NCBI GenBank assembly: GCA_021030905.1
Contig: JAGFMI010000004.1
Coordinates: 992,001-1,056,000 of the forward strand
Source: Pyrenula massariospora
Lineage: Eukaryota; Ascomycota; Eurotiomycetes; Pyrenulales; Pyrenulaceae
Reading direction: 5' to 3'
DNA: 64,000 nt
This document shows positions 1-64,000 of this stretch, in pieces (position 1 is the stretch's first letter; each line of letters starts with the position of its first letter). Made by a program: the position numbers and the translations under genes. The notes beneath the pieces are model-generated. The model was not told the DNA's origin and did not search any database. It saw only the letters and a program-made list of their open reading frames with translations.

Positions 1-64
1 TTCAAATTTACCGTTGCATTTTACTCTCAGTTTCGAAGCTGGAAAGCTCTCCAAGCAGTGCAAA

Positions 65-1041
65 ATGGCACAATTCAATGCAACCGAACATTTGGTCGGC
101 TATCAACCATTAAAAGGAAAGCTTGCAATTGTGACTGGCGGTTCCCGAGGTCAGTGAAATGGACGTACCATTACGCTCTTTCTCACATATTAGAAGGCAT
201 TGGAGCTGCGATAGCCGAAAATCTAGCATCGAAAGGATGCGACCTGCTTCTCAATTACACGTCCTCATCCTCCACTAGCGTCACCAATGAATTGTGTGAA
301 AAGCTTTCCAAGAAGTTTTCCATAAAATGTGTCTCGGTTCAAGCAGACCTTTCCGACCCATCAAACAGTTGTCCCAAGATAGTATCCACGGGAAAGGAGC
401 ATTTTACATCACCATCTGGAGGATTTGTGGTCAACATACTCGTCAATAATGCAGGAATCGCTGGGGATAAACGGCTCGGGGATGCTGAGAAGGGCCCAAT
501 AGAGCCGACGGAGTTCTACAAGATGTACACAGTCAATGTTCTCGCAGTCATTTTGCTCACTCAAGAGTGCATACCTTATCTTCCTAAGGACCGGTCAGGC
601 AGAATCATTAACCTCTCCAGCGTCTCTTCTAGCCTCGGATTTGAAGGGCAAACAATCTATGGCGGAACCAAAGCGGCGGTTGAACACATGACACGAACGT
701 GGAGTCGCGAGCTTGCCGACCGGTGTACCGTCAACGCTGTGAACCCTGGGCCTGTATGGGGCGACATGTACAGTGCAGCAGGTGAGGATTTTTGGAAGTT
801 TATGCAACCTTTCCAGGACACAACACCGTTATCGAAATATAGTGGCGAAGAACAAGTAAAGGTCAGGGCAGGCGATGATGCTGGAAAGTTCGATAAACTC
901 GTGACCGAGAAAATGGGCGGGAGGCGACCGGGCTTCACAAGCGAGATTGCAGGTGTCGTGGGAATGCTTTGCTCGGAAGAAAGCGGATGGTGTACGGGCA
1001 GCGTGGTGTGTTGCAACGGCGGGTTAAAGATGGGGATGTAA
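65..1041 (+). CDS. Short-chain dehydrogenase/reductase (SDR)
   Basis: Predicted NAD(P)(H)-dependent oxidoreductase of the classical SDR family, 309 aa, probably cytosolic. Exons are 65-149 and 197-1041; the 47-nt intron (150-196) splits the cofactor-binding motif, and splicing restores TGGSRGIG at residues 24-31. Other family marks are VNNAGIAG in the middle and the catalytic pair Tyr183/Lys187 (YGGTK) with an upstream IINLSS serine strand. The ATG at 65 is chosen because the spliced N-terminus then reads as a normal Rossmann beta strand (KLAIVTGG); an unspliced reading from further upstream would destroy the glycine motif. The stop is TAA. The substrate cannot be told from sequence; resemblance to 3-oxoacyl-ACP reductase-type SDRs is general. 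The segment between residues 225 and 285 is longer than in minimal SDRs. Confidence 0.85.
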
Positions 1042-2109
1042 GGGGATGGAAGAAGGGTCGTTGCTCTCGGCTAGGAGGTGGAAGGCAAGCTTGCTGCAGG
1101 TGGTGAATTTTCACGCCGTGCAAAGCTGCAGATACCTTAACCCCATCAAGCAGCTTTCGTCGTTGGCCATAACACGTCCACGGGCAAAGATGGCCCGCTG
1201 CTGGCGGGAAGGAAGACTTGACTTGCCCTGATCCCAGCCTCAGCCTTCCTTCCCATTAGCCGCGTGATGCATCAGGATAAGCTTAACTCGACGGATACAG
1301 AGATAATTTAATTAATCAATATTTACTATACATATCACAAATGATTAAATTCTGTTAAAGACCTGTAGCGCCGTAGCGCTCTAGCGACACCGCGCCGTGG
1401 CGACATTCTGTATCCAGCAGCGCACCCTTTCCACAACACCTTCCGAAGGATGCGAGAGGGTGCCGGTGTGTCGACGGTAATCGTCACCACATGTCATAGT
1501 CAGCTATCACGCAGCAATGCGGTACAAAGTCCTTCTGTGAGACGCACCCGTTGAAGGGGTCTGGCTGGTACATGTCAGGTGATGGCAATCAGAATCGGTA
1601 TCATTGAGCCTGGGAATGCCTCTAGAGTCGCCAAAGTCGATGCAGCGAGTCTTCGCATGAGCATCCATGGAAAATTGCTTTCGTTCCTCCCACTCTCCCG
1701 TCGAAGCGCCTGTGCTTTTGAAAACACACGGACGGTGTGGGTCAGCACGGTCAACCACAGCGTCATTTCGAAGGATTGCAGAGTTTCTTCGTGCGTTGCG
1801 TCTCACGGCGCACTCCTGTACGGAGACCACCGCTGGCAAGAGCTAGCGATTTTCTTGCGCATAATGAGCAGGTTCGTATGACAAGCTTTTACGCCGCTGT
1901 AGGAGGGGTGCAGGATGAATTGTGTCAGGCGAAGTCATGGGGAGCTGAGGGTCCTGGAAGGCGATAGTGCCTCTTGTGGGGATGATGGTTCAAGCAAGGG
2001 CAACGGCTTAGCATAGCAAAGTCTCAGAATTTAGTTCAATACCATCGATTTCCTGGACTGCGGAGGAATCGGTAGAGACATGTAGAGTATCACCTCTTTT
2101 TTAAAAGGC
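1042..2109. other. Intergenic region, no gene seen
   Basis: This stretch lies between the SDR and the minus-strand secreted-protein gene. Open frames here are short and do not look like protein. An AT-rich patch (about 1300-1360) is followed by a GC-rich stretch with short palindromic AGCGC/GCGCT motifs (about 1366-1410). I see no tRNA or repeat of note. Confidence 0.6.
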
Positions 2110-3890
2110 TCACAATTGAATCTCATAACGATTATCGTTGCTCGCCCGCATGAGAAAGTCCCCAAGAAGGATTTCTGGTCCTTCGCCGTCTTGACAATTG
2201 GCCTCGAGCTTTACGGAACAATCAGTAACGATGCTAAGTTGGAATAATAAGATCAAAATGAACCCCAAAAGAAACGTTTGTTTCAGGTAAAAGAAGGTGG
2301 CAATGGCAACAAGCATTTTTTCTAACAGCAAGAAATAATCGATGAGAGACCCTGAAAAGCGAAGACAAATTATAAAGATCAATTCGACGAAAACTTGCAA
2401 ACCAACCTTACACTTCACTTACATTCCAATTTTGGTATCGACGCAAGCTGCTTGTCCGAAGGCTCCCAAGAAGGATCCTTCGACATACGCTCCACCACTT
2501 GGTCGCCAGTGAGCTCTTCTTCTTCAGGGCCCGACTCTTCCTCTTCGTCCTTCTTTCCATCCGTGGGCGGGTCTTTCCGCGGGCTTCCGTCTCGGGTACC
2601 GCCCCCGGAGGAGCAGGAAGTTCCTTGACAGTTCTTTCCCGGGTTGCTCGTTCCTCCCGGCCCGTCGATTCCGTCGGTGCCTTCTCCTTTACCTCCCTTG
2701 GGTCGGCCGAACTTCACGATTCGACGGAGGAGCGACGTTAGACCGTCGAGACTTTTGTTAGAGGAGACCCGCCCTCTTCGAGGATACCGTTTGTCTTCCT
2801 TCTTACTACCCAGCCCCTCAACGTATTCGTGGATTTTTTCGTCATCCGAGAAGTCGTCTTCGTTCATTACCACATCTTCGTCTTTACCGCCCAATCCCTT
2901 AACGTATTCGTGTATTTTCTCATCATCCGAGAAGTCATCTTCATGCATTGTCACGTCTTCCGATTTATCGGGCTGTTCAGGCTGTTCAGGCTGTTCAGGC
3001 TGTTCTTGAGGGGGTTGGCGGTCGCTGTCGCTCGGACCCGGGTTCAATCTAGGAGCCGAGCTCTGCGCCCCTACTCTTCTAAAAATTTCGGAGCAAGAAG
3101 GTTTCTTAGCATCTGCGTCACCACTACCGCAAGGAGGGTAATTCTTGATATCTTTATCGTCCGGCAAATTTTTTTCTGACGTCATTCCCTCGGTGAGGAT
3201 CTCTGAATTTTCAGAGCTGACTGGTACATCGTAGTCCATTTTCCCTTTGACCTTTATGGTAAACGGCTGTGGATACTGGGGCCAAGGACCCTCACCACGC
3301 CTTGCCTTGCTGATTTTTTCGATCATTTCCACTTTAGCTTTGTTCCCACGTACCTCCCAAAGCATTCTCTCTAAGTCTTGAATGATAATGTCCTCGACAT
3401 GATGAAACAAGTGATGTCTATGGGCTCCCCATAAGGGTGCCTCAGCAGCTGCTTTATCAGACTTTAAAAATGCTATCATGTTTCCATCCGGGATCGTCTT
3501 AGAGGAATAGCCAACCCCTGGGCAGAAACCACTTCCTGCCAAATAGTTCTTCCGGTTTTTCATAGTTTTAATCCGAAAGCCTTGTATCCAAGATTCTTTG
3601 AAATGTTTGAGGGCATAGTCGTTAAGTTTCTTGTTGATTTCTGCGGCGTTCTGTTCATAATTGTCGACCGTGTTTATAAAACTACGCGAATAGGTTGGGT
3701 GTGTCTTCCACTGCGGCTCGTATATATCACGTACTTTGCAGTTCTCGAGCTGGATCCTTTCAAACCCCTTCTGCCTCGGAAAGATCCTCCGAGGGTCTGG
3801 AGATGTCTGCGCAGCGTTGCTATTATCGAAAGGGATCGAAGCAGCAAGTAAGACGTAGGAAACAAACATGAACCATATGGTATTCCTCAT
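2110..3890 (-). CDS. Secreted or membrane-anchored protein with deaminase-like motif order
   Basis: No named family recognised. Two exons (3890-2423 and 2351-2110) with a 71-nt intron (donor GTAAGT, acceptor TTTTCAG) give 569 aa; without splicing the frame stops inside the donor. A hydrophobic N-terminus (residues 1-20) looks like a signal peptide. Residues 164-166 (HVE) sit in a predicted helix, followed by a strand (about 209-217) and then C254 (PPCGSG) and C266 (SCSEIF). This order resembles the H-x-E ... PC ... C zinc and catalytic signature of the cytidine-deaminase-like superfamily, including secreted polymorphic deaminases. That assignment is inference. Next come a low-complexity EQP repeat, two near-identical 26-residue acidic repeats (MHEDDFSDDEKIHEYV and MNEDDFSDDEKIHEYV), a basic/Gly-rich part and, in exon 2, a strongly hydrophobic segment (about 503-532) that could be a transmembrane anchor. 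It is divergent from the secreted-protein gene at 5304. Confidence 0.65.
2808..3005. repeat. Intragenic repeats: two ~78-bp units plus a 9-bp tandem array
   Basis: Within the minus-strand secreted-protein gene, two consecutive imperfect units of about 78 bp (about 2812-2890 and 2891-2970) encode the duplicated acidic repeat. They are followed directly by a perfect 9-bp tandem (ggctgttca, about 3.9 copies, 2971-3005) coding for repeated Glu-Gln-Pro. Such tandem units are prone to copy-number change. Confidence 0.8.
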
Positions 3891-5303
3891 CGTCCGTATA
3901 CGCGTGCGGACTATGGTGCTTGAGAATCGCAGTCGCGATTGGCTGAATTGCAGCTACGGTCGAAAAGCTAGGTGCGACTTCTTGCGCTGTGGCCGTCTTC
4001 AACTGCGTTAAACTGGACAGTTTTCTTCCTTCGCTGAAAGTTGACGATGTTCGGATCTGTTGAAAGGCGAAGGCCTCAGATGAGAAAAGCTTGTAGAGTT
4101 GAGGTGTTGCTGGAAAGGAGGAGAACACAGCTTGATGAGAAAACCAAAAGTCAATCATGATTCCCTAGTGGGCATAACGCTATTCTTATGTTCTGAGAAG
4201 CATCAAGAATAGCGTCCCTTCATCGTCTATAATGACGTTACGACGCGACCAACAAGGTACGAAACTTAGTTGGTGACACTGCAAGAATGATTAAGAGCGA
4301 AGATGCAACGGCCAGGTTCAGGACTCCGCTGGATAGCAGATTGAAGAACACTGACTTACCATTGATGCCATTGCACATTGCCACGCAACGGCTACCCAAG
4401 GATACCGTTGACGAGATACCTGACAATTGCTTGCCTGCCATCTCACAAAGATCCCCTTAGCAGCAACAGATAGTGTTAGACTCAAGTTGCAAGATTGAAG
4501 CATTCGAGCTTCAGAAGTCGCAGCATCATGATGCACGCAATACTGCGGTTGGGTTCCACGGTCGATGTCAAAACATCAGAGCGTTTTTCTCTACCGTCGG
4601 CGTCAAATACGAGATATGGGGCAGACTCTCACACGCGCCAACGTCCGTATCTTGAAATAGCACATTCCTCTTCGCGTAACCATCGAGAAACATAGAGTGA
4701 CTCTTCAGATTTTATTGTTCCCTGGAACAGCGTGACATCTCTGTGCCGAGCTGAAAATAGAAACGCAGGGGCTGCCTGTCCATTATTACCCGGCGGAAAA
4801 GCTTGGCAGTGCGGAAACAAAGTAAAATACAACCCGGGTACATTCGAACGATACAGTACAAACCCGCGATCCTCTTCTTCGCAAAGAAAACCGTTATTCT
4901 GAACACGTCCCCTCTCATGCCACAACCAGCAACACTGTCCATCAGCCAACAGGCTTGTCTATATGTTGTTCAAGTCTGTATCCCTCGCGTAGTTGATTTT
5001 GTACCCTCGACGATGTTGTCTCGCTTGTGCTGTTGGGAAAACGGCCTGGATCTACCGTTCCAAGACACAAACCTCGTTATCCATGTTTGCAACAGCGACG
5101 TGCACATGCGCCTCAATAACCCGCAGATTAGTGGCTTCTTGACAGTGCTAGATAATTTGATTAAGCAGTGAGGGTGGCTCTGTATAAATGTCCTTTGCGA
5201 ACGCGTCAATAAGGTGATCGAATCTGGTATACACGTTCCTCTTATTTGTTTGTGATATCCTCCCTTTTCTGAGCACGTTCAATAAATCCCCTGACCTGAT
5301 AAC
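3891..5303. other. Divergent intergenic region between two secreted-protein genes
   Basis: This 1.4-kb region is the shared upstream region of the genes at 3890 (minus) and 5304 (plus). No convincing coding frame. A TATA-like TATAAAT lies at 5183-5189, about 115 bases before the plus-strand start codon. Nothing else recognised. Confidence 0.5.
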
Positions 5304-6874
5304 ATGGCCCTCGCCGCCTTGAATGGGGTTTTCCTCGCCCTAACCTTCGTTCCTATGGCTTTGGACTTCTTCCCGGAGAGCAAGGGGGCGACTACTAAAG
5401 TCCGCATTGGTGCCGGCATGGTCAAGAGAGGAGACGACGATGCCAGCACTGGCGGTCATGTCCCCAACATTGCCGTCTTTGACAACAACGGCGATAGACT
5501 GGGTACCAAGCAAGGAAGCGGTAAGATCGATAATGGCAACTATGTAGAAGTCGAGGTGGAGCATTTCGATGAGAAGAATAACAAGCCTGCAAGTTACATT
5601 TCGGTGTCTAGCTCCGGCTGGGATGCCCTTTGCATTACACATCTGGCAATCACTTGGGCTACAGGAGATCAATTTCTGGTGCGTCAATAGAGCTCAACCC
5701 ACAAGAAAGTTTCTAATACGCAGCCAGTGGTTTGGTGATATGGGATTCCAGTGTGGGATGATGTGGTACCCTTCTAATCAGGCAGGCATCTTTGACTTCG
5801 AGCTTTGCAAGTATCCCACTGATTGTGCATAGCAAGTTCCTACCGAGCAAAATCCTCAATTCACTCCCAAGTGTGTCTGGTAAGATCAACGTCTTTGTGG
5901 CGATCAGGGCCAGTTCTAGGTCCTCGATACTTTTCTACTTCACCGACCTTGCTCCTTAGCCCAGCGACTGACCATTTTTCTAGGATAGAAAGTCCTGACG
6001 ACAAAGGAAAGAAGAACATCGAGAAATGTCCAGAAGGGTTTAGCTTCCACGTCAGCGACTTCCAATTTACCGACTCTCCGGACGATCCTCGTGCTATGGG
6101 GTCAGTAAATTATCAAAGTTATGCTCACACGTCAATAGAATACTAACGCCTGTGAAAATAGTTATCAAAAGGACCCCGATACTATGTGTAAAGCTCCAGC
6201 TCGCTTCAATACGTATCCTGGTAAGGACATATCCTTTCGGCCTGCAATGCTCTTCAATTTATTCTAATAATCATCTTCCAGAGCTCAATGAACTTGCCTG
6301 CATTCCGGTGTACGACCCCGTTCTCCCCTATGACAGCAGTGGCCAAGACCCGAAAGACAAATCCCTGATTACCGTCCCCGGCAAAATACAGTGTAGCCCC
6401 AAGCCTGGTGAAAAGCCGACCGAGAAAGAGCTCGAACAGCTACCCGGAAAGGGGCCGAGTAACAAAGACTATCACATCCCACCTGGCGGTGGGCCAAAAA
6501 TCATAAAGAGGTCGCGCTTCAGCAGACCTTCGCTCACAAACTCAAATGTACGACGCCCGGGGAAGAATACGACGGATGTTTGCAATGATGATAGAGTCGT
6601 CATTTCGCACCATTCCCAGCACAGCGCAAAAGAGGTCTGCCAGAGTCAGACTAGCGTGGGGCCGGATTTTGTGAGCTTGAAAGAGATGATCTTCTGCGAT
6701 ATGTGCACACATACAGCATGGGCGGTGTGTCGGGTGTCTGGGGAGCGGGACTGCTTTGATCTAGATGTCCAACGGATGAGGAATGGAACGAGCGCAGCGC
6801 TAAGTAAGAGGTCTTCAACGGCAAAGCACGAGCGCGTGAAGGAGTATGGGAAGGCGATTATCTGGGGAGAGTAG
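5304..6874 (+). CDS. Secreted protein gene interrupted by an in-frame TAG (possible pseudogene)
   Basis: Five exons join in one frame: 5304-5678, 5728-5879, 5984-6100, 6162-6220 and 6282-6874. The introns are 49, 104, 61 and 61 nt, with CTAAC/CTAAT branch sites and normal GT-AG ends. Ignoring one stop, the product is about 431 residues with an N-terminal hydrophobic signal-like stretch (residues 1-20), Cys-rich segments (GFQCGMMWY, TPKCVW, NIEKCPEGF, DTMCKAP, ELACIPVYD) and a C-terminal FCDMCTHTAW...CFDLDV part. It resembles a widespread but unnamed type of extracellular ascomycete protein; that recognition is from general pattern only. A TAG at 5830-5832 (codon 160) interrupts exon 2, yet the same frame continues with protein-like sequence to a donor that splices correctly. 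No intron of usual size removes the TAG without also removing the conserved-looking Cys segment. Either a truncated 159-aa product, stop readthrough, a recent null allele or a sequencing error is possible. Confidence 0.6.
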
Positions 6875-9800
6875 ATCGAAGAAAGCTGAGCAAGGGGAGG
6901 AGGCTATCAAACGTGATTCCACGTCGGGGACGACGTTCGTTTTCATTTATCCAGTAGCGTTCATTCCGATCGATTTACAGAGTCTTTCAACTGACTGCGC
7001 ATTTCGGGAATTTTAGCAACAAAGGCCTCTATTTCTAGATGGCTATGAATTTTCGTGCGCCGCATAAAAAGTATCGTAGAACGGGCGCATCTGCCTCTCG
7101 CGTAGAGTCTCAACTGACGATATGGACCATGTTAAGTCATCATCGCAGTGAATACCTCGCCTGCGAAGTCAACAATTTAGGCTTTTTCATGTCTCCGCTA
7201 CCATGATACTCCTTTAAATACCATCAATATAGTCACTGCTAGAAATAAAGCTCGACTGACGAAACTCAACGATCTAGCTAAAGTGGAGACATTTCAGCTC
7301 TAGGAAATACAGCAGCATAGTACATTGCGATTAGCAATTACCATGCACAATCTCGATAGGATCCAGTCGAATTGAAGGAATCGCGTTGCCCCTATTGCTA
7401 TTCCATGATTAGTCGAAGGCTTCGGATTGGTTTGAAATTTCTTAGGAGCTTAGGTGACAAGATTAGAAGCTGTGAGAGCTTGCCAGGCAAATTGTCAGAC
7501 CTGTGCAGAATAGGTGTAGAAGAAAGGACAAAAAGCCCGGTGAGGGAGAAGCAGAGCACCCATTAGCAAGAACATTTTCAGGATATATGAACAGGCAATT
7601 TTTAGTGAGCGGACAAGTCTTAGAGCTCCCTCATACTACTAAATTGGTGAATCTAGAACACTCCCTTTCGCGGCTTAGAGTGCAACGCTCTCTTCATTCT
7701 TGTGATTATACCCTTGGGGTGATTTGACGCGTTGGCAGGGCTTCTAACGGCTTTTTGGCCAGAAGTTCAGTCTCTTTTAGTGAGTGTGATATCTTCCAAT
7801 ATGCAACTCTCTTCCCCATCACCTTCTGCTCAAGTCAAAAAAAATCCTCAGCGCTCGTTTCTGTACATGGCCGAATTTTTTCAGTGCAGGGAGGTATTAG
7901 TATAAGTGATTCCAACTCGTGTTTAAATTGCCTCCCTTGTCCCGCGAGGCTCAAGTGACACGACGAAAGGCAGCCTAGACTCAGGTGATAATATGGTCAT
8001 CGGGCTTGCGGATCACCATTATGCAGACTTTATCCTTCAATCAACTCTTCGTCGGTTCTCGCTTTTTTCATCCAAGAAACTCTCCACGGTCGTTCTAAAT
8101 AGTCGATCTTTGAGATTCACGTAGATACCCGGGATGTTACGATCGGGCCTGTCATGTATCAGTGTTATCCTCAAGCCAGTAGTGATTGGACTCAGTAGCT
8201 CTTCTGCACCTTCCAGCATCTCTATGACTCGACAAAGGAGGAAGGAGGATAGGTGCAGTCCCGGTAACGCGCAGCAAGGAAGTTACATAACCACGCTAGA
8301 GCATTCTGTCAAAGGCATGCGAGGCAAATTATCCCTTTTCTGCATAAAATTTTAGCATTCATCGCGCATCTATATTTTGCATGGGAGGAGTGTTAGCAAG
8401 ACTTAATCGTAATCCAAACACCTCCGCTCTGCTGTTGCTCCATCAACAGCAGCCTTTGCCTTGTCTAGGCTGAAGGCCACATTTCGAAAGTTCCACGGGA
8501 CATTAAATCCATAATGCTGGCCTCTAAATCAGACAGAAAGGTCTATATGTGGTTGAAAAGCTGAAAGGAGAATGACACAATTTTTCAAAGTCAATGGGAA
8601 GAGTCAGGGAATGCTGCAGCCAACTTACAATCAAAATGATGGAGCGATAACAAAAGTAGAGGTCGACGTTGGATATATACCATTACAAGCGATCCAAGGC
8701 ACCTATAACGAATCGACCCTAGTTGCTAGCATCGCTGATGGAGTCAGAAACAAAACATATTCCATGAGTGGGTCAACCCAATACTCGTGCAATCGCGCCT
8801 GTCAGTTGGTATTCTTGCCAAGAGCAGACAACGAACCTTAAGATTAGAGCTCTTTTGTTGCAATTGCAACGCCGCCCTGGATTTCGATAGTCAAATGAAA
8901 GCGTTCCAGAGACACAAACGTCATCAAGTGTCTCATGGGGGAACAACGACAAAGGGGGAATGCAACACGCCAAGAAGATCTCAGAGATACGCTACGTCTC
9001 AAAGCTCTGGGCAAATGCTAACGAGTGGCAAAGCCGGAGGCTCAAAGCTACGGTATTAGACAGTAAATGTTGTTTTGATGTTGTCAGAGACCTGAGACAC
9101 GTTCAGGAAAAAAACTGCTTACAGTACAGAATTGGCCCCTGTATCTGCGGTACCTCGTGCCAAACAAGGTGTAATGCTCCGCTGTTGAAGCGGACGCACC
9201 TCAAGCAAGACACAACTTTGTCAATCTGCGGTAATGATTCTTAGCCCAAGACTGTTAATGATTAGTTTTATGTTCTAGAGTGGGGTGTCGAAATATCTGT
9301 CAGCAAGCTAGAGCGACAATGACCTTGCGACGTCAACATTTGTAAGGAGCTACTTTTCTCGGGGTCCGGACCCTAGAGGCTCGCGATGCTATGCTGTGTA
9401 ACCTCTGCCAAGGTCTTACTCTAATACTCACCTCAAGCTCGAACATGCAGTCTTAGTAAAAATATTTTATACTAAAGAACTACCAGATAATATCCACAGC
9501 CCAAATACTTTCAGATCCAGCAACAGATTCATCTTCGTTAAAGCCAAATTCGGTTCAGCTTTCAATTACAATTTTGTTTTAACGCCGCAAAAAAAACTGT
9601 AGAAAGATAATTTGACAGCTTCAAAACTTACTATAAACTTTTTATGACGAAATAATTCTAGTAACTTGATATCTGATAAATGATTCTAAAATTTCGTGAG
9701 TAGACTATGTGACGGCAAGATTTCGCCACATTATAAGCAGCAGTCGAGCCGTTTGCCTGCATCATTCACAACGAACTGAAGACAGCACATTTCGCCAAGA

Positions 9801-10297
9801 GAGCGGCGGTAGACGGCCCGGAAAAGCTCCCGTTCGTCGTCACACTATGGGGCGCTCGAATTTGAGGCTCGGCCCCACCGGCGCGTCATGATGGGAGACC
9901 GAAGGACCTAAAATTTAGACCGCAGCCTGCCGACGCCATGAAACAGCAAATTCCCCCGCAGTCTTGCAAGAGCCGCTGCCCTCTTCACAAGATGCCTCGG
10001 CCAATTGACACGCCATTGCCGAATCCAAGCCATGACGGACTCTCCTCGGTGAGCTGTTACGAGATGCGAGGCAAAACCAACGCGCCATTTGACAGCGCAT
10101 GGCGTCGTTGTGTCCCTTCTCTGGGGATGAAGCCATCGGCTACGGTTTTAGGGTGAACTTTCTTGATAAAAATTTGCAGCGCGTCTGGTCCTCTTGCGCT
10201 ACTCCTTCTTGTTGTTCAGTGTTTTATGCATTACTTTGAATTTCTGCTCTCTCATTCAATTCATTTCTTCCCTCCTGTTTGACAAGCCTCCCCGAAG
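6875..10297. other. Gene-poor AT-rich region with relic-like frames
   Basis: This 3.4-kb region has no gene I can support. Open frames are short. The most AT-rich part is about 9440-9700. A possible short frame at 8572-8841 is listed separately. No terminal repeats, transposase or reverse-transcriptase motifs were recognised, although decayed transposon sequence would look like this. Confidence 0.5.
8572..8841 (+). CDS. Possible small or relic coding frame
   Basis: An 89-residue frame starting at an ATG and ending in TAA. Its composition is protein-like (ITKVEVDVGYIPLQAIQ, then STQYSCNRACQLVF with two Cys), but there is no signal peptide and no known domain. Just upstream, on the other strand (about 8513-8407), another protein-like stretch (NVPWNFRNVAFSLDKAKAAV) is readable. 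Both could be debris of decayed genes. No function can be proposed. Confidence 0.2.
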   Translation: MTQFFKVNGKSQGMLQPTYNQNDGAITKVEVDVGYIPLQAIQGTYNESTLVASIADGVRNKTYSMSGSTQYSCNRACQLVFLPRADNEP

Positions 10298-12230
10298 ATG
10301 GTCGACCGCATTCATTTTGAGAACGTCTGGCGAGACGGCACATATACTTACTATCCAGTCCTAATCGTTGGCGCCGGCGTCTCTGGCATCGCCATTGGTT
10401 GTCGTTTGAAGCAGGTGCTAGGGTTTGATCAATTCAGAATCTTCGAACGCAAGGCCGGCTTGGGCGGGACATGGTACACCAATCGATACCCAGGGGTTGC
10501 ATGCGATGTACCTGCAATCGCATATTCCTTCTCCTGGTACCAAAATCCGAAATGGACAACCCTCCATCCAAGCGGCCCAGAAATCGTTCGCTACTTGCAT
10601 GACACGTGTGCGCATTTTGGTATATTGGACAAGATGCAGCTGAACACTGATGTGACCGACTTTAGGTGGCTAGAAGATGCTCAGGAATGGGAGGTGACAA
10701 TAACTCAATTGGCGCCGGGTGTTGGCGACCTTACGATGGCAGACCGGAAAGCCAAGATTGAGTCGGAAGGCATGGATAGGGTATATCTAAGGCAAGAGAA
10801 GGCCAGAGCAAAGGTGGTCATTAGCGCTGTGGGCGGACTTGCTGAACCGAATCAGATCCCAGATATCCCGGGCATCGACACTTTCAACGGTGATATTGTT
10901 CATACTGCGAAATGGGACCCCAAGCTGGACGTCTCAGGGAAAGATGTGATCGTCGTAGGAACCGGCTGTAGTGGGGCTCAGGTTGTTCCAGAGCTAGTGA
11001 AGCCGAAATACAACGCTAAATCAGTCACGCAGCTGCTCAGAAGTCCTGGGTGGGTCGAACCGAATGTGTTGCGACCAAAGGGAGTCGAGCGCTGGGAGAA
11101 ATTCATGCCGAAAATCTGCAAGATTCCATTCTTGCAGAATGTCGTACGTTTGGTTGTCTTCTCGCAGATAGAGGCGGATTGGTTCAAATTCTTCAAAATG
11201 ACGGAAGGCAGCAAGAAACGCCGGGCCAAGGGAGAAAAATCACGAATGAAATACATGCGGAAGTCGGTTCCTGAGAAGTACCATGAAATACTAACACCGA
11301 ATTATCCGCTATTCTGCAAGCGAAGAGTCATCGACACTGGATGGTTTGCCAGTCTTAACAATGAAAATGTGGAGCTTACATCGAGCCCGCTGACCAGCAT
11401 CCAGCCCGATGGGGTAACACTTGGTCCAGGGCGTAATTACCCAGCGATGAGCAAGCAAGACAGCAAAATCCCAACAGAAGAGCGGAAACTGCACGCAGAC
11501 ACTCTTATCTTTGCCAATGGCTATTCCGTAGGCGCCACACTATATCAGCTCGACGTTATCGGTCGGAAGGGACAAAGGCTTCATCAGACTTGGGAGGGAC
11601 GAGAGGGACCTGGTGCCTACATGGGAACCGCGGTCAACGGATTTCCGAACTTTTTCATGCTGTTTGGACCGAACATTGCGACAGGTCATTCGAGTATCAT
11701 TCTACAAGCAGAGAATCAGATCAATTACGCACTGCCATTCATTAGATCAATCATCAAAGGCGAGGTGAGCATGTACGAAGTGAAAAAAGAGGCGGAGGAC
11801 AAATGGACAGATCAGATACAAAAAGAACTTAGGGGAACGGTTTGGGCTGGAGGATGTACGAGCTGGTACGTTAGTGAGAATGGTTGGAATTCAGCTTCAT
11901 ATCCGTAAGTCGTCTCTTTTGCCACTGTCTCCTGCTACGCGATCTCGACTCTGTTTCACGGAAAATCTGCTCACATAGAATAGGCGATCGCAGATTGATT
12001 TCACAATACGAAGCTTGTTCCCTCGCTGGGATGATTGGCACATCCAATACACTCCCAAGGGAAGGACAAAGCATCGTCTCAGATGGATAGCAAGGCAATT
12101 CTTTACCATTTTCCTAATTCTCGGGGTTCTATGGTCGTACAGAAATGGACTGGCAGGACTACGGTCTCTTCTTCGATCCTTTGTACCGATCTTGAAGACG
12201 GCACTGCTTGCTGGACTTGACAAGGTGTAG
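10298..12230 (+). CDS. Flavin-containing Baeyer-Villiger-type monooxygenase
   Basis: FAD- and NADPH-dependent class B monooxygenase, 617 aa, predicted to insert or add one oxygen into a ketone or other soft substrate; the substrate is unknown. Exon 1 is 10298-11904 and exon 2 is 11984-12230, with a 79-nt intron (GTAAGT...AATAG). Motifs: the FAD dinucleotide-binding motif VGAGVSGIA near residue 26, GGTWYTNRYPGVACD typical of BVMOs, the BVMO/FMO fingerprint FNGDIVHTAKWD at residue 196, and a second NADPH-binding glycine motif (VVGTGCSGAQVVPEL). Splicing adds a C-terminal tail with a hydrophobic segment (FFTIFLILGVLWSY) that could anchor it to a membrane; unspliced, the frame would stop just after exon 1. 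A Zn2Cys6 regulator follows about 330 bp downstream on the same strand. That is typical of small metabolic clusters, but no polyketide synthase or peptide synthetase is in the window. Confidence 0.9.
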
Positions 12231-12558
12231 AGGGCGTACTTGGTAAAGATGATAGGAATAGCGTGCATTTTGAATAGAATAAGAGTTGCAGTCAGTCCCT
12301 TTCGTACTCAAAAATGTGGCCCGTGAGCAATGAGAGCAGATAGAATTTACAAGGCGCTGGCATTAGCAATCATATCAAATCGTAAGGATCACCTACTATC
12401 CTGTTACGGCTTGGCACAAATACTTCTAGTTGGAGGCAGCCTTTCTCCGCCGGCCAAAAAAAGACCCCACAAATTTACTTCGGATGCTGTCAGTTCTTGA
12501 TGCTTTCAGTCTCCAGCCACAATTTAGAAAGCTGGACAAATCTACAGCGTTATGAACA
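12231..12558. other. Intergenic region between monooxygenase and transcription factor
   Basis: This 328-bp stretch holds the 3' end of the monooxygenase transcript and the promoter of the downstream Zn2Cys6 gene. No motif or frame recognised. Confidence 0.5.
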
Positions 12559-15064
12559 ATGGACGCGGGAAATTTTAGTACCACTGGGAATCCGCAGGAA
12601 CCAACGGGCGGAGACTCCCATGGCGCGAAAAGGAAAGCGGAAGACAACCGCCCTCAGGAGGGCGGAACTGGCGGCCGCTCAAAACGAAATCGTTACGTTT
12701 CGGTTGCTTGGTAAGAGATCCCAAAGCATCCTTATTGTCGAGCTTCAGTGCTAGGATGCATCGCGGAATCTCGTCGCGGCGACCACCGAGCCCATGTACT
12801 TGCTTGGGATGTACAGAAGCTAACTTATCCAAGCAATCAATGCAAGCGCAGAAAGATTAGGTGTAAGTACTAATCCTGCCATCAGAAAATGATCCTTGTG
12901 CTGACAATTACTAGGCAATGGCGAGACTCCATGCCAACGATGCGGCAATCTACAGTTGGAGTGCATTTATGCCTCCAACTCGAACAATTCCGAGGAATTT
13001 CAGCAGATGAAAAATCACATCGCAAATCTACAGCAACAAGTCCAGACCTTGGCTGTGATGAGCGGCTATCAACAAGCTGGAGATCACAGCATAGACGCTT
13101 ACGCTGATGGAAACTATAGTCGAACAAGCTCGAGCGGTCAACTGCCGTCCCCGACCCAGTCACGCAGATATCCGCCGTTTCATGGTCCCTCGAGCTCAGC
13201 ATATGGCCTTGACGTGGCCAGGTCAAGCCTACAGTCTATGGGCATCTCAGCCGAAGGAGCTATGGATGATGACAGACTGACAGGAGAAAGCATACCAATA
13301 GGCCAGCCTCCCCCGATACTCGGATATACCCACCCCAAGAAAGATCCTCTGTGGACAATGAAACGGGAAGAGGCGACAAGGCTTGTGCGTCTCTATGATG
13401 AAGAGGTCGCCGTCATGTATCCGTTGATGGATACAGAAGGGATCCTTCGGCGGGTCGATCTGTTGTGGAGGTTTATTGAAGCCGCCGTGCGCACTGGGTT
13501 TGGGCAGCCGTCTTTGCCAGGTGCAGATGCATTGGATGACGATGACACGAACATTCTCAAAATGGTGCTCGCAGTAGCCTTGGTTCTGGAAAATAACGGC
13601 CAGAGCGAGCTCGGCCAAAAATTCTTTGAGAGTGTCCGGCCGGCCTTTGAGGCGAAGATGTGGGCAAGTCCGGATGTAAAGGGCCTAACATTGACTGTCT
13701 TAGTGGTAAAGTCCACGCTCCTGGAACGGTCAGATGCAGCTACTAATATGGCCAGGCAATGTATTTCTTCCACTGTCTTGAAGAGGCGCAAGCTTGGAGG
13801 CTCAATGGAGCTGCGGCTCGGATGTGCTTACAGCTCGGTCTACATCGGCGTGACTCCCTGATCAAGCTGTTTCCCAACGAGCCTGAGTTTCATTCTGTTG
13901 TTCGCACATTCTGGACCATTTACGCTTTAGACCGCCGATGGAGCTTGGGCACTGGTCTTCCCTTTATTTTTCACGACGAGGATCTAGACCCGATGCTTCC
14001 AGAGCCTGTAAGTTCTATGACCTACGTATTCGTAAGCTCCTTACTCATGTTCTGTCCAGGATGAGTCGTGCCCTCACCTCAAATGCATGGTACGATATGG
14101 GCGCATAGCCTCGAAGTTCTGGTATTTCAGCTTGAACTACGATGGCAAGTCTGAAAACAAAAAGGAGGAAATGAATTACCTCGATTTCCAAATGCTCCAG
14201 TGGTACAAGACAGTACCCGAAAATCTTTCCTTTGAGCCCCATGACATCAGACTCGATGCTCAGACTGGTAGCCGAAGTAAACACCGCCTACGTCTGATCC
14301 TATATCTTAGATTGAATCTCGCTAGACTACAGATTCACCGGCCAGTTCTGTATTCAGCTACAAGTATTTCCGAAAATCGCCCCGCTGTCAAGACTGCTGT
14401 CGAAGTTGCAAAGGATACGATCCGAGTTCTAACCCATATTAACCAGATCTCGGATATGTACCGAACTCAACAGATCGCGTATAATTTCTTTCTCGTCCAG
14501 GCTCTTGCCGTGCTTCTGCTGGCAGTCTGCCACGCCCCTCAAGACTATGGAAGACAAGTTCGTGACGAGTTCTACCGTGCGATTGATCTTGTCAAGAATT
14601 TTAGCACGAATTCGTATGTTGCTCAGCGCTTGTGGAAGACGATCCGCGGCCTCCGCGAGATCGGGGAAAAGTTGGGGTTACAGCCTCATACCGCAAACGG
14701 CGAAACGACAGCAGCCACCACAGACAATGCGCATTCAGACGCTGCGGTAGCCATGGCTGGTCTCGCTGGCCATCCAATTGAGCATCTCGCTGCTTACAAT
14801 AACAATACCAGTGGTGCCAAACCTGCGACGACAAATACCGGCGGCATGCTAGGTGCTATGCCAATGAACGGGCAGCAGATGAGTAACGAACTCACCAGCC
14901 TTTTTGAGTTTGTTGGGAACTATCCAAATTGGGGAATGACATCTCAGGGCGACAAGGTGCCTGGGTATGTTGGTGGACAGGGCCAGTGGGCCAACAGTGG
15001 TGGGATTCCGGCGGCGTATGGCAACGAAGAGGAGTTCTCGAGGGTGATGGGTGAGATTTTTTGA
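12559..15064 (+). CDS. Zn2Cys6 transcription factor with fungal-specific TF domain
   Basis: Nuclear DNA-binding regulator, 742 aa. Five exons: 12559-12710, 12834-12862, 12915-13705, 13756-14007 and 14060-15064. Two introns cut the zinc cluster, and splicing restores a perfect C-x2-C-x6-C-x5-C-x2-C-x6-C pattern (Cys 51, 54, 61, 67, 70, 77: CNQCKRRKIRC...CQRC...C). The second exon is only 29 nt. A short coiled-coil-like stretch follows (EFQQMKNHIANLQQQVQTL), then the large fungal TF middle homology region (from about residue 200: LVRLYDEEVAVMYPLMD, later AAARMCLQLGLHR and TFWTIYALDRRWSLGTG). The C-terminus is Asn/Thr/Gly rich. Its target is unknown; position suggests it may control the adjacent monooxygenase, which is inference. 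The intron acceptor AG at 13755 is preceded by a good CTACTAAT branch site. Confidence 0.9.
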
Positions 15065-15418
15065 AACGAGTGTAAAGCGGGATGGGAGACAGGTTGATCG
15101 AGAAAAGCGTAGGGTAACTGTCGACTTAATCGTTCTTGTAGAATGACGTCTGTCTCCATTGAATATCGGCTACCACTATGCGACCATGATTTATACTCTG
15201 TGTAGCTTGAGACGGGCAGTATTTTGAGGCTCTAAACCACATTCGGCTGTCAGCCTCGATGCGGTGAGGCTGAAAACTCTTTTTTTTGACTCACACCACT
15301 CCATTGACGGTTGGGAGGAACAAACCATAAACGCTGTCCGCACGTCTTTTCACCTTGGTAAAGATGTGTGACCTCGGGAAACAGGACTTCCCGCCTTGAG
15401 ACCATTCTCAAAGGCAAG
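15065..15418. other. Intergenic region upstream of homoserine kinase
   Basis: This 354-bp stretch holds the transcription factor 3' end and the homoserine kinase promoter. It contains a T8 tract near 15281. No other signal recognised. Confidence 0.5.
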
Positions 15419-16547
15419 ATGCCTAAGTTTACCATCCGGGCGCCGTGCTCGTCTGCCAACATCGGCCCAGGTTTCGATGTCATTGGCCTGGCACTTTCAC
15501 TCTACCTGGAGCTGCACGTCGAGATCGACAGCTCGAAATCTTCATCTGACCGGCCGCTCAATTGCGCGATCACATATGAAGGTGAAGGCGACGTGGACGA
15601 TGTGAGTCTTGATCCAGAGGACAATCTAATATCAAGAGTTGCGCTCTACGTGCTACGCTGTCATGACCAACGTTCGTTCCCTGTGGAGACGAAGATACAT
15701 ATTGTGAATCCTATTCCGCTCGGGAGGGGCTTAGGGTCTTCAGGTGCAGCAGTTGTTGCTGGCGTGGTGCTGGGAAATGAGGTGGGAAAGCTAGGGCTCA
15801 CGAAGGCAAGGATGCTGGATTTCTGTCTCATGGTAGATCTCCGCATGATGAATGACATTGTCGAGCGCTGATTCTTTTCAACAGGTCGAACGCCATCCGG
15901 ACAATGTAGCCGCAGCCCTGTATGGGGGCTTCATCGGCACATACCTTAATGAACTCGATCCATCCTCTTCATCCCGCCTTGAAATTCCTCTTAGCGAAGT
16001 TCTTCCCGCTCCTGCAGGTGGCATTGACACTGGGCTTCGTCCCCCGGATCCGCCTCTCAACATCGGCCACTACCACAAATTCACTTGGGCTCCAGAGATC
16101 CAATGTATTGCTATCATCCCAGACTTTGAAGTTCCCACCGCCAAAGCTCGTGAGGTCTTACCTCAGAAATACAGTCGTGTGGATATGGTCTTCAATCTAC
16201 AGCGGATTGCGCTGCTACCCATCGCACTGGGCCAAAGCCCGCCGGACCCAGAATTCGTTTACCTCGCAATGCAAGATAAAGTACATCAACCATATCGAAA
16301 AACGCTGATCCCAAGTTTAACGGAGATTCTCCAAAGTGTAACGCCGAAGTCACATCCGGGTTTGTTAGGGATATGTTTATCGGGAGCAGGACCAACGATT
16401 TTGGCGCTTGCGACAGGGAATTTTGAAGGGATCGCGGAGCATCTTTTGGGAGAGTTTAGGAAGGAAAATATTGAATGTCGGTGGAAGGTTTTGAAGCCTG
16501 CAAATGATGGGACAACAGTTGAATACCCTATTGAGAATGGTGGTTGA
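15419..16547 (+). CDS. THR1: Homoserine kinase
   Basis: Cytosolic GHMP-family kinase (EC 2.7.1.39) that phosphorylates L-homoserine with ATP, the step before threonine synthase in threonine biosynthesis. Exons 15419-15832 and 15885-16547 (52-nt intron) give 358 aa, essentially the length of yeast Thr1. The N-terminus reads PKFTIRAPCSSANIGPGFDV, as expected for the substrate-binding part of homoserine kinases. The GHMP ATP-binding motif PIPLGRGLGSSGAAV begins at residue 98. Exon 2 opens with VERHPDNVAAALYGG, a conserved homoserine-kinase segment, and LSGAGPTILAL lies near the C-terminus. The ATG at 15419 is preferred over upstream in-frame non-ATG codons because the family starts just before KFTIRAP. 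Confidence 0.96.
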
Positions 16548-17626
16548 GCGAGGTAACGATTGAAGTGCAACATACGATGATATGTAGTCCGCGGAAAGGA
16601 AGCTGCCGCATCTTCGGTGGCATTTCTTGCCCACTGCCTGTCTGCGACGGGCAATGGGATAGAAGGGATCTAAATAGACCTCTTACATCGGAGGGAAGGT
16701 CGCATAGGCCGACATAATATCAGGCTCCCTACGTCGCGGGGCATTTATTAGTGACCGGCGGAGATACACGACCATCCGACCCACCTTTTAAAGGCAGAGG
16801 TGAGAGTAGTGAAAGAATGTATTAGAGAAAGAAGCTTGACTACTGACGACGGACATAACACGATAGTAGTAGTGGCCACATGTAGGGCAGAACCCGTATG
16901 TTCCCAAGTGAGAATCGGACAAGAGCATTTCTGTTTATCCGGTGTCATTATGGTGGGGACAGATCAGTCACGTGATTGAAGATCCGATGCCTAATCGTGG
17001 GGCAGAGCTGCAGCCAACGATTGCCCTACAGCGGGTCAATTCGCCCTCCCACACCGTTGAGCATTCATACAAGCATCCCAGACCCATAGTCCTGACTTCA
17101 GGCAAACTAGGCCTCAACAAATGTCGAAGTGATTCAGGCTGCTCTAACACTTGTCCACCACAAAGACGGCCAATCATTTTTGTCCCGCGTACCTACTCTC
17201 CCACCGGCAGACTACTGTATATCTTCAGCTTCTTGTAACAATGAGTTCGTAATGCTCCACGGTTAACGCGCTCAATGGAACGGCCATGAATCGGAAAGCT
17301 TGTTCGCGTCGCCCTACGCACCTGCCAAGTCCTCCGCTGCGATCCTGCAAGAGTCTTTCTCAATACTCGTGCAACATCGACCGACCTCAGCTTCGTCTCC
17401 CGTGCTTGTGATACGTCTGCCTGTCTCTCAAGTTCGACTCCAAGAGCTCTCTACAGCTTTTTGCTACAACCTTAATCTCCTAATCCTTCCTTCTTCCCCT
17501 GGGACTTGACTCGCGCTAGCCAAACTGTCGCCGACATTGGAATCATCTTTAGCCGCTGGGCTGGCAAATCTGACCTTGGACCCTCCCTCCGAAGCGGCAA
17601 CGACTTCTCAGGACACCTCAGCAGAC
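16548..17626. other. Intergenic region and 5' leader of CKB1
   Basis: About 1.1 kb without a supported gene. It includes the CACGTG site listed separately. The last 300 bases are pyrimidine-rich, typical of a fungal 5' UTR. Translation in the CKB1 frame is open from 17537 but has no ATG before 17627. Confidence 0.5.
16968..16975. promoter_or_regulatory. TCACGTGA palindrome (bHLH/Cbf1-type site)
   Basis: A perfect 8-bp palindrome, TCACGTGA, about 650 bp before the CKB1 start codon. CACGTG cores are bound by fungal bHLH factors. Function here is inference only. Confidence 0.35.
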
Positions 17627-18877
17627 ATGTCTGTCTCATCTTCGCAGTCTCCCGATAGTTGGATAGCTTCGTTCTGCTCGTTGATGGGTCATGAGTATTT
17701 TGCAGAGGTCAGCGAGGATTTTATCGAGGACGACTTTAACTTGACGGGTCTCCAAGCGCAGGTGCCAATGTACAAAGATGCCCTTGAGATGATACTTGAC
17801 GTTGAGCCGTCAGATGGAACGTCGTCTAATATGTCGGAAGAAGAGGAGGAGGAGGATGAAGATGACGGAATCCTGGGAGATGATTCAAGGCCGGCGGGCT
17901 CGTCATATGGGAGAAGAAATAGTGACGGTCGAAGGCACATGCGGACTTCTTCGGATGCTTCTGTCATCGAGTCGTCAGCGGAGCTGCTTTACGGTCTCAT
18001 ACATGCCCGATATATAACATCGCGGCCGGGCATACAGCAGATGCTAGAGAAATACGAGCTATCGCATTTCGGTCATTGCCCTCGAGTCTACTGCAATGGA
18101 ACCAAAGTTCTACCAGTTGGCCGGACAGACACACCCGGCCAAGAGACGGTAAAATTATTCTGCCCAAGCTGTCTCGACATCTACACTCCTCCCAACAGCC
18201 GATTCTCCACCGTCGACGGCGCCTTCTTTGGCACTACCTTCGGCTGCCTATTCTTCATGACTTTCCCAGACCTTGACATCTCCCCTTCTCTCAACGCCGC
18301 AAATCGAAATACCCAAGACAACAACCCCCTCAGCCCAACATCCACAAACAATACAATCTCCACCGACAACGCATCCCGCACCTCATCCCTCACTCTTGCC
18401 GCACCCCCGCCCAGCGCCTCGATAGCTACCTCCTCCACAGCGGTAGAGAAAGACCCACCTCTCCCCGAACAACCCGCCGCAATAAACGGCGTCAACACCT
18501 CGAACCTCGCCCCCGGCCTCGGCAAGGGCAGAATCTACGAACCCCGCATCTACGGCTTCCGGGTGTCAGAACGCGCGAAATCGGGGCCGCGAATGAAGTG
18601 GCTGCGGAGCAAGCCGGCGGACATCAACGAGCTGGATGAGACGGTCATCTATCATGCGAGGTATGGGGGCGACGCGGATGGGGATGTGGTGGAAGAGCAC
18701 GGGAACGGCGGGGATGTGGAGATGAGGAGTCAGAATACGCCGTCACAGTCCCAGGGGGTGGGGGGGAGTGGGAGAAGGAGGAGAAGCAATGCAAATCGGA
18801 GGGTTAGGAGATGCCGGGATCGGGATTTGAGGGAAGGTCTGGGGCTTGGGATAGCGAGGGGAGAGTCGTTTGTATGA
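17627..18877 (+). CDS. CKB1: Casein kinase II regulatory (beta) subunit
   Basis: Regulatory subunit of the CK2 holoenzyme (alpha2/beta2), nuclear and cytoplasmic; it dimerises through a zinc finger and directs substrate choice. Single exon, 416 aa. Evidence: SWIASFCSLMGHEYFAEV and EDFIEDDFNLTGL near the N-terminus, an acidic loop (SEEEEEEDEDDG), LLYGLIHARYITSRPGI, and a zinc ribbon with Cys151, Cys156, Cys179 and Cys182 (CPRVYC ... CPSC). It then has DGAFFGTTFGCLFFMTFP and, after a long Ser/Thr/Pro/Asn-rich insert of about 90 residues, GRIYEPRIYGFRVSERAKSG. The insert and the C-terminal basic tail make it longer than the animal protein (about 215 aa), as is usual in filamentous ascomycetes. 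Start: first in-frame ATG; there is an open but ATG-less frame upstream. Confidence 0.95.
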   Translation: MSVSSSQSPDSWIASFCSLMGHEYFAEVSEDFIEDDFNLTGLQAQVPMYKDALEMILDVEPSDGTSSNMSEEEEEEDEDDGILGDDSRPAGSSYGRRNSDGRRHMRTSSDASVIESSAELLYGLIHARYITSRPGIQQMLEKYELSHFGHCPRVYCNGTKVLPVGRTDTPGQETVKLFCPSCLDIYTPPNSRFSTVDGAFFGTTFGCLFFMTFPDLDISPSLNAANRNTQDNNPLSPTSTNNTISTDNASRTSSLTLAAPPPSASIATSSTAVEKDPPLPEQPAAINGVNTSNLAPGLGKGRIYEPRIYGFRVSERAKSGPRMKWLRSKPADINELDETVIYHARYGGDADGDVVEEHGNGGDVEMRSQNTPSQSQGVGGSGRRRRSNANRRVRRCRDRDLREGLGLGIARGESFV

Positions 18878-19517
18878 GTTTTGTTTTCTCCGTTTTTACA
18901 GTCAGTAATGAAACGGCTGGTTTTGCAGGGCGATACGCGGATTGATGTTTTAGATGGGGCGGGTCTTCATGGAGGTGGGGGTTTGTTTGGAGTATTCAAC
19001 GGCTTTCTGTGATCGTTGTGAGAGTACAAAATGGTTAAACAAAGTCGCCTTTTTCGAAAAGAAAATGATTTTGCCTGGACACTGTCTATCGTAGTGTAAA
19101 CGTCTAAAAAGATCATTTTTAGGTGTTCGGATGTATGAATCGATGAACCAAGACGCAATCGTTGAGGCCTCGAAAGGTTTTCTTGTCTCGTCCAAAGAGT
19201 CTACAGAAAAAGGGCATCACATGCGCAGTTCTTGCTAGATAAACGAAGACAGATGCATCACGAGCAGACTAGTTAGGAGCGAAGGTAACTGTAAAGCCTT
19301 GTCGTCATTACTGAGTAGAACACTCCTGAGTAGAACAGTCTAATAGTCAGAGCTAGTAATGTCCAAACCCTCCTCATTGAACAGTAAGCAGGCTCCGAGA
19401 AGATGCAAAGGGGTATCAAAAAATATGCTTTCATCTAGCTTCTCAAACGCTTCGGCGCATCAAACGCGCGGGCCATCAAACGCTAATATTCATCTGCCAC
19501 TACTCATCCCCTAGTAC
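18878..19517. other. Convergent 3' intergenic region
   Basis: Region between the convergent 3' ends of CKB1 and the coiled-coil gene. No supported gene. A short direct repeat (ctgagtagaacactc / ctgagtagaacagtc, about 19311-19340) is visible. Confidence 0.5.
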
Positions 19518-22205
19518 CTAGGCAGGTCCTCCACGAATATCCTCAAAATCCTCTCGAATCGTCTCATGATATCCTTTAGGAGCCTCTTTCCCCTCTTGCT
19601 CCGCAAAAAAATCGTCCAGCATTAATTTCATATTGTCTGCCGACAGGATGTCCTCTTCAGGAACAATTGCTGGCTCTTCGGGAACACTCGCTGGCTTTTC
19701 AGGGACAGTCGCCGACTCCGCAGGCTCATAGCCCAATGCTGCGAACGCGGCGTCTGTCTTTGCTTTCTTCGCTGCTTGATCCTCGGCGTCTTCTTTCTCT
19801 CGAGCCCTCTTCTTGCCCTTGTCGGTAGCCCGAGTGGAATTTGTAGGCGCCGAGTTGGCGGTGTTTGTAGGTGCTGCATTGTTCGTTTGTGCTGGCGCCG
19901 GGTCGATGATATTCGCGGCTGCTGAAGTATTGGTATTTGCAGGTGCTGAGTTGCTGGTGTTTGCAGAGGCTCTATTGCTGGTATTTGTAGGTTTTCCATG
20001 GCTAGTAGTCGTAGGCGCTGCATCATCGGTATTTGCACGTGCTAAGTTGGTGATATTTGTAGGGGATGAACTGTTGTTATTTGTGGGGACTGAATCGTTG
20101 GTTTTATGAGCTGCTATGTTTTTGGATACTCCTGAGGTATGAATATCTAGAGCCGGAGGTACGTGAGCTTGAAGAGGGGCCATTGTGCCATTCGGTGAAG
20201 TGGATTTAGTTGGAGCTTGACGGCGTGAAGGGGTAGCTTGAGGATTTGCACCCACATTCAGCGGAGCGGAGGTGAAAGGAGCTTGCGAGAACTGCGCAGC
20301 AATTTGAGGAGGAGCTACGTGAGTATTCGACGACGCAGAGGTAGCAGTCTGGGGGCCTGGCGCAGTAGTACCAGTAGTTGTCGCGGAGGTCTTCGAGACA
20401 TTAGTATTCGATTTCTTGGTTGCCTTCGAGGATTGAGGAGCTGCCGAAGAAGCTTTAGGTTTTGGTCGGTTGTGAAAGGCTGGAGGAATGGCGGATGTTA
20501 GGTCAATGTGGGCTGGCTTTGGTCCTGCAGTAGCAACAGCAGGAGATCCTGTGGCTGCAGCAAAAGGAAAAGCTCCGAGTGGAGCAGAGACGGGTGTAGA
20601 AGCAGGAAGTCGAGCATCGGACGATGACTGTGCTGCAGCAGAAGCCTGATATCTTAGGATCTCGGTCTGCAAAAGGTTCTGCTTCGAGTTGGCTGCGGCA
20701 AGCTCTTTCTTGAAATTTTCGACCTGTTCAATCATCCAAGTGTTCTGCTTCATGACCTCTGCTTTCTGATCGATGAGTTTTGTAGTTTGGCCGATGAGTT
20801 CTCTATTTGCTGAATGAAGTTGGCCATTCTTTTGGCTCAGGCTTGCAATTTGCGCCTCGTGACTTTTTTTGAAGTCCTTGATATACTGTTCCGCATGAAT
20901 GAGTCGCCCCTGAAAAGCATTCTTCTCGCGCGTCAGGTTTTGGTTTTCTTGTTGGAGATGCCGACAAGCTTCTTGAGGGGACATGCTTTGGGAAGTATCG
21001 ACTTGCCCGACCGGAGCTTGCATTGATACAGGATTAAAGTTGTTATTTAGAGAGGGATTTGGCGTAGTATGACCAGTAATACGATGGTTTGGCGTACCAT
21101 AACCGGGAATACTTTGATTTGTCATAATCTGGCGACTGCCATTGTGCACTGCTCTGGGATGGAAGCTACCGGGCGGCGTACGCATGGGAGGGCTTTCCTG
21201 CTGCACTGTTCCTTGATCATTGACATTCATCGACTGGATTGGTTGTGAATTTAAGTACTGAGACGTTCCATTTCCGAAGCCATTTTGTGGCATAGTGGGC
21301 TGCATGCCATTGAACGGATTGACGAAATGGCTCATCGACGTGGTTGACTGCATGTCGTTGAAGTGATGGTCAGAATGGCCGTTCATCGACGTGGTAGACT
21401 GCATGTCGCTGAACTGATGGTTAGGATGGCCGTTCATTTTGGATTGCAAGTCTTCAGAGGAAACTGGTGACACTGGCGTGGTCGAGGAATGCTTAGTTGA
21501 CGACTTTAGAGAACTGACGATCGATGAAGACAAGTAGCTGGTTTCTGATAAAGTAATGGAATTATCGGTTGGGTAGACAGAGTGTTTGGTGGAAGACGCT
21601 GAACTTGAGGTTGAAGAGTTTAAAGTCAGCTGGGAGGTGTCACGAGCAGGTGCAGAAGGCTCGGATAAATAGGACCGGTGAATGCTCGACAATTCCGTGC
21701 CTTTATTTGCGAATGGGTTCGGGAGAGTTTTTAAAGGGTCGACAATAGGTGCGCGGCGCAAGCAGCGGAGCGGATGATGGTTGGACCGGCCGTTGTGAGG
21801 TGATGCGCTGGTTGGTTGGGGGGAGGTGAATGAGGGATTTGGCACCTCAGTACCAGACAACCTCCGCCCATCTTGGTGAAGCATGTCCCTCCCCGCCCCA
21901 GCAGCATTATCACTCCTACCTCTCGCTGACTTACTGTGGTCAGGCCAGTCTCTCCCAGAGCCAGGAGCATCCCGATCCCTTTCTCTCGCTGGAGTACTCC
22001 CCAAGCCGGTAGTATCGTCATCCTTACCTTTCGCTGGCCCAACCGTGGTCTTGGCATCACCGTCATTCACCTCATGGTGTTCATTCTGCGCCTGGGGGGA
22101 AAGTGTAAGCCCTAGGTCGCTTGCAGGGCCTTGCCTGATAGAGTCTGGAGAAGCATAAGTACCTTCAACTCTGACGTCCATGCTTGATGGACTGATTGAT
22201 CTCAT
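19518..22205 (-). CDS. Low-complexity protein with central coiled coil, unknown function
   Basis: Not recognised as a named protein. The single long frame gives 895 aa from the first in-frame ATG (22205). The frame stays open to at least 22256 and upstream, so a short 5' exon beyond an intron (a GTGAGT...TAG pair exists around 22295-22350) is possible but could not be fixed. Layout: Ser/Thr/Asn/Pro-rich N-terminal half with three tandem copies of a unit like MNGHPNHQFSDMQSTTS (about 21290-21450); a coiled coil of about 120 residues (CRHLQQENQNLTREKNAF through LLQTEILRYQ, about 20650-20980); then an Ala/Thr/Asn-rich part with a degenerate repeat; a basic KGKKRAREKEDAEDQAAKK stretch that could be a nuclear localisation signal; and an acidic C-terminus. 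It may be a nuclear scaffold or regulatory protein; this is speculation. Confidence 0.75.
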   Translation of the reverse strand: MRSISPSSMDVRVEGTYASPDSIRQGPASDLGLTLSPQAQNEHHEVNDGDAKTTVGPAKGKDDDTTGLGSTPARERDRDAPGSGRDWPDHSKSARGRSDNAAGAGRDMLHQDGRRLSGTEVPNPSFTSPQPTSASPHNGRSNHHPLRCLRRAPIVDPLKTLPNPFANKGTELSSIHRSYLSEPSAPARDTSQLTLNSSTSSSASSTKHSVYPTDNSITLSETSYLSSSIVSSLKSSTKHSSTTPVSPVSSEDLQSKMNGHPNHQFSDMQSTTSMNGHSDHHFNDMQSTTSMSHFVNPFNGMQPTMPQNGFGNGTSQYLNSQPIQSMNVNDQGTVQQESPPMRTPPGSFHPRAVHNGSRQIMTNQSIPGYGTPNHRITGHTTPNPSLNNNFNPVSMQAPVGQVDTSQSMSPQEACRHLQQENQNLTREKNAFQGRLIHAEQYIKDFKKSHEAQIASLSQKNGQLHSANRELIGQTTKLIDQKAEVMKQNTWMIEQVENFKKELAAANSKQNLLQTEILRYQASAAAQSSSDARLPASTPVSAPLGAFPFAAATGSPAVATAGPKPAHIDLTSAIPPAFHNRPKPKASSAAPQSSKATKKSNTNVSKTSATTTGTTAPGPQTATSASSNTHVAPPQIAAQFSQAPFTSAPLNVGANPQATPSRRQAPTKSTSPNGTMAPLQAHVPPALDIHTSGVSKNIAAHKTNDSVPTNNNSSSPTNITNLARANTDDAAPTTTSHGKPTNTSNRASANTSNSAPANTNTSAAANIIDPAPAQTNNAAPTNTANSAPTNSTRATDKGKKRAREKEDAEDQAAKKAKTDAAFAALGYEPAESATVPEKPASVPEEPAIVPEEDILSADNMKLMLDDFFAEQEGKEAPKGYHETIREDFEDIRGGPA
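19845..20110. repeat. Degenerate ~30-bp tandem repeats coding Asn/Thr/Ala-rich segment
   Basis: About nine imperfect units of roughly 30 bp, variants of gtatttgtaggtgctgagttg on the plus strand, encode repeated NTSNSAPANT-like peptides in the minus-strand coiled-coil protein. Confidence 0.7.
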
Positions 22206-22651
22206 TCTGCTTGCACACCGGCTGCAGTAATTTCCAGGCGAACTTGTGCGGTCCAACCTCGCGTGTTGCCAGCTTCTTGACGCTATCGGCCCAAGCTACC
22301 AGCAAATGTTATCGCGGAGACCAAGCCAAAAGTCAGGCGCGACACTCACAATCGACGCGAACAAGCAGAAGGCTTTATCGACGTGCCTTCCGCCGGAATC
22401 ACCGCGCCCATGGTGATCCAAATATTATTATCTGTGGTTACCACTGAGAGCCCAGTGAACGCCTGCTAGTTCGGTGACGACAGCCAGTGAATGAACAGTG
22501 ATTATGATCTATGATATGCTGCAGTCTCGTGATTCGGATTGGAAACGTCGCCGAGATACCCTATGAGCCTCTCCTATCAATCGAATTTTCTTACGTTCGC
22601 CGTGGTTGAGGTTGGCCAGGCTCTCGCCAAGCATCGCTCCCCCACACAGCC

Positions 22652-24162
22652 ATGGCGGCTCTGCGCCCAGAAAGGTATGGCTTTCTCTCCGCCGAAATCC
22701 CCCACCCCCCATCCGATTGGGGATTTCGAATTGAGTTTCTTGAATAGCCTTCACTCACCCCGTTGTGCCACAGGTCCCGTCGGATCGAGGAGCAGTTTGA
22801 AGAGCTAGCTCGCTATCGCGTCAAGGAAGAGACTGAAGATCTCGAGATGAGCGTCATCCTCTGCACCGGCATGTCCACCCACCCTCCTCACAAGTGTCGG
22901 AACAATCGCTGACGGTACTAGCTGGCTATGACCACACCATTCGGTTAGTGAGCCTACATCTGTTGACCTCTCGTATACTCATGAGCAAAGTTTCTGGGAA
23001 GCCCTGTCGGGGATCTGCTCCCGCACCATCCAGCATCCCGAGTCTCAAGTCAATCGGCTTTGCATCACACCGGACAAGAAATACCTAGCTGCCGCCGGAC
23101 GTCATGTGGTTCGCTTGTACGACATTCGATCCTCAAATCCGAACCCGATCATGACATTTGATGGGCATACCAACAATATCACGGGCGTAGCTTTCCATTG
23201 TGAGGGCAAATGGATGGTAACAAGCAGCGAGGACAACACAGTCAAAGTATGGGATACTCGGTCAGGGAGCCTGCAAAGAAATTACCATCATACACACCCT
23301 GTCAATGATGTGGTTATACACCCAAATCAGGGCGAGATTGTCAGCGCAGATAGAGGCGGCAACGTTCGAGTATGGGACCTCGGCGAGAACCGATGTACTC
23401 ACCAACTCATCCCAGAGGAAGATGTCTCCGTTGCAAGTGTCAGCATTGCCACCGACGGCTCTTTGCTGGCGGCTGGCAACAACAAGGTCAACACAATTGG
23501 CACTCAACCTTCCCAACACCTCGCTAATCCTTTCTTAGGGCAATGTCTACATCTGGCGCATGTTTCAGAACAGCGACAGCACACAGCTCTTCCCAGTGAC
23601 CCACTTCAATGCCCATAAAGAATACCTCGTTCGGCTCTTGATATCTCCCGACGTCAGGTCACTAGCCACTTGCTCAGCAGACCACACCGCAAAGATATGG
23701 TCAATTGACCCCAACGAAGAAGATCTCCTCAGCCCCGAAGAGCGCGCTGCTCGCCTTGCTCGTGGACCTATCGAATCTAGCATTCCGAGCCAGAAATCCA
23801 ATCCTAACTTTGCCGTGTCGATTTCTCACACCAACTTCAACAGCAATTTTGCCCGTTCAATGCCACAAAAAGCTGTCAACGGCTTCCACAGCGCCACCGA
23901 TCTGAATGGTGTAGGAGGCGAAGTAAAAGCTCCTCCTGCGGAGCCTCTGCCATTATACACGACTCTGGAGGGACACCAGCGCTGGGTGTGGGACTGCGCA
24001 TTCTCCGCCGACTCGGCTTACTTGGTCACCGTCTGCAGCGATCACTACGCGCGACTCTGGGAGCTGAGCTCGAGCACCATTATCCGGCAGTACAACGGAC
24101 ATCACCGCGGAGCCGTCTGTGTCGCTCTCAACGACTACTCTGAACCCGGTCCGCATGCTTAG
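22652..24162 (+). CDS. LST8: TOR complex WD40 subunit LST8
   Basis: Seven-bladed WD40 propeller that binds and stabilises the kinase domain of TOR in TORC1 and TORC2. From the conserved start (ATG 22847, MSVILCTAGYDHTIRFWEAL) the exons are 22847-22868, 22922-22943, 22991-23486 and 23539-24162, giving 387 aa. Characteristic segments are QVNRLCITPDKKYLAAAG, FDGHTNNITGVAFH, MVTSSEDNTVKVWDTRSG, GNVRVWDLGENRCTHQLIPEEDVSVASVSI, NAHKEYLVRLLISPD, DHTAKIWSID, HQRWVWDCAFSADSAYLVT and the ending VALNDYSEP. The first intron of this set (22869-22921) has a GC donor (GCATGT) because only that junction gives the conserved CTAGYDHT. An insertion of about 60 residues between the last two blades is usual in filamentous fungi. 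Upstream, an ATG at 22652, with an intron 22675-22773 (GTATGG...CACAG), runs in frame into 22847 and would add 34 residues; the span given includes this alternative start. Confidence 0.93.
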
Positions 24163-25006
24163 CCCGGCTAGAACACGGTGTGTTGTTTGGCACACACCTT
24201 TTAGCGTCCAAATTCCGGCACCATTGGGTATGGATGGGTGCATCGCGAAAAAACAAGAAAAAGGAAAGAGCATGGTTCGGTGTTGGTCTTGATGTTGGCG
24301 TTTCGTCTTGGGACGCACGATGACATGATACCCCCCAGTGATGTAACCTTGGTATGAATTCTCGATTGTGAAAAGTGTTTTTCGAACCCCCTTTTGTTCG
24401 CTGTTTGGCGCGAATTGGGCGATGCTCCGGCTCTTCGCTGAGAAATGTATGATTAGGATTGCCCGGCTTGGTGAATAGTTGTTATTGAGAAACGGGTCAA
24501 TGAATTGACGACTTTCGATGATTTCACTTTTGATCGCTTTTCCCGCATGTTGGGGATATGTCGGGACTGTCCAGATGCGAATATGAGAGAGAGGGGGGGT
24601 CTTGCAACTCTGCTACCTACAGGAGAGAGAAACGGTGGTTCCCGTGCCGCAGGTTAATTCCCCTGAGATAGCAGAAAAGCTTGACGGACGCGCTAATGCA
24701 TGTTTTAACAGTGCTTTCTTTGTCCCAACGGCTAACTACGCATCCCAAGCAAACATACGGTCTTGGGTGTTATCGTACGAGCTTTAAGGAATACTCCTCT
24801 TCTCTACCAATACTCCTCTCGTCTATGAATATTCCTTCCTCTACAAATTTTCCTCTTCTCTATAAAAACTCCTCCCTTTTATAAATACTCCTTATTTCTA
24901 TCGCATAGCTCATCTTCCTCACTTCGCCAGCGTTACTTTTACTACTACCCATATCAATCTCATAGGTACCCCTTCCCATACACACCCTCGCTTCCATCGT
25001 TAAACA
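24163..25006. other. Intergenic region with pyrimidine-rich degenerate repeats
   Basis: LST8 3' region followed by the promoter and leader of the MYND gene. It contains a G-rich tract near 24590 and the degenerate repeat array listed separately. No gene seen. Confidence 0.5.
24787..24905. repeat. Degenerate ~20-bp tandem repeat (minisatellite-like)
   Basis: Five to six imperfect copies of a unit like aatactcctcttctctaca in direct tandem, ending about 100 bp before the MYND gene start codon. It is CT/TA-rich and contains TATA-like stretches (tataaaa), so it may also act as promoter sequence. Confidence 0.65.
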
Positions 25007-28000
25007 ATGCCTCCCTCGCCTCTCTCATCCGCCGACCTCCTCCAATTTATACATCTCCCATCTATGTCTCTCCCACCGTCCCCCCAACTTCCATTCCAAC
25101 CGGACCCCTTTCTTCCCAGTTACACGCCTTACTTTCCAACCGTTCCATGTGCGAATACTCAGTCTGTCTCTTCGTCAACGGGACCACATCAGCTCATTAA
25201 CTGCCCAAACCCAGCCTCCCCCTCCATGATCTGCGCCCAAGGCTGCAATCTCGTTGCCTACTGCAGCGAAGGGTGTCGCTCCGCGCATAAAGAAAAGCAT
25301 TTTCGCAGTTGTCCCTGCGCTGTTGGGACGGTCAAGCTCTGGGAGACGGAGCCGGTATTTGATGTCTTGAACTCTGGGACATGGGGTCTTGAGGACGAAG
25401 ACGAAGGACAGAGAGGAAATGGAACAAGAGTTTTAAGCGAATAGAATAGCGACAGAGCCGATGTTCTGTTTACGGATTCGCCGACACCCCAGCCCTTGCT
25501 AAGGATGCTGGGGGGTCTTCGGGAGAATGCTGATTTGGAGAGACAGGATGCAATATTGAGCGGACAAGTAGACAAGAAAACGAAGAAGGGACTTTGGAGG
25601 TTCCGGACAATTGGTTGCACGCTGAATAGCTCTAATCCAGAATCGGCCGCCAGAAACGCATTGATCTTTCTCTTATTTGTTTCTGTGGCGGAGGGGGATT
25701 CAGAAAAGACTGGGACGAGACAGAAGATGGCACAGTTGGCCGTGGATATGATGTTTTCAGCGAAGATGAGATATCCAAAGGAGTTGTTGGAAGGGGCTGG
25801 GAGAGTTGTGAAGATCGTGGACCGAGTGCTGGAAAGCACCAACGTTATCCAGAAGGGCGACTGGCAGTTGGAATCTGAGGATGACGGAGGTGTGGACAAG
25901 GATTCAAAGAGACGAAAACAAAAGCAAAAGAAGCGGAGAAGAAAGGAAAAGAAAAGACAGACTAAAGCTGGGAAAGTGGCCATGACAGACGTGGCTCAGC
26001 AGCCCTTGGATAAAGGGAAAGGGCTTGACGACGCCGACGACCGATCACAGACCGAAAAAGTGGCCAGTGATGAGAACGGCAGTGACGACCCTATAAATCC
26101 CTTGTTTCATCAATTGCCTTCCTGGTCTTCTCGCAAAGACCTTCCCCTCCTTCCTTTACTTCTTCCACTTGGGCCTAGTGGCATTAATGGAGTTCTTCGT
26201 ATTGTTTTCATCCGTTCAATATGGGAAGAAATCCGTCGCCTCGCGTGTGTATTGCGTGAGGGACCTAGGAGTTCTCACAAACATGGAATCGTCGAGGCAG
26301 TATGGCTAGACAGACGAAAGAGGGCCGAAGAAGATAAGGCTAGGAAGCATCAACAGACAGCGTTGTCCCATCTAGATAGGCCCGGAAGAAAATCGTCTGT
26401 GCAGCAGTATGTGGCGGAAGGGATATGTGGGCCATATGGCGCGTCGGCGGAGGATAGAGAGGATTGGGGTGTAAATCCGTAAGTGTCTCTTTTTTTTGAC
26501 GTAGCTTTTGGTGCTGTTTGTTAGCTGAGATTTTTTGCTGATACAAGGTCAACGGCAGGACTCTATTTTCGTCCGAAGGAATCTACCTGCCATCGTCTGA
26601 GGTTAACATCTTCGTGGGCTTTTTAAGACTGACGCCTCCGTCTTCTATGTCGATCCACAATGAAAAAGGCGCTCCTGAGCTTAAGTCGGCTTTCGAAGCC
26701 TGGACATATCTTACTCCAGACGATGACGTCGGATGGATGTACTTCGCCGCCATGCAACAATTCGAGGAGCTATATCGATGGATTTGGGGGAGAAGAGATA
26801 TTGAGAAAAAGGAAGAGGCGACAGAAGACAAGACCGAGAAGAGCGGCGAGGCTACAAAGGGGAAGGAGCGTGACAATCAGAGCACAAAGCAAGAACGTTC
26901 GAGCTTCTCTTCGCAGCTCTTTCTCACATTGACCGCTTGGCGGTCCATCGACCAGCTGAAGACCTTTCTCTACACCTCTAAATCCCCTACGGATCGTGAT
27001 GTCAACACAGAGTCGAACGCATCATCCCCTCGCTCGGTGAACACAGTCATACATGATCCGCAAGATAGCAAAACTCTCCCCTTCGACACTGCCTCAAAAT
27101 TCGCCAAACACGCCCAAGCTAACAAACCTGCTTCCGGTCCCCCTAGAGAGCTGATTACCGCCAAGCAATACGACCACATTCTCGCTCCGACATTACTCGC
27201 GCCCTTTCCTCCGTCAAGGTTACATAGCCGTCTCGACCCAGTTGTACTAACCAAGATTGCTAAGCTCCTGAATCCCCCTCACGTCAACCCTGATGCGTGC
27301 ATTATCACGATGTTTCCCAACCCAACAGCTACTGCCATGACCCACGCGTGGCTTACCCACGACGAAGCATTGTTGCAGAAGGAACAAACAGCTAGGGAGC
27401 AAGCGAGGAAGGAAAGTTTTCGTGCTTTTGTTGCCAGCGACATTGAGGTACACGGGGTAACTCAACAGCAAATGACGAATCTTGGTGAGGACTTCTTCCT
27501 TCCCGTTGGAGGAGCGTGGTGGGAAAAGTATTGGGACATCATTAAAGGAAAAGAGGCAGTGACGAAGGTCAACGTTCAGTTGCAGAGGAGGTCCGGAAGA
27601 GAAGAGAAGCAAGCACGTAACTTGGAGAACGAGGACGCAGGACGGAAGAAGGGAGACAAAGAGAGAACGAAGCCGGGATCCAACGGCCGACCTCCACCAG
27701 TGCTTGTTCTGCGAGACACGAACAAAGTTATTGAGGGGTATCCGTTTCGCCCGGCCGAGGGCCCGGAGGAAGTGGGCAGCCTACGCGGGATCCCAACACC
27801 GCTGTTCCGAATTCAGTGGAGAAGATTGGCGAGAAGCGGACTTTCTGGGCAGGAAAGATATGTCGAGTTTGGTTGGAAGCAGATCGTAGGCCAAAAGGGA
27901 AAGGAAAATATGAAAGGCAAGCACAAGGCACTTGAGTCGCGCACATCTCCTAGCACGGGCTCGTCTGACCAACGAGACGAAGCGCAAGATTCCGGAAAGG

Positions 28001-28161
28001 AACATGAAATTGCTGCCTTCATGCGGCAATATTTAAAGGCGGGTGAGGAGGACCAGCGAGCCATTTGGAATGACGCCCTGATGACCGCGCAGAAGAGGAA
28101 GGGAGAGAAAAAACAGGATGAGGGCAACGTTGCTGGCCCGAGTCGGTGGACGGGGAAATAA
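25007..28161 (+). CDS. MYND zinc finger / DUF4470-type protein with in-frame TAG
   Basis: Likely intracellular protein of the fungal MYND-DUF4470 type, function unknown. Exons 25007-26478 and 26559-28161 (80-nt intron) read in one frame except for a TAG at 25442-25444. The N-terminal part has a MYND-like zinc-binding segment (CAQGCNLVAYCSEGCRSAHKEKHF, with CPNP just before and CPC just after). Downstream of the TAG, ARNALIFLLFV and MMFSAKMRYPKELLE look like the continuation of the DUF4470 helical domain, and VFDVLNSG before the TAG looks like its beginning, so both halves seem to belong together. A 90-nt in-frame intron (25355-25444, GTATTT...AATAG) could remove the stop but would also remove VFDVLN and lacks a clear branch site. 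The C-terminal half has long charged low-complexity stretches (KRRKQKQKKRRRKEKK) and a basic end. About 994 aa if that intron is real; 145 aa if translation stops. Confidence 0.6.
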
Positions 28162-29172
28162 AATCAATGGAGTAGCTGAAGGGGCAATACCAATTATAAT
28201 ATTACATGAGCTATTGTCGAGAGATGGTTTCTTTGGCACAGTTTAGACAAAAGGCTAGAACGGAGCTTCTCAGATAAAGATTGACGGAGCAAAATGCCTA
28301 GCGGCTGTTTCATCGAAGCATTTACGATCTGGATACGATGTGCCATCGTTAAAGAAAGTGACGCATCACATTTCCTTACGAAGCACACTAACATCACCGC
28401 CGATCAAACACGAATCTCATTAGGATGTAGTGAACATCAATTCAAAGTGTAAGATGCCATCGTAGCGTGTCATTCCGCCCGAAGAAAGATCGTGGCCTTC
28501 GACCTAGATAGACACCTAGATCAGAAGCGTGTCGAATTTGCGACAGCTCACAAGATCGTTTCTCCCTCCCTACCTCCTTCCGCCTACACGCAAAATGTCT
28601 TGTCTGGTCCCTGATGGCATGATCTTAGCACCTCACGAATAGACAAATACAAAACAGCAATCCTAGGTAGAAACAGATCAATTTCTTCATCAGCACAAGA
28701 TAAACTCTCATTAAGTAACGTCATGCTATGCTAACAAATACTCCCACCGGCCCCCATCCCAAGTACCTATATACAGGCGCCGAGGTCCCCTCTTCCTAGT
28801 CCGGCGAGTGAGCTCGTTTCCCAGGCCCCCAACACCCCAGAATGCGCCGGGGATATCTAAGTGAGTATTTATGCTTGTCTGAGATAAAAGCAGAAAACGT
28901 ACAAGTTTCCTCCCAATTACTCGAGAAATGGATGCGAAAATGCGCGGTCAGAGAGCCTCAATATCTGAGATGCAGAGAGAGAAAAAACGTGTAGAGCAGA
29001 AGAAAATTCAGCATGAAAAGAAAGAAAGGAATGCTCGACGTAGATCCAAAAATATAAACGCAGTCCCGCCCAAGTAGCATGATCGATCTCTCGACGAGGT
29101 TCGTGTTAGTCCCCCGATCCGCGTTCTTACAAAATCTCCAGACTGCCTCCCTCGTTGCATCAAGACTAAGCA
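28162..29172. other. Convergent intergenic region
   Basis: Region between the MYND gene and the minus-strand disordered-protein gene. A purine-rich stretch (about 28970-29035) is notable. No supported gene or RNA. Confidence 0.5.
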
Positions 29173-31915
29173 CTATAGCCCGTCCACCTCAAGCGCCCCA
29201 TCCAGCACCCTCCTCGCCGCATCCAGCCGCCTCCTCCAGTGCCGATTCTCATACCTCGAGTCCCTCCTGCCCTCTTCCGCCATCTTCGCGCACACAACCT
29301 TCAGACTCCTCAGCAAGCCCTCCGCCAAGTCCGAATCACTTTCCCCCAAAGGCATGAGGAGCGACGGATCTGGATTGTCCACGGCACGAAGCGAGGACAA
29401 CACGCTCGAGTACGTCATGGGTTGCTGTTGAGTCTGGGATTCTCGAGGTGACGTGATTGGCGGCGTCGGCAGTGCGCCGTTGGAGAAGCGAGATGTAGGG
29501 ATAGGAGCAGAAGTGGAAGGCTGGATGGTGGAGTGGGCGGGAGTGGATGAGCTGCGGTTACGAGGCACAGAGGGTGCGACGTAGCTGAAGGAAGCTTTCG
29601 ATCGGTGAGCTTCAGGGACAGGTTTGGTTGGCGAAATATCAATGGCGCCTGGCATTGGGCGGTTGCCGCCCCAGCTGTTAAGGAGAGATTTTGGCACATC
29701 ATCATCATCTTCTTCTTCACCTTCGCCATCTTCTGTGCCGTTACCTTCGGTGGCAGTAGCGAAAGAGGCCATAGTGGAGATGGAATCTACACTATTGTTC
29801 CTAGAGTGGGAGGACAGGGGAGGGCGGAGGAGGTTGTCATCGGCATTGCCCTTAGGAGTGTTTGGCTCATCTCCATAATCGGACTGGGGTGACTGTGGGA
29901 TTGCACGGGTCGTTTCAACAGAGTCAACAGAGGAAATGCTGTTATGACTCGTGTGGCGAGTTTTGCGGTTTTTTGATTGTGTGTAATTGCCAAGTGCAGA
30001 GTGGAGGTAGAAGTTCTGGTAGTCGAACGCGTCAGCCCTATCCTCATGACGGTCCGGTTCAGGACCCATTTGCTCGGGTGGTTCAAAAGACTCTTCTTCA
30101 TCATGCAGAGATTCTTCAAGAACTTCGTTGAGGTAGACTTGTTCCTCTTCGGTGGCATCGACGGAATCTTCACTCGAACAATCGGGTTCTTCAGAAGTAC
30201 TATCTGCAATGCTTCGAGGTTTCACGGCTTGGTGATCAGCTCCGACAATGTGTCGTGGAGATCCATCGCGGAGCGCGAAGGCGGTCTGAACGTCCCGCTC
30301 AGGTGTTGCATTATCTGCTATTCTTGGCGAGGCTTCTCGCACACGTCCATCTCCAGTTCCTGCGCTCTCATCCGGCTGCTCTTTAATCGGGCTCCAGCCC
30401 ATGCCTGCACTTGTATTCAATGGACTCGATCCCTGATATTCAGGTGCGCCGGTATACCACTGTTCCGCAGCAGTGAAAGGGCTTGAGGATCGCAAACTAT
30501 TCAAGCTTTTCCGCTTCAACTTGTCTTCCTGCGTTCTAGTTTTGAGGGTCGAGATCCTAGTCCTTAGCGAGTTCATTTGATTTCGAATGTCATGTGTCGA
30601 AAGCTGCGAACTTGACCTAGTCACGCCGTTGACCATCTCACCAGGCGACTGCTTGGAATCGTATGAATCATATGAATCATGAGGCTGAGGACCAGCGATA
30701 CCAAGTCCGTGTGGCTTTGCGGAACCTAGAGAAGAGGTTGGAGTATCATTCACATCCTCAACTTCATCCTCCTTCAAAGCTCGTAAAGGAGTATTAAAGG
30801 TGCGGCTTGAAGCTGAAGCGGGTGACTGGCCCTTGTTGCCTGCGCTTCGACCTTCTGGTGAATGATCGTACAGGAGTGAATCAATGCTGTTCCCGTAGCT
30901 GGTCTCCATTGCACTTGCCGACCGCGGATGTTGATGACTACGCTCTGAATTTATGGGATCGATGGCAGTCTCGCTAGCGATGCGACTGTGACCAGACCCA
31001 TTATGTTTTGATGGTAATACTAGGGGTCTTTGTTTTCGAGACCGGAGGTCGAAACCACGTTCGCCTCCTAGAGAAGTCGATCTGTATAGATAACCTGATT
31101 GGCTAGAGGTTGGAGATAGTTGAGGTGAACTCAAGAGCGAATTTCTTGCTTTGCTCAGATGAGTCTCCATATTCTGAGAGAAAAGTCAGTCACCTTGTCT
31201 CCTGTGAGGAATCACGATTGCCTACCGTCAACCGTTTCTTTGCATTGGCGAGGATTGTCTCAGCCCGCTTAGTTAGAGCAGCGGAGGAAAAGTCGTCATC
31301 TTCATCCTCGTTCGAGCCCAGGCTATTTCGTCTGCTTGTGTCCCCTGACTCGGACGCTTTCTGACTACCAGTTTCAAACTCCGTTCCAACGTCGCTACCT
31401 CCATACCGTCTCTCAGTATCATCGGTCCTCAGCCATTGTCCGATACCAGAATCGGCGCTGGCTGTTGAGCTTGACCCATTGCTTGAACGTCTTCTCCGCT
31501 CGAGTGCTTCTAAGGTGGGCCTCTGAACCGTCGGCGAGCTTGCCAGAGTTGAGTATCGTTTTGCATGGCGATCAACAACGGGCGTCAATTCTTCGGTGCG
31601 CTCTGTGATATCACTCAGTGGCCCACCGTGTCGGTATCGTTGTTCGAGGGGAGGAGAAGTATCTCTTGTTGGAAGTTGGTGGTAAGAAGCCGATTGACTA
31701 CTTTCGAGACGCGGTTCCAAGGACTTCATCGCGGATGGGGATGGCGGGGAAACTGCCTCGTAACCGGTCGGTGTAGATCTGCCAGAGTCATCGTGGTCGG
31801 GGAGAATCATGTCCGGATTGGTTAACGTCGGCGAGCTGGCAGTCACCACCGACAGTCGCTTCGCTTCTGGGGTAGGAGCTGACGCAGCAGCAATCGGGAT
31901 GGCTTGGGCAATCAT
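29173..31915 (-). CDS. Conserved disordered Ser-rich protein
   Basis: A conserved-looking filamentous-fungal protein with no functional name. Exons 31915-31226 and 31173-29173 with a 51-nt intron (GTAGGC...CTCAG) give 896 aa; the junction reads AKKRLT / NMETHLSKARNSLL, a continuous helix. The N-terminal two thirds are Ser/Thr/Pro-rich with many likely phosphosites (SPTLTNP, STPTGYEAVSPPSPS). A helix at ALTKRAETILANAKKRLT spans the intron, and a short coiled-coil-like segment (HDIRNQMNSLRTRISTLK) lies near the middle. The C-terminal SDLAEGLLRSLKVVCAKMAEEGRR...WRRRLDAARRVLDG is the most ordered and presumably conserved part. No signal peptide or membrane segment. The pattern suggests a cytoplasmic scaffold or cytoskeleton-linked protein, but that is a guess. 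Confidence 0.8.
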
Positions 31916-33162
31916 TTTGCGTCGATTTCTTGAAGTGGTGGCCGGTCGATCGCGTAAGGACGGGCATAGAGCTCAGGGACAGGTTGGACCCGGCGTCAGA
32001 GATGCATGACTTGTTGCGCGCTGACTGGCACCAGCGAGCTTATCCTGGACGCGGAGAGGACTTGCACAAGGAAAGGTAGCGACAGACAAGCCCTCTGCGC
32101 CAGTTACGGGAAGGCAATTGCAGATAGCAGACGGTGTGAAAAAGCCGTCAAATCTGGGCTCTGGTCGTCTCGAGGAGGGATTTGCAGACTGGGCACCCAA
32201 TTCGGGGGGCAGCGTCCAATAAATTGACAGGTGGGGAAAGCGCAACAGGCGGCCGGCTGCACCTCATTTAGCCTCGCAGCACCCGCGCGCTGGGAGCAAA
32301 TGAGCTTCCGGCGCCCCTTAAGCCTCCCCTAGCCATCCCTGCCCCTCTTCTGGAACTTGGCGATTCTGACAGCCTCCGCCGCCTGTCACCAATAAAGTCA
32401 ATCTGGTCGGGCTCAGGAAGCCCGTGTTTGGTCAGCGGCCCCCCAGTCCAGACGCATGAAATAATCATCTAGAGTTCGGTGGGAGTCGTGGCGGGCAGCC
32501 TCTCGATTATTCCCTTGACCTTCCCGCCTTTAATGAAATTGTGCCACGTCTCGGCTCGTTTCCAGCAGGCAGTCCCCGGGAAAGTTGGATCGCATAATAA
32601 ATCTACCCGGCCTCCACCCCCACAGGAGCAAACAAACCCTATTTTATCCCACCCACGACTCGACCATGACGTCGACCCCACGAACTTGCGCTCGTGTCGC
32701 GTGCGGAATCCTGCCCCCGACCTGATATTGCAAGGCGTTGGTCTTATGGTCATCCTTATCACTAGCCACAATATAACCTTGATATTAGCAACTCTTCCAG
32801 ATGCGGAAATCCAGAATTGTAATCAGTCAACAGCTCGGCACAGCCACAGGTATCCGACCGGGTGTAAAGGTCGAATCCTTTATCCGAGCCGTAGCTTCCG
32901 TGACTCATTAGCTTGCGTAGATGGCTTGGCAAGGTGCGGACTCTAAATGAGGGCAACGGCGCCAGATTCGTCAAGGCCTTTGGTAGAGAAGCGGTCATGG
33001 ATGCTAGAACACTGCCTGGCATCATAGACAGGCAATTATATAAAGGTAGGTAATTATCACTCATCTGGCTGTTTCCCGGAATTTGGTGCTTGCAGTGTAC
33101 GTCAGAGGCAACACCAACCAGATCTTCCCCATTCCCCCGCCACACAACGTTGATACACCGTC
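31916..33162. other. Divergent promoter region
   Basis: About 1.2 kb between two divergent genes. It is GC-rich near 32270-32350 and has CT-rich patches. A tRNA-B-box-like sequence near 32865 (aggtcgaatcc) was inspected but has no matching acceptor stem. No gene supported. Confidence 0.5.
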
Positions 33163-33807
33163 ATGCCTCTTGAGCTCTCCTACGTGACCGAGTCCGAAAT
33201 CCCAGCTGTCACCGCCGTCAACTTCCAGACCTTCGCTCCCGACCCAGCCTTCTCAACCATTTTTCCAAATGGCGGTTCGCCAAGCACAATCTCCCACTAC
33301 ACGGCTATCGATACTGAGATGCTCCGCACAGACGACACCCTTCACTATCTCAAAATCGTCGACTCCGACACGGGTGAAATCGCTGCTTTTGCTCAGTGGC
33401 ACGTCTTCCCCGAGAAAACGAAGGAGGACCTTGAGAAACCCATTGACCTCAAGCTACCAGCCGATGCCGACGCTGACCTAGGCTACCGGCTGTTCGGACG
33501 GGGGATCGAGAAGCGGAACGAGATCATGGGCACGAAACCCTACGTCTTCCTGGCCGTCTTGGGGACAGCGGCAGAGCACCGGCGGAAGGGCGCAGCGAAG
33601 ATGCTGATGGCCTGGGGGACTGCCAAGGCGGATGAGCTGGAGCTGCCCTGCTATCTCGAAAGTACGGCTGCGGGACTGCCGGTGTATCGTCAGGCTGGGT
33701 TCGAGGTGGTCGAAAATTTGAATATTGACTTGACTCCGTACAAGGACCATGGAAAGGGGAATTTTTGCATGACCAGGAAAGCGAGACGGAAGGCGGGAGA
33801 AGACTGA
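33163..33807 (+). CDS. GNAT-family N-acetyltransferase
   Basis: Predicted acetyl-CoA-dependent N-acetyltransferase, 214 aa, single exon, ATG start directly after a typical fungal leader. The GNAT fold is indicated by a beta strand (YVFLAVLGT) leading into the acetyl-CoA pyrophosphate-binding loop GTAAEHRRKGAAKMLM, a form of the (R/Q)-x-x-G-x-(G/A) motif, and the later YLESTAAGLPVYRQAGFEVV, which is the usual beta5-alpha4 region of fungal GNATs. The substrate is unknown; this subgroup includes many small-molecule acetyltransferases. It lies tail-to-tail with PUF6, 57 bp apart. Confidence 0.9.
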   Translation: MPLELSYVTESEIPAVTAVNFQTFAPDPAFSTIFPNGGSPSTISHYTAIDTEMLRTDDTLHYLKIVDSDTGEIAAFAQWHVFPEKTKEDLEKPIDLKLPADADADLGYRLFGRGIEKRNEIMGTKPYVFLAVLGTAAEHRRKGAAKMLMAWGTAKADELELPCYLESTAAGLPVYRQAGFEVVENLNIDLTPYKDHGKGNFCMTRKARRKAGED

Positions 33808-33864
33808 CTTGGATCTTGAAAAAAGAACTGCCGATATTTGGAACACCTGTAATGGATCATCTCA

Positions 33865-35893
33865 CTACTCAATTTTAGCCAAAAGCCGCTCATGTGCTCT
33901 TCTACCATTCTTGTCTCGCTCTGATAACTGTGGCTCTTTTACTCTGAGGAGACCCATGAGCTCGGCTCGCCGATCAAACTTTTCAGATTCTAGCAATGAC
34001 AGTACAACCAAGGAATTTGGACCTCGGGCCCAGCTCACTATGTCTCCTTTAATGCTAGAAAACAGAATATTTCCAAATCCTAACGGCGGATCGACCAAGT
34101 CCACGGACTTTGTCTGGATATTCCAGTGCCCACCTGAGACTAGAGCTTTGAGCATCCGGCCAGCATGAGAATTGTCGAAAAGGTGGGCCTCATTTTTGGC
34201 GAGTTCGGCAATTGCTTCCAGAGCAGTAGTCTTGTCCCCATCAGCGCCCAGCATTGTCTCGGTCACGAAATGACACCCGAAGCTGTTCGTGACTAGTTCT
34301 TTGGTCTGCGCAGATATGAGATCCAGCAACGGCTCTGAAATAGCTTTCGCCAGCTCTTTTATCCTCTGTTCAGGATCTTTCTTGGAGGTGAAAGTTCTTC
34401 TCTCTTGGACTTCCTCTATGACCTCACGGTCGCTAGGTAAAAGTAGCGACCTCCGTTTGACGGGTTCGAAGAGGTAAAGCAATGGAATGCGGGAGGTCAA
34501 ATCAATTGCTTGGCCCAACAGCTCTTGCTGGCGGGCATGAGGCTCCATATCTTTGCTGAGTAATTCCGAGAAGATGGATTTTGCTGTCAACACTGTATCA
34601 TCAATTGATTCGTATGCTGCAAGTAATACGCGATGTCCAAACTTGTCCCCTGATAGTAATTTGAAAACGCCTCTGAATGCTCGCAGAATTGGTTTTCGAT
34701 TTCTTGCATCCGTCGTTGCTAGCAACAGACACACAAGTCGGGACCCAGATGGTGTGAAAGCTAGGTTCTTGTAACAATCCCCATCTTCGTCATCTTTCAA
34801 CATGTTAATAAACTCATCAGCTTCCGTGCCCCCAGATGGAACATTAAGGTAATATTGCAACATTGCATCATGGAGCATCGTGAAGCCAGAGGTCTTCTTC
34901 TGGACAAGTTGATTCGTCATCTCCTTAAGATGCCGCATGATTGGAGCTCGTTTCTCCGGTTGTTCCTTCAAGATGATTGTCAAGTCCGCGCTGCCGTCCA
35001 AATTCCCTGGCAACGTGAATTCAGGGCCATACCATTCTCGTAGCATATGCGCTTTTTGTTCCCTTGTGGCAACACTTCTGTACACATCGTCGACGATCCA
35101 TGAAGCCTCAGGATGCCGGATCAGACGTTTAATATGCCCGTAGAATTCCGGGACAATCATATCTCTAATCTCTTCATCCCCATGTACCAAGAGCTTCCCT
35201 ATCAGGAATTTCGAATACTTGCCTTCAGCTAATGTGCGGTATTCGCCCTTTAGTTCTCTTGCGATAATGTGCCGTTGTTCCAGATTAGCATATTTGACGG
35301 CGGTCTGAATCGCTCGGACTGCATCGTGCTTGAAAACAAAGTCTTTGACATGGCCAGTAATGATTGCAAAGAGTTCGGCGACTAGTTTATTCCGTTCGTC
35401 TCTCGGTATGTGCGATTTGCGTCTCAATTTCTCCCAAATCTTCTTCGACCGTGCAATTGGATCAGCGTTGGGCTTCGAGGCCTTGCGCTCCTTAGCGAGA
35501 GCCTTTTGCTTAGCATGCGCTTCTCGAGATGTTGTTCCTGCGAGACTCATCAGTAAAATTTGAAGAAATTCTAGGATTAAATTTACCGTTTGGAATGTTC
35601 TTGCCAACTTTCGAGTCGGTATCGTGCGATGCGGGGGGCTTTGAGGGCTGCAAAGACTTCGCTGCTGCTAGTTTCTGAGGTGGCTCCTCTTCGGTGGCAG
35701 GTGTATCACTCTCTGAGAACCCATCGAATCTGTCAGAGGAGACTTCATCAGAGCTTGACGCATCCAACACCGTTTCTGAGATGGCAGCGGGGGTACGACT
35801 CTGGGGCCGTGAAGACACATTCTTCTGTGTCGGCCGATGCTGCTTTCCCGATCTAACCACTCGGGCTTCCAGCTTGCGTTTGACGCCAACCAT
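33865..35893 (-). CDS. PUF6: Pumilio-domain nucleolar protein Puf6
   Basis: RNA-binding PUF protein of the Puf6/PUM3 type: a nucleolar 60S ribosome-assembly factor in yeast that also represses ASH1 mRNA translation. Exons 35893-35587 and 35537-33865 (49-nt intron, GTAAAT...TCGCAG) give 659 aa, close to the 656 aa of yeast Puf6. The N-terminus is basic and acidic low-complexity (KRKLEARVVRSGKQHR; acidic Ser-rich block). The exon junction reads NG/TTSREAHAKQKALAKERK. The Puf6-type repeat region begins with KIWEKLRRKSHIPRDERNKL and includes KHDAVRAIQTAVKYAN, KYSKFLIGKLLVHG and ASWIVDDVYRSV. The CPL region follows (GSRLVCLLLATTDARNRKPILRAF). The ATG at 35893 is chosen over the in-frame ATG at 36127 because homologous proteins begin with a short basic segment. 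Confidence 0.93.
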
Positions 35894-36185
35894 CGTCGTG
35901 GTCGTTGACAGGACTTCGTCAATTATGATAGTGTGGGAGAATGAAAATGAAAAGTGAAGTGGGTCAGAGTCAGGGGTACAGCTTAGGCAGGCTCTTTGCC
36001 CCTTCTGGACGCGGGGAGATTCTCTGTTCGACAGCCGACTGGTAATGACAGAATTATTGCCGGCGCCCGCATTCACGCCGACGGTCACAACGGCGTGTTC
36101 AGCGACTTTTTTCTGAAGAAAAGCCATGGTAGAGTATTGATCTTTACCTGACTACATATTGCGCCGCGGGGTCTTAAGTCACCCT

Positions 36186-37021
36186 TCAGAGCTGTACCCC
36201 GGTGCAGAGCGCCCCGTCAACTACCAGATTCGTCCCGCTGATGAAGCTGGCTCTCTCACTCGCCAGAAACACTACCGCGTCTGCAACCTCCTCCCTCTTT
36301 CCCATCCTTCCAGACGGATTCATGTTCCAGCATTTATCAAAAAAGTCTTTTGATTGCCTCTCTATACCGCCCCAGAACCCATCCTCAATGTAGATATTTC
36401 CCGGGCTAACCGTGTTCGCACGGATCCCCTTCGGGGCGAGTGTATGCGCCAACTGCGCCATGTAATGAACAATGGCGGCTTTCATTGCGCCGTAGGGCCC
36501 GGGTGCGGTGAAATCGATCTGGCGGCCACTGACGGACGAAATACCGATGATGTTGCCTTTACTCTTCTCGAGCAAAGGTTTTGCGGCTTCAATGAAGGCA
36601 ACGTAATGTAGCATGTCGACGTCAAAGCTGATGCGCCAGTCCTCGAGCAAGGTATGTTGGGGTTCGTCGGGGCCACCCAGATAGGCTACGTTGGCGATGA
36701 CAATGTCGATGCGGTCACTAAGAGCGCCACTACTGTCGACCCATTTCGTCAGAGCCTCGGAGTTGGCGACGTCAACCACGGAGCCAATCGCCTTAGTAGA
36801 CGGAAACTGCGAAGACAGTGTCTCTGTAGCCTTCGAAATGTCTTCTTGTTTTCGAGAACAGAAATGAACAACAGCACCCTCGGCGAGGAACGCCTCCACT
36901 ATCGCACGACCAATCCCTTTGGTTCCGCCTAAATCTAAGCATTAGCTAACGGCTGGAGAGGTCGTATAGAATGGGTCATGCCTGTAACGAGTACTATCTT
37001 GCCCTCAAGATTGAGCTTCAT
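36186..37021 (-). CDS. Short-chain dehydrogenase/reductase (SDR), GC-AG intron
   Basis: NAD(P)-dependent oxidoreductase of the classical SDR family, 260 aa. Exon 1 (37021-36982, 40 nt) and exon 2 (36928-36186) are joined across a 53-nt intron that starts with GC (GCATGA) and ends in TTTAG; only this junction rebuilds TGGTKGIG at residues 13-20. Further motifs: DIVIANVAYLGG (in place of NNAG), IIGISSVSG, the catalytic Tyr159/Lys163 (YGAMK), and a C-terminal SFISGTNLVVDGAL, typical of the family. Substrate unknown. It is in tandem with PUF6 but unlikely to be functionally linked. Confidence 0.9.
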
Positions 37022-38120
37022 CTTCGTCTACCTGTTTTCTTCAACGTGGGTTTGCTGATGCTGGTCTTGGAATTTTGATCACGAAGTTCGAAGACCTCAG
37101 GTCTCGATGAGGGCCCAAGATCTTATCACTTTATTATATGAGTTACGGAGGAAGTGTCAAGGAGTTTGTCACGAAGACCGTGTGGAAGCATTGGGGATGA
37201 CAGTGCGGCTAATGGTTCCATGGTCGAATTAGGAAATTTTTCCTTCTTAGGCTTGGCTTCGCTCCTCCTTTACGGGATGCATCATTTTCAGGTCGAACTG
37301 GATACACCTTTCAGAAGTTTTTGATGATCTGTGTTACGCTGGTTGAAAGGCCATTACTATAAAGATATGTCTTACCACCAGTTACAGCTATTATGGCGTT
37401 TCAACAACGCCAATATAAGTTTGTGCGGGCCGCCAAGTCTTTGAAAGCTGCCACACCATCACGGAGACTAACTATCGAAGCTGTCATTTAGAAATTTCAG
37501 GAAATGCGTCTCATGACTTTGTCTTTCACAAGGTATGGGAAAGGACGCTTTCAAGTCTCCGCTCAACCAGGCCGGAATCGGCATCAACTCAGCCCGAAAC
37601 ATTACTGCCATTCTGCATTTCGCTGAGGTGGCGGCATGGGTGGAAAAAAAACAAACCTAGCATTAGCAAAGCTGGTGTCTGGCGAGGCAAATTCCTGCTT
37701 TTGAAGCCTACTTCACCGAAACATTTATGCAGGTTAGAAATGGACTTCGCGGATATCACGTCAAAAATGATGATAGGTAGGGGCAAAAAAGCTTCAATTT
37801 TGCGAGTTCGCGTTTGCCGCACCTCTGGTTGGGAATATCTACTTGGATTTTGCATATGGGAGGCATAATGACTGAAAGTAGTAGGGTTGGTGGGACTATT
37901 GACGCAAGGCAGTCTTAATGACACATGAGAGGCATTGTAGCCAGAACATAAGGTATAAAAGGATCAATTTTATTGCTGCTTTCCTCAGTCTTCCAATTGC
38001 GCTCAACATCTAGAAATTTTCACGCAAAAGTCGGAATTCTCATATCGCGCATCATTGTTCAACACTCCTCCTACGACATACGCAGCTCAAGAAATCAGAG
38101 CAACTCCATAATCAACAGCC
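37022..38120. other. Intergenic region
   Basis: About 1.1 kb between divergent genes. Frames are short; the minus-strand frame at 37589-37924 has no recognisable features. Nothing else seen. Confidence 0.5.
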
Positions 38121-38615
38121 ATGCATATGCAGCAGCTCTCTCTCCTCTCCCTCGTCGCATTTGCCCCCTTATCCCTTACCTCTCCCACTTTGCAGCGCAG
38201 AGACGTACCGTGCGCCGAAGACGGCGGCATAGTAAGATCCTCCCTCTTACTTCCCCCCCCAAAAAGCCCTTCCACACCCATCCCCCCACCCCTCCACCCA
38301 AACCGGCGCTCTGAAAACCCCCCCCTCCTAGTGCACATGCTCCAGCAGCTAAGGCCACCACCCCTCCGTCGCCGACAGCATCCCCTACGCCGGGGAACGC
38401 GTCTCCTGCCATCGACGACAACAACCCGGCGTACATCTGCAACCCGGTCGGGTGGGTGGGTGATCGAGAAGAACGGCTTGGGGCGAAGAGCTTTTGCAAC
38501 AGCATGGCTAATTGCGCCTATTGGACTCTGCCGGACGGCACGCACGCCAGCGGGGTGTTACTGCTGCGACACGGATTGTCCGTCGGATATTGAGACGGAG
38601 CTTTGCCCGGTGTGA
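38121..38615 (+). CDS. Small cysteine-rich secreted protein, apparent frameshift at a G run
   Basis: Effector-like small secreted protein of unknown function. Exon 1 (38121-38231) encodes a signal peptide (MHMQQLSLLSLVAFAPLSL) and a start of the mature part with TLQRRDVPC. A GTAAGA donor follows at 38232. A plausible acceptor (CTAAG, 38353) leads in frame to a Thr/Pro/Ser linker and then YICNPVGW, KSFCNSMANC and WTLPDGTHAS. At GGGG (38552-38555) this frame runs on to lose its cysteines and stops soon after. The neighbouring frame, which is the frame of exon 1, continues instead with GCYCCDTDCPSDIETELCPV and a TGA at 38615. One G fewer would join the two cysteine-rich halves. An unspliced frame also runs open from the ATG to 38615 (164 aa) but its middle is Arg/Pro-rich and cysteine-poor. 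A homopolymer sequencing error and a genuine mutation are both possible. Confidence 0.5.
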   Translation: MHMQQLSLLSLVAFAPLSLTSPTLQRRDVPCAEDGGIVRSSLLLPPPKSPSTPIPPPLHPNRRSENPPLLVHMLQQLRPPPLRRRQHPLRRGTRLLPSTTTTRRTSATRSGGWVIEKNGLGRRAFATAWLIAPIGLCRTARTPAGCYCCDTDCPSDIETELCPV

Positions 38616-39589
38616 AGGGGCGGCGGAGGGTCTTGGGGGTTGACGCTGTGCTGGTGGGAGTAGTTGATGATTGGGGGTTTGTTGTTTCCCTGGACGAGCG
38701 TCTAGGAAGTCGCAGAGAGGTGATGTTTGATTACTGGACTTCACGCCGGTACCTAGAGTGTGACGGGTGTAAGACGGGAAGAAAGAAGGGCCAACCAAAC
38801 TTGGGCTATCGTTAATTTGCCTGTTCACTTCCTGATAAGTCCGAATACACGGAAGAGGAGAATTGAGCTGAATAGGGCTGTAAAGATTTAAATTTCTACC
38901 TTGACCCGATAATTCTTGTCGTCGATATATGGACTCTGTTCCATAAACCCAAAGACACAACATATTTGGTTGTAAATGCCAGGCTCGAAACGGCTCGTTT
39001 CATGCTTGCCTCCGGCATCTAGCGTGTTGTTGCATAGGTAAGTTATGTTTGCTGGAGGGGTACATTGGGTGGTCGCTAGTGCTGCTACTCAGACGCGGCA
39101 TGACTTCTGATGCCCAGCCTCGACCCGTGTTTCCTATACTGGTTCAAAAAGTTAGGCCAGCAATATCAGCTTTGCAGGAATGCATAGAAAATGAAGGCTC
39201 CTTGTTCTTCCTTTCAGCGTTTCATGAATAAAAACAAACTTAGTTACCCGTGTGCAGCCAGTACGTGGTAATCTTCAATACTACCAGCCCACACCAGCCA
39301 TTTTCTAAATAGTGCATCCGTGCGCATAAAGACGCGACATTTATTTTCATGCAGTGGCGAGGTGGAACTCTGTGCGTGATGGCAATATGCATTAAATTTA
39401 TATTAACGAACAGCGTTCTGCGCTGTTCGGACGGCATCCAGTACAAGTAACCAAGAGATAGCCAGGGATAAAGCGCTGAGCTCACATCTCTCTCGTATCC
39501 AAACGCCCGGACTCCTGGTAATGTGGATCGTTAAGCCGAAACTTCCAAAGGGCAATGCTCGCGATACATCACTGCGTTCCTCAATTGCA
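38616..39589. other. Intergenic region
   Basis: Convergent 3' region between the small secreted protein and the 230-residue gene. No supported frames or RNA. Confidence 0.5.
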
Positions 39590-40461
39590 TTATCGAATAA
39601 CGCCATCAGTCTTCCCTTTTGACGAAGGGCGATCCATCTGTCCAAGCTCAGCGCCAGCGCCGCTCTGTCCACGCTTCCTTCCGGGTAAATGAAAACCATG
39701 ATGTGCAGGTTTCGTGTTCTCAGGACCGTGCGTCGGAGAGTCTGGCGCTGAATCAGCAAAGCGCGAGAGGAAGCCTTTCTTCTTGGGTTTCGCTTCGTCG
39801 TTGAGGCCGACGTCCTCAAAGACCTCCTCTTTTGTTGCTTCCGGTTTCTCGAATGTGCTGCCGTTTAGAGCAGACCGCGGAAGACGAGCAGCGCGAGAGT
39901 CTAGCGACGTCCGTGGAAAGCCATCTTGTTGACTGACTGGGGATCGTGCTGAAATATCCTAAGTCCTTGATCAGTCTTGAAATTACAAATATAGGGGTTT
40001 CATGCGCACGAATGATCTTCGGTACGATTCAAACGATTCCCTGGAGATTGAGAAAGGTTCATTCTCGCTCAGCAAGCTCCGATGGTTGGAGGAAGTTGTG
40101 GAATTCGGTGATCTGTGCCAGAAGCTTTTCTTTTCCGTTGGAGAGGGCTGTTGGTTGTTACTGTTAGATCATGTAAGAGTACTATGTTGCGTCGGTCCGT
40201 ACAGGAAGGTAAACGCCGCTGTCATTCACAACTATTAAGAAGTGTATTAGCCAATTGCACCTTGCGTGCCAGGGCGACGCCGCCCCGGGGTTCCAGGCTC
40301 TTACCACTCATTTTGTATTCATTCGGCTCGTCTTTAGAGCTTCGAAAGCTCAGAGCCGGGGATCTGAGTCCTGTTTGGGAAGCCGGGTTGTCCGGGGTCT
40401 GCTCAGCGTTGTTTGACTCGGTTCCGGCTTTCCGGGGAAAGAAGTTGCGGAACGGAGGCAT
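39590..40461 (-). CDS. Conserved 230-residue fungal protein of unknown function
   Basis: Four exons (40461-40305, 40231-40203, 40147-40010, 39958-39590) with introns of 73, 55, 62 and 51 nt or similar join in frame to give 230 aa. The product belongs to a type common in filamentous ascomycetes: it starts MPPFRNFFPRKAG, then NEYKMSVVNDSGVYLPPSP, EKKSFWHRSPNS, NEPFSISRESFESYRRSFD and a Lys-rich KPKKKGFLSRFADS tail. It has no signal peptide, membrane segment or catalytic motif. The second exon is only 29 nt. The ATG at 40461 is preferred; an in-frame ATG further upstream (40611) would add a segment unlike the conserved start. Many Ser/Thr-Pro and Ser-rich motifs suggest a phosphoprotein. The conservation claim rests on recognition of the pattern, not on a search. 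Confidence 0.85.
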
Positions 40462-42060
40462 GGTGGGTTTGAGGGTTGTGAGGATATTGAAAGAAACGCT
40501 GCACAGGGTATGAGTACAGCAATAAAGTTGTTGCGCTGAATTGGCTATGGAGATTGAAGAAGAGAAGTGAGAGTGGGCCGGTGAGATGGGAACACAGGGA
40601 ATTGTCGACATTCGGCTTGCGGCAGGATCGGGCAGGACCCCGGTTGCCGCGGGTAGATGCGATCAACCATCAGCCACAGCAGCGAGTCAGCGACAATGCT
40701 GGGGGCCCTTTCGATTGTGGATGCGATCACCTGTCAGATTTGTGCCGACGTTTGTGCCCGCGTTCATGCCGCAGGTCTGCTACATAACGTCTCCAGATTT
40801 GTCTGACCCTGATCCTGACAATGCGTGTAACGAGCAAGCAACAACTACGACTGCTACCGCCGTTCTCCCTTGTAAAATAGCGAATTGAATCTAACTACCG
40901 GAGCATCATAGTCAAAAGCCGTTTACACAATTACATATCATGGCAGTACTGGCCACATCTCTACACTCATCATCGTGTGTGGGAGACGTCTAAATTCGAG
41001 CTTGGCACCGAGTACCCAGAGTACCTTACCCGGGAGAACGCCACCGCCGAGGCTTCCTTACATGGTGTGGAATCGTGAGATCATCTGTTGCTCTGAGGGC
41101 CGCCGTGGTCCGGTCTGGGGTAACGATGCTGCAGGGACGATTCGCACAAAAGAGGTCATACGGCGACGTCAGCTGCAGGTCACACCTTCGCCAAATGGGG
41201 AATAATCGCGCGGAAGCTCGGGCGCTCGTCATCCTTGGCGCTTGACTTCTTCCAGCCTAGACCGATCTGCAAAACACGGCTGATCCTCAGAAATGGCAAA
41301 TGCTGTTTGAGACCACGAGACGTGCCCGGACCTCGAGAGCTTCATATGCAGGGGTAACTTTCGTGGCTACGCTTGTATGAAGGTTCACCGCCCTCACGAC
41401 AATGCAGAGCAGGCCCAAGGTAGGTGGCTTGCTGCAGCCTACCGCTTTCCGACCCAAGCATGTCGCACAATTGTCGTGGGAGGCGTAGGCTTCAGCTTGC
41501 TTGTTCAGAGAAAACCCTCGAAATACACTTTCAGCGTGCGTCTGCCTCCACCTCCCCTCAATCCCCTGTGTTTCACCGCATCGACCATCTGCGATCCGCC
41601 AACGGTGCACTTGGTAACGGACAATAATTAGTGCCTCAAGACCGGCCTGGTATCTCAGCTTTGGCTAGCCTCCAATCCTTTCACGCGTCTTTTTTTATGC
41701 GTCGCAGTCATTCTTTTCGTTTTCTGTATTCCCTAATCCTTGGACAGAAGCATCGTGTTTCGTGAACGCGTACTGCATGGTGGAAGGAGGTCTCCTTGTT
41801 AATTATTGATCGTGGAGAGTTGACTTCTGTGACGTGAAGACGTCCCGCTATAGTCTGATCACAATCTAAGAAAGTATAATTTGTTTTGCGCTAAAAATTT
41901 ACTATTTACCTTCATTTTCGACCTCGTAGCTCGAACTTGCCAGGGAGGTACATAAGCTACAAAGAGCTATCCGTCTATACGAGCCATGTCTACTCATTGC
42001 TTGTCTTAATCTCTATTTACTCTTTTAAAATCGCCCGTATGTGCAAGCCTCAACCGTGAC
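40462..42060. other. Divergent intergenic region
   Basis: About 1.6 kb upstream of both the 230-residue gene and the membrane-protein gene. Frames on both strands are short and unlike protein. An AT-rich patch lies at about 41870-41920. No other feature recognised. Confidence 0.5.
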
Positions 42061-43619
42061 ATGGCATTCTGGATTGGCTGGCATTTGTGGGAAAGAATGG
42101 TGTTTGTGCGTTTCCGGCTCCTCCAAGTCATTCATTCTTGCTAATTCTCAACTAATTCAGATCCTTGCATGCCTTATCGTAAGCCTTTCAGCCTTGTCAC
42201 GCGTTATCTAACAACTCTCTCAACCTTGCTAGGCTATTACGTTCTTGTACGCTTTGGTCGTTCGCATCCGTCAAAGGACAAAGTTGGCCCGCGATATTGT
42301 CGCCATGGCTATGTGGAGAGCCGAAAAGGATAGATTTCCAGACAAGGAGAGGGATGACGAGGTCCCTTTTGGTATACGATGTTTGGAGAAGGGCGTAAAT
42401 TTTGAGGGAGTATGGAGCTCCAACACCAATACTACTCTCCAAAGTCCGCAGAGTAGCGCTCCATCAAGCCCTCGGCTTGCCCCAGGCTCAGCAGGCACAT
42501 CTTCCGCTACGAAAGCGAAGATATTCGATGGACCATCACTTTCAAGTCCGCGAACGAGACTCGAAAAGCCCACGCTGATCAGTTCAGATACGCGTCAAAA
42601 AGGGGAAGCGGTCGACTACAAATCAAGAGACTTCGATGTGGAAGACTTAACCCACACGCGAGATACAGCGACGTTGGACATGCTGGACGTGCGAAAATCA
42701 CCAGATCTTGAGGCCATGCGTGGCAAGCCGGCCTATCAACCTCACTTATTCCGCAACGGTCAGCGAAGTGTTGGACAGTGCCGCTCCCGTCTACAATGGA
42801 AATCGGAGAGACCGTTATCTGTACCTACCAGTGGTATGTAGCTATACTTCCAACGCTTCCATCACCAAAACAGGAACAAACTAATAATTCTAAATTCCCC
42901 AAGTTCTGGGATCAGTCCGCATCAGACTGCTGAAAAGATCGTATTCCGACCTTACCGGGGCTTCAAACAATATGTTTCGACGTAAATCCAGCTTGCCAGC
43001 TGATTATAAGCCGGGCTTAGAAAGCTACACGTCAGTTGACTTCTCTGAAGAAGCCTCTGAACCAGCGCATGTTTCGGCCGGAACCCAGACCCTTAGCCAT
43101 CCTGATAGACCCTGCAAAACACAGGCAGCAGAGTCGAGCCGGCCACGAACACGTACTCTGCTAACTGTGAATAATTGTGCTTCCTCTCCGAGCCTCCATG
43201 TCGTGAACTCTGGGTATGTCGAAAATCGTCGCACTTCGAGAGACGCCTCGTGGCCATTTCCTGTTGAAAGACCGCGTACGACATCCCCGATTCAAGGATC
43301 AACCACGTCAAACACAGTAAACGCAGTACCCTTTCGAGTTTTTGTTAAGAGGCACCCAATACCGACAAGAAGGAATGGCTACATTGATAATGTAAGCAGG
43401 TCTACTGAAGAAGCAATGAATGTTAACAGACAACAGCAAGAAAGTATTCATCGAGGTCGTCATGAATCCAACCGCTCGATTACTAACAGGAGAAGACGGG
43501 CCTCCGAGCCCGGCCACGATGTTCTGGTGCATCTAGATACTCACACAAGACGGATAGACGATGGCTTCGAGGTGTTCCTAGCGGGTACCTTCGATCAATC
43601 AATAACATCCGAAGAATGA
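42061..43619 (+). CDS. Single-pass membrane protein with an 18-nt micro-exon
   Basis: Conserved-looking fungal protein without a functional name. Four exons: 42061-42105, 42161-42178, 42233-42833 and 42904-43619, totalling 459 aa. Exon 2 has only six codons (ILACLI), yet all phases agree. Joined, exons 1-3 give one hydrophobic N-terminal helix (about residues 13-31), followed by a basic RIRQRTKLARDIV and the ordered segment AMAMWRAEKDRFPDKERDD through VPFGIRCLEKGVNFEGVW. The remainder (about 380 residues) is Ser/Arg/Pro-rich and looks disordered. Topology would be a short lumenal or extracellular N-terminus with the long tail in the cytosol. Ending TAG-free frame: stop TGA at 43617-43619. Confidence 0.8.
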
Positions 43620-44429
43620 AAAAGAAAATCTACATAGCAAAAATGTAATTGAAGGCAACCGGCAATCAAAGAGATCACTCTGAAAAATCCGATCTCGCGG
43701 CCAGAGTCAGTGAATAGCGCGAGTATGAAGCTGTTAGATCGAAGAACAGTCGACCGCTTAAATAGACACAGTTTGGACATATATTCGTTGACTAAGCTGT
43801 TCTAGAGTCTTGATTTTGAATCGCACAAAGTTAGCAATTTTGTTGGATGCGGCCTGGATATATGTTGCTTCGATTCGGAGAATGAGAGGCGACTTTTCCC
43901 GAGGGAAAGGGAGAGTGAACTCTTAAGATGAGGCCTTTATGTTGAAAGTTAACATGATTATTACAGTGGTATATCTCCACAAGCAAATATCGTGAAGTGG
44001 ATTTCCTTGCCAATCTCGTGGCCACATTAATTGTCCAAAAGGCGTCTCCAAGGGGCTGGAGACCCTCCGAGCGGTTGATTGATGGTGTTAATAGAGAATA
44101 GCCACATTGGTTAGGCTCTTTCACGAAAACTAACTTCTCATATTGAGGCTTATTCCATTGTTTTTTTAGGTTTCAGCAGCTCATAAGAAGAACTAAAGGA
44201 AGAGAGGAGCCTGATGAGAGCACGTGATTTCGCGCTTTCCCGCGCCTGCCGATCGCGTCTCCCGACGCGTCTTCAACTTGCCCCCGTCAACAGCATGACT
44301 TGCACATTACCAACCCGAGAGTTCAACCTTTATTTCAGGCATTGAAGATATCTGAAATAGTTTTCTGCAACGGCAACTGCTTATCTAATTGCTTAAGTTT
44401 CGAAGCCTCGGTCTTCATTTTCCGTAGAT
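43620..44429. other. Intergenic region and RAD51 promoter
   Basis: Contains the cell-cycle-type promoter boxes listed separately at 44221-44270. The rest has no supported frame. Confidence 0.55.
44221..44270. promoter_or_regulatory. RAD51 promoter boxes: CACGTG, TTTCGCGC, TTTCCCGCGC, ACGCGT
   Basis: Within 50 bp, 160-210 bp before the RAD51 ATG, lie CACGTG (44221-44226), TTTCGCGC (44228-44235), TTTCCCGCGC (44236-44245) and a perfect MluI cell-cycle box ACGCGT (44265-44270). In yeasts MCB elements bound by MBF/DSC1 drive G1/S and DNA-damage expression, RAD51 included. Assignment here is by position and sequence only. Confidence 0.55.
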
Positions 44430-45638
44430 ATGGGCGGAGGAAGCACCGCGCCAGTGCCGGAGGAATATGATGATGGCGGCGCTGGCGGCCCCGGGGCACC
44501 AACGCCACTCGCAGCTCTCGAGGTACGAAGAGCATACAAATGCCAATTGATGTTACTGACAAGAATGTAATCATAGGGTATGTCCGGGTTGACCGCCCGC
44601 GATATCAAACTGTTTGTCGAAGGAGGTTACCACACCATCGAGGCTGTTGCTTACACGTATAGCAAGGCGAATCTCTTGTGGTGAAACAGTGCACTAATCC
44701 TTGAAACAGGCCTCGGAGACAACTGGAACAGATAAAGGGAGTCTCGGAGCAGAAAGCTACTAAGGTACTAGCTGAAGGTACTTCCCCTTGATATCCCTGC
44801 CGCAGCCACACCTGACAATCAAGTAGCAGCCAAAATCGTTCCAATGGGTTTCACGACCGCAACAGAAATGCACAACCGGCGCAGCGAGCTCATATCAATT
44901 ACGACCGGATCAAAACAATTGGACACTCTTCTTGCTGGTGGCGTTGAGACTGGCTCGATCACAGAAATCTTTGGGGAATTTCGGACGGGGAAGAGTCAGA
45001 TATGCCATACACTAGCAGTCACTTGCCAACTGCCGTTTGATATGGGTGGTGGCGAGGGTAAATGTCTCTACATTGACACGGAGGGAACATTCCGACCTGT
45101 CCGCCTACTAGCAGTCGCGAATCGATATGGCCTCTCTGGTGAAGAGGTTCTGGATAACGTCGCATACGCGCGAGCGTATAATTCTGATCATCAGCTCCAG
45201 CTGCTACAACAAGCATCGCAAATGATGTGTGAGACCCGGTTTTCGCTGATGATTGTCGACTCCGCCACGTCCCTATACCGAACAGATTTCGCAGGCCGAG
45301 GTGAGCTGTCTGCTCGACAAACACATCTTGCCAAGTTCATGCGCACCCTTCAGCGTCTTGCCGATGAGTTCGGCGTTGCAGTTGTCATCACGAACCAAGT
45401 CGTGGCCCAAGTCGATGGCGGACCAAGTGCGATGTTCAATCCTGATCCAAAGAAACCCATTGGAGGCAACATAATAGCACATTCAAGCACAACTCGGTTA
45501 AGTCTGAAGAAAGGACGCGGCGAAACGAGGATATGCAAGATTTACGATAGCCCTTGTTTGCCGGAGAGTGACTGCTTATTTGCAATCAATGACGACGGAA
45601 TAGGCGATCCCAGTCCGAAAGATTTGGAGAAGGAATAG
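44430..45638 (+). CDS. RAD51: DNA recombinase Rad51
   Basis: RecA-family ATPase that forms filaments on single-stranded DNA and catalyses strand exchange in homologous recombination, in the nucleus. Four exons: 44430-44522, 44577-44656, 44710-44777 and 44827-45638, totalling 350 aa, the usual length. The N-terminal domain contains [20 protein letters not shown] and an HhH-like [16 protein letters not shown]. The core has [18 protein letters not shown], Walker A GEFRTGKS at residue 130, [18 protein letters not shown], Walker B (LMIVDSAT, about residue 221), [38 protein letters not shown] and the C-terminal [18 protein letters not shown]. All three introns are 49-54 nt. The upstream box cluster fits cell-cycle control. 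Confidence 0.98.
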
Positions 45639-46231
45639 GGACGGTAAATTGCATGCCAAATGTTTCTTTGGGTGTTCTCGGCGTAAAGGCATCATGGTGA
45701 GAAGGAGGTCAACTTTTCCGAGGCTGCTCTACCGATATTTTTCGTGGCGATTCTTCTTGGCATTAACTCGTAGAGTAGCTTTGAGCGAATGACATGGCTC
45801 GGAATCAAATCCGAGCATTGAAAACTGCGAAGCTTCAGCCATCCAGTAAATGTGTGAAGCTTAGCCGGTGCCCAGAGGCGCCGTCGATCTTGGGTTGATT
45901 GGATTCTTGCTCCGCGGGTGAAATTCCAGGATTCCTTGCACTTACCTGTCAATCCTCTTGGCAGCATCAATGACTTGACCACCTCGAATCCTCCCACCTT
46001 TTTCCTCGAGTCGCTCTTTTAGCTTTTCGCTTTCTCGTCTCTCCTTCAGCAGGATTGTTTTATTACTCGAATTATAACTCCAGGTGTCAATATAATTTGA
46101 AGATATCAAAAATTTCATAGTTCTTCTTGACAGGAAGGTCACAGCTCTACAAAACATTTGCTGAAGCTACCCCTGCAACTCTGCAGCGCGCCTTTGCACC
46201 TGGAACTATAACAGAGGCACAAGACCGAGCC
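45639..46231. other. Intergenic region between RAD51 and PhoD-like gene
   Basis: About 590 bp with no supported gene. Frames on the minus strand are short and unlike protein. It should contain the RAD51 3' end and the promoter of the next gene. Confidence 0.5.
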
Positions 46232-48523
46232 ATGTCTGCGAATGGTAAGCGAAAGAACTCATTGAAACGAAAGCAATCACTAACAAATATGCTGTGAGAA
46301 GGGCAGTTGGACGGTGCAGGCGGATCTACAAACGTGGATAATGCGCGAGCCGGTTTGGGCCAAGCACCTCACGTCACAAATATTAGCGATGCTCTCGAAA
46401 TTCTCTGCGGACCACTCCTTAACTATCAGCGAATGAGCAATGAAGGCGGACAAGCCACTTGGTTCGGCTCGGTACTCATTGTTACAAAGCCGACCAGGAA
46501 ACAGCCTCGACTCGAGCTAGTAACACTGGGGTCCACTGCAGACACGAATGGCACATCAAAGGGCGGCATATTCTCAAGAGGTCCAAAGACAACAAAGTTT
46601 GATGGTCTGAAGCTCTACGAGGACCCAGTCAAAGCGTTCTGGAGGTTCTCTTTGCAAGTTCCGTTGTCAGCGAGCGAGGCAAGATGGGAATACACAATAC
46701 CAGACATCAAATTTTTGTCGGAGGTGTCTACCGACCCCTCCCGCACTTTCGTTGTACCATCAGCTGAGGAATCTATGCGTATCATGTTCCACTCCTGCAA
46801 TGGGTTCTCTGTTGGCACCGATGAGGATTTCTGGTCTGGACCTGCGCTTTGGAACGACGTCCTTCGAACGCACGAGAAGAAGCCGTTCCATGTCATGATT
46901 GGAGGAGGCGATCAGATCTACAATGACGGTGTTCGAGTGAACGGCCCACTAAGGCCATGGACTGACATCAAGAACCCCAAGAAAAGGCGTGATTTCCCGT
47001 TTGGTGAGGCCATGCGCACGGATTGCGACAAGTTTTACTTTGAAAACTATGTCAGATGGTACAGCACGGAACCATTTGCGACGGCAAATGCTCAGATTCC
47101 GCAGATAAACATCTGGGACGATCACGACATTATCGACGGATTTGGCTCGTACACAGATCGTTTCATGAAATGTGCGGTGTTCAGGGGTATTGGTGGTGTC
47201 TCGTTCAAGTACTATTGCTTATTCCAGCACCATACTGCACCCCCAAGATCTACATTTACCACAGATGCGCCAGAGACAATGTCTGTCAAATCGGGTGGCA
47301 CCGGCATTGACGAGAGGCAACTTAAAGACACCTACGTCTACAAGGAGACCGCTGATGATCCCAGCTGGGTCGTCGGTAAACGTCCTGGTCCTTACGTTGA
47401 GGAGCACAGCCGCAATCTCGTCATGAGGCTCGGAAAGCGCATCATGTTTTGCGGCATCGACGCTCGCACTGAACGAACTCGCCATCAAGTCAACTACCCA
47501 GAAACCTATGACTTAATATTCAACCGCCTGTCTGCCGACCTTACTGCCACAAATGGCGAGATCAAGCATTTGGTCCTCCTTCTCGGTGTCCCTATCGCCT
47601 ACCCTCGCCTAGCCTGGCTCGAAAATCTCTTCAGCTCCCCATTAATTGCTCCCATACGCCTTCTAAACAAACGCTTCGGCGTTGCTGGCGGCTTCTTCAA
47701 CCACTTTGATGGCAGTGTCGATCTTCTCGACGACCTGGACGACCACTACACCGCCAAACACCACAAAAAGGAGCGCAAAGACTTCGTTCTCCGCCTCCAG
47801 GCACTCTCCCACAGGTTCTCTCTTCGCATCACTATCCTTGGCGGAGACGTCCACCTTGCCGCCCTCGGCCGCTTCTATTCAAATCCTAAACTCGGCATAC
47901 CCGCAGAGAAGGATCACAGATACATGGCCAACATTGTTAGCAGTGCGATCACCAACAAGCCACCGCCAAAAGCTGTCGCGAATCTCTTGGCCAGGAGAAA
48001 TCGGATCCACCACCTCGATCATGACACAGACGAGACACTCCTCAAGATGTTCGATCAGCAGCCCGGCGGCAAAGAAAAAGCCGCCGAGTTCAACAAGTGC
48101 ACGATGCCCAGCCGGAACTATGCTTGCATCACCGAAGTCGTGCCAAGGAGCCCGGCGCCGGCGCCAGGACCGAATGGGGTTCCAGAGACAGATGGAGAGC
48201 ATCATGAAAATGGGACGAAGAATGGTAACGGAAATGGGAATGGGAAGATCGTGGGACAACAGCCGCTGCATTCTGGTGAGGAGGGAGCGGGCACGACACA
48301 TCCGGCGGCTTCGGGCGTGACGAATGACAGTGGGATGGCGGGTGGGTTGGATGTCTCGATCAAGGTGGAGATTGATAATCGGTCGAGGGGTGGGGAGACG
48401 GAGGGGTATGGGTTTAGCAGTAAGTTTCCGCATTCAAGACTGGGTGCTGGGTGTCTTGTGTCATATGTGGATGCTAACGGTTGATGACGTGCAGTTCCTC
48501 CGCTGATCGTGGACGCGAAATGA
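46232..48523 (+). CDS. PhoD-like metallophosphatase
   Basis: Predicted metal-dependent phosphoesterase of the PhoD/alkaline phosphatase D superfamily, fungal subtype, 719 aa. Exons 46232-46244 (13 nt), 46302-48419 and 48495-48523. The first exon is MSAN plus one base; the last supplies a short IPPLIVDAK end, replacing an unspliced read-through. Metal-binding segments are visible: MFHSCNGFS, VMIGGGDQIYNDG (near residue 205), INIWDDHDIIDGFGSY (near 276), LGKRIMFCGIDARTER and ITILGGDVHLAALGRF (near 517). There is no signal peptide, so it probably acts inside the cell or at membranes. The C-terminal 130 residues are Gly/Asn/Pro-rich. Physiological substrate unknown. Confidence 0.9.
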
Positions 48524-49435
48524 TCGAATTTAGCTGTTTGGAGAAGGGGCGGAGGATAGATTGGTATTAATTTCAATTCAAACAGGTGTATTTTGACGAG
48601 ATTGGAGGACGGAGCACGGGAATGGTAGCTGGTCCACCCATCTTCGATGTGTGATTTAACTTTGTTGATATGGAAGGATGAAGATCGCCGTTGATACGGA
48701 GGTCGGCTACGGCCTGTATTCTTATAAGTGCGCTCGCTAGTCATGTCACGGCTGGGCAGCTTTCCGATCTTGCATTCCATGTACTGTACTGTTTAAAGAT
48801 TTTCTATACTTTGGCTAATCGATACCCAAACCGTTGCATGGAGCATTGAACGTCTAGCCTGTCTATCGCAAATCTCATCGATGAGGTCAGAATATTCCTG
48901 CCCCCCGCCCCTCGGCGCTGTTCAGATTTCAGGCATATAAATCGTTTCGGGTTCAGGTGGACGCATGCCTTTTCGACAGAAATAGTCAAGGATCAAAGCC
49001 GCGGATGAAAAGAGGCAGAGTTCATCCAACCACGGGCGTTAATCGCTTTTTCGAGGTAAAGACAGCGGTTTTTAAAGATGAGGGACGTAGTTCATGAAGT
49101 TCGGATCCGGGGTTTGGTAGACGCCGATTGGAACATGCCGAAGGGAGATGAAGGACTCTACCACCAAAAATGCCCTTGCAGAGAGCGAAGGTGGCGACAT
49201 GAGTAAAAGACCACCACCTCCTGCCCATGCGCTATTGAGCTCGTTGTCTTCCAAAAACAATGCCGGTAATGGAATTACTATCATAAAACCTTGCTAGTAA
49301 AGGACTTAATTCGCTCCGACTATATACAACGGGCGAATCTGATAGATAATCTAAGTCAAACTGATTCCTTCATACACATACACATACATATATAAACACA
49401 CAAAAAACTCTCCCTCTTCCTTCCATCTGAATTAG
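48524..49435. other. Convergent intergenic region with microsatellite
   Basis: The 3' region between PhoD-like and the giant MBL-DUF6603 gene. It contains a CA/TA-rich microsatellite (about 49371-49405, cataca/tacaca units). No gene seen. Confidence 0.55.
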
Positions 49436-52400
49436 TCACCTTCCTACAGCAATCAAGGGCAGCGCCAGCACCATTTGCTCGAACCTCCCCAGCAACCCTG
49501 CCGGTGGCGTTCCAACGATTTGATTGAACTTGTTGACTTTTCCTGTCTTGTTTTTTCCTTCCTCCTTCGTTTCGGCATCAAATCCCAGTCTTTTCGTCCA
49601 GATGTCGACCGCCGTTGCCGCATTGGCAGCTCCCTGTTTCGCCCACATTGCACTGACCTCTTTCCAATCTTTGCCCCGTTCCTTGAGCGACCATGCCGCA
49701 TCAGCTTCGGCACCCGGGTTAGGAAAATAGGGGTTCCGTATCTTGTCCTCACTTGGATCGATCGCCTTGCGCATCCGATCCTGCACCACATTAAATTTGT
49801 TTACGCGATCTTGGGCGAGAGCCGGGGCTGGCGGTCGAATCGACAGGCCCATCACGAGATCGACAGTAGCATCGTTGCCGTTCAGCAGATTTTCCGATCT
49901 GTTCCCGCTGGCTTGAGGGTCCAACTTCGGGTCATAGACGCCCCAAATCGAGGTCTGGACGGGTTTGACGGTCGGCTCGATGCGCCACTTCATCAATTTC
50001 CATGCATCTTCTTCGGCTACGTGAAACATGTCCTCCGTGTCTTCTGGTGGTAGAGTCGACTCGACGAGAATTTGTGCGTCCGAGGTCAGGGAATGCGTCA
50101 ACTGCATCGGACGGGCAAAAACCTGCCGATGCTTCTCCTCAATATTGTCGACCGTCTGTGACTTGGAGCTCCCATGGTCCCGAGACTCGGTCAGAGAGGC
50201 CTTGTTGACGGCAAACTGGAATGTGAGTAGGCATGAAAAGTCGCCGCCCTTGACGAGCCAGTCTGAGTTCTTTTCCTCGACCCCTGGATTGTTGGGACCG
50301 GCTCGTTGCGGCACAAGTCCCGACTCACATGTCAGTAGGATCGGTGCCGAGTCCGCCGCTCCGTCATCAGTGTACGGCGAAGGCGCGGGAAGGAACAGCG
50401 ATTTAGATGACGAACTGGATGACTTGAGCACGACTTGGCGAAACCTTTCCAGGGAGATAGGCCTTAGCCGTGGTGGTGCTTCCCCAAACTTGACGTCAAA
50501 TCCAAATACCCAAAAGTCAACATGCACTATCCCACCAAAAGGTGGACCTGACAGGTCGAGCGACGCGTTCACCTCAGCGTTGACGCGGATCGTGACGAAC
50601 CATACGTCCATGGTGAATCGCACGCCGACCGAGAGCCTTGCATACAGTTGGAAGTAGAAGGGCTCAAAGTTGATGAGGAAGTCGAGGAAGGCGTCAAACC
50701 AGGCGTACAGTGCTCCAAGGCTCAGTGCAGCGTGCAGACGGCCACCACCCATGCACACTTTGGGTGTTATTGCAAAATAAGCCTCACCAGTCACACTGAG
50801 GCTCGAGTCGAGTGACCAGGAGATTCCCAGGCGAGGCGGCTTTGGGTACTGCGGCGGAGGTCTGAATGCCTGATGATATCCTCCGAGACTAAGGACCCAG
50901 TCTCCAGCGTTGGCTCCGTTGTCATTGTCTTTATCCTTGAACCATGCATACATCGCCAATCCACCCGTGAGATGGCACTGTGGCGCTAGTACAAAGGAAC
51001 GGGGCGACAACTGGGCCTCCAACTTGAAGACACCACGGCTCGTGTCGAAAGTGCAGACGATTCCAAGCTCGACATGGGCGAATTTGAAAGGTGCGTCAAG
51101 TGCAGGTACATCGCACGTCGCGACCCCAAACAATCCGAATTGCAGCCCAGCACCGAACTGGACGACGATGACAAGGTCAGCGGCGATCATGTGGAACGCG
51201 GTGATCCGGACGCCTGCTGCGCCCCAATATAGGCCCTCGGCGGGCCGGAACCAGATGCCACGCATGAGCCGCTGCATGGTAGCAACAGGTGTCTCTTCCT
51301 TGTCGCTGCCTCTTTCTTTAATAAAGGGGAAGTCGAAGACCTGTTCGACTGTAGGCAGTGAAATGTCCGAGTTCATGCCGAAACCGCCGACGAGGCCTGT
51401 GAAGTCAGCGAAGCCTACCGTGAACAAAGGCCCGTTCAGCTTGCAAAAGATGAAGGAAAAGGTGAATTTCTCCTTCTGCACGGGATCTTCACTCAGGAGA
51501 CTCAGCGTGTTGATATGCGCCAGCGGGTCGAGGCTAATCTTCGTTTGCTTCGTGATAGTATCCTTCGTCACAGTCGCGTAGACGCCCATTGCTTGGAAAC
51601 TCCAAGGCTTGAAGCCTACGATGAGGCCACCCGCATATAGATCAACGTTTGGATCCGAAGTATCGTGTAGAAATCCACCTGCAACCGTCAACGGTGGTCG
51701 ATCAAGAGACACTATGAGGCCTTCCAGTCCCAACTGGATTTCTCCGATAGGAGGCATGTTTGACAGGTTGTACTTCTTGTTGAATGGAATTCCGATACTG
51801 AATCCCAGCAAGGCAATGCCAACCGGTCCCATCAGCAGTGTTGCATCGAGAGTAATCCCAAGCACTCCACCACTTTCTGCTCCGTGGGGTTTGTACCAGA
51901 GCGCAACATTCTCGATGGACAATGGACCCATTGTCGTCTTGAGTGGTGCCTTTGTCCCTTTTTCTGCACCTGAAGCATCTGGAACTTGAGGTTTATCACT
52001 TCCTGGCCCCATCGTGAGGGCCTTTGGCGTCTTCTCCTTTTGCGGCTTAGCAAATGCATAGTCGAGAATAACGTCAAGCTTGCCACTCGTGTTCTTTGCC
52101 ACGACGACAAGATGCTGGCCGGCCGAGATGACAATCTTGTTCGTTTCACTCGGCTCCTCCGACAATTTGGCGCTCTGGCCAAGAGGCTTCTCCTTATTCG
52201 GCTTAAATAGTAGGAAGTCATCTTCACGGAGCTCGGCGTTCTTGGTCAGACACTCCTTCAGTGTGTCAAATTCGGCCTTTGTAACCCCTAGACCCAAAGT
52301 ACTCCGCTCATCACCCGGTGTATTGTCCTGAGTCCACAGCCAGAACAGCTGCTCAAAGGGGCTGTCAATCGTGGTATTGAAAGCCGGAACGTCAACGGAG

Positions 52401-55400
52401 ACCTTGCTGATTGCCGCCTTGACGAACCGCTTCATCACCCCTGGTTTCCCATCTTTACACTGCTGCCGTAACTGTACAAACCACAAGCTAAGACTCCCGA
52501 TATTGACAATCATAGCAAACACGATCAACCCCTTATGCTTTGCACACAGCACGCGGAACGGCTTCTCGCCTCTGGTGCCTCCCAGCTTAGCCGACATGAT
52601 GGGTCCTGGGATCCCGATAATGGTTTCCGGTTTAATGAAACTCTCAAGCACAGTCCCAATCGTACACTCGACACCTACCTCCGTCTCGGCAGCCAAAGAC
52701 CCCTCAAAAAGCCAATTTTCTGCCCCTGAATTTTCATATTTCATTCCCAGCTTTAGTACAGTACCAAGCGCAATTACACCCGTGAACGAGAACTTCTTAC
52801 CGATCCCCTTCTCGAACTCATACTTTAAGTTCGCGTATTCAATCTCAATCTTGCTCATGAATGCCAGTACATCACTCTGGTCGTCCTCATGCCAGAACGA
52901 AACCAAGTGCTCGATCGTCAGGTTGTACGTCTCGGCCTCTAGCGTCCAATTACCTTTGGTATACTCGAACGTACCGCGTAGGCGGGCCATCTCGTCCATC
53001 TGCTTCGCGATATTATTTGTTGGATTGGCGGGATCGAGCTTCCCCCCGCGGAAGAGCGACACATCGATCCCAAGCCGCAGTTCGAAGCCCTTGTCGTCGG
53101 GTGTTTTGGCACCCCAGGTGTAGCGGGCATCGAGCTCGACGTTGTCAAGAGAGATTGGAGGTGGTTTCTCTTTGTCCGTTGTTTTGACCTTGGGCGCGGG
53201 ACAGCGGATTGCGCCGCCGAAACGGACGTCCGTTTTGGAGAGCTCGAGTGAGGCACGGTAGATCTCTTTGGGCACCCAGGCCGGCATACTGTCCAGTGTG
53301 CCGTTGGGCGTTAGGCGGCAGATGTTGAGGGTGCGGAGAGGGTTCGTCTTGGAGGGCTTCGTCATCGGATATAGGGGAATGAACTCTTCCCAGCCTGGAA
53401 GAGCCTTTTCGTACTCATCAAATGGGCTTTCTGGAGCACCTGAAAGGACATCAGTGTTGCCCTTCGATTTGTCTTACCTGTTCCGAAGAAATGCTAAGAG
53501 GAAAGGGATACTCACAACACCAGAGTCGCCCGTTAAAATAGACGTCCCTGTCCTTGCTCCACCCAAACTCAAGTAAAAAAAGCAACGGCTCGCTCTCTAG
53601 CGCAGCGACAGGTGGCTTTCCAATGTTCAGACACAACTCAACCGACAAGCTCGCAGCTTGAATTCTCTCGATGTTCCCCTTGGCATCCAACTTGAGCGCG
53701 AGCTCAAGTCTTCTCAGGTAGATCTTGGACCCATCAACTAAGGCACCATTTTGTTCGCTCTTTGCCTTGTTGAGCTGGTCCATTATGTCTAGCTGGTCAA
53801 CCTTGAGCGCCACTTTGAGCCAGTCGACCAAATCAATGAGGCCGTTCTCCTGCAGAGCACGTATCCCTTGTTTTGTACTCGGATCGACCAAGGTCAGTGT
53901 TAGGCCGGCCATATCTTTGTTGAGACCTATGGCCACGTTGAAATTCAGCTTTGCAATGACCATCCTGGCAAGGAACGTCAAATTGCCCTTTGGCTCGACA
54001 AATTCTGCCTGGTTTTGGAAGATAAATGTTGCTTGCTTCCGTGCAACCACGAGAACCTCTTTGATCTCTACCCCGGGAAGCCATTTGCCAAGCCAGTCGT
54101 TGAATAAAGATGATTTTGCTCTGAATTGGAGCCGCAGTGTCGTCTGGTAGTCGATTCCAGGGCGAAACCACATCGCGTTGCGGAAGTCTTTGGCCGTGTC
54201 GAGCGTGAGGCTGAACTTGCTGAAGTGGTTGAGCGCCGGCCGTTCTTTAAAATCAATCATAAACAGCTTGGCCACTTCGCCCACGTCTGTATCAATCGTC
54301 GTTGCGCCCGAAGAGAGCGCCTCGAGGCCGAAGACCATGGTGCGCCGTTTGACGAGCATCTTTTGCAATGAAGAAGCGTCCACTCCGACATCTTTGAAGC
54401 TGGAAACAGCCCCCACATCTGTGCTCATAATGAATTTTTCCCCATTCATAAAGGGGAATTTGAGAGAGAAATGCAAGTCAGCGGAGTGATTGTTTCCGAT
54501 CGGCCAGACACTGGGCGTCATAGAAATTTCAAAATCTTTTGGAGCCAAACCGACGGTGTAATCCCAGGTTAGAAAGATCTGAAACCAGGCGCGCATCTCG
54601 TCGTCTGCGGCGAGTGGTGTAGGTTGGTTGCTCGTGGGGACGCTGTCGAGCGAGAAGAGCCGGAAGTGAGTGGTGTCAACAAAGCCGAAAAGCGAGTGGG
54701 CACTGTTGAGGGTCTCAATAATCCCACCTTTTGGGAAGTTGCTATTCTTGTCGAGGGGCTCGGCAGCTATGTAGACGGCAGGTGCTGCTATGTGTGCTGG
54801 GGTATCGCAGTATTTGAGAGCCGTAGGTCTTTCCACAAGGAGCCATTGGTCCTCTACGTCCGAGCTGCAGTTGTCGCTGGTGTAGGCATTGGCCCAAGAG
54901 CCATGTCGTTGATGGCCAATATGTTTATGACGATTAACCATTTCTGGGGAGGGTTCCTGCACACGACTTGCGGGCGGTTCAGGCTTCAAGGTGAGATCCC
55001 GGACGCCTGGTTGATCCTCGCCTCTATCGACAAACAGGTTGATGACCCGCACAGAATTGCCATTTGCAGCGCCCCACGCTCTCAACAGTGTGTGTCCGCG
55101 AGGGAAGACCTGCCTGAAGGGCGGTTTTGGGTTGACGTAATGGAAAGGTGATTTTTTCTTGAAGCAAACTTGCATCTCGCCATTACGATCGTCATTCGGC
55201 GACGAGAGAATGCTGATAAATGCGATTCTCTCGTTTTCATCCTCAATCTGGTCAGTGGTGGCTGCATCATCGTTACCTCCGCCAAAACTTCCCCACATGG
55301 GTTTCGACATGTCCTCTGCCAGTAGTGAGATGGTCGCCATCACTTGAGCTATCATCTCGCAAATCTTAAGTCTTTTCTGCGATTCATTGGGTTGATATAG

Positions 55401-56785
55401 CTTCACCCACTGGTCGAACTCCTCGAGTGCGCTCACCAAGTAGTTGCTCCCCTGTGGTAGGCTATCTCGGTACTCTTGCTGACGCTTGGTAACCCACTTG
55501 TGCAGCTCACTCGTACTTGCAATCTCGTTGATAGCCCAGTCTCTTGGCTGGTAGTGACCACAACTATTGCGGATGAGGTAAGACGGAAATTGGGTGGCCA
55601 CGAAAGGAGAGCGCCGATTGCCGTGTTTACCGTACACGTGTCTTAGCCTGTACCAAGATTCAAGAATCAGAAGCACTTCCCAGCCTACGAAACTCGTTAG
55701 TAGTCTGAGTTTCCATGAAAGACGCACCACACTGAATGTAAATACTCACGGGGGTGGCCGTACTGGTCGCCAGCCGACACTACAACATTCACCGGGTCAA
55801 AGCCGGTGATCATAGCTGGGGGGTTCGACGTGTATGCACCATGGTGGCTCAGCTTCATTGAAGTAGAGGGCCATTCGGTGGTCCATCTACTGATCTTTTC
55901 CTCCATTGCGTCGTGCGCATCGCCGCCAAAGTAGTGGGTTATGCGCTTGGAATTCCATATGACCATCAAAACAATGCTTGACATGTTGGTTTCGGTATAT
56001 TGGATTTCTAGGTCCTCTCCGAGCACCTTCTGTTGCACAGCCACGCAATATAGGCCCGGAATAAGGTCGTATTGCAGGTTAGGCTGGTCGACAGGCGCGT
56101 TCTTTTGGAGAAGTGCAGAGGGGTTTGTTATTTGGTCCCAATGACCGTCAAAGAGTTTGTCTTGGTCAGCATCGTGATTGAAGAGGTTGCGGCCGAGCAA
56201 CTGCTGTGGGCCCCACAGGAGTTTGAGCTGATTTTGAGCCTTGCGCAGCTTGGGAGCATCAGTGACGCGGTCATAACTGTTACTGCTTATATGGACCATG
56301 CTATCAGCTCCGTCAAGCTCAATACCCCTGGCCGTGAGATTCTTGTTCAGGTTTGCAACGAACAAATACGATTCTGGTGCCCCGTCTGTGTTATAGAACG
56401 CCCGCGACAGCTGTAGTAGATCATCTTCAGGCTGAATGAAGCATGCAGCGAGATGATCACTGTGGAGAAAGGCGATGACGCCCTCGTAGTGATCTGAGTC
56501 CCAATGTGTAATGACAAACCCATCGAATTTCAATTTTCGCCGATCGGGATAAAAAGGGATCTTTTTACCCTGACACACATAACGGGATTCGATCTCTGAG
56601 ATAGTCCAGTCGATCGACTCCTTGACGCCGGCGCCGGAGCCGAAATGTTTACCGCCGTCGACGAAGTACGCGCGCCGCACGACTCGTCTATCAGTACCAT
56701 CGTTGGGCTCTGAAAGGAGCAAATGGATCGCTGCGTCGCCAGCGCCGACGTTGATGTGGAATGACTCGACTTCATAGCAACTCAT
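49436..56785 (-). CDS. Giant fusion protein: metallo-beta-lactamase fold + DUF6603-type region
   Basis: Three exons join in frame: 56785-55750, 55684-53516 and 53439-49436, totalling 2402 aa. The introns are 65 and 76 nt with GTGAGT donors and GTAG/TTTCAG acceptors. Residues 1-345 are a metallo-beta-lactamase fold like the ComEC C-terminal domain: NVGAGDAAIHLL (12-23), FVDGG, THWDSDHYEG with H94, D96, D98 and H99, FGGDA (286-290), KLSHHG (311-316) and SAGDQYGHP (337-345). All the expected metal ligands seem present, so hydrolase activity is plausible. The middle, about 346-1540, is beta-rich and unassigned. Residues about 1570-2060 (genome about 51930-50470) match the DUF6603 pattern, with repeated hydrophobic strands, LGGYHQAF...PKPPRLGISW, GEAYFAITPKVCMGG and a run of Phe/Tyr-rich strands. 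The C-terminus lacks a clear anchor. There is no signal peptide at the N-terminus. Function unknown; the domain calls come from sequence pattern only. Confidence 0.75.
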
Positions 56786-58026
56786 CTCTCGAAGATATCT
56801 CCCTTTTCTAGCTTTGTGGAACAGATGAAGAACAGAGGCGAATCCTAGTCATTAGCTTATAATCGAAGCAGCAACAACATCAAACGCCTCAAACGCTATC
56901 TCAGAAGAAAGTCGATACAAAAAAGCCAAGCTACCTTCACTTTTCAAGTGATGTGTCTCTAGTTTCGAAGAGAAGAAGAAAAGAAGTTAGCTTCAGAACT
57001 ACCTGAAGCGCCTCGTCCGATATCATGATAGATACCTCTAGGCACCCTGGCCATTGCCATTTTGAGATACTTCCACTTTTCCCACGACGTCCGGGGGCCG
57101 ACTGGCTGAAAGTGGCGTTCATGTAGCGAGCTGGGACTTGCATTGAAGCAGTGCCTAGACCATCGTACGCTAGCCGTGTTTGCTCAGTGTATTTACCAGA
57201 CTTTTCCACAACCCCTTCCCTCGCGTTCACCGTCAGCCTGACGGCGGCGTGGTGATGAACTCTCTTAGCTTGCATAGACAAATGGCCTGGACCGTAGTGG
57301 TGTCCAGATCAAGCTCAGTCCTGTTGGGAAGATTAAGCCCAGAACATTATGTGTGGTCTACAAACAGCAGCCGCTAACCCTTTCCTTCTTGATCGTCAAG
57401 TGTGGTGTCGAGCAGCTTTTTCTACCTTGCGCTGAGCCTTTCTGCTCTTAATTCGTTGATGCATCTTGTCATGACGCATTGTTCACGGCTCTCGGGGAGA
57501 TTTGAAGATGCTTACGCCCGCCTCGTTTCAATTCATCGCCCTTGAGTAGAGCCGCTAAATGCGGTGTCGTGAGAGCGGTTCTGTCACATATACTTGGTGT
57601 CGTGATTGTAGAGGCTCGCGGAAAGAGCACCCGGCATCGGAAAAATGAAGCATAGGGAGCTAAGAGTGCATATAGAGTCGACAGTTTAGTCCCGCAATTC
57701 ACAAATCTAGGCATCTACCCCGCGCGCCAATTGTCATTGTCATATCTCGCAGTCATCTCAGAAGACACGGCATCTCACGGCAGCTATGAATAGAGGGTTT
57801 AGAGAATAGTAGAGCCTCCAGTGCGTGATCGAATCATGTTTCTCCATAGAAAGCACCATCATGATTGTGGGCATAGCTTGAGCTTTATCTTAACCCCGTT
57901 GACCGCCAACCCGGCAGAAACCTCAATTTCAAGTTCTACTTCTGTCGGACCACCCGCATCGGCACTGCTGCTGCTACTGCGAACCTCTACTGCTGCTGAA
58001 GAGGAAGAAGAGGGAACCTTGGCCAG
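56786..58026. other. Intergenic region within the giant-gene locus
   Basis: About 1.2 kb between two minus-strand genes. A minus-strand frame at 56937-57281 (114 codons) has a weakly protein-like composition but no start context, splice links or domain. I do not call it a gene. Confidence 0.45.
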
Positions 58027-59235
58027 TCATTTCTGATGCGCCCAGCTATCTTTCACCGCGCCGACCCCACTGCTCCCCCTTAGCAGCGTATACACCCAGT
58101 TGCACTTATTCGCCGGGTCTGGAACAACACTTATCTGGGCCCCAGTCTCCACTTGAGTAGCCTGTTCGCCGACCTTGACAAAGTCCTTGGAGAACTGCGG
58201 CCGTGGCTTGCCCGATTCGATGTCCGCCCAGGTGCGGTGTAGAAGGTCACCCGTACCTTCAGAGTGCAAAAAGTAGAGAAATACACGCCCAAGTTTCCCG
58301 GGACCTGGCGTCCAGCCCGGTGCGCCGTCGGGGTTCAAGTCAGCAGCTGAAATGAACTGGGCAGCGATGGACGTGCCATTCTTGAACTTGGAGCTATCCT
58401 TGTTGACATCGGTGTCTGGCAGTAGTATTGGTTAGTATATGGAGCTTGGTAGAGTTTCGAGGAGCAACAACGGACCTTCCCCTTCATTCACGTGCCACAC
58501 GGCCACCCGATGTTCTGTTGTCTCGTAGACGACCCACGGTGATTCGCCATCGTAGAAGGAGGCGAGCCACGTCTTGTCGAGCACCGGACCCACGCTTAGC
58601 GGGGCGATGGATGATCCATTCTTTGAAATTTTGTTCTGATAAATAACAGCGTTTTTACCCGTGTCATCGAGGCTGCACAACTACATAAACAACCGCCTAA
58701 GACCCCCCAAAAAGGGTAGGAAAAGGGACGCTCACGTCTGGAAGTAGATGAACTGGTTGTCTTTATTGTCCGTGCACCCAGCTATCAGGCCGTTGGGGAT
58801 AGGCTGCTTAGGGCTGACCAGCTCAAAGACGGGGCTCAGGAGAGCCGTGATAGGAACGGGCTCCTGAATGCCACCTGCAAGCGGAGGTGCCCCCCCTGCA
58901 GCACTCACTGCCGTAGGGGTTGTAAGTACGACGCCATATACAAAGACCTAAGTCGACTGCGGTCAGTCATTCATCAATCGTCAACGACCGGTAGGTTTGA
59001 TGAAAAGACTAACTATATCATCATAATTGATGGTGACGAGAGACGAGGGGCTCTTGATCACGGGCACCACAGGTTTGGTGGTCGTCCCGTCGCCCCGCGC
59101 CTTCGTGCGCAGGCCGTTCACGTCGTACTGCTCAAACAAGAGGGTGTGGTTGTCAGAGGACGCGGAGAAAATGAACGCACGATGGCGGTTCGAATTGACG
59201 GTGGCAGGGTTGAGGATGGCAGAGATTGCGGCCAT
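58027..59235 (-). CDS. Predicted beta-propeller or lectin-like protein of the giant-gene locus
   Basis: Four exons (59235-59014, 58947-58736, 58672-58476, 58415-58027) join in frame to give 339 aa. The introns are 60-66 nt; one donor is GTTAGT and another GTCCGT, both weak, but the last has a perfect TACTAAC branch site. The protein has no signal peptide, transmembrane segment or cysteine pattern. It shows repeated short beta-strand units ending in aromatic/Tyr-Gln or Tyr-Glu pairs (RAFIFSASSDNHTLLFEQYD, NQFIYFQT, ASFYDGESPWVVYE, RVFLYFLHSEG, NWVYTLL), as seen in fungal fucose-lectin-type or sialidase-type beta-propellers. This fold call is inference. It lies between the MBL-DUF6603 gene and the gene running off the right edge, all three on the same strand. 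Confidence 0.7.
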
Positions 59236-59623
59236 GATGGTAAGTCTGACAATAGGACAACAAGGAGCAAAACTGTTTTGATTGGATCAAAAGAGTTTTC
59301 GGAGAAAGGTTCGAGAAATAAGATAACATTTGCACATCTTATATGCTGCTCCTCGCAGAATGCTTAACGCGCTTTACCTTGCCCTGCGGCAGGGATGTGC
59401 TCAACTGGTTCGCGAAGCAAGCGAAGTCTACGGCGGCGCCTTTTCATGGAGGTGTCCATATGACGAACTACCGCTGGCGCGGAAGACAATGTGTTCCCCA
59501 GGTTCTAGAGCTGCGTCTGGGATGAATAGCTCGATAAAGGAGATCATTCAGCTGGGGCGTAAGGTGGAACTGTGGAAAGGGTGAGACTCACCTCGAGTGC
59601 CGATCCTGTGGCTGGCTGTATTC

Positions 59624-59760
59624 CTTTATGGTATTATCGACGGGTTTTTGATTGGTCTGCCTCGGTCCATGCTAACCATGAGCCAGGTTGGCACAGATAG
59701 AATTTGGGATGGCACGGGCCGAGGCAGACCAATTTAAAAACAGTCGATAACACCACAAAG
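59624..59760. mobile_element. 137-bp fold-back (MITE-like) element
   Basis: Two 42-bp inverted repeats (59624-59665 and 59719-59760) match at 36 of 42 positions and end in an identical ATTGGTCTGCCTCGG inner part; weaker pairing extends about 12 bp further in. The loop is about 50 bp. No coding capacity and no clear target-site duplication. It fits a non-autonomous miniature inverted-repeat element or another hairpin-forming sequence. Confidence 0.55.
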
Positions 59761-59840
59761 CCTAGGTCTCGCATCTGCATGCACCTAACGGACTATGCTA
59801 CTTCGGTTCATACATAATGCCATTTCGAGCCATATTTTGC

Positions 59841-59890
59841 CACATTAAGCCACATTAAGCCACATTAAGCCGCATCGGGCCACATTGGGC
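59841..59890. repeat. 10-bp tandem repeat (cacattaagc)
   Basis: Three perfect copies of cacattaagc (59841-59870) followed by two diverged units (cgcatcgggc, cacattgggc). Confidence 0.85.
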
Positions 59891-60118
59891 TAGAACCTTG
59901 CGAGTATGCAAGCAATGGGGAAATGGCACACGCATTTCAGCAGATAGTGGCATTACTCTCTGGGCCGAGGATTTCGGTCGATTTTCCTCGTGAGCGAAGG
60001 ACTGAATCCTCCACTCCTTAGGAAACCGCTAGAGCACGCGAGAGGCATATCAAATGCAGAAATCCACGGGAACTTCGTCCTACATGAGTTGTGCTTTTAC
60101 AATAGCAAAGCTACAGAA

Positions 60119-63100
60119 CTAGGCAATCGCCCCCGGATTCGTGCCGCTTCCATTCGGTGCTGCCGCCATTTGTAAATAGCCCTCCACCGCTGTGTACGGG
60201 CCTTCTTCTAGTCTTGCCGTCTCATTCGCGAGCTCCACGGGAAGCGGCATGAACTTCTCCCTCGCTTTGCCCTCACCTTCACTCTGCATTCCCTCTTGCT
60301 TACCATCCCACTGCATGTACGGCTGCAGCCAGCTCCAATGCCCCAACGCTCCACCTGGCAGCGCAACTCTACCCTCCCCCTTTTCCTTCTTCTCGACAAC
60401 TTTGGGCGGCAACATTCCCTGCTTCAGCTCCCTGGTCTGGTCAAAGTCGGGCAGGTCGTTAGTAATCAGCATCGGCCCTATGTGGAAGAAGGCTGACAGC
60501 CGGTCCAGCGCTCCCTGCCATGTCCAATTCGGTAGGGCAAGCTCCTTGACAGGGAGAACCCCCGAGTAAGTGTGGCATGGTAGGAAGGGATCGACTATGG
60601 CGCCGAAGACTGAGAACCTGCTGTTTGTAGCATTGTCGTAGGACTCAGGTGTGATGGTATCTGGGTCGATGTAGTATGGCGCAAGAAGCGGGTAGTTAGC
60701 CTTAGTGATCTCAACGATGTTGTTCTCCGCTGCCGCGATAAGACGTTCTCTGCCCCACGCGGTGACTTCTGGAGGAGACCACTTGGACAGCTCGGCAGTT
60801 GCGACGGTAGAACGCGGATGGAAGTGCGTGTACACGGTGGACAAGTTGAGCGCATCGCCCGGTTCGAGGTTATTGTCGTAAGGCAAAAAGTAACCTACTA
60901 GCCCATCGACGCCGCGCTCCTTGTCTCCGAGCTTGACGGGGAATCGGTAGTACTTTTTGTCATAACCAGGATCTGTCGGCCTTTCATTAGGATCTTTTGG
61001 ATACAGCCTCTTTCTCGGCAACCCATCATCTGTCAACTGGCTCTCCAACGCCGGGCCGGCCAGCTCCAGTGAGATACCAACGTGTGTCAACGCCAGCGGC
61101 CTGCCTAGAATTGCGCTTCTGAACTCCGCGTACGCACTCGGCGCCGCCTGTTGCGTTGCGGTAGCCGCGTTCACCATGGCAATGAAACCCTTGAGATACG
61201 TTGCGCTGCCCGCCAGGGTCTCGACGAGTCGAGCAAGTTGTTTTCCGGCGACGCCACCGTCCTCGTCGCCACCACGCTTGTCGGGATCGTCAGGCTTCTG
61301 GAAGGGAAGCCACTCGGGAGACATCTGCGCGCCCGTAGGCCCGGCACGGCGCACCTCGCGGTAGAAAGCGCCACTGGGAAGGAAGAATTGTAGGCCAATA
61401 TTAGCATAGTTGACGACGACCCAGCCCCAAATGGGCTGATCCCAGTCGTTTGCTTCCCGCCAGAAGGGTTCCTTGTTGTCTTCCCCTTTTTCTGCTCCTA
61501 CCGTAAGCAATAGCTTCTGGACTCGTGGAAGCTTTGGAGAAGCAGGAGGTTGAGGGGGCATAACGAAGACGGCATTTAGGCGAGCTGGTTGGTTCAGCTG
61601 CGGCGGCACCTGGATGAACTCGCATTTCTTCTTCTCATCATCTGGGGTGTATTTGTCAAATTGCCATACCACATTCGGGATCTCCCCCTTTTCATCCTTG
61701 GCCTGCGGAGCATACCAATCGCTGATGCATGGCCAGAGCTTGGGGGGCTTCGTGGACGGCGTTGGATCCACGGCATGAATAGCCTGCCCGAACTTGTCGA
61801 CTACATTCAGCTTCGTGATTCGGAACTGTCCATGCGTCACCGGCTTGAATGTAGATGGACCATCCTTGCCAAGACTCTTCTTGTGGCTCGCATACGGCGT
61901 CAGGTCCGTCTCAATGTCCATTTTCGAGAGATATTTTTTGCTCAGCCCAGCGTCATCACGCGCCGCCTCCTCCATGAAGCGCAAAGAGCCTGTTAGTGGA
62001 TCACGAATGGCAGGCTTGACATGATTGCCTTGCTCGCAAGTAAGCAGGTGACTGTTAAAACCGGCCAACGGCGCCGACAAGAACGCCAGCTTGTTGAGGT
62101 TGGCCTCAAGCTCGCCGCGCTTGGGCTGAGGGAGCAGCTTTTCCAGCTCCGTCTGTGGCATGTCGAGAAAGAGTTGTGCAATCTTGGCTTCGAGGGAGAA
62201 ACTCGGTTGAGGGAGAATGAGCACCCGGCCGGAAAGACGCTGGCGGTCTGTTTTTTCTTTTTGCTGCCTTTCTTTGTCGTCAACCTGGCCGTACTGATCA
62301 CCCAAATCGACATCACCCCTGACAGCATAATGCAGCCTAGCGCCTTCACTGTGCCACCACCGCGACTCGGAAAGTTCCCAGTCCTTGTGGAGAATGTGTG
62401 TGTACTCCACCTCCCACTCAAGATAAAGTGGAAACCAAGGCTGCGTGTCATTCCAGGAATCTCGCCAGCACGGTTGATCGTTATAGTCGAAGCCAAGACG
62501 GTCATGGAAGATAGGGATCTCAGAGGTAAGTTTGGGAGGAACGTTGGGGGGAGCAGGCTCCGCAAACGTCGTCCTCTGCTCAGCAACCGTCATCATGAGT
62601 CCCTGTGCCCTCAAAATGCTGGGTTTTCTTGGCTGTGCGTCGTCTTTGTCGTCACGCCTCGTTCGAAGAAGGACAAACTCTCGAACCAGGGCTTTCGCCG
62701 ACGTCTGCAGCCGTGCTGGAAATTTCTTGTCGAAGAAGTTGGTAAACAGGGTGGCCCAGCTTCCAGTGTCCTCATTTGGAAACTTTTTCATCGCCTCAGG
62801 CATTACCTGACAGTCCAGGCGTACCAGCAACGCATGTAAGTAATCTGGTTCCCAGCCCGATCGCACACCACCCACCAACAACGTCGGGTCACGTTGTTGT
62901 TGGAACGGGTCATGCACTCCCGGCTGGAATTCTTTCCTCGCATCATCTTCTTTGCCTGCCATGGCGGTTATTTCTTTCACGTATGTCTCCTTCTGTTTGT
63001 CCAAATCGTATGTGCTTTGGAGTATAGGCGCCAATGTCTGCTTCACATCGCCTTCGCTCTTAGCAAGTGTGACAGCCTTCCACCATTCCGAAAATACGGT

Positions 63101-64000
63101 CCACCGTTGATATTTCAGTTTTCGGTCCACCGCATCGCGAAGTCGGCACATCTTATTCAGCTCCGCAAGTTTAGCCTGCTTGTCTACGGGCAGGATTGGC
63201 CTCCCACCTTCTTTATTGTTGCCAGATGCATGGTAGTGGTCGCCGCCATCGAGACGAAGATAGTTCCAGTTGTACATCATATCCGCCGCCTCTGCATGTG
63301 CCTCCACGCCGTCGTCGCGGCGCAAGAGTGCGGTCTCCAAGCGTTTTAGGGCTGCCTCGATTTGCTGTGGCACGCCTCGGTCGATCTTTTCATGGGCCCC
63401 GGCATAGGTCATGAGAGCATCCATGGGGGTTGTGCCCACCGCAATAGGTAGCGTGCCTGTCAGGAGAGCGGCATACTTGTCGGCAAGCACGTGTTTGGGT
63501 GCTTCTTTCAGGTTCCATTTCACATCGTACATGGCGCCGTGACAGAGACTGAGTGTGTATTTCTCCTTTTGAAGGTCCTTGTTGAACCAATCTGCGATTT
63601 GTTGCGGTGCCGTCTTAGGGGTGACGGTTTTGTAGCCCTTGATTTCCATATTCAGTGCCTTGAGCCTCTCTTTTCGAGACTGAGTTCCCTGGTATATGAG
63701 ATCTTTGGGGGGCTTCGAGTACCAGCCAAGAACGAAGTAGCTGGCCGAGACCTCGGAAGCATACACCGGCTTATCGTCAATAGTGTCGTACTGGAAGTTG
63801 TCGACGATCGAGAAGACATTGGAGCAGTGCGGCTGGAAGTCTGGGAATAGTTCGTTGGACGAGCTCAGCAACTGCAAGTTGACTCTTGACTTTTTCGGGT
63901 CAGGCGTCGCGTCTGCGGGAGCTGTTTCTGTCCAGCTCAACGCATCTATTTTATCGCCGATGAAAACCTCAGCTTGTCTCTGCAGGATGCGCTCGTCATC
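60119..64000 (-). CDS. Very large protein of unknown function, 5' end beyond window
   Basis: A single exon of at least 1293 codons; the frame is still open at the right edge (residues DDERILQRQAEVFIGDK... precede any start), so the N-terminus lies outside. No named family recognised. There is no signal peptide or membrane segment in the visible part. Notable stretches are PHCSNVFSIVDNFQY and ASEVSASYFVLGWYS near the visible N-terminus, a charged helical part, HGQFRITKLNVVDKFGQAI in the middle, GWVVVNYANIGLQFFLPSG, an Ala-rich helix, LGRPLALTHVGISLELAGPA, GVDGLVGYFLPYDNNL and VFGAIVDPFLPCHTYSGVLP near the C-terminus. GC content and codon use look coding throughout. It is on the same strand as the lectin-like and MBL-DUF6603 genes, so it may belong with them. 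The visible part is too large and ordered to be a relic. Confidence 0.8.
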   Translation of the reverse strand, partial: DDERILQRQAEVFIGDKIDALSWTETAPADATPDPKKSRVNLQLLSSSNELFPDFQPHCSNVFSIVDNFQYDTIDDKPVYASEVSASYFVLGWYSKPPKDLIYQGTQSRKERLKALNMEIKGYKTVTPKTAPQQIADWFNKDLQKEKYTLSLCHGAMYDVKWNLKEAPKHVLADKYAALLTGTLPIAVGTTPMDALMTYAGAHEKIDRGVPQQIEAALKRLETALLRRDDGVEAHAEAADMMYNWNYLRLDGGDHYHASGNNKEGGRPILPVDKQAKLAELNKMCRLRDAVDRKLKYQRWTVFSEWWKAVTLAKSEGDVKQTLAPILQSTYDLDKQKETYVKEITAMAGKEDDARKEFQPGVHDPFQQQRDPTLLVGGVRSGWEPDYLHALLVRLDCQVMPEAMKKFPNEDTGSWATLFTNFFDKKFPARLQTSAKALVREFVLLRTRRDDKDDAQPRKPSILRAQGLMMTVAEQRTTFAEPAPPNVPPKLTSEIPIFHDRLGFDYNDQPCWRDSWNDTQPWFPLYLEWEVEYTHILHKDWELSESRWWHSEGARLHYAVRGDVDLGDQYGQVDDKERQQKEKTDRQRLSGRVLILPQPSFSLEAKIAQLFLDMPQTELEKLLPQPKRGELEANLNKLAFLSAPLAGFNSHLLTCEQGNHVKPAIRDPLTGSLRFMEEAARDDAGLSKKYLSKMDIETDLTPYASHKKSLGKDGPSTFKPVTHGQFRITKLNVVDKFGQAIHAVDPTPSTKPPKLWPCISDWYAPQAKDEKGEIPNVVWQFDKYTPDDEKKKCEFIQVPPQLNQPARLNAVFVMPPQPPASPKLPRVQKLLLTVGAEKGEDNKEPFWREANDWDQPIWGWVVVNYANIGLQFFLPSGAFYREVRRAGPTGAQMSPEWLPFQKPDDPDKRGGDEDGGVAGKQLARLVETLAGSATYLKGFIAMVNAATATQQAAPSAYAEFRSAILGRPLALTHVGISLELAGPALESQLTDDGLPRKRLYPKDPNERPTDPGYDKKYYRFPVKLGDKERGVDGLVGYFLPYDNNLEPGDALNLSTVYTHFHPRSTVATAELSKWSPPEVTAWGRERLIAAAENNIVEITKANYPLLAPYYIDPDTITPESYDNATNSRFSVFGAIVDPFLPCHTYSGVLPVKELALPNWTWQGALDRLSAFFHIGPMLITNDLPDFDQTRELKQGMLPPKVVEKKEKGEGRVALPGGALGHWSWLQPYMQWDGKQEGMQSEGEGKAREKFMPLPVELANETARLEEGPYTAVEGYLQMAAAPNGSGTNPGAIA

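Follow-up and report, generated by a model that had tools for sequence, protein, structure and literature searches.

A DUF6603-containing gene module common to bacteria and filamentous fungi, a candidate modular effector-delivery system

Polymorphic toxin systems are described in PMC3482391 as a constant carrier with exchangeable effectors, many of which are nucleases, peptidases and lipid enzymes, together with adhesion domains such as laminin-G and a transfer-borne spread that includes fungi. The module reported here, which consists of three large proteins, M (an MBL domain and DUF6603), D and A, resembles them in these respects, its own spread by transfer being probable. The exchangeable effector on a constant carrier was found in bacterial relatives only, and 27 of 73 pairs stood against a linked change of the N-terminal half of M. 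Polymorphic toxins swap a C-terminal tail; in DUF6603-D-A, exchange affects a gene of its own and the N-terminal half of M. An adjacent immunity gene is expected in polymorphic toxin systems, and none was recurrent among the neighbor families listed in this study. We know of no polymorphic-toxin carrier that M, D or A matches. Tc toxin complexes carry an enzymatic cargo on three large proteins, as is proposed here; however, this assignment was rejected because M, A and D had no toxin-complex Pfam match at E<=1 and the architecture differs. With regard to phage-tail-like traits, Collar, Gp10_C and Peptidase_S74 domains occurred in a binding slot of the module, and two of the 56 downstream ORFs scanned likewise had Collar; no sheath or tube families that would indicate phage-tail-like injection were present among the neighbor families listed. 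ComEC-likened MBL nucleases are kept as proenzymes in several antiphage systems (PMC12799240). M has in common with them the MBL fold and the HxDxDH and HHG motifs, but those nucleases precede a protease-fused effector, whereas the MBL of M is fused to DUF6603. When known anti-phage systems (PADLOC) were searched, only the MBL exon gave matches; no other part of M, nor A or D, had any at E<=0.1. DUF6603 itself (PF20248) is listed with function unknown, and no mention of it was found in the literature library searched.

The window, a stretch of 64,000 nucleotides from Pyrenula massariospora (contig JAGFMI010000004.1, positions 992,001 to 1,056,000), contains M, a smaller protein L and most of A (Table 1). 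Start and splice sites of all gene models were predicted from the DNA sequence alone. A first-pass annotation had described M (2402 aa), L (339 aa) and A as intact genes on the minus strand, which agreed with our models; the three exons of M form one reading frame with no internal stops. Extension of the contig to the right, which that annotation had suggested, completed A (1503 aa, intronless, predicted ATG at contig position 1056630) and added a fourth gene, D. Introns, which that annotation suggested were gained after a possible transfer, occur in M and L, whereas A and D are intronless. DUF6603 and the MBL exon were each located at a single place in the 37.8-Mb genome, as were D and A.

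Table 1. Features of the P. massariospora locus (window positions unless stated otherwise).
Feature	Position	Strand	Description
M exon 1	56785-55750	-	MBL fold domain; GT-AG introns
MBL motifs	HWDSDH 56506-56489; SHHG 55849-55838	-	M exon 1
M exon 2	55684-53516	-	Middle portion of M, without known family
M exon 3	53439-49436	-	Beta-rich portion: DUF6603 (51940-50426) and C-terminus
L	59235-59014, 58947-58736, 58672-58476, 58415-58027	-	Four exons, GT-AG introns, 339 aa
A, in-window part	60119-64000	-	C-terminal 1293 of 1503 aa; open throughout
D	Contig positions 1057944-1061435, beyond window	+	1163 aa, single exon, divergent from A

The identity of M as an MBL-DUF6603 protein, proposed earlier by inspection, was borne out by both parts. 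M is a clear member of PF20248 (488 bits in Pfam, cut-off 27), and the metal-site motifs of the MBL were present in the correct order, HWDSDH at residue 94 and SHHG at residue 313. The middle part encoded by exon 2 had no Pfam match, and showed no clear similarity to the N-terminal halves of bacterial M proteins with or without MBL (p 0.19). A weak structure model (pLDDT 67.6, pTM 0.45) placed long antiparallel strands in the beta-rich part, where strand amphipathicity was also seen. The nearest NCBIfam match to the MBL was Avs1a (41 bits, E 9.8e-11), followed by ComEC_Rec2 (E 1.7e-4); membership in Avs1a (NF041809) was rejected because its equivalog cut-off is 420 bits. PADLOC profiles gave LmuA (E 2.1e-11) as well as RTasMBL and Avs1a, and the nearest PDB chain was ComEC (E 0.016). 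The fungal MBL is a ComEC/Avs1a/LmuA-like hydrolase and, judged by homology to known or predicted DNases, a putative DNase.

Searches with D and A gave 311 and 363 homologs, respectively, at E<=0.001, and bacterial relatives of both were recovered by profile; a fold model of one bacterial D had a mean pLDDT of 86. Of 80 DUF6603 loci from bacteria or archaea in GTDB, 71 were matched by the profile of fungal-type A (120) and also by that of fungal-type D (96); the remaining nine were on short or broken-off contigs. The gene order was M-D-A in 36 loci and A-M-D in 32. Sixteen fungal contigs, matched by their lengths, carried A, D and M, and neighboring locus tags were seen in fungi as well. Two surveys pointed the same way: D, A and DUF6603 were found in 5, 4 and 9 of 296 Actinomycetota genomes and in 4, 3 and 4 of 244 Cyanobacteriota genomes, such that DUF6603 was present in all nine D-bearing genomes among the 540 surveyed (hypergeometric, ~7e-9 per survey; 2e-7 and 4e-7 without two center genomes). 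A was undetected in 5 of the 9 Actinomycetota genomes with DUF6603, and four of these five also lacked D. The repeated co-occurrence in distant taxa that the first-pass annotation had set as its test was therefore found in both fungi and bacteria, and its idea of a functional module gained support from adjacency in fungi and in the 71 loci and from the matching presence and absence in both surveys. Of the three genes that it had grouped, M and A are conserved, but the core proved to be M, D and A rather than M, L and A. D and A had no above-cut-off family match and are the stable neighbors of DUF6603, around which the other slots vary. In an unrooted tree of D, fungi formed one clade (SH-aLRT 100) beside many bacterial phyla, and bacterial taxonomy was scrambled. 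The single fungal clade fits the suggestion that the genes were obtained by transfer, although, the tree being unrooted, a direction from bacteria to fungi is our inference. It is nearly certain that the locus in the window is a fungal version of a gene module of bacteria. Three giant protein families that had no function in the searched libraries are parts of one system, present in nine named bacterial phyla and many filamentous fungi.

L is not part of this core. It had no family match in Pfam or among PDB sequences, and the earlier label "propeller/lectin-like", given by eye, was not supported by either. L lies between A and M, which in bacteria with the A-M-D order is the site of a binding-protein slot; in five fungal clusters, a single tag separated A from M. 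A binding-slot protein was called in 57 of 80 bacterial or archaeal loci and directly followed A in 51 of the 55 loci in which both were called. Among the 58 binding-slot ORFs scanned, Laminin_G_3 was found in 18, Peptidase_S74 in six and Collar in three, in addition to propeller families, and Gp10_C was present as well. In locus L064, a binder-like ORF rather than D directly followed M. By position, L is a candidate occupant of this exchangeable slot in P. massariospora.

The second variable position of bacterial cassettes is an enzyme slot, X, directly before M; DUF6603, D and A are constant. X was an MBL in 27 of 80 loci, and the ORFs before M in 40 other loci matched Exo_endo_phos (5), DUF4135 (2) and, once each, S8, Lipase_3, Trypsin, HNH and others. 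A profile built exclusively from bacterial slot MBLs was applied to 49 fungal-type M proteins and matched 35 of them in the N-terminal part; most of the 35 kept the HxDxDH and HHG motifs. The fungal MBL is thus homologous to the bacterial slot MBL, and fungi have that enzyme fused to M: exon 1 joins it to the front of M, as the bacterial module has its enzyme before M. The fungal enzyme appears fixed, and swapping was seen in bacterial kin alone. There, cassettes whose D proteins are 82-90% identical may bear unrelated or strongly diverged X enzymes, and in several close pairs the N-terminal half of M changed along with X. For example, loci L031 and L043 have D and A that are 82% and 80% identical and X enzymes without similarity; their M proteins are ~22% identical up to residue 400 and 75-91% identical from residue 600 onward. 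D and A may hold 76-94% identity while X and half of M change. A comparison of cassettes covered 97 pairs, which are non-independent, and pairs with unlike X were more distant overall (C median 64% vs 89%). Against a linked change, 27 of 73 pairs without X similarity retained the N-terminal half of M at 38-83% identity, and 26 of these 27 include L013, L017, L027 or L077; the X of L027 resembles a wrong frame, that of L013 does not. In bacteria the exchangeable parts include X together with the N-terminal half of M; what stays constant is D, A and the DUF6603 half of M.

The best reading, which we consider somewhat probable, is a modular toxin-like effector-delivery complex with a DNase-type MBL, the fungal form of the bacterial module. 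D and A would build a complex with M, and the binding protein would pick the target surface. The long amphipathic beta-meander of M may wrap the enzyme, or insert into or contact a membrane, and the enzyme, here probably a DNase, would then act on the target, both delivery and a DNA substrate being presumed. Alternatively, it may act on its own cell in an incompatibility or infection setting. No immunity-like or secretion genes recurred among the top 25 families listed for the neighboring ORFs scanned (71/98 upstream or middle and 56/64 downstream), and no signal peptide was evident by eye. More broadly, we tentatively propose that DUF6603-D-A could represent an undescribed class of effector-delivery machines of bacteria, filamentous fungi and possibly archaea, in which an enzyme travels with the matching N-terminal half of M as a single exchangeable unit on a constant carrier and an exchangeable fiber or lectin serves targeting; Pezizomycotina may have acquired it once, with the nuclease fused and kept, as a eukaryotic weapon or incompatibility system built on a bacterial design. 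The exchangeable enzyme slot provides a first functional clue to M, D and A and a list of assayable activities. If the enzymes do enter other cells, the module would be a new kind of carrier; if it acts inside the cell, it would be a new fungal defense or incompatibility system with bacterial roots.

The main rival, which we regard as unlikely but worth weighing, is an intracellular defense or self/non-self system, in which M, D and A would release a DNA-destroying MBL nuclease on sensing an infection or a partner that is incompatible, the exchangeable enzymes being alternative cell-death effectors. Exchangeable effectors are typical of defense systems too. The nearness of the fungal MBL to Avs1a in NCBIfam and to defense-associated MBLs in PADLOC, the match of the bacterial slot MBL of locus L018 to LmuA (E 1.7e-21), the proenzyme MBL nucleases of antiphage systems (PMC12799240), the lack of signal peptides evident by eye and the patchy occurrence of the module with a tree scrambled across phyla are all consistent with this explanation. 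However, outside the MBL, M, A and D had neither a PADLOC match at E<=0.1 nor an above-cut-off sensor or NTPase family in Pfam or NCBIfam, and the domains found in the slot beside A (collar, laminin-G/ConA and endosialidase-chaperone) point to extracellular binding.

A role in feeding or adhesion, with M, D and A as the scaffold of a hydrolase assembly that displays lectins and digestive enzymes on or outside the cell surface, appears rather improbable. Among the activities identified in the enzyme slot, putative nucleases form the largest group (MBL 27/80; Exo_endo_phos 5/40 and HNH 1/40 among the others), and the enzyme may be exchanged along with half of M between cassettes whose D and A remain 76-94% identical, a pattern that resembles an arms race more than feeding. 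That unrelated large genes came to lie side by side by chance in one fungus has a negligible probability, with no evidence found in its favor. It is refuted by the way in which the genes recur side by side, both in fungi and in 71 of the 80 loci, and by the matching presence and absence in 540 genomes.

The fungal locus comprises a giant MBL-DUF6603 gene (M), a 339-aa gene (L) and two further large genes (A and D). The window covers positions 992001-1056000 of contig G000:C28. A search of the host genome (37.8 Mb) found one place each for DUF6603, D, A and the MBL exon. The left neighbours of M are, by eye, look-alikes of ordinary genes, so the module appears set among such genes. Between L and A lies an inverted repeat which is possibly a small mobile-element remnant or a hairpin.

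Features of the fungal locus (window; C28, its contig G000:C28) and of bacterial relatives (L and G handles: individual loci and a survey genome)
Feature	Position	Strand	Description
Left neighbours of M	window 44844-45638 and 46307-48484		RAD51/RecA-type and PhoD-type phosphatase look-alikes (by eye)
Gene M	window 49436-56785	-	3 exons, GT-AG introns, 2402 aa; MBL fold in exon 1, DUF6603 in exon 3
MBL exon	window 55751-56785		83-residue match to phrog_7043 (annotation 'tail protein'; E 1.1e-7)
Gene L	window 58027-59235	-	4 exons, 339 aa
Inverted repeat	window 59624-59677 and 59707-59760		54 bases, imperfect, 81% complementary, 29 bases apart
Tandem copies	window ~59830-59890		short, GGCTTAATGTG-like unit, beside the inverted repeat (by eye)
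Gene A	enters window from right edge		1503 aa, single exon, completed on contig beyond window
Gene D	C28:1057944-1061435	+	1163 aa, single exon; divergent from A
A match, Actinomycetota genome	G253:C30:39303-42749		in-frame TAG
D, bacterial locus	L057:4023-6279		split in two pieces
Upstream of Paenibacillus polymyxa plasmid cassette	L086:5793-11805		two 'phage baseplate assembly protein V' genes, DUF4280, short GH-E nuclease gene
Near Streptomyces NBC_01276 plasmid cassette	L087:3001-8057		CATRA caspase-associated and CHAT conflict genes

Homologue searches with the fungal proteins (E<=0.001) gave 363 matches for A, 311 for D and 60 for M. Among the matches listed (120, 120 and 60), with contigs paired by their stated length, at least 35 contigs carried A and D, and at least 16, all from named fungi, carried A, D and M. 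D, A and M had neighbouring tags in Fusarium lateritium (ACHAPT_008699, 008700, 008702), Heterodermia (Q9195_004528, 004529, 004531), Arthrobotrys conoides (TWF506_006104, 006105, 006107) and Orbilia blumenaviensis (TWF730_010040, 010039, 010037), as did A and M in Fusarium proliferatum (FPRO06_13014, 13012). In these five clusters one tag separates A from M, which by position alone is the place of L. The gap was two tags in Cladobotryum, the order was D, M, A in Rhizina, and in Cladophialophora the three genes shared a contig with widely separated tags.

The same genes were found together in bacteria. Using tblastn, DUF6603 and fungal-type A matched a few kb apart on plasmids of Streptomyces clavuligerus, Embleya sp. 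NBC_00888, Paenibacillus polymyxa and Streptomyces sp. NBC_01276; on a plasmid of Embleya sp. NBC_00896 the best places were ~100 kb apart. Of 384 relatives yielded by a pattern scan of DUF6603-bearing GTDB contigs, 80 loci were kept (L006-L085). With profiles made from 120 A and 96 D homologues of the fungal search, the A-D pair was detected in 71 of these; seven showed D without A, one A without D, and one neither gene. The nine loci without the full pair were 6.1-15.2 kb long and truncated at contig ends. Of these, L064 has 0.6 kb of sequence after M, with a binder-like ORF in place of D, and L082 had no D within 0.86 kb after M. Gene order was M-D-A in 36 loci and A-M-D in 32. Of 296 Actinomycetota genomes surveyed, 9 had DUF6603, 5 had D (one by a weak match, E 5e-7) and 4 had A. 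DUF6603 was present in every genome with D, and in each genome with A the genes A, D and M were consecutive on a single contig; neither D nor A was detected in 4 of the 9 DUF6603 genomes. In the Cyanobacteriota survey (244 genomes), D was found in the same four genomes as DUF6603, and three of them had A; one genome had two complete cassettes. The D/DUF6603 overlap would arise by chance with a probability of ~7e-9 per survey, or 2e-7 and 4e-7, respectively, when the centre genome, picked for having the module, was omitted.

Two positions of the bacterial cassettes were variable. A family of putative binding proteins was present in 57 of 80 loci and directly followed A in 51 of 55 loci with both called. 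Among 58 ORFs scanned out of 67 (L089 included), matches were to Laminin_G_3 (18), Peptidase_S74 (6), Laminin_G_2 (6), propellers (THOC3 3, YNCE 3, Lactonase 2), Collar (3) and Gp10_C (1), and by these domains the proteins look like binding tips. The other position, before M, held an MBL protein in 27 of 80 loci, perhaps more, as an ORF of L061 has MBL-like motifs by eye; for 13 loci no usable ORF upstream of M was obtained. In the 40 non-MBL loci scanned, 12 families were represented, including Exo_endo_phos (5), DUF4135 (2) and one each of Peptidase_S8, Lipase_3, Trypsin, HNH, LCAT and RIP (E 7e-4); at least 25 ORFs, some in doubtful frames, had no match at E<=0.01. Three giant bacterial M proteins (P0294, P0297 and P0300, 3154-3624 aa) have, by eye, an internal alpha/beta-hydrolase-like HSxAG segment, which may be a fused enzyme comparable to that of fungal M.

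Closely related cassettes differed in their enzymes. Two Microcystis cassettes (L031/L043) were 82% identical in D, 80% in A and 56% in the binding protein, and their enzymes, a 439-aa MBL and a 1065-aa protein of unknown type, had no similarity. Enzymes were likewise dissimilar in L048/L056 (D 76%, A 87%), and the MBLs of L055/L019 (D and A 90%) were just 35-41% identical. In these pairs and L022/L053, M identity was 16-60% over the N-terminal 400-500 residues and reached 64-100% (mostly >80%) across the final 600. In the same-enzyme pair L020/L034 (enzyme 94%), M was 95% identical N-terminally and 98% C-terminally, and in L063/L066, whose enzyme had no call, 61-96% along the full length. Across 97 pairs with similar M C-parts, median N-part identity was 58% for 24 pairs with alike enzymes versus 21% for 73 unlike pairs (p 8e-8, indicative only, as loci are common to several pairs). 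C-part medians were 89% and 64%, thus unlike-enzyme pairs were also more distant overall. Counter to the rule, 27 of the 73 kept an N-part of 38-83%; 26 of these involved the actinobacterial loci L013, L017, L027 or L077; among their enzyme calls, that of L027, for example, seems wrong and that of L013 does not. In the clearest cases, the enzyme is exchanged together with the N-half of M while the carrier stays constant.

A profile derived solely from bacterial slot MBLs found matches in the N-terminal region of fungal-type M in 35 of 49 proteins (E values from 9e-14 to 2e-38). Fungal M thus unites enzyme and M in one protein, and the fungal order A-L-[MBL-M] would mirror the bacterial A-binder-enzyme-M. 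In the other 14 the MBL region was absent or the N-terminal start differed. Three fungal DUF6603 proteins with a non-MBL start (P0282, P0284 and P0288) are possible variants of the enzyme slot. Speaking against this correspondence, the stretch between MBL and DUF6603 in fungal M had no recognisable kinship to bacterial N-halves (best score 17 bits), and its scores did not differ between MBL loci and other bacterial loci.

Our working model is that a constant carrier would bear an exchangeable enzyme and an exchangeable binder, and by analogy the module may work as polymorphic toxins or effector delivery systems do. The MBL exon matches phrog_7043, suggesting that MBL domains are also present in phage tail proteins. 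Scans of cassette neighbour ORFs and inspection by eye for signal peptides revealed neither an immunity gene nor a route of export. Defence inside the cell remains the main rival because the MBL exon matches defence MBLs: Avs1a in NCBIfam (E 9.8e-11, below cut-off) and LmuA, RTasMBL and Avs1a in PADLOC. The exon also matches ComEC_Rec2 in NCBIfam, and the nearest PDB chain was ComEC (E 0.016). PMC12799240 reports that antiphage modules contain MBL proteins, compared there to the ComEC nucleases, which turn into DNases on cleavage, and by this analogy DNA would be the likeliest substrate of the fungal MBL. DUF6603 was the only above-cut-off Pfam match in the locus, and no mention of it was found in the literature searched. 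A and D had no match above cut-off in Pfam and NCBIfam and no convincing match in PHROGs, PADLOC or PDB; L had no Pfam match at E<=1 and no PDB match below E 0.39.

A bacterial D (802 aa) was predicted to fold well (pLDDT 86, pTM 0.81) into Ig-like sandwiches and a helical part, with no overall match in structure comparison. The last 1194 residues of M gave a weaker model (pLDDT 67.6, pTM 0.45) with many long antiparallel strands. The two faces of DUF6603 strands differed in hydropathy by 2.7 (shuffle mean 1.4, max 2.2, n=2000). Structural matches were to barrels, ushers and apolipoprotein B, and as their TM-scores were low, a role at membranes or with lipids is no more than a lead.

A tree of 83 D proteins, made by a quick method with one rate model and midpoint rooting, placed the 12 fungal rows in a single clade with a long stem (SH-aLRT 100). 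Bacterial rows formed two groups, mostly A-M-D and mostly M-D-A loci, both mixing Actinomycetota, Bacteroidota and others. The tree also included Bacillota, Cyanobacteriota, Chloroflexota, Chlorobiota, Acidobacteriota, Myxococcota, Pseudomonadota, candidate division KSB1 and one MAG labelled Methanoculleus. The simplest reading is that the module spread among bacteria and entered the fungi once, a direction that we infer. The TAG-bearing A and the split D may be either decaying copies or errors.
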